Positions 1 through 17,637 of a stretch of DNA of 17,637 bases are shown here, in pieces. The translations under genes were made by a program, and so were the position numbers. Below the pieces are notes generated by a model, which did no database searches, had not been told where the DNA came from, and worked only from the letters and a program-made list of their open reading frames with translations. Positions within the stretch are counted from its first letter, which is position 1; each line of letters opens with the position of its first letter. The DNA is taken from positions 1 through 17,637 of the forward strand of contig JAUWXV010000051.1 of assembly GCA_030616165.1 (NCBI GenBank). The letters are read 5' to 3'. Source of the stretch: a bacterium (lineage in GTDB: Bacteria > SM23-31 > JAUVVT01).

Positions 1-76
1 ACAGAACGCTGTTCTGTCCCTACATAATAATCATTTATGATTAAATATATTGTAGGGACAGGACATTGTCCTGTCC
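1..76. repeat. Pair of REP-like palindromes in inverted arrangement
   Basis: Two hairpins face each other. The first has the stem ACAGAAC / GTTCTGT (1-7 and 11-17, loop GCT) and is followed by CCCTACA (18-24). The second begins with TGTAGGG (51-57), the exact inverse of CCCTACA, and has the stem GGACAGGAC / GTCCTGTCC (56-64 and 68-76, loop ATT). The 26 bases between the two inverted heptamers are AT-rich and contain no gene. The layout resembles bacterial REP/BIME-type intergenic repeats. Related motifs occur at 9778-9792 and 14037-14062. The left hairpin starts at base 1, so the element may continue outside the window. Confidence 0.6.
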
Positions 77-260
77 TTCTGTATAAAGTAAAAGTTGATT
101 TTATGTCATTTATTATTTCTCCATTTCAAAAAATGTCAAGAGAAAAATATATCATTTATTATTTAACAGAGCACTGGTATCTAAATAAACCCAAAGTTCA
201 AATTTCAAATATTATAAACATATTTTAAATTTTCTATTTTGAATTTCTTTCATTTGCCTG

Positions 261-276
261 CCTGTCGGCAGACAGG
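261..276. repeat. GC-rich hairpin CCTGTC-GGCA-GACAGG
   Basis: A perfect 6-bp stem (CCTGTC 261-266, GACAGG 271-276) with the loop GGCA. The overlapping TGCC / GGCA pairing gives an alternative fold. It is strikingly GC-rich against its surroundings, which suggests a mobile or dispersed palindromic repeat rather than sequence native to the spacer. It lies about 45 bases beyond the stop of the cysteine desulfurase gene. Confidence 0.5.
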
Positions 277-284
277 AACTTTTT

Positions 285-305
285 TAGAATTTAGAATTTA
301 GAATT
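285..305. repeat. Three tandem TAGAATT heptamers
   Basis: Three exact, adjacent copies of TAGAATT (285-291, 292-298, 299-305), just after the stop codon of the minus-strand cysteine desulfurase. It is a simple microsatellite-like repeat with no evident function. Confidence 0.6.
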
Positions 306-320
306 TAAACCATTCACTTT

Positions 321-1526
321 TTAATGTCTCTTTCTCGGTCCAGCCCCTTCAGGGAATGGAATCTCAGAGGAGAATGGTGACATCTCTCTTAATGATTCGA
401 TTATCTCGGGCAAAACCGAGAGAACTTCATCCATCTCCTGTTTTGTATTTTCTTTCCCGAGACTGAATCTCACAGAGCCCTGGGCTAACGCTGGTTCTAT
501 TCCCATAGCAAGAAGCACATGAGAAGGTTCAAGAGACCCGGATGTGCAAGCAGAACCACTTGAAACTGCCATCCCTTTTCCATCTAACTTCAACATTATA
601 GATTCCCCCTCAATGAATTCAAAGCATACATCAAGTATGATAGGAAGTCTTTTTTCTGGATGTCCATTAACATAGACGTTATTTATTTTCTCTGTAATAC
701 CGTTTTGTAAATAGTCTCTCAATTCTCCTATCTTTTTATATATATTGTTTTCTATATCTTTTTTGGCAATTTCTCCTGCTTTTCCGAATCCTATAATTCC
801 GGGAACATTCTCGGTTCCTGCTCTTTTATTCATTTCATGGTGTCCACCGTGAAAGAGAGATTCTATTTTCACCCCTTTTCTAATAAACAGTGCTCCAATT
901 CCTTTTGGTCCATATATTTTATGGGCAGACATAGATAAAAGGTCGATGTTCATCTTATTAATATCGATTGGTATTTTACCAAATGATTGTATAGCATCTG
1001 TATGAAAGTATATTCCAGACTCTTTTGCAATTCTCCCAATTTCTTCAATAGGTTGAATTGTCCCGATTTCGTTGTTTGCGTGCATTATGCTTATAAGTAT
1101 GGTCTTGTCGGTGATTGCGCTTTTCAGGGCATCAAGGCCAACTGTTCCATATTTATCTACTGGAAGATATGTTATGTTAAATCCTTTCTTTTCAAGATAT
1201 TGACATGTATGAATGACCGCGTGATGTTCTATTTTGCTTGTAATTATCTGGTTCCCTTTTGATTGATTGGCAAAAGCAACTCCTTTAATGGCGGTGTTAT
1301 CTGCTTCTGTTCCCCCGCTGGTAAAATATATTTCATTAGGTTTTGCTGAAATAACCTCCGCAATTTTTTCTCTTGAGTTCTCTACCGATTTTCTTGCTTC
1401 TCTGCCCAACCAATGAAAGCTCGAAGGATTACCGAATGATTTTTTTAAATAAGGTAACATTGCTTCATATACTTCATCTAATATATATGTCGTTGCGCTG
1501 TGGTCAAGATAAATTCTTTTTATCAT
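321..1526 (-). CDS. Cysteine desulfurase, NifS/IscS type (class I)
   Basis: A PLP enzyme that takes sulfur from L-cysteine, giving alanine and a protein persulfide used for Fe-S clusters and thiolated cofactors; cytosolic. Numbered from the start chosen here (401 residues), the N-terminal YLDHSATT motif is present, the PLP lysine is K203 in SAHK, and the persulfide cysteine is C327 in the SSGSACTSGS loop, the longer loop typical of the IscS/NifS class. HH in the IEHHAVIH motif supplies the PLP-stacking histidine. The length is normal. I placed the start at 1526 because MIKRIYLDHSATT matches family N-termini and AAGGGA lies just upstream. An in-frame ATG at 1547 would add seven residues. No IscU, IscR or thiolation partner gene is adjacent, so its sulfur acceptor cannot be inferred and nifS versus iscS is left open. 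The family call is very secure. Confidence 0.95.
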   Translation of the reverse strand: MIKRIYLDHSATTYILDEVYEAMLPYLKKSFGNPSSFHWLGREARKSVENSREKIAEVISAKPNEIYFTSGGTEADNTAIKGVAFANQSKGNQIITSKIEHHAVIHTCQYLEKKGFNITYLPVDKYGTVGLDALKSAITDKTILISIMHANNEIGTIQPIEEIGRIAKESGIYFHTDAIQSFGKIPIDINKMNIDLLSMSAHKIYGPKGIGALFIRKGVKIESLFHGGHHEMNKRAGTENVPGIIGFGKAGEIAKKDIENNIYKKIGELRDYLQNGITEKINNVYVNGHPEKRLPIILDVCFEFIEGESIMLKLDGKGMAVSSGSACTSGSLEPSHVLLAMGIEPALAQGSVRFSLGKENTKQEMDEVLSVLPEIIESLREMSPFSSEIPFPEGAGPRKRH

Positions 1527-1605
1527 ATTTTTTCCCTTTTCCAACATTTTCTTTTCAATTAAATAAACATAAATAATTTAAGAAAAGTTCAGTAAATTAT
1601 CAATG

Positions 1606-1634
1606 GATATATTTTTTCATTTTTGGAATGTCAA
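1606..1634 (-). promoter_or_regulatory. Sigma-70-type promoter for the cysteine desulfurase gene
   Basis: On the minus strand there is a perfect -35 box TTGACA (plus positions 1629-1634), a 17-base spacer and a -10 box TATATC (1606-1611). Transcription would start near 1599, leaving a leader of roughly 50-70 bases. This implies that the desulfurase is transcribed apart from the TGS GTPase gene upstream. The position between two same-strand genes and the ideal spacing make this the most convincing promoter in the window. I saw no operator-like repeat around it. Confidence 0.6.
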
Positions 1635-1705
1635 TCTGGTGTATAAGGTTATATTTATATTGTTATTATATGAATTATGAGTGATTGCTTATTGCATTAT
1701 TACTA

Positions 1706-2695
1706 TCAAATGTGAAATTCGATAATGTCCTCATCTTCCACGACATAGTCCTTTTGGACTTTTTGACCATCATATTTTCCGCTGCCCCAGATTCTCGCAA
1801 ATTTAAGATTCTGTTCAAAATCCTTATGTATTGACCTTGCTACATCAATCAATGTAGTCCCTTTCTTGAAAACAAAAGGTTCATTAGAATCTGCTTTTTT
1901 GCCCGGGATTTTTGAATATACTTTCACTATATCAAGTATCTTATAAACCTCGTTTTTTAGTTTGTCAAAGTTCTTTCTTTCTAAAGAAGATACACTTATT
2001 AAAGGAAATTTATCTTTATAAAGGTCGCAAATAATTTTAAAGGTTTCTGAAGATTGGGATATATCATTTTTATTGCAAACTATAGTTGTTTTTTTCAATA
2101 ATTTCACTTCATTTTTTGTGTCATCAGACATTTTTCCAGTCAATTTTATGTTATATTTATTCAAGACATTTATGATATCCTCTATTTGTTCTATTGGTTC
2201 AGATGAGGATAAATCTGTAATAAGTAAAGCAGCGTCTGCGCTTCTTATTATAGATGGCATCCAGTTTTCCATAAAACTGCTTGTTATTGGTGGTGTATCA
2301 ACGAGTTGAATTTTAATATTTTCATACTCCATCATCCCGGATTGTGTCAATCTTGTGGTGTATGGATATGGAGCAACCTCTGGAGATGCGTTTGTTAGAC
2401 TCGAAAGCAGGAGTGATTTTCCTGTATTAGGGTGTCCTATCAATACCACCTGTCCTGCTCCTTCTTTCGGAACGAAATCGATTAATCCTCTTTTACTGGC
2501 GTGACTTTTTTTACTGGGTTGCTTTTTAAGTTTTGATATTTTTGTCTTTAACTCTTTCTGGAGTTTTTCAGTCCCTTTGTGTTTGGGCATTATCGCAAGC
2601 ATTTCTTCTAAAAGAGTGACCTTTTCTGGAATCGATTTTGTCTCTCTGTATCTTTTTTCTACTTCAAAGTATTGTGGGGGAAGATTTGCTGGCAT
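1706..2695 (-). CDS. DRG/Obg-like GTPase with C-terminal TGS domain
   Basis: A P-loop GTPase of the TRAFAC/Obg-DRG type, probably ribosome- or RNA-associated in the cytosol; the exact role is unknown. Residues 1-75 form a charged, lysine-rich helical extension. The G domain spans about 80-255: G1 GHPNTGKS (87-94), a G2 threonine in PYTTR, G3 DTPP (133-136), G4 NKND (208-211) and G5 SVSS (234-237). The TGS domain is at 264-329, with a typical end (DYVVEDEDIIEFHI). The final glycine of the G3 DxxG motif is proline here. As I recall, bacterial members of this subfamily share that feature, so it need not mean loss of activity. GAGGT precedes the ATG with suitable spacing. It is divergent from the cold-shock gene and seems to have its own promoter. 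Confidence 0.85.
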   Translation of the reverse strand: MPANLPPQYFEVEKRYRETKSIPEKVTLLEEMLAIMPKHKGTEKLQKELKTKISKLKKQPSKKSHASKRGLIDFVPKEGAGQVVLIGHPNTGKSLLLSSLTNASPEVAPYPYTTRLTQSGMMEYENIKIQLVDTPPITSSFMENWMPSIIRSADAALLITDLSSSEPIEQIEDIINVLNKYNIKLTGKMSDDTKNEVKLLKKTTIVCNKNDISQSSETFKIICDLYKDKFPLISVSSLERKNFDKLKNEVYKILDIVKVYSKIPGKKADSNEPFVFKKGTTLIDVARSIHKDFEQNLKFARIWGSGKYDGQKVQKDYVVEDEDIIEFHI

Positions 2696-2736
2696 ACTTT
2701 TTTGACCTCATCGAATTTATGAAAAAAACTCGTCTA

Positions 2737-2766
2737 ATTATAATCGTAGTATAATTATAAATTCAA
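2737..2766 (-). promoter_or_regulatory. Possible promoter for the TGS GTPase gene
   Basis: The minus strand reads TTGAAT (plus 2761-2766), an 18-base spacer, then TATAAT (2737-2742). A transcript would have a leader of about 35 bases containing the GAGGT ribosome site. The -10 box lies inside an AT palindrome, TAATTATA / TATAATTA (2735-2742 and 2750-2757), which could be an operator. The region is so AT-rich that chance matches are common. Confidence 0.3.
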
Positions 2767-2931
2767 TTAATTTAAAAATCAATAAAAATATAAAAAAATA
2801 TATATTTTGATTAAAAAAAACTGAAAATGAAGAAAAATTTTATTATATTATAATAAATATTGTCCCGATTTTTATTGGAATTTGGAGTTAATTTAATAAT
2901 ATTCGTATAATTTTTTAGGAGAAATAAAAAT

Positions 2932-3141
2932 ATGCCTTCCGGTAAAGTAAAATGGTTTAATAACAGGAAGAAGTATGGATTTATAATTAAAGATGATGAT
3001 GGAAAAGACATTTTTTTTCATATTAAAGGGATAAGTGACCCAATGCTTAGAAATATTATATCTTCTGACCAGAATGTAACTTTTTCAATTATGAAAGACG
3101 AGAAAGCAGAAAGAGCAGTAGATGTTAAATCAAAACTGTGA
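2932..3141 (+). CDS. Small cold-shock-domain (CspA-like) protein
   Basis: A 69-residue single cold-shock domain, the usual CspA-family length, predicted to bind single-stranded RNA/DNA as an RNA chaperone in the cytosol. The N-terminal GKVKWFN strand is canonical. RNP1 reads KKYGFI (13-18) where most homologues have KGYGFI or KGFGFI. RNP2 reads DIFFHI (26-31) for the usual DVFVHF type. The aromatic nucleic-acid-binding residues W8, F9, Y15, F17, F28, F29 and H30 are kept. AGGAGA (2917-2922) precedes the ATG by nine bases. The 236-base AT-rich gap upstream could hold a long structured leader, as in cspA genes, but I could not identify one with confidence. Confidence 0.88.
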   Translation: MPSGKVKWFNNRKKYGFIIKDDDGKDIFFHIKGISDPMLRNIISSDQNVTFSIMKDEKAERAVDVKSKL

Positions 3142-3186
3142 AAACTATGAAAAGCCGGTAGTGTTTGTGAAAAAATTATTGAATAA

Positions 3187-3214
3187 TTGCAGAAATTAAG
3201 TTTTATTTCTGCAA
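3187..3214 (+). terminator. Perfect hairpin downstream of the cold-shock gene, possible terminator
   Basis: A 10-bp perfect inverted repeat, TTGCAGAAAT (3187-3196) and ATTTCTGCAA (3205-3214), with an 8-base loop, sits 45 bases after the cold-shock stop codon. It lacks a U-run on the plus strand, so it is not a textbook intrinsic terminator. It may instead protect the 3' end of the cold-shock mRNA. Confidence 0.4.
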
Positions 3215-3376
3215 AAACGATATGGTAACATAATACCAAAAATTTTCTTTTGTATAAAAATGAGTAATATCATTTTTTAGTATTTCGATGCTGATTTTAT
3301 TTCGGGAATTTGATTTTTCAACTTCTTAATAGAAATTTTTTAATTAAACTTTTTTAAAGGTTTAAGTTTAGGTAAA

Positions 3377-6300
3377 ATGAATTTAGATTTTAAAAAAATC
3401 GAGAATTGTTTTGTTATTTTGCTTGTATTTGTTTTATTGTTTTCTTTTGGAGGATTTCATCAGCCTTTGATTGCCCAGGTAAACGATACTTTGTACGCAG
3501 AGATATTGGGTCCTGAGAATCTCCAAACTCTTAAAAGCGGATTAAATACTTTATGGGGTTTTGTTTATGGACCGAGGCTTTCATTGTTAAATGAAGATGA
3601 TTTCAGTTGGTATTCGGATATAGATGGTTTTCTTGTGCACGGGAAGATTACTAATATTCATAAACTTTCTCCTGGAATACACCAGATTATTTTCACGGTA
3701 AAAAATGGGAATGGTTTTATAACAAGTGACACAGTAACTGCGGTAGTTCAAGATCAGTATATAGATAGAGAACCACGAGAAATTGATTACTCTATACCTG
3801 AATTTCCTGAGGATTATGATGGTGAAGGTGTGCTAGGAATTTGTATTAATGTGAGCAAATTGGGAGATGTTGACAGTGTTATGATTCTTGAAAATACAGT
3901 CAATGATTCAATTATAGAAGAAATGGCATTAAACTGGGCAAGAAATTGTAAATTTTATCCGGCAGAAGAGAGGGGTATTCCACAGAGCACCTGGATAGTG
4001 AGAAAATATAAGTTTCCTATAGATAAGGAGGAAATAGAATTAGCCAGAAGGTTAGATAGACCAGGGATTGTTCCTGACCGGGGCAGAGGCATCGCAACGA
4101 GCGAGCAGTTGAAGCGTAGAAGAGAAGAAGAGAGAAGAGTGCCCATAAATCTTGGAACTGGTGAGCCAATTGTGGTTACCGGACTTCCAGAGGCTGTTAT
4201 TCAGGGTTTTACAAAACTTTCAAAAGATAAAAAACCACTTGTTGGAATGATTAAAGCATGCATTAAGGTTGATTTTGCTGGTTTTATTACCGAGATTTTG
4301 ATTATTGAAAATACGTTTAAAGATGATTGGGTTGAGAAGGATTTGACAAAAATGCTCTATAATTCCCTTTATGAGCCAGTAACTGAAGATGGCGGTCCGG
4401 GTATAAGAGAATGTTATACTGCTTTTGTTGTTGAAGACAATTATTTTAAAGAGATGAAGAAGGGTGATTTTACTACGTGGAAGGATGTATATGGGATAGA
4501 ATTTGCTCAGTTGACTGAAGGTGATAATCCCGACTTTTCAGAGGTTGAGGGTGATGTTGAATCTGCTGTTGGTCTCTTCAGAATGATTGCTGAAATTACT
4601 CCTGAAGGGCAAATAAAAAATATAAAAGAAATAGAGAAAACTATTAACCGTAAAAATGTCAAAAATAGCTTTGTAGATACTTATAAAGAGTATGAATATA
4701 ATCCGGCGGTAGTTAATAATTTTCCAGTGAAGAGTTATATCCTGCCTTATTTTTCATTTAGCAATCCAGATTATTATCACAATAAAAGGATGCTGGATTC
4801 TTATAATTTAGGATTCCAGTTTTATGTTAAGGGTGATTACAAATTGGCGATAGAAGATTTTAAAGATGCATTGTTCCGGGATTCAAAAAATGATTTTACT
4901 GGATTAATACCTCAGATAATTTACTGTTATGAATTCAAAAAAGAGAAGGATAAAAAGAAAAAGCTTCAACTTTACGAGCAGGCAATAAGAAAGAATGCTT
5001 ATTATCAGAACTTTGAAATTTTTGAAAAGCTCAATGAAGACTATATAATCTTAAAAGAATCTCTTTCAAAGAATGTCTCGTTCTTTTCTCTTTTGTCTGA
5101 AGATCGGCATAACTTTAATGAGATATATTCGTTTTTTTCTGAATCTGATATGCCCCAGAACGAAGATGATCTTTATGCAGTTTACGATGAATTGAAATAT
5201 CCAGATAAAGCAAGAGAAGCTGGTCTTGAGGGAACTGTGGAGATAGCATTATATATTATACCGAGTGGAGATGGTGGTAAAGTAAAACATGCGAGAGTTT
5301 TAAAATCGATTGGCAATAAAGACTGCAATAAGGCAGCTTCAAAAGCAGTAAAGAAATTAAATTTTACGCCAGCAACACTCGAAGGCGACCCGGCTAATTC
5401 ATGGACAAGTATGCTAATAACCTTTTCACTTTCAGAAGAATTTATGCTCAGAGGGAGAAAGCCTATCCCTGATTCAGTCAGATATAAGAGAGACGAACCT
5501 TTGGAAAATGATAAATTAAAAAATTCTCTCCAGGTTAGTCTTCCTCTTATTCTGGTTAAAGGGAAGAGTAAGTTTTCAAAAGCAAAAGATGATACAAAAG
5601 GGTTTGTCAGAGCGTGTATTGAAATGGATAGCACTGGAATTGTTAGAAATATTCTTATACTTGATAATAAAGTTTCAAGAGATTCACTCGTTGCAGCAGA
5701 TGATTTTGCTTTAATGTTGGCAGGAAGTGTATTCGACCCGATAAATCTTAAAGGTGGACCTGAAAAACAGTCGTTCCTATGTTCTTTTAATATAAAAGAG
5801 AAATTTTTTACTTCACAGAGGAATTTAAGATTTAAAGATTGGTTAAGTGAAAATGCATTTAAATTTCCAGAGTTAAAAGAAGAATTTCAAACTGATTCTT
5901 TATTAGATAATGCCAATTTATCCATCGATTCAACTTCGCAGCAAGATTCAAATAAAAAATTGGTTAAAGCATCAGAAAATGTAAATTATAGATTTGTTAC
6001 AGATTGGAGCAAACTGGATGTAATTGTAAAAGAGGAGACCGATTCTACTACGGAGGGTGTTTTAGAATTTTTATTTAAAATCGATACCGATGGTAAAGTA
6101 ACAAAGTTGAAAGAAATGGCAAATTCACTTAAAAACGCAGGCAAACTAAAGGATAGGTTGTTTGAATCTATTGTTGATTATGATTTTAAGCCGGGTGCCG
6201 CGAAAGATGTTCCCACAAATTGTTATGTCCATAAAAAGTTCGCATTTCGCAGAAGGGACGAAGAAAGATTTAAAGATTTATTGAAAGAGAATAATTCAGC

Positions 6301-6928
6301 ATATAAAGAAGTTGTCAAGGGAAATGAAAAGAATGCATCAAAAAAGTTTGAAAAAATAGTAAAATCTGATTATTTCGGAGATTATTTATGGGTTTATCCT
6401 TATCTTGCTTCTTATTATCAAAAAAATGATAAGGTGTTAGATGCTATTTATTTATATTATGATGGCATAAAAAGATATGCTTTTTTAAATGATTTTGAAC
6501 GTTTGAATCATATTGCCGATGAATTGATGTTCCTGAGAAGGGCGGTTTGGAGTGGGGAGGATTTATATTCGCTTCTTCCGAGTGAAAAAAAATATGATGA
6601 AAAGGTATTGATTTCAATCCTCCCAGAAGAAAACAGACCCAAATTAATTGAAAGTTTAGATTCATTGTCAAATTATATCGAATATCCGAAACTTAAGGAT
6701 GACGAAATAATTAATAGTGGAACAGTAGTAGTTGCCGCACTTGTTGACAAAGATGGAAATATAAAGGAAACAGAAATAAAAGAATCTATCGGAAACAAAA
6801 AGTTTGACAAAGCGGCTGTTAATGCAGTAAAAAAATTAAAGTTCAAACCTGCAATTTATAATAATGAACCAATAGAACACTGGTTTAATGTCCCGGTCAA
6901 GCTTGATAATATAACGAGGAAAGAATAG
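3377..6928 (+). CDS. Large secreted protein with seven TonB-C-like modules, TPR-like blocks and an Ig-like domain
   Basis: An 1183-residue protein of unknown role, probably periplasmic. Residues 1-33 look like a signal peptide: a hydrophobic core at about 11-25 and a plausible cleavage site after LIA (33). Residues 38-125 resemble a bacterial Ig/PKD-like domain (WYSDIDG ... LSPGIHQIIFTV ... TSDTVTAVV). TonB-C-like modules follow at about 151-214, 288-352, 394-460, 606-685, 739-805, 892-957 and 1101-1176. The fourth and seventh are canonical: YPxxAR...EGTVEIALYI, a KSIGN turn, then KAVKKLNFTPA. The others are divergent. TPR-like helical blocks lie at about 470-565 and 965-1055. It lacks the proline-rich linker and ExbB/ExbD neighbours expected of a real energy-transducing TonB, so I infer a scaffold or binding role in the envelope. 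AGGT precedes the ATG closely. It is probably a single-gene unit. Domain families are seen; function is not known. Confidence 0.75.
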   Translation: MNLDFKKIENCFVILLVFVLLFSFGGFHQPLIAQVNDTLYAEILGPENLQTLKSGLNTLWGFVYGPRLSLLNEDDFSWYSDIDGFLVHGKITNIHKLSPGIHQIIFTVKNGNGFITSDTVTAVVQDQYIDREPREIDYSIPEFPEDYDGEGVLGICINVSKLGDVDSVMILENTVNDSIIEEMALNWARNCKFYPAEERGIPQSTWIVRKYKFPIDKEEIELARRLDRPGIVPDRGRGIATSEQLKRRREEERRVPINLGTGEPIVVTGLPEAVIQGFTKLSKDKKPLVGMIKACIKVDFAGFITEILIIENTFKDDWVEKDLTKMLYNSLYEPVTEDGGPGIRECYTAFVVEDNYFKEMKKGDFTTWKDVYGIEFAQLTEGDNPDFSEVEGDVESAVGLFRMIAEITPEGQIKNIKEIEKTINRKNVKNSFVDTYKEYEYNPAVVNNFPVKSYILPYFSFSNPDYYHNKRMLDSYNLGFQFYVKGDYKLAIEDFKDALFRDSKNDFTGLIPQIIYCYEFKKEKDKKKKLQLYEQAIRKNAYYQNFEIFEKLNEDYIILKESLSKNVSFFSLLSEDRHNFNEIYSFFSESDMPQNEDDLYAVYDELKYPDKAREAGLEGTVEIALYIIPSGDGGKVKHARVLKSIGNKDCNKAASKAVKKLNFTPATLEGDPANSWTSMLITFSLSEEFMLRGRKPIPDSVRYKRDEPLENDKLKNSLQVSLPLILVKGKSKFSKAKDDTKGFVRACIEMDSTGIVRNILILDNKVSRDSLVAADDFALMLAGSVFDPINLKGGPEKQSFLCSFNIKEKFFTSQRNLRFKDWLSENAFKFPELKEEFQTDSLLDNANLSIDSTSQQDSNKKLVKASENVNYRFVTDWSKLDVIVKEETDSTTEGVLEFLFKIDTDGKVTKLKEMANSLKNAGKLKDRLFESIVDYDFKPGAAKDVPTNCYVHKKFAFRRRDEERFKDLLKENNSAYKEVVKGNEKNASKKFEKIVKSDYFGDYLWVYPYLASYYQKNDKVLDAIYLYYDGIKRYAFLNDFERLNHIADELMFLRRAVWSGEDLYSLLPSEKKYDEKVLISILPEENRPKLIESLDSLSNYIEYPKLKDDEIINSGTVVVAALVDKDGNIKETEIKESIGNKKFDKAAVNAVKKLKFKPAIYNNEPIEHWFNVPVKLDNITRKE

Positions 6929-6985
6929 ATATTTTTAATATAGTAAGTTGACTCTGCATCTTCAATTTTAATTATAATTCTGCCA

Positions 6986-7041
6986 AATGTAAACCCATCT
7001 ATAGAATAATCTATATAATGTAAACCCATCTATAAAATAAT
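6986..7041. repeat. Two 25-base direct repeats
   Basis: The sequences at 6986-7010 and 7017-7041 are the same 25-mer (core TGTAAACCCATCTATA) with one mismatch, six bases apart (period 31). They lie in the 265-base gap after the multi-TonB_C gene, which otherwise shows only AT-rich sequence and a weak inverted repeat (TATGAAAG 7142-7149, CTTTCATA 7167-7174). With only two copies it is not a CRISPR array. It could be a local duplication or a paired protein-binding site. Confidence 0.6.
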
Positions 7042-7193
7042 ACAGATTAATGATAAACTTTATTTGAAATTTCCTTTTACTCGCTGAATGCAGGAATGAG
7101 CCTCAAAACATTTTTATATTAGATTTTCTACAGAACTTCTTTATGAAAGAAAAGTATATTTTTTATCTTTCATATATTTCTTTTCAATATAAA

Positions 7194-7511
7194 CTATATT
7201 TCAATTCCCTTTGATTTAATCTCATCTCCAACAAAGGTGCCGCTGTTTTCAGAGTCAAATTCCTCTTCAGTTAATCCTAATATTTCCATAGGCTTTTTTA
7301 TCCCTATACGAGCGCGTCCCAAAAGACACAATCGCTCCCAAAGATCCATATCTTTAAAATCATCAGAAACAATAAACAGGTCTATGTCACTATGTTCTTC
7401 GACTTTCCCTTTTGCATGAGAGCCATAAATGATAATCTTTTTAACCTTAATTCCCATTCCTTCAAGTTTTTGCTTATATTCAGTTATAATTCGATAAATT
7501 TCTTTATCCAT
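7194..7511 (-). CDS. Minimal nucleotidyltransferase (MNT), partner of the HEPN protein
   Basis: A 105-residue protein of the polymerase-beta-like nucleotidyltransferase superfamily (NTP_transf_2). It carries the exact GSx10DxD signature: G30-S31, then D42 and D44 in SDIDL. E76 in the next strand (KPMEILGL) may be the third metal ligand. Known MntA relatives adenylylate and silence a HEPN partner, which is the likeliest role here, although some pairs of this type have unknown function. Its start lies 28 bases inside the end of the HEPN gene, and GAGAGG (plus 7519-7524) sits seven bases before the ATG, so the two are translated from one mRNA. The short C-terminal tail has no further domain. Confidence 0.85.
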   Translation of the reverse strand: MDKEIYRIITEYKQKLEGMGIKVKKIIIYGSHAKGKVEEHSDIDLFIVSDDFKDMDLWERLCLLGRARIGIKKPMEILGLTEEEFDSENSGTFVGDEIKSKGIEI

Positions 7512-7870
7512 TGAAAAACCTCTCTTGTTTTTGATAAAATTGATTCTGCCCTCTCCTTCGAAAAATCTTTAAGTATCTTCTGGAAGTCACTTGGGTATCT
7601 TGTAACCACACTTAGATTTGTAATTTCTGCTATGAAATTTTCAATATCTTTATCTGGAGATAATTCCGCAATTCCCATAAGATATTCTAAGTCGTGAATT
7701 TTTGGTGGCGTTTTACCTGTAATTTCCTCAACTTTAGATTTAAGTGCTTTCTCCAGAGCGAGATGACACATAAATACTGTATATATATACCTCCCTGAAT
7801 TAAACATATGTTCGGCAGTATCTAAATCGTATTGAGCAGAATCTAACAGGTTTTTTACCTCCTTTTTCAT
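7484..7870 (-). CDS. HEPN-domain protein paired with MNT
   Basis: A 128-residue all-helical HEPN-domain protein of the COG2250-like type. Typical features are the N-terminal SAQYDLDTAEHMFNSGRY segment, CHLALEKALKS (35-45), the PKIHDLEYL motif (57-64, H59) and TRYP (90-93). The Rx4-6H motif of HEPN ribonucleases is not visible after any arginine, so RNase activity is doubtful and a binding or regulatory role with the MNT is possible. GGAG lies seven bases before the ATG. The gene starts 24 bases after the sugar-kinase stop and overlaps the MNT gene by 28 bases, so all three are probably one transcript. It could be a toxin-antitoxin pair of HepT/MntA type, but that is inference from family and layout only. 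Confidence 0.85.
   Translation of the reverse strand: MKKEVKNLLDSAQYDLDTAEHMFNSGRYIYTVFMCHLALEKALKSKVEEITGKTPPKIHDLEYLMGIAELSPDKDIENFIAEITNLSVVTRYPSDFQKILKDFSKERAESILSKTREVFQWIKKFIEL
7519..7524 (-). promoter_or_regulatory. Internal ribosome binding site for the MNT gene
   Basis: GAGAGG on the minus strand, seven bases before the MNT start and inside the HEPN coding sequence. It supports the ATG at 7511 and coupled translation of the pair. Confidence 0.6.
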
Positions 7871-7894
7871 CGTTTTTCTCCATACTTATTTATC

Positions 7895-9547
7895 CTATAA
7901 TTTAATAAATTCAGCGCCGTTGACAGGAAAACATATTTCCACAGCCAGGGGGATATTTCTTGGTTTGTAGTAGTATTTATCCACCCTATTGATGAAGTTA
8001 TTCAATTTATTTTTATCAATCAAAACAGCAGCGCATCCGCCCATACCAGCCCCCACAAGCCTTGCACCCGCCGCACCTTCGGTTTCGAGTGCAATGTCAA
8101 CCAGTTCATCCAGTTCAGGACAACTCATCGCATACCATCCCGGCTGTTGGTAAAGTCTGTATGCTTCATTATCTTTTTCCGATGAAGCCTTCTCTATTAA
8201 TGAATCAAGTAGTTCGTCGGCTGCACGAAATCTAAATGGAACCCTCTTTCCCTGAATTATCTCGGTTACGCGGTCTCCATTGTGAGAAATATTCATCAAT
8301 CTGCCAAACTCAAGAACATTCCCATTTTTTAAAAATTCAACAGCCTTCTCACTTCTGATGCACTCTGCAATTCCAAAAAGACAAGCGTCCCTTACCCAAT
8401 AACCCTTTTCGGATTCCTCATGAGTAGTAAAAATTTTTTTCCAGAATTCCCTGTTTTCCGGAAATTGTTTGTTTAACTCATCTCGTGTGACCTTTTCTGG
8501 GAGAGACTTAATCATTGAGTATATCTCCCTTTCGGATACATTCAAGCGTTCAGGTGTTACATCTCTGAGATATTCCATCTTATGGGAGTAATTTGGAAAG
8601 AAATTTCTGAGTAGTTTAAATCCAATTTCGTAATTTGCCACTCCTGTATTAAATTTACTTCGTGCACCGGCTATTTTACTCGCAGATACCATTGAATTGC
8701 ACAAAGCAATGCAGTAATTTCTTGGGAAAGGAACATATCTAACAGAAAACGGGTTGAACGATATATGTGAAATATTTCCTTTTTTACCGATATATATAGC
8801 AGCATGGTCCCCCTTTCCGCCCCTTGTTCCCACATACCATTCAGCGGTTCCGCAGAAATCGATAAATTCCTGCTCACTGAGTCGAATATCATTTATCGCC
8901 ATCAGTGTCATTGCTGTTCCGACGACCAGCGACGAAGATGATGAAAGCCCAACCGCATAAGGAATATTGCTGTGAATGACTGCATTAAAACCTGAAAGTT
9001 CAGGGAAATGTTTGTCGCCCTCTCTTTTAATATAATTTTGTAAATAGAGCGCAGATGCCTGGAAATAATTAGTCCAATCTGTCGATTTTTTTTGCTGGAT
9101 TCTTAATTTAAGTTGGTGCTTGCTCCATCCATCCCAGTCTGTAACCTTTAAGTCAGGGAGATATTCGTTTATTGAGAATGAGCGGGGTTTGAAAGTTTGA
9201 TTGCAGTTGTAAATATGAATTTTATCATCTGTTCGGGGCTGAATCACCATAATCAGACTGTGAGTAGCAATCGGATTTACCGAACCCATTCGGTGGTCGA
9301 TATGCATCCCTAACAGGTTTATCCTGCCCGGAATGCGGAGTAATGCAACCTTTTCATCGCAGCCATAAATCTCCTTTGCATACTCAAGCCCTTTCAGAAA
9401 TAGTTCTTTTTCGGAATCGAAAATATTTACATCAGTGAGATAATCTTGTTCTATATAATCAAAAAATGATACTGGTTTGTTTTCTAACAAATCCAGCCAT
9501 CTTTTTATTTCTGTTGCGTTTTTTGTGATGTTGTTAGTATTAATCAT
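7895..9547 (-). CDS. Galactokinase-family GHMP sugar kinase, enlarged
   Basis: A cytosolic ATP-dependent sugar kinase of the GHMP superfamily, most like galactokinase. Visible signatures are R71 and motif 1 GRINLLGMHIDHRMG (74-88), the ATP loop GLSSSSSLVVG (200-210), the putative catalytic base D247 in GGKGDH, MNISHN (418-423), MSCPELDELV (474-483) and motif 3 GAGMGGC (499-505). It has 550 residues against about 380-400 for typical galactokinases. The extra length is an N-terminal extension of about 45 residues, an insert near 315-375, and about 45 residues between MNISH and SCPELD. Motif 1 has Met where galactokinase has the conserved Glu (GEHTDY), so the substrate may not be galactose; GalNAc, another hexose or a uronic acid is possible. 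It is the first gene of a unit with the HEPN and MNT genes. An AGG lies almost against the ATG, so the start is less certain than the family. Confidence 0.85.
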   Translation of the reverse strand: MINTNNITKNATEIKRWLDLLENKPVSFFDYIEQDYLTDVNIFDSEKELFLKGLEYAKEIYGCDEKVALLRIPGRINLLGMHIDHRMGSVNPIATHSLIMVIQPRTDDKIHIYNCNQTFKPRSFSINEYLPDLKVTDWDGWSKHQLKLRIQQKKSTDWTNYFQASALYLQNYIKREGDKHFPELSGFNAVIHSNIPYAVGLSSSSSLVVGTAMTLMAINDIRLSEQEFIDFCGTAEWYVGTRGGKGDHAAIYIGKKGNISHISFNPFSVRYVPFPRNYCIALCNSMVSASKIAGARSKFNTGVANYEIGFKLLRNFFPNYSHKMEYLRDVTPERLNVSEREIYSMIKSLPEKVTRDELNKQFPENREFWKKIFTTHEESEKGYWVRDACLFGIAECIRSEKAVEFLKNGNVLEFGRLMNISHNGDRVTEIIQGKRVPFRFRAADELLDSLIEKASSEKDNEAYRLYQQPGWYAMSCPELDELVDIALETEGAAGARLVGAGMGGCAAVLIDKNKLNNFINRVDKYYYKPRNIPLAVEICFPVNGAEFIKL

Positions 9548-9777
9548 ACCTGAAAATTGCTATATGATTTTTAAAATAAATATAAACAAGAAATTTTCTA
9601 AATCAAATAGATATTATGAGATTACTGAAAAAGTCGAATTGATGTTTGATTTTTTAAAAATATTTTTTAAATTATGAGCAACTTCTAAAAGACGAATGTA
9701 AAATATATCTTTAGGTAGATACATGCAATGACATATCTCTACTTTAATATATTGATTTACTTTAATTTCCACAACAA

Positions 9778-9792
9778 TGTAGGGACAACCCT
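9778..9792. repeat. Partial REP-like motif TGTAGGGACAACCCT
   Basis: It begins with TGTAGGGACA, the same ten bases that open the second hairpin at the left edge (51-60), and folds as AGGG (9781-9784), loop ACAA, CCCT (9789-9792). It looks like a decayed or truncated member of the palindrome family at 1-76. Confidence 0.4.
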
Positions 9793-9851
9793 CTTATTTG
9801 TTCATGCTGAATTTTTCATTTTTTTCCGCTTCGTCTTGAAAAAAAGTGGGC

Positions 9852-9885
9852 TCCGCCACAGCGGATTCCCCGAGTACTCGGGGGA
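9852..9885. repeat. Double GC-rich palindrome upstream of the oxidoreductase gene
   Basis: Two adjacent inverted repeats: TCCGC-CACA-GCGGA (9852-9865) and the perfect 16-base palindrome CCCCGAGTACTCGGGG (9868-9883), extendable by a T-G and a T-A pair. It lies 24 bases before the GGAGG ribosome site of the Gfo/Idh gene, so it may sit in its mRNA leader. The composition contrasts with the AT-rich surroundings. It could be a dispersed palindromic repeat, an operator or a leader hairpin. Confidence 0.55.
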
Positions 9886-9920
9886 AAAGAAACTTTCAAT
9901 TTTAAACTGGAGGAATTTGT

Positions 9921-11204
9921 ATGAAAAACAAAATCGGTCGTAGAAGATTTTTAAAAACTGCTGCTGCAGCAGCAAGCTTTACTATCATAAAACCCAAATC
10001 GGTATTTGGCACACCTGCCAATTCTACCATTTGCCTTGGTATGATTGGTTGTGGAAATAGGGGCAGTAGTGTTGCATCTTCCTTTATGGAAAATACTGAT
10101 ACTCGGGTGGTTGCTATTGCTGAACTATTTGAGAATCGTCTTGTAGCAGGTAAAGAACGCTTCAATAAACTGTGCAGGAGGAAGGGCTTCCCGGAAATAA
10201 AGGATTCTCACTTGTTTCTTGGTTCCAGAGGGTATATGCGGCTTCTGGAATCAGACGATGTTGACGCAGTTTTGATTGCCACACCAACATTTTTACATTC
10301 GGAACAACTTGTAGCGGCCGTTGAAGCGGGCAAACATGTATATTGTGAAAAACCGGTTTCTGTTGATGTTTATGGATGTCGAAGGGTTATGTTCGCGGGT
10401 AAAAAAGCTGATAACCGATTAAGTCTTGCAATAGGACTTCAAATTCGCCATGCGACGCCATTTGTCGAAATGGTCCGTAGGATCCACAATGGGGCTATTG
10501 GTGATATTGTGATGGGACAGGCACATTACCTTGCCGGTTTTCTCAAACGTCCGATTATTCCTGATGCTTCACCCGATGAAATGAGGATTCGTAACTTCTA
10601 CTACCACCGTGCACTTTGCGGCAGTATCATTCTTGACCAGGGGATTCATGTGATTGATATATGTAATTGGGTCTTAAGGTCTCATCCAGTAAAAGCGACA
10701 GGAACCGGTGGACGGAAAGGTCGGGATGATTCGGGAAATGTTTGGAGCTATTTTGTGGTCAATTTCGAATATCCAGATAACATTCCTGTTTCTTTGCAGG
10801 AGACACAGTTTGACCCGGGATATGGAGATGTGTGCGAGCGCTTTTTCGGAACAAAGGGTATTTCAGAATCTCACTATACCGGTGGAGTGTTTATTAGAGG
10901 CGAGAACGAGTGGGATTCAGGCGTTGCAAGGGGTACAAGAGAAGAAATAAATAAAAAGGATTGGGCCGCAGGGTCTTTTAAATCAGCGCTTGAGGATGCC
11001 GATTCTAATAAAGAAAAAGCATTTGTTGACAGTATCAAGAGTGGTAACTACATCAATGAAGCCTATCAAGGCGCCGAATCTACTCTCAGTGTTATCTTAG
11101 GGCGTACTGCTGCTTATAAGGGCGAAGAAGTTACATGGGATGAAATTTTGTCATCGGATGAGAAGTGGGATCCTATGATTGACCTTTCGCAGTTTGATAA
11201 ATAA
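9921..11204 (+). CDS. Tat-exported Gfo/Idh/MocA family oxidoreductase
   Basis: An NAD(P)-dependent sugar or cyclitol dehydrogenase fold of 427 residues. Residues 5-30 form a twin-arginine signal (GRRRFLKTAAAAASF) with a possible cleavage site around FGTPA, so the folded protein with cofactor is probably exported. The Rossmann motif is GMIGCGNRG (40-48), followed by IATPTFLH (119-126) and the diagnostic EKP (143-145). The C-terminal catalytic segment DQGIHVIDICNW gives D239, H243 and D246, in the usual active-site arrangement of the family. GGAGG lies seven bases before the ATG. It is divergent from the sugar kinase and ends 11 bases from the convergent beta-helix gene. Substrate cannot be read from sequence; exported relatives act on glycans, for example by keto-intermediate chemistry. 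G+C seems higher than in the flanking genes, which might reflect transfer or different selection. Confidence 0.9.
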   Translation: MKNKIGRRRFLKTAAAAASFTIIKPKSVFGTPANSTICLGMIGCGNRGSSVASSFMENTDTRVVAIAELFENRLVAGKERFNKLCRRKGFPEIKDSHLFLGSRGYMRLLESDDVDAVLIATPTFLHSEQLVAAVEAGKHVYCEKPVSVDVYGCRRVMFAGKKADNRLSLAIGLQIRHATPFVEMVRRIHNGAIGDIVMGQAHYLAGFLKRPIIPDASPDEMRIRNFYYHRALCGSIILDQGIHVIDICNWVLRSHPVKATGTGGRKGRDDSGNVWSYFVVNFEYPDNIPVSLQETQFDPGYGDVCERFFGTKGISESHYTGGVFIRGENEWDSGVARGTREEINKKDWAAGSFKSALEDADSNKEKAFVDSIKSGNYINEAYQGAESTLSVILGRTAAYKGEEVTWDEILSSDEKWDPMIDLSQFDK

Positions 11205-11215
11205 CAAATATATTT

Positions 11216-11893
11216 TTAACTTCTTCTTTCTACGACGGACTGAGACTGTCGGAGTTTGACAATTCTCTGAGCAGGGAGGTATCCTCTCCATGTTACATTT
11301 GCATATATGATGGAGTTTTTACCTATAATTGAGCCCGGATTTATCACTGCATTGCATCCAATGTCAGATGTGTCTCCTAATATAACACCAAATTTTAAAA
11401 GTCCAGTATCGTGGATTTTACCATCAATTTCAACCTTTACATTCTCTCTGATCAATTTAGTATTGGCGATTTTAGCCCCTGCTCCGAGATGTGATTTAAA
11501 TCCGATGATACTGTCACCGACATAGGAAAGGTGAGGAATGTTCGCCCCATCGAATAGAAATACATTCTTGAACTCGCAGCTGTTTCCCATGACAGCATTA
11601 TCACCAGCAATCAGGTCTCCTCTTATGTATGCTCCATTTCGAATCTGGCAGTTCTTCCCTATAATTGCAGGACCTTTGACCATTGCACCGGGTTCTACCA
11701 CAGTACCTTCATCTATAAAGACATTCTTGTCAACCCACGCCCCGGGCATAATCTCCCCTTTTATTTGTGGATTAAGATTTTCAAGTATATAATTATGTAT
11801 CTTGTTAATTACGTCCCAAACTAATTCAACTCCGTCGAAAATGGATTGATGTTTAGTCTTGGATAAATCGAAGAATGTTTCAGGTGACAGCAT
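11216..11893 (-). CDS. Stand-alone left-handed beta-helix (hexapeptide repeat) sugar-acyltransferase-like protein
   Basis: A 225-residue protein resembling the C-terminal LbH region of GlmU-like or glucose-1-phosphate thymidylyltransferase-like enzymes, without the nucleotidyltransferase domain. Residues 7-40 form the lead helices (FFDLSKTKHQSIFDG). Hexapeptide coils run from about 50 to 200 (GAWVDKNVFIDEGTVVEPGAMVKGP and on). The middle motif NSCEFKN, then HLSYVGDSIIGFKSHLGAGAKIAN (121-144), matches the conserved centre of this subfamily. The end, WRGYLPAQRI, is also typical. It probably acts on a nucleotide-sugar or sugar phosphate in the cytosol, possibly as an N/O-acyltransferase, but activity without the missing domain is unproven. 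GGAGG precedes the ATG. The phosphatase gene upstream on the same strand is 116 bases away. Confidence 0.8.
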   Translation of the reverse strand: MLSPETFFDLSKTKHQSIFDGVELVWDVINKIHNYILENLNPQIKGEIMPGAWVDKNVFIDEGTVVEPGAMVKGPAIIGKNCQIRNGAYIRGDLIAGDNAVMGNSCEFKNVFLFDGANIPHLSYVGDSIIGFKSHLGAGAKIANTKLIRENVKVEIDGKIHDTGLLKFGVILGDTSDIGCNAVINPGSIIGKNSIIYANVTWRGYLPAQRIVKLRQSQSVVERRS

Positions 11894-12009
11894 TTATATA
11901 ACCTCCATATTAAGTTTGTTTGAAATAATGGAACATCAAATAATGAAAAATGATTAATTTCAATTTGTAGATAATCATTAGAATACATCTCTGCATTATA
12001 AATCCTGAT

Positions 12010-12903
12010 TTAAGATTCATAAAGCTTACATTCTTTCAGCACTTCGAGCACCTGTTTATGAATGTATTGGTTTGCTGAACATATAATGTTGAACCGCTTA
12101 TTTATATCGGGTTCAAACTTTGGCGGGTTGCCGTTGTAATCAGTAATCACGCATCCTGCTTTTTGAGCAATTGCCAGACCAGTAAATACATCAACAAAAG
12201 GCTGTTTATTAGCAAGGTATATATCGACTTTTCCCCTTGCAACATCGCAGAAACCTGATGGTCCCCCGTTTGGCAGGATAAATTTTACCTTTTCAAAGAG
12301 CGGCTTAAAGTTTATTGCTGCAGGATAAAGATAATGGGGTTTCATTAAGTATGTCTCGATGAATGCATCAGATAATTTGGATGTTTGGGACGGTTTTATT
12401 TCGGAAATATCTGTAATATTTTTGTCTTTAATTCTTGATGTATATGCTTTGTGGCTGTCGCAAAAATCGATGGATCTGCCTGCACAATCTCCCACAATTG
12501 CAGTCTTAACACTATCGTCCTCTGAATACACCGCAAGTGTGGTATACCAGAATGCGGATATATTCCTCTTATAAAGAAGACTTCCGTCAAATGGGTCAGA
12601 AATAAAATATACTTTTTCGTCCAGTTTTTCAGGGCAGGATTTACTTCTTTCTAAATCTAATTTCCCTGCCTCTTCCGATAGAAATGTTCCATAAATTCCC
12701 TTTTCTTTAATCTTTTTAATAAAGAAGTCTTCCACTTCTTTATCTACTTTAAGGGTTTCTGGGTCCCAGTGTCTGTATTCTCCAGTGCGGACATCCACTA
12801 CTCTGGTTCCTTTTGAACCGAGAGAGTTGACCAGTTCAATTGATTCTCTTATAACTGTGAGTCCAAATTCTGTCCAGGAATCAAATTCGTGCGACTTATT
12901 CAT
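12010..12903 (-). CDS. Inositol-monophosphatase-fold phosphatase
   Basis: A 297-residue Mg-dependent phosphatase of the IMPase/FBPase superfamily; likely substrates are inositol phosphate, a sugar phosphate or PAP. Metal ligands are visible: D54 in the KVDKEVEDF helix, E77/E78 in LSEEAG, D103 and D106 in DPFDGS (canonical DPIDGT) and D238 in FVDVFTGLAIAQKAG (canonical WDxAAG). NGGPSGFCDVARGKVDIYL (212-230) is the family's glycine-rich then CxVARG segment. The Trp before the last Asp is Val, and the substrate loops are unusual, so I do not assign specificity. GGAG lies 11 bases before the ATG, and a good promoter sits upstream. Together with the beta-helix, Gfo/Idh and sugar-kinase genes it suggests sugar or cyclitol metabolism. 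Confidence 0.85.
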   Translation of the reverse strand: MNKSHEFDSWTEFGLTVIRESIELVNSLGSKGTRVVDVRTGEYRHWDPETLKVDKEVEDFFIKKIKEKGIYGTFLSEEAGKLDLERSKSCPEKLDEKVYFISDPFDGSLLYKRNISAFWYTTLAVYSEDDSVKTAIVGDCAGRSIDFCDSHKAYTSRIKDKNITDISEIKPSQTSKLSDAFIETYLMKPHYLYPAAINFKPLFEKVKFILPNGGPSGFCDVARGKVDIYLANKQPFVDVFTGLAIAQKAGCVITDYNGNPPKFEPDINKRFNIICSANQYIHKQVLEVLKECKLYES

Positions 12904-12998
12904 GGTATTTAGTTCTCCTTCGGATTTTTTTCAATTTAAGTGTCATTTTTGATTAAAATTTTAATTTACTTGCTCGTTCAGTATTGACATTTTCAAAA

Positions 12999-13027
12999 AT
13001 TATAATAAATATATTTTAAATAATCAA
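12999..13027 (-). promoter_or_regulatory. Sigma-70-type promoter for the phosphatase gene
   Basis: On the minus strand TTGATT (plus 13022-13027) is followed by a 17-base spacer and a perfect TATAAT (12999-13004). Transcription would start near 12992, giving a leader of about 90 bases. The transcript could continue into the beta-helix gene. The AT-rich context lowers certainty. Confidence 0.45.
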
Positions 13028-13097
13028 TATAAAAGTGGAAATGAGTTCGGTAAATCAAAACTATACAATATAAACTTATTAGATTTCAGTTCTTAAT

Positions 13098-13988
13098 TTA
13101 CCATCTAATAGAGAGATAGTCATCGGTTTTAAATACACATTTCATGCTGTCGATTCTATTCCACCCCCGTGATTTGGCTTTCCTTTCAGCCGATTCGGGA
13201 TTTTTGTATTCGATGACAACTTCGTAAGGAGGATCGACTTTATATAATTTCATCTTGTCAATTTTCCTGACTGCTCTTTTAATCCCTTCTTTAATTTTTT
13301 CTCCTGCTTTCTCTGGTGAAAGGTTTAATGCAACGTTCAGTCCCAATCCCTTTTTTACTGCTGCGGTCTCGATATTTGGTATTATTTCTTTAATTTCATT
13401 GCACGCAACATCATCTCCGGAAAGAAAAATTGTAGGAACATTGAAATGACTTGCATAAAGAACCATAGCACCTGTTTCACCAATAAGTTTACCATTAAGC
13501 CATATATTATTGATTGTTCTGCTGGAAAAGGAGTGGGCTAAATTCCCATTCGGGGCGTTTGACATAGCGTGCTGTCCAATAATCACAAGTGCGTCGAATG
13601 AAGAATCAAGTGTGAAAAGTCCACCAGGGTATCTTCCAAGTATGACCCGGGCTTCTGGATGTATATAATCTATGTTGACTCCGCCGCTGCCGTGTCCGTC
13701 AAGTACTCTTATTTCGGATACCCCCTCTTCAAGAAGACCCTCTACTGCAGCATTTATCTCTTTTGTCAATAAAATTTTTGATTGTTCATAGTATTTCCCT
13801 GTTGAATATGAATGGTTTTGAAATGTAACAACACCTGATACACCTTCAAGGTCAGTCAATATATATATTTTTAATTCTTTATTTGATGAAAATTGAGGCT
13901 GTTGACTATAGATAGTCGAAAGATTTATCAAACTTAATAATAATATTAAAGAAAACGATACCGAAATGATATTTCTTATTATTTTCAT
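13098..13988 (-). CDS. Exported M55-family zinc D-aminopeptidase (DppA-like)
   Basis: A peptidase of family M55, which removes N-terminal D-amino acids from short peptides such as D-Ala-D-Ala and so acts on peptidoglycan-derived material. Residues 1-28 are a hydrophobic signal peptide (VSFSLILLLSLINLS), so this one is secreted or periplasmic, unlike cytosolic B. subtilis DppA. The mature domain shows the zinc ligands D46 and E48 in TDLEGVSG, H99 in DGHG, H140 in GQHAMS and E171 in GETG. The catalytic histidine is H152 in LAHSFSS. SGDDVACNEIKEIIPNIETAAVK is also characteristic. The C-terminal segment YEVVIEYKNPESAERK is family-like. GGAAG precedes the ATG. No peptide transporter gene of the dpp type is adjacent. 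The family call is secure; the natural substrate is inferred. Confidence 0.9.
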   Translation of the reverse strand: MKIIRNIISVSFSLILLLSLINLSTIYSQQPQFSSNKELKIYILTDLEGVSGVVTFQNHSYSTGKYYEQSKILLTKEINAAVEGLLEEGVSEIRVLDGHGSGGVNIDYIHPEARVILGRYPGGLFTLDSSFDALVIIGQHAMSNAPNGNLAHSFSSRTINNIWLNGKLIGETGAMVLYASHFNVPTIFLSGDDVACNEIKEIIPNIETAAVKKGLGLNVALNLSPEKAGEKIKEGIKRAVRKIDKMKLYKVDPPYEVVIEYKNPESAERKAKSRGWNRIDSMKCVFKTDDYLSIRW

Positions 13989-14036
13989 TTTGACTTCCAG
14001 TTTTTTATGATAGATATTTTATTATTTAGAACAATA

Positions 14037-14062
14037 TAGAGACACATTGCAATGTTTCTCTA
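14037..14062. repeat. 26-base near-perfect palindrome between the HD-GYP and M55 genes
   Basis: TAGAGA (14037-14042), one unpaired C/T position, then the perfect 12-base palindrome ACATTGCAATGT and the closing TCTCTA. Twelve of thirteen base pairs match. It shares the pattern TAGRGACA...CATTG with the hairpin at 52-76, so it is probably another member of that intergenic family. With no U-run on either side it is not a classical terminator, although it lies between two tandem minus-strand genes. Confidence 0.6.
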
Positions 14063-14100
14063 CCGTATATGGAAAGTTTTGGTATTAATCATAGTAGATA

Positions 14101-16050
14101 CTAAATTTTTATAACTTTTTCATAAATCTTGGCATTTATGAATAAATCTAAGAGGTCTTTATCGATATGCTTGCTTTCAACTTCCATTTTTAATATATTG
14201 AGGGCTTTTTCAAATGGGACTGCCTTTTTATATGGTCTGTCAGCGGCGGTCAGTGCATCGAATATGTCCGATATTATTATCATTTTTGCCTGTAGAGGTA
14301 TTTGTTCTGAATTGAGTTTTCTTGGATATCCGACTCCATCAAGTTTCTCGTGATGTGCATGTGCAATATCAGGAATATCTTTAAATTCTTTAGTCCATGG
14401 AACCTGGCTTAAAAATTTAAAAGAGTGTGTAACATGGGATTCTATTTCAAGTCTCTCTTGCTCGTTTAAACTTCCTTTTTTTATTGAAAGGTCTTTGTAT
14501 TCTTCAGGAAATAATAGATTTGTCAAACTGAGTTCAGGGGATTTGAATGATTTTTCTACGATTTTTTTCAATGTTCTTAGATTATCTTCTTCAAGTAAAG
14601 TTGGTTCATTGCACTCAATAACCGTTTTTGAATATTCATCTAACTCACGAATTTTATTATTATATTCTTTCTCGATTGTTTTAAAAAACTCGTCGAAGTT
14701 TGTATCTCCGCGTTTTAAAAGATAGTCTAATTCCTTTTTTAGTTTTTCGATTTCGATATTTTGTTTTATAAATGTGAATCTGTTTAAAATATCTTTCAGT
14801 TTAAGTGGATAAAGTTTTTTTTCCTTAAGAAGGACATTTTCTTTGACGCCGACTTTACCAAAATCATGAAGCAGAGAAGCATATCTGATTTCTTTTATTT
14901 GTTCTTTAGTGAACTTTACATCGGCATATTTACCTGTTTCAGTTTTATCAACTTGTTCGGCAATTCCGACGGTTAGTATAGCAACTCGCTGTGAATGTCC
15001 TGAGGTAGTGGGATCTCTTGATTCAATCGCTGTAACTGATGCTTTAACGAACCCTTCAAAGAGGTTTTCGATGCTCTGATAAAGAAGGTTATTTTCAATG
15101 GAGACCGCAGCCTGTCCCCCAAGTGAATAGAGCAGATCTACACATCTTTTGTCAAATGGTATAACTTCGTTATCAAAATCTTCAGGAGTCTTTAAGAGTT
15201 TTTCCATACTTTTCTTTCTGTTAATAAGTTGTATTACTCCAATTACTTCATCCACATGATTCTTTAGGGGGGTAGCTAACATAGATTTTGTGCGGTAACC
15301 AAATTTAATGTCGAAACTTTTATTTACTTTATATTCTTTTTCTTGTGGAATTTTATATACATCCTTGATGTTGAGTGTTTCACCTGTTGCTGCTATATAT
15401 CCGGCGATGCTTTTTTTTGAAATTGGCATTGTGAATTCCTGATAACTGATATTTAGAGAATCTGTCTGACTGAGTTTGAATCTTAAATATTTTTCTTTTT
15501 CCTCATTATCTACTATTAAGTAAAGACTGCCTGCATCTGCGCTTGTAATTTCACGGCTTTTGAGAAGAATCTGATGGAGAAGTTTATCGAGGTCTTTTTC
15601 TACCATAAGCATTGAGCCGATTCGGGAAAATTCTTCTATTTCTTTGGTTCGAAGTTCTAATTCTTTTTTAAGAATGGTCGACTGGTATTTTAATTGAAGG
15701 TCAGAAAAATGTTTTTCAATCTTTTTTGGAAAAATTACTTTACTGGTAGGTATTTGGATTATATCATCAATGAAGTCAATGTCCTGAGTTAGTTCAGTTC
15801 CATCTTCTATAATAAGAATAATAGATAGGAAAATTTCATCGGGAATTTTTCGGATTTCTTTGAATTTTTCGAGGTTTTTTTTAAGAAATTCGTTATTCAC
15901 AAGAAAAACAGAAAGAGAATCTTTGAATAATTCCTTTGTGATAGTTTGAGTTTTAATCAGTTTTATGCCATCTTTTTCAAGAAATTCATGAAGTTCTTCA
16001 ACAGGAACTCCCTCCGAATATATTACATTTTTGTTACGAATCGTATTCAT
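14101..16050 (-). CDS. GAF domain plus HD-GYP-type phosphodiesterase
   Basis: A 649-residue signalling protein without membrane segments. Residues 1-115 could be a degenerate receiver-like domain; where a phospho-Asp is expected it reads FLVNNEF. A coiled linker (117-145) leads into a GAF sensor domain (about 150-325). The HD domain follows: GHS (H352), HDFGK (395-399), SHVTHSF (H539), AHHEKLDGVGYP (H566/H567, GYP 574-576) and D595 in IISDIFDALTAADRPYK. This is the HHExxDGxGYP signature of c-di-GMP phosphodiesterases. About 110 extra charged, helical residues (405-525) separate HDxGK from the next histidine. I recall a similar insert in delta-proteobacterial relatives, so it may mark a subfamily. 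It starts 74 bases after the ispH stop and may share its transcript. The Shine-Dalgarno site is weak. Confidence 0.85.
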   Translation of the reverse strand: MNTIRNKNVIYSEGVPVEELHEFLEKDGIKLIKTQTITKELFKDSLSVFLVNNEFLKKNLEKFKEIRKIPDEIFLSIILIIEDGTELTQDIDFIDDIIQIPTSKVIFPKKIEKHFSDLQLKYQSTILKKELELRTKEIEEFSRIGSMLMVEKDLDKLLHQILLKSREITSADAGSLYLIVDNEEKEKYLRFKLSQTDSLNISYQEFTMPISKKSIAGYIAATGETLNIKDVYKIPQEKEYKVNKSFDIKFGYRTKSMLATPLKNHVDEVIGVIQLINRKKSMEKLLKTPEDFDNEVIPFDKRCVDLLYSLGGQAAVSIENNLLYQSIENLFEGFVKASVTAIESRDPTTSGHSQRVAILTVGIAEQVDKTETGKYADVKFTKEQIKEIRYASLLHDFGKVGVKENVLLKEKKLYPLKLKDILNRFTFIKQNIEIEKLKKELDYLLKRGDTNFDEFFKTIEKEYNNKIRELDEYSKTVIECNEPTLLEEDNLRTLKKIVEKSFKSPELSLTNLLFPEEYKDLSIKKGSLNEQERLEIESHVTHSFKFLSQVPWTKEFKDIPDIAHAHHEKLDGVGYPRKLNSEQIPLQAKMIIISDIFDALTAADRPYKKAVPFEKALNILKMEVESKHIDKDLLDLFINAKIYEKVIKI

Positions 16051-16124
16051 CTGTATCTTTTTTAAAATATTATTTTAATGAAAAATTTGGTAAATATTAA
16101 AAATTAAATTACATTTGACAAATT

Positions 16125-16970
16125 TTAGTTAAAATTGAATAATCTAATTTTATCGACAACCTTATTAATTATCCAATCAGGAGTGGATGCACCGGCGGTT
16201 ATTCCCACAGAGTCAGCGGTTTTGAACCATTCCGGCTTCAAGTCATTTTCAGATTCTACTTGATATGTATTTAGATTCAAAGATTTAGAGATTTCTGTTA
16301 ATCTGTATGTATTAGCACTTTTAAATGAGCCGACAATAATCATAGCGTCATTTTTTTTAGACATAGACCTTATTTCTCTCTGATATGATTTTGTTGGTCC
16401 ACAAATGGTATCCATAAATTTTAGTTCTCGACATTTGGGGATGAGTTCAGCGATTATTTTTTTTGTATTTTCGATATTTTGAGTGGACTGGACAACTACA
16501 CCAATTTTTTTTATTATCATCTTAATATTTTTTTTAACATCTTCAGGTTTTGCGATAATAATGGGTTTTTTTATCTGACTTGCAATGCCGATAACTTCGT
16601 CGTGGTTGTAATCACCGATAATAACGACCTTATACCCATCCGTTTCTAATGTTTTTGCAATTTTATGGATTTCAAGTACAAGTGGACAGGTGGCATCAAT
16701 GATTTTTATTTCCTTCTTTTTCGCTTCATTGTATATTTCGGACGTAGTACCGTGTGCTCTTAAAAGTAAAGCTCCATCTTTTATCTGGTCAATGTTTTTT
16801 GCCGTCTTAATCCCGGCATTTTTAATTCTTTCTATTACATATTCATTATGCACTATATCGCCGAGCATATAAACATCATTATGTTTTTTTGCGCCGTTTA
16901 GAGCCATGCTAACTGCCCTTTTCACACCAAAGCAAAAACCAGCATTTTTCGCTATATTTATTTTCCCCAT
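16125..16970 (-). CDS. ispH: 4-hydroxy-3-methylbut-2-enyl diphosphate reductase (IspH/LytB)
   Basis: The last enzyme of the MEP pathway, reducing HMBPP to isopentenyl and dimethylallyl diphosphate in the cytosol with a [4Fe-4S] cluster. The three cluster cysteines are C13 (GFCFGV), C95 (DATCPL) and C190 (TICGPT). Substrate-site residues H41 (IVHNEYV), H73 (RAHGT), H123 and the catalytic E125 (HDEVIG) are present, as is the closing GITAGASTPDWII motif. At 281 residues it is standard length and complete. No strong Shine-Dalgarno site precedes the ATG; the start is supported by homology. It lies 69 bases after the HD-hydrolase gene and 74 before the GAF-HD-GYP gene, consistent with a loose operon. 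It shows that isoprenoids come from the MEP route in this organism. Confidence 0.96.
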   Translation of the reverse strand: MGKINIAKNAGFCFGVKRAVSMALNGAKKHNDVYMLGDIVHNEYVIERIKNAGIKTAKNIDQIKDGALLLRAHGTTSEIYNEAKKKEIKIIDATCPLVLEIHKIAKTLETDGYKVVIIGDYNHDEVIGIASQIKKPIIIAKPEDVKKNIKMIIKKIGVVVQSTQNIENTKKIIAELIPKCRELKFMDTICGPTKSYQREIRSMSKKNDAMIIVGSFKSANTYRLTEISKSLNLNTYQVESENDLKPEWFKTADSVGITAGASTPDWIINKVVDKIRLFNFN

Positions 16971-17039
16971 CTTATATTTTTATTTTAAAGAGAATAATTT
17001 TTCTTATTGTACTGAAGGATACTGTAAAATCAATGTTTT

Positions 17040-17591
17040 TTACAATCCAAGTTCATCAGAAATTTCTTTCATTGCATTGAGAACAATCTCGATATGTGAG
17101 TCGAGGTCAGTATTCATCAATTCTGCTCCATTGACGATATCTTCTCTTGATACCTGTCTTGCAAATGCTTTGTCTTTCATCTTTTTTTTGACAGATTTGA
17201 CCTTTACCTCGCTTAATTTTTTATTTGGTCTGACGAGTGTAACGGCAACAATAAAGCCGGTTAATTCATCTACTGCTGGGAGGACTTTATCCATAAGAGA
17301 TTTTTTTTCAAGACCCAGATAGTCCGCATGACATAGAATCGCATACCTTACATCTTCGGGATAGCCTCTTTCTTTTAAGATTTCTGAGCCTTTAAGTGGA
17401 TGCTCTTCTTTAGTAGGATATTTCTCGTAGTCAAAATCGTGCAGAAGCCCCACTATACACCATTTATTCTCATCCTCGTTATATTTATTAGCATATGCTT
17501 TCATCGCAGATTCAACCGCAAGGGCATGCTTTATCAAATTCTCGTTTTTTGTATATTCCTTCAAAATCGCCAGAGCATCTACCCTATTCAT
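17040..17591 (-). CDS. Small HD-domain hydrolase
   Basis: A 183-residue soluble protein of the HD superfamily, resembling the COG2316-type predicted hydrolases; substrate unknown (nucleotides or phosphoesters in related families). Visible metal ligands: H22 in IKHALAVE, H51-D52 in GLLHDFDYEKYP, H88 in ILCHAD and D108 in AVDELTG. H64 in the EEHPLKG segment is also typical. The start at 17591 is preceded by a perfect AGGAGG six bases upstream; an in-frame ATG at 17636 would add 15 basic residues and erase that spacing, so I rejected it. It may head a unit with ispH and the GAF-HD-GYP gene, although no function links them directly. Confidence 0.85.
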   Translation of the reverse strand: MNRVDALAILKEYTKNENLIKHALAVESAMKAYANKYNEDENKWCIVGLLHDFDYEKYPTKEEHPLKGSEILKERGYPEDVRYAILCHADYLGLEKKSLMDKVLPAVDELTGFIVAVTLVRPNKKLSEVKVKSVKKKMKDKAFARQVSREDIVNGAELMNTDLDSHIEIVLNAMKEISDELGL

Positions 17592-17597
17592 CCGGAG

Positions 17598-17603
17598 CCT
17601 CCT
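17598..17603 (-). promoter_or_regulatory. Ribosome binding site that fixes the HD-hydrolase start
   Basis: AGGAGG on the minus strand, six bases before the ATG at 17591. It decides between this start and the upstream in-frame ATG at 17636. Confidence 0.75.
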
Positions 17604-17637
17604 TTTTCTTTTATAAATTTTATAAACCAAGCACAAA

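Follow-up and report, generated by a model that had tools for sequence, protein, structure and literature searches.

A putative exported protein carrying seven TonB_C-type modules in the genome of an uncultured bacterium

Seven modules in one reading frame

The window analysed here, a stretch of 17,637 nt, contains an uninterrupted 1183-aa ORF at positions 3377 to 6928 of the + strand, exactly the coordinates and length given by the initial annotation, and the encoded protein carries exactly seven TonB_C-type modules (m1 to m7). The TonB docking domain is normally present once, at the tip of a membrane-anchored nutrient-import protein. It is usually read as the part of an energy transducer that does the work, and matches to curated models are named "TonB family protein." From its N-terminus, the array protein is laid out as putative signal peptide, conserved domain, A(m1), [B(m2)-C(m3)-TPR-A(m4)], [B(m5)-C(m6)-TPR-A(m7)], and its features, together with two conserved neighboring genes, are as follows.

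3377..6928, + strand: 1183-aa ORF, putative exported seven-module TonB_C array protein (ORF and Pfam match)
3377..3475, + strand: putative signal peptide at the N-terminus (residues 1-33, up to LIA|Q) that lacks SxxxH (sequence reading, homologues, motif test)
3482..3769, + strand: conserved ~95-aa N-terminal domain, residues 36-131, Ig/PKD-like by pattern only (three-way conservation)
3824..4015, + strand: TonB_C module 1, residues 150-213 (clade HMM 42.9 bits, Pfam 22.1 bits, hhalign 99.0%)
4178..5404, + strand: repeat unit 1 (B-C-TPR-A), residues 268-676 (aligned to unit 2)
4229..4432, + strand: TonB_C-like module 2, degenerate, residues 285-352 (7.2 bits, hhalign 96.9%)
4577..4759, + strand: TonB_C module 3, residues 401-461 (19.7 bits, hhalign 96.1% as profile, 89.4% as single sequence)
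4772..5152, + strand: TPR block 1, residues 466-592 (TPR_1 21.8 bits against a cut-off of 27.8, AF2 helices)
5195..5431, + strand: TonB_C module 4, residues 607-685, with YP (Pfam 54.8 bits, clade HMM 69.5 bits, hhalign 99.7%)
5534..6883, + strand: repeat unit 2 (B-C-TPR-A), residues 720-1169 (aligned to unit 1)
5585..5797, + strand: TonB_C-like module 5, residues 737-807, the most degenerate of the seven (3.6 bits, duplication, AF2 beta-beta-alpha-beta)
6038..6247, + strand: TonB_C module 6, residues 888-957 (21.5 bits, hhalign 95.9% as profile, 91.1% as single sequence)
6260..6631, + strand: TPR block 2, residues 962-1085 (AF2 helices, VIA-align Z ~10.8)
6683..6904, + strand: TonB_C module 7, residues 1103-1176, with YP (Pfam 57.8 bits, clade HMM 66.8 bits, hhalign 99.7%)
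321..1547, - strand: IscS-like cysteine desulfurase, conserved neighbor (Pfam Aminotran_5; same gene beside a homologue)
1706..2695, - strand: TGS/Obg-type GTPase, conserved neighbor, divergently transcribed (Pfam; same gene beside a homologue)

Against Pfam TonB_C (PF03544), the whole protein scored 132.9 bits (E value, 5.8e-39) over four stretches, above the gathering score, and against NCBIfam TIGR01352 it scored 113.7 bits. When the segments were searched in isolation, m4 and m7 both exceeded the Pfam cut-off of 24.6 bits, m1 was borderline just below it, m6 was weak (14.0 bits), and no TonB_C match was identified for m2, m3, or m5. The array protein and its homologues were left out of a clade TonB_C HMM, for which 37 domains were taken from other proteins. 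This HMM identified seven domains and no more, at residues 150-213 (42.9 bits), 285-341 (7.2), 401-458 (19.7), 607-685 (69.5), 737-774 (3.6), 888-957 (21.5), and 1103-1176 (66.8); zero domains were found in the reversed protein. Using hhalign, the profiles of all seven modules reached 95.9 to 99.7% against TonB_C, compared with 0.2% for the Ig block, 0.1% for a TPR block, and 0.1 to 2.1% for reversed modules. The m2 and m5 profiles share rows, as do those of m3 and m6, so that the two members of each pair are not independent. With single sequences, 89% and 91% were obtained for m3 and m6, respectively, and 30% for m2; m5, at 96.7% as a profile with rows common to m2, fell to 7%. Chance or low complexity as the source of the modules was ruled out by the reversed-sequence controls.

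All seven segments proposed by the initial annotation were recovered by the clade HMM and hhalign, most of them within a few residues of where it had placed them. Its literal pattern of a dG turn and KxLxFxPA fared less well, being complete in m4 and m7 only and incomplete in the other five. By its own yardstick, profile hits in at least four segments would support the array and hits in one or two would refute it; plain Pfam passes m4 and m7 only, which taken by itself would come near to refutation, but the clade HMM and hhalign are more sensitive and give seven, so the count is regarded as settled. Modules 2 and 5 are degenerate, m5 most so, and independent support for both is weaker; module 2 of the class-level homologue described below scored 37.9 bits with the clade HMM, and m2 and m5 align to each other within an internal duplication. 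Modules 4 and 7 scored best with an HMM of TonB1-type proteins, while for m1, m2, m3, m5, and m6 the higher scores came from an HMM made for the TonB2-type paralogue in the Ton operon of the genome.

Residues 268-676 and 720-1169 are homologous end to end (24% identity; E value, 3e-38). From this alignment, the last six modules and the two TPR blocks are the product of an ancient tandem duplication of a B-C-TPR-A unit of ~410 to 450 aa. This duplication, absent from the initial annotation, accounts for most of the module count.

TPR-like blocks had also been proposed, and these find support in the sub-cut-off TPR_1 match of block 1, in helices of the AF2 models, and in a VIA-align Z of ~10.8 between the block 2 model (model residues 261-333) and TPR structures, e.g., 3ma5. 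The VIA-align rows were filled by this TPR block and carry no information on the TonB_C modules. The proposed Ig-like domain corresponds to a block conserved in all three family members, but its fold was confirmed neither by a profile nor by a confident model, with no Pfam match to residues 36-131 and an AF2 pLDDT under 50. The AF2 models, generated from four-row alignments, had mean pLDDT values of 53 and 45 and pTM values of 0.37 and 0.28; at this level of uncertainty they do not bear on how modules pack or dock, and they were used for secondary-structure order only. In these low-confidence models, DSSP gave a beta-beta-alpha-beta order in 7/7 modules and showed the TPR blocks as helical hairpins. 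Foldseek matches included the TonB CTD structures 5lw8, 6fip, 9dc4, 2grx, 2gsk, and 1xx3, as well as TPR structures.

Relatives and distribution of the array

Two relatives were identified. The first, from the same family (MAG CSMAG_1171, JAUVVT010000142.1), is 62% identical and adjoins the same IscS and TGS-GTPase genes; the second, related at class level (candidate division KSB1 MAG, QNDJ01000361.1), is 31% identical. Both are cut by contig ends and confirm the N-terminal half of the architecture. An alignment query of genome contigs returned just these two cut relatives and no full-length homologue, and a single-protein query of the contigs gave no match. A B-C-TPR profile searched across 290 diverse genomes found the unit in three only (the host and the two relatives), and the remaining matches were to a single TonB_C or TPR.

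The restriction of the family to three of the 290 genomes, together with the strong degeneracy of m2 and m5, would fit a decaying or neutral repeat expansion with no specific function, but such an origin is highly improbable given 1183 open codons, conserved synteny, and an old duplication that is still intact. In the comparison of the array gene with its same-family relative, codon positions 1, 2, and 3 were 71, 78, and 47% identical. Divergence is thus much greater at third positions than at the other two, which shows protein-level constraint on the array protein and likewise speaks against decay.

In surveys for TonB_C that covered 193 and 51 genomes, one other frame with at least three strong domains was present among the matches listed. 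This frame encodes an M56 protein from the same class as the host (M56/BlaR1-type; G005:C72, positions 1388-4540 of the stretch examined) and, like the array protein, carries TonB_C domains in tandem, in this case five. It differs in that it is a polytopic membrane peptidase, contains an ExbD-like domain and spacers rich in Pro, and has neither TPR nor an Ig-like domain; no Pfam M56 match was found in the array protein. In 20 chosen stretches around long or odd frames, single TonB_C domains were found on lipoproteins, signal-peptide proteins, solute-binding-like lipoproteins, and M56 proteins. The initial annotation had set the protein apart from anchored, single-domain TonB. As far as the anchor is concerned, this contrast is weakened, as unanchored single-domain proteins and M56 proteins with one or five domains exist in the sampled genomes. 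The novelty thus lies in the array and not in the missing anchor; the domain family is a known one, and its architecture here is new. In agreement with its description as previously unreported, no matching system was found in the literature searched, the coverage of which was incomplete, especially for subscription journals.

Anchor, export, and the Ton system of the host

The array protein belongs to the same C-terminal domain family as TonB (PF03544, TIGR01352), and m4 and m7 are clear members with YP. Unlike TonB, it has seven such domains, TPR blocks, and a conserved N-terminal domain, carries no SxxxH anchor or Pro-rich linker, and is not encoded beside exbBD. The absence of the anchor motif and of a proline-rich spacer, as originally annotated, was borne out in both cases. 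The SxxxH motor motif (S-x3-H, SHLS) was present in the N-terminal hydrophobic segment of none of the three family members, while it was identified in 7 of the 9 TonB1-type proteins examined (7/7 in-phylum, the 2 exceptions being from other phyla); TonB1 of the genome's Ton operon has SIALHIL in its helix. Pro content before module 1 was 4.4 to 7.0% in the three family members, compared with 14 to 20% in TonB1-type linkers.

The only hydrophobic segment of the array protein, of ~16 residues, lies near the N-terminus. The N-terminal segments of the three family members end LIA|Q, LIS|Q, and LYS|Q, respectively, which are putative signal-peptidase sites. The host genome encodes a type IX secretion system (T9SS; SprA_N and 28 sorting-tail matches), but a type IX sorting tail was absent from the array protein, whose C-terminal end is module 7, and periplasmic retention is therefore the simplest reading. 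Taken from the sequence, these features are consistent with export to the periplasm.

Because the SxxxH and Pro-linker tests failed, the protein was not read primarily as an "energy transducer." A giant TonB-like transducer, in which the N-terminal segment would act as an anchor coupled to the ExbBD motor and the array would reach the outer membrane, could still draw on the ~16-residue hydrophobic segment and on the ExbB homologues and TonB-dependent receptors of the host genome (15 receptor plug matches). The clade's TonB2-type proteins also lack the His motif, yet lie in an exbBD operon. Nevertheless, this alternative is improbable, as there is no SxxxH, Pro-rich linker, or linked exbBD, (A/S)-Q cleavage-like sites occur in 3/3 members, and the conserved domain starts right after the hydrophobic segment.

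The Ton operon of the genome is located elsewhere (C165) and comprises exbB, exbD, exbD, tonB1, tonB2, and SPOR, followed by sigma factor and anti-sigma genes; these names were read from the translations and go with matches to PF03544 and PF01618. No exbB or exbD accompanies the array gene in the 17,637-nt window, nor does a TBDT receptor gene or tol-pal gene lie beside it there. The other neighbors in the window include an MNT/HEPN-like pair and a sugar kinase; the array gene stands alone among them, and its context therefore offers no functional hint. A PADLOC scan gave no match for the array protein, and a promoter scan upstream of its gene found sites at about the chance number, with no excess.

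Docking and possible roles

With a probability of about 0.5, the array protein is a putative exported periplasmic docking scaffold and not an energy transducer. The C-terminal domains of TonB and TolA bind by beta-strand addition (PMC12204202; PMC10907165). TolA resembles the array protein in its homologous C-terminal fold and in this mode of binding (PMC12204202) but is anchored and single-domain, and the array protein scored 23.4 bits against tolA_full, far below the cut-off of 59.45. In the scaffold, signal peptidase would cleave the protein, which would remain in the periplasm. Modules 4 and 7, and perhaps m1, would then dock peptide strands of envelope partners by beta-strand addition, as in the TonB and TolA domains; these strands would be TonB boxes or other edge strands. 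The degenerate m2, m3, m5, and m6 may serve mainly for packing or spacing, and further partners could be bound by the TPR blocks. A combination of strand-docking modules with TPR partner binding would suit a protein that tethers envelope proteins to one another or acts as a buffer for TonB-box sites, without pulling.

The YP motif is a TonB-box contact (PMC4446302); it is kept in m4 and m7, is FP in m1, and is lost in m2, m3, m5, and m6. Binding of TonB boxes, raised by the initial annotation for the array, is accordingly possible for some modules and is weakened for these last four. More specifically, and only tentatively, the protein could be a soluble, non-energized, multivalent TonB-box or edge-strand receptor with TonB1-like and TonB2-like domains that clusters or buffers TonB-dependent receptors or envelope proteins.

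Two other roles were considered. Peptidoglycan binding or self-association has previously been suggested for some TonB-like proteins, and the TonB_C modules of a structural protein of the cell wall or septum could act in this manner. There is a precedent in the TonB-like SjdR, which acts on peptidoglycan structure and not transport, and to which the GltJ-type TonB C-terminus does not align (PMC8597729, PMC8262864). Multivalent arrays would also fit wall binding. However, Pfam and NCBIfam scans identified no known wall-binding domain, and the TonB-box contact motif is retained in the modules that most resemble canonical TonB, making such a role unlikely.

Membership in another envelope machine, in which TonB_C and TPR would be the assembly modules, is doubtful; such a machine could be a T9SS or a GltJ/AgmX-like trans-envelope complex. 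In its favor, the genome has a T9SS and encodes a TPR lipoprotein that is PorW/SprE-like and has TonB_C at its C-terminus (C235, positions 5281-7518 of the stretch examined; 150 bits against NF052312, below the cut-off of 250). This lipoprotein is, like the array protein, exported, with TPR and TonB_C and no TonB anchor, but it has one C-terminal TonB_C, a long TPR array, and a lipobox-like signal. AgmX/GltJ likewise uses a TonB-like C-terminal domain outside nutrient uptake (PMC8262864), and the array protein scored 65.2 bits against NF033768 (AgmX/PglI C-terminal domain), above the cut-off of 40; this is a TonB-like domain model that may fire on any TonB_C array. Against membership, no T9SS gene adjoins the array gene, NF052312 (PorW/SprE) was absent among the NCBIfam matches of the array protein up to an E value of 10, and AgmX/GltJ sits in the membrane as part of a motility complex, whereas the array protein has no such membrane domain.

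An unanchored seven-module array suggests that the TonB C-terminal domain lends itself to reuse as a module that can be stacked. Should the A-type modules bind TonB boxes in the absence of a motor, the array would provide a means to cluster or restrain outer-membrane receptors and a clean system in which TonB docking is separable from TonB pulling. Were the soluble-receptor reading true, the TonB docking domain would serve generally as a scaffold module and would not depend on the ExbBD motor.

The phylum from which the sequence originates is tiny and uncultured, and 6 genomes of this phylum were in the collection.

TonB_C domains in other envelope proteins

The genome that holds the window, G000, carries a second envelope protein that joins TPR and TonB_C without a TonB anchor, and multiple or C-terminal TonB_C domains were also found in proteins of other genomes:

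L032:5281-7518 (G000, contig C235), 745-aa TPR lipoprotein, PorW/SprE-like, with a TonB_C domain at its end
L030:1388-4540 (contig C72 of G005, same class), 1050-aa M56/BlaR1-type membrane protein
L079 (G134:C2) and L080 (G106:C147), lipoprotein-like proteins of about 700 to 720 aa with a C-terminal TonB_C domain

The TonB_C domain of the 745-aa lipoprotein scored 76 bits, and its match to the PorW/SprE (T9SS) profile reached 150 bits, below the cut-off of 250. Five tandem TonB_C domains and an ExbD-like domain were identified in the M56/BlaR1-type protein. Judged from their N-terminal sequence, the L079 and L080 proteins read like family-5 solute-binding proteins.

The Ton operon

The gene order exbB-exbD-exbD-tonB1-tonB2-SPOR-sigma factor-anti-sigma was conserved as an operon in L031 (G000:C165), L033, L035, L038, and L040. 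The SxxxH motif was present in tonB1; in the adjoining paralogue tonB2, the His was mostly missing from the helix, so this protein may not couple directly to the motor.

Other genes in the window

7194-7870, minus strand, small nucleotidyltransferase overlapping a HEPN-like ORF
14101-16050, minus strand, GAF and HD-GYP-type protein

The nucleotidyltransferase and the HEPN-like ORF are probably an MNT/HEPN toxin-antitoxin-type pair; the MntA-like match of the nucleotidyltransferase scored 28.6 bits, below the cut-off of 60. In the GAF and HD-GYP-type protein, an insertion of some 50 to 100 residues appears to interrupt the HD region.
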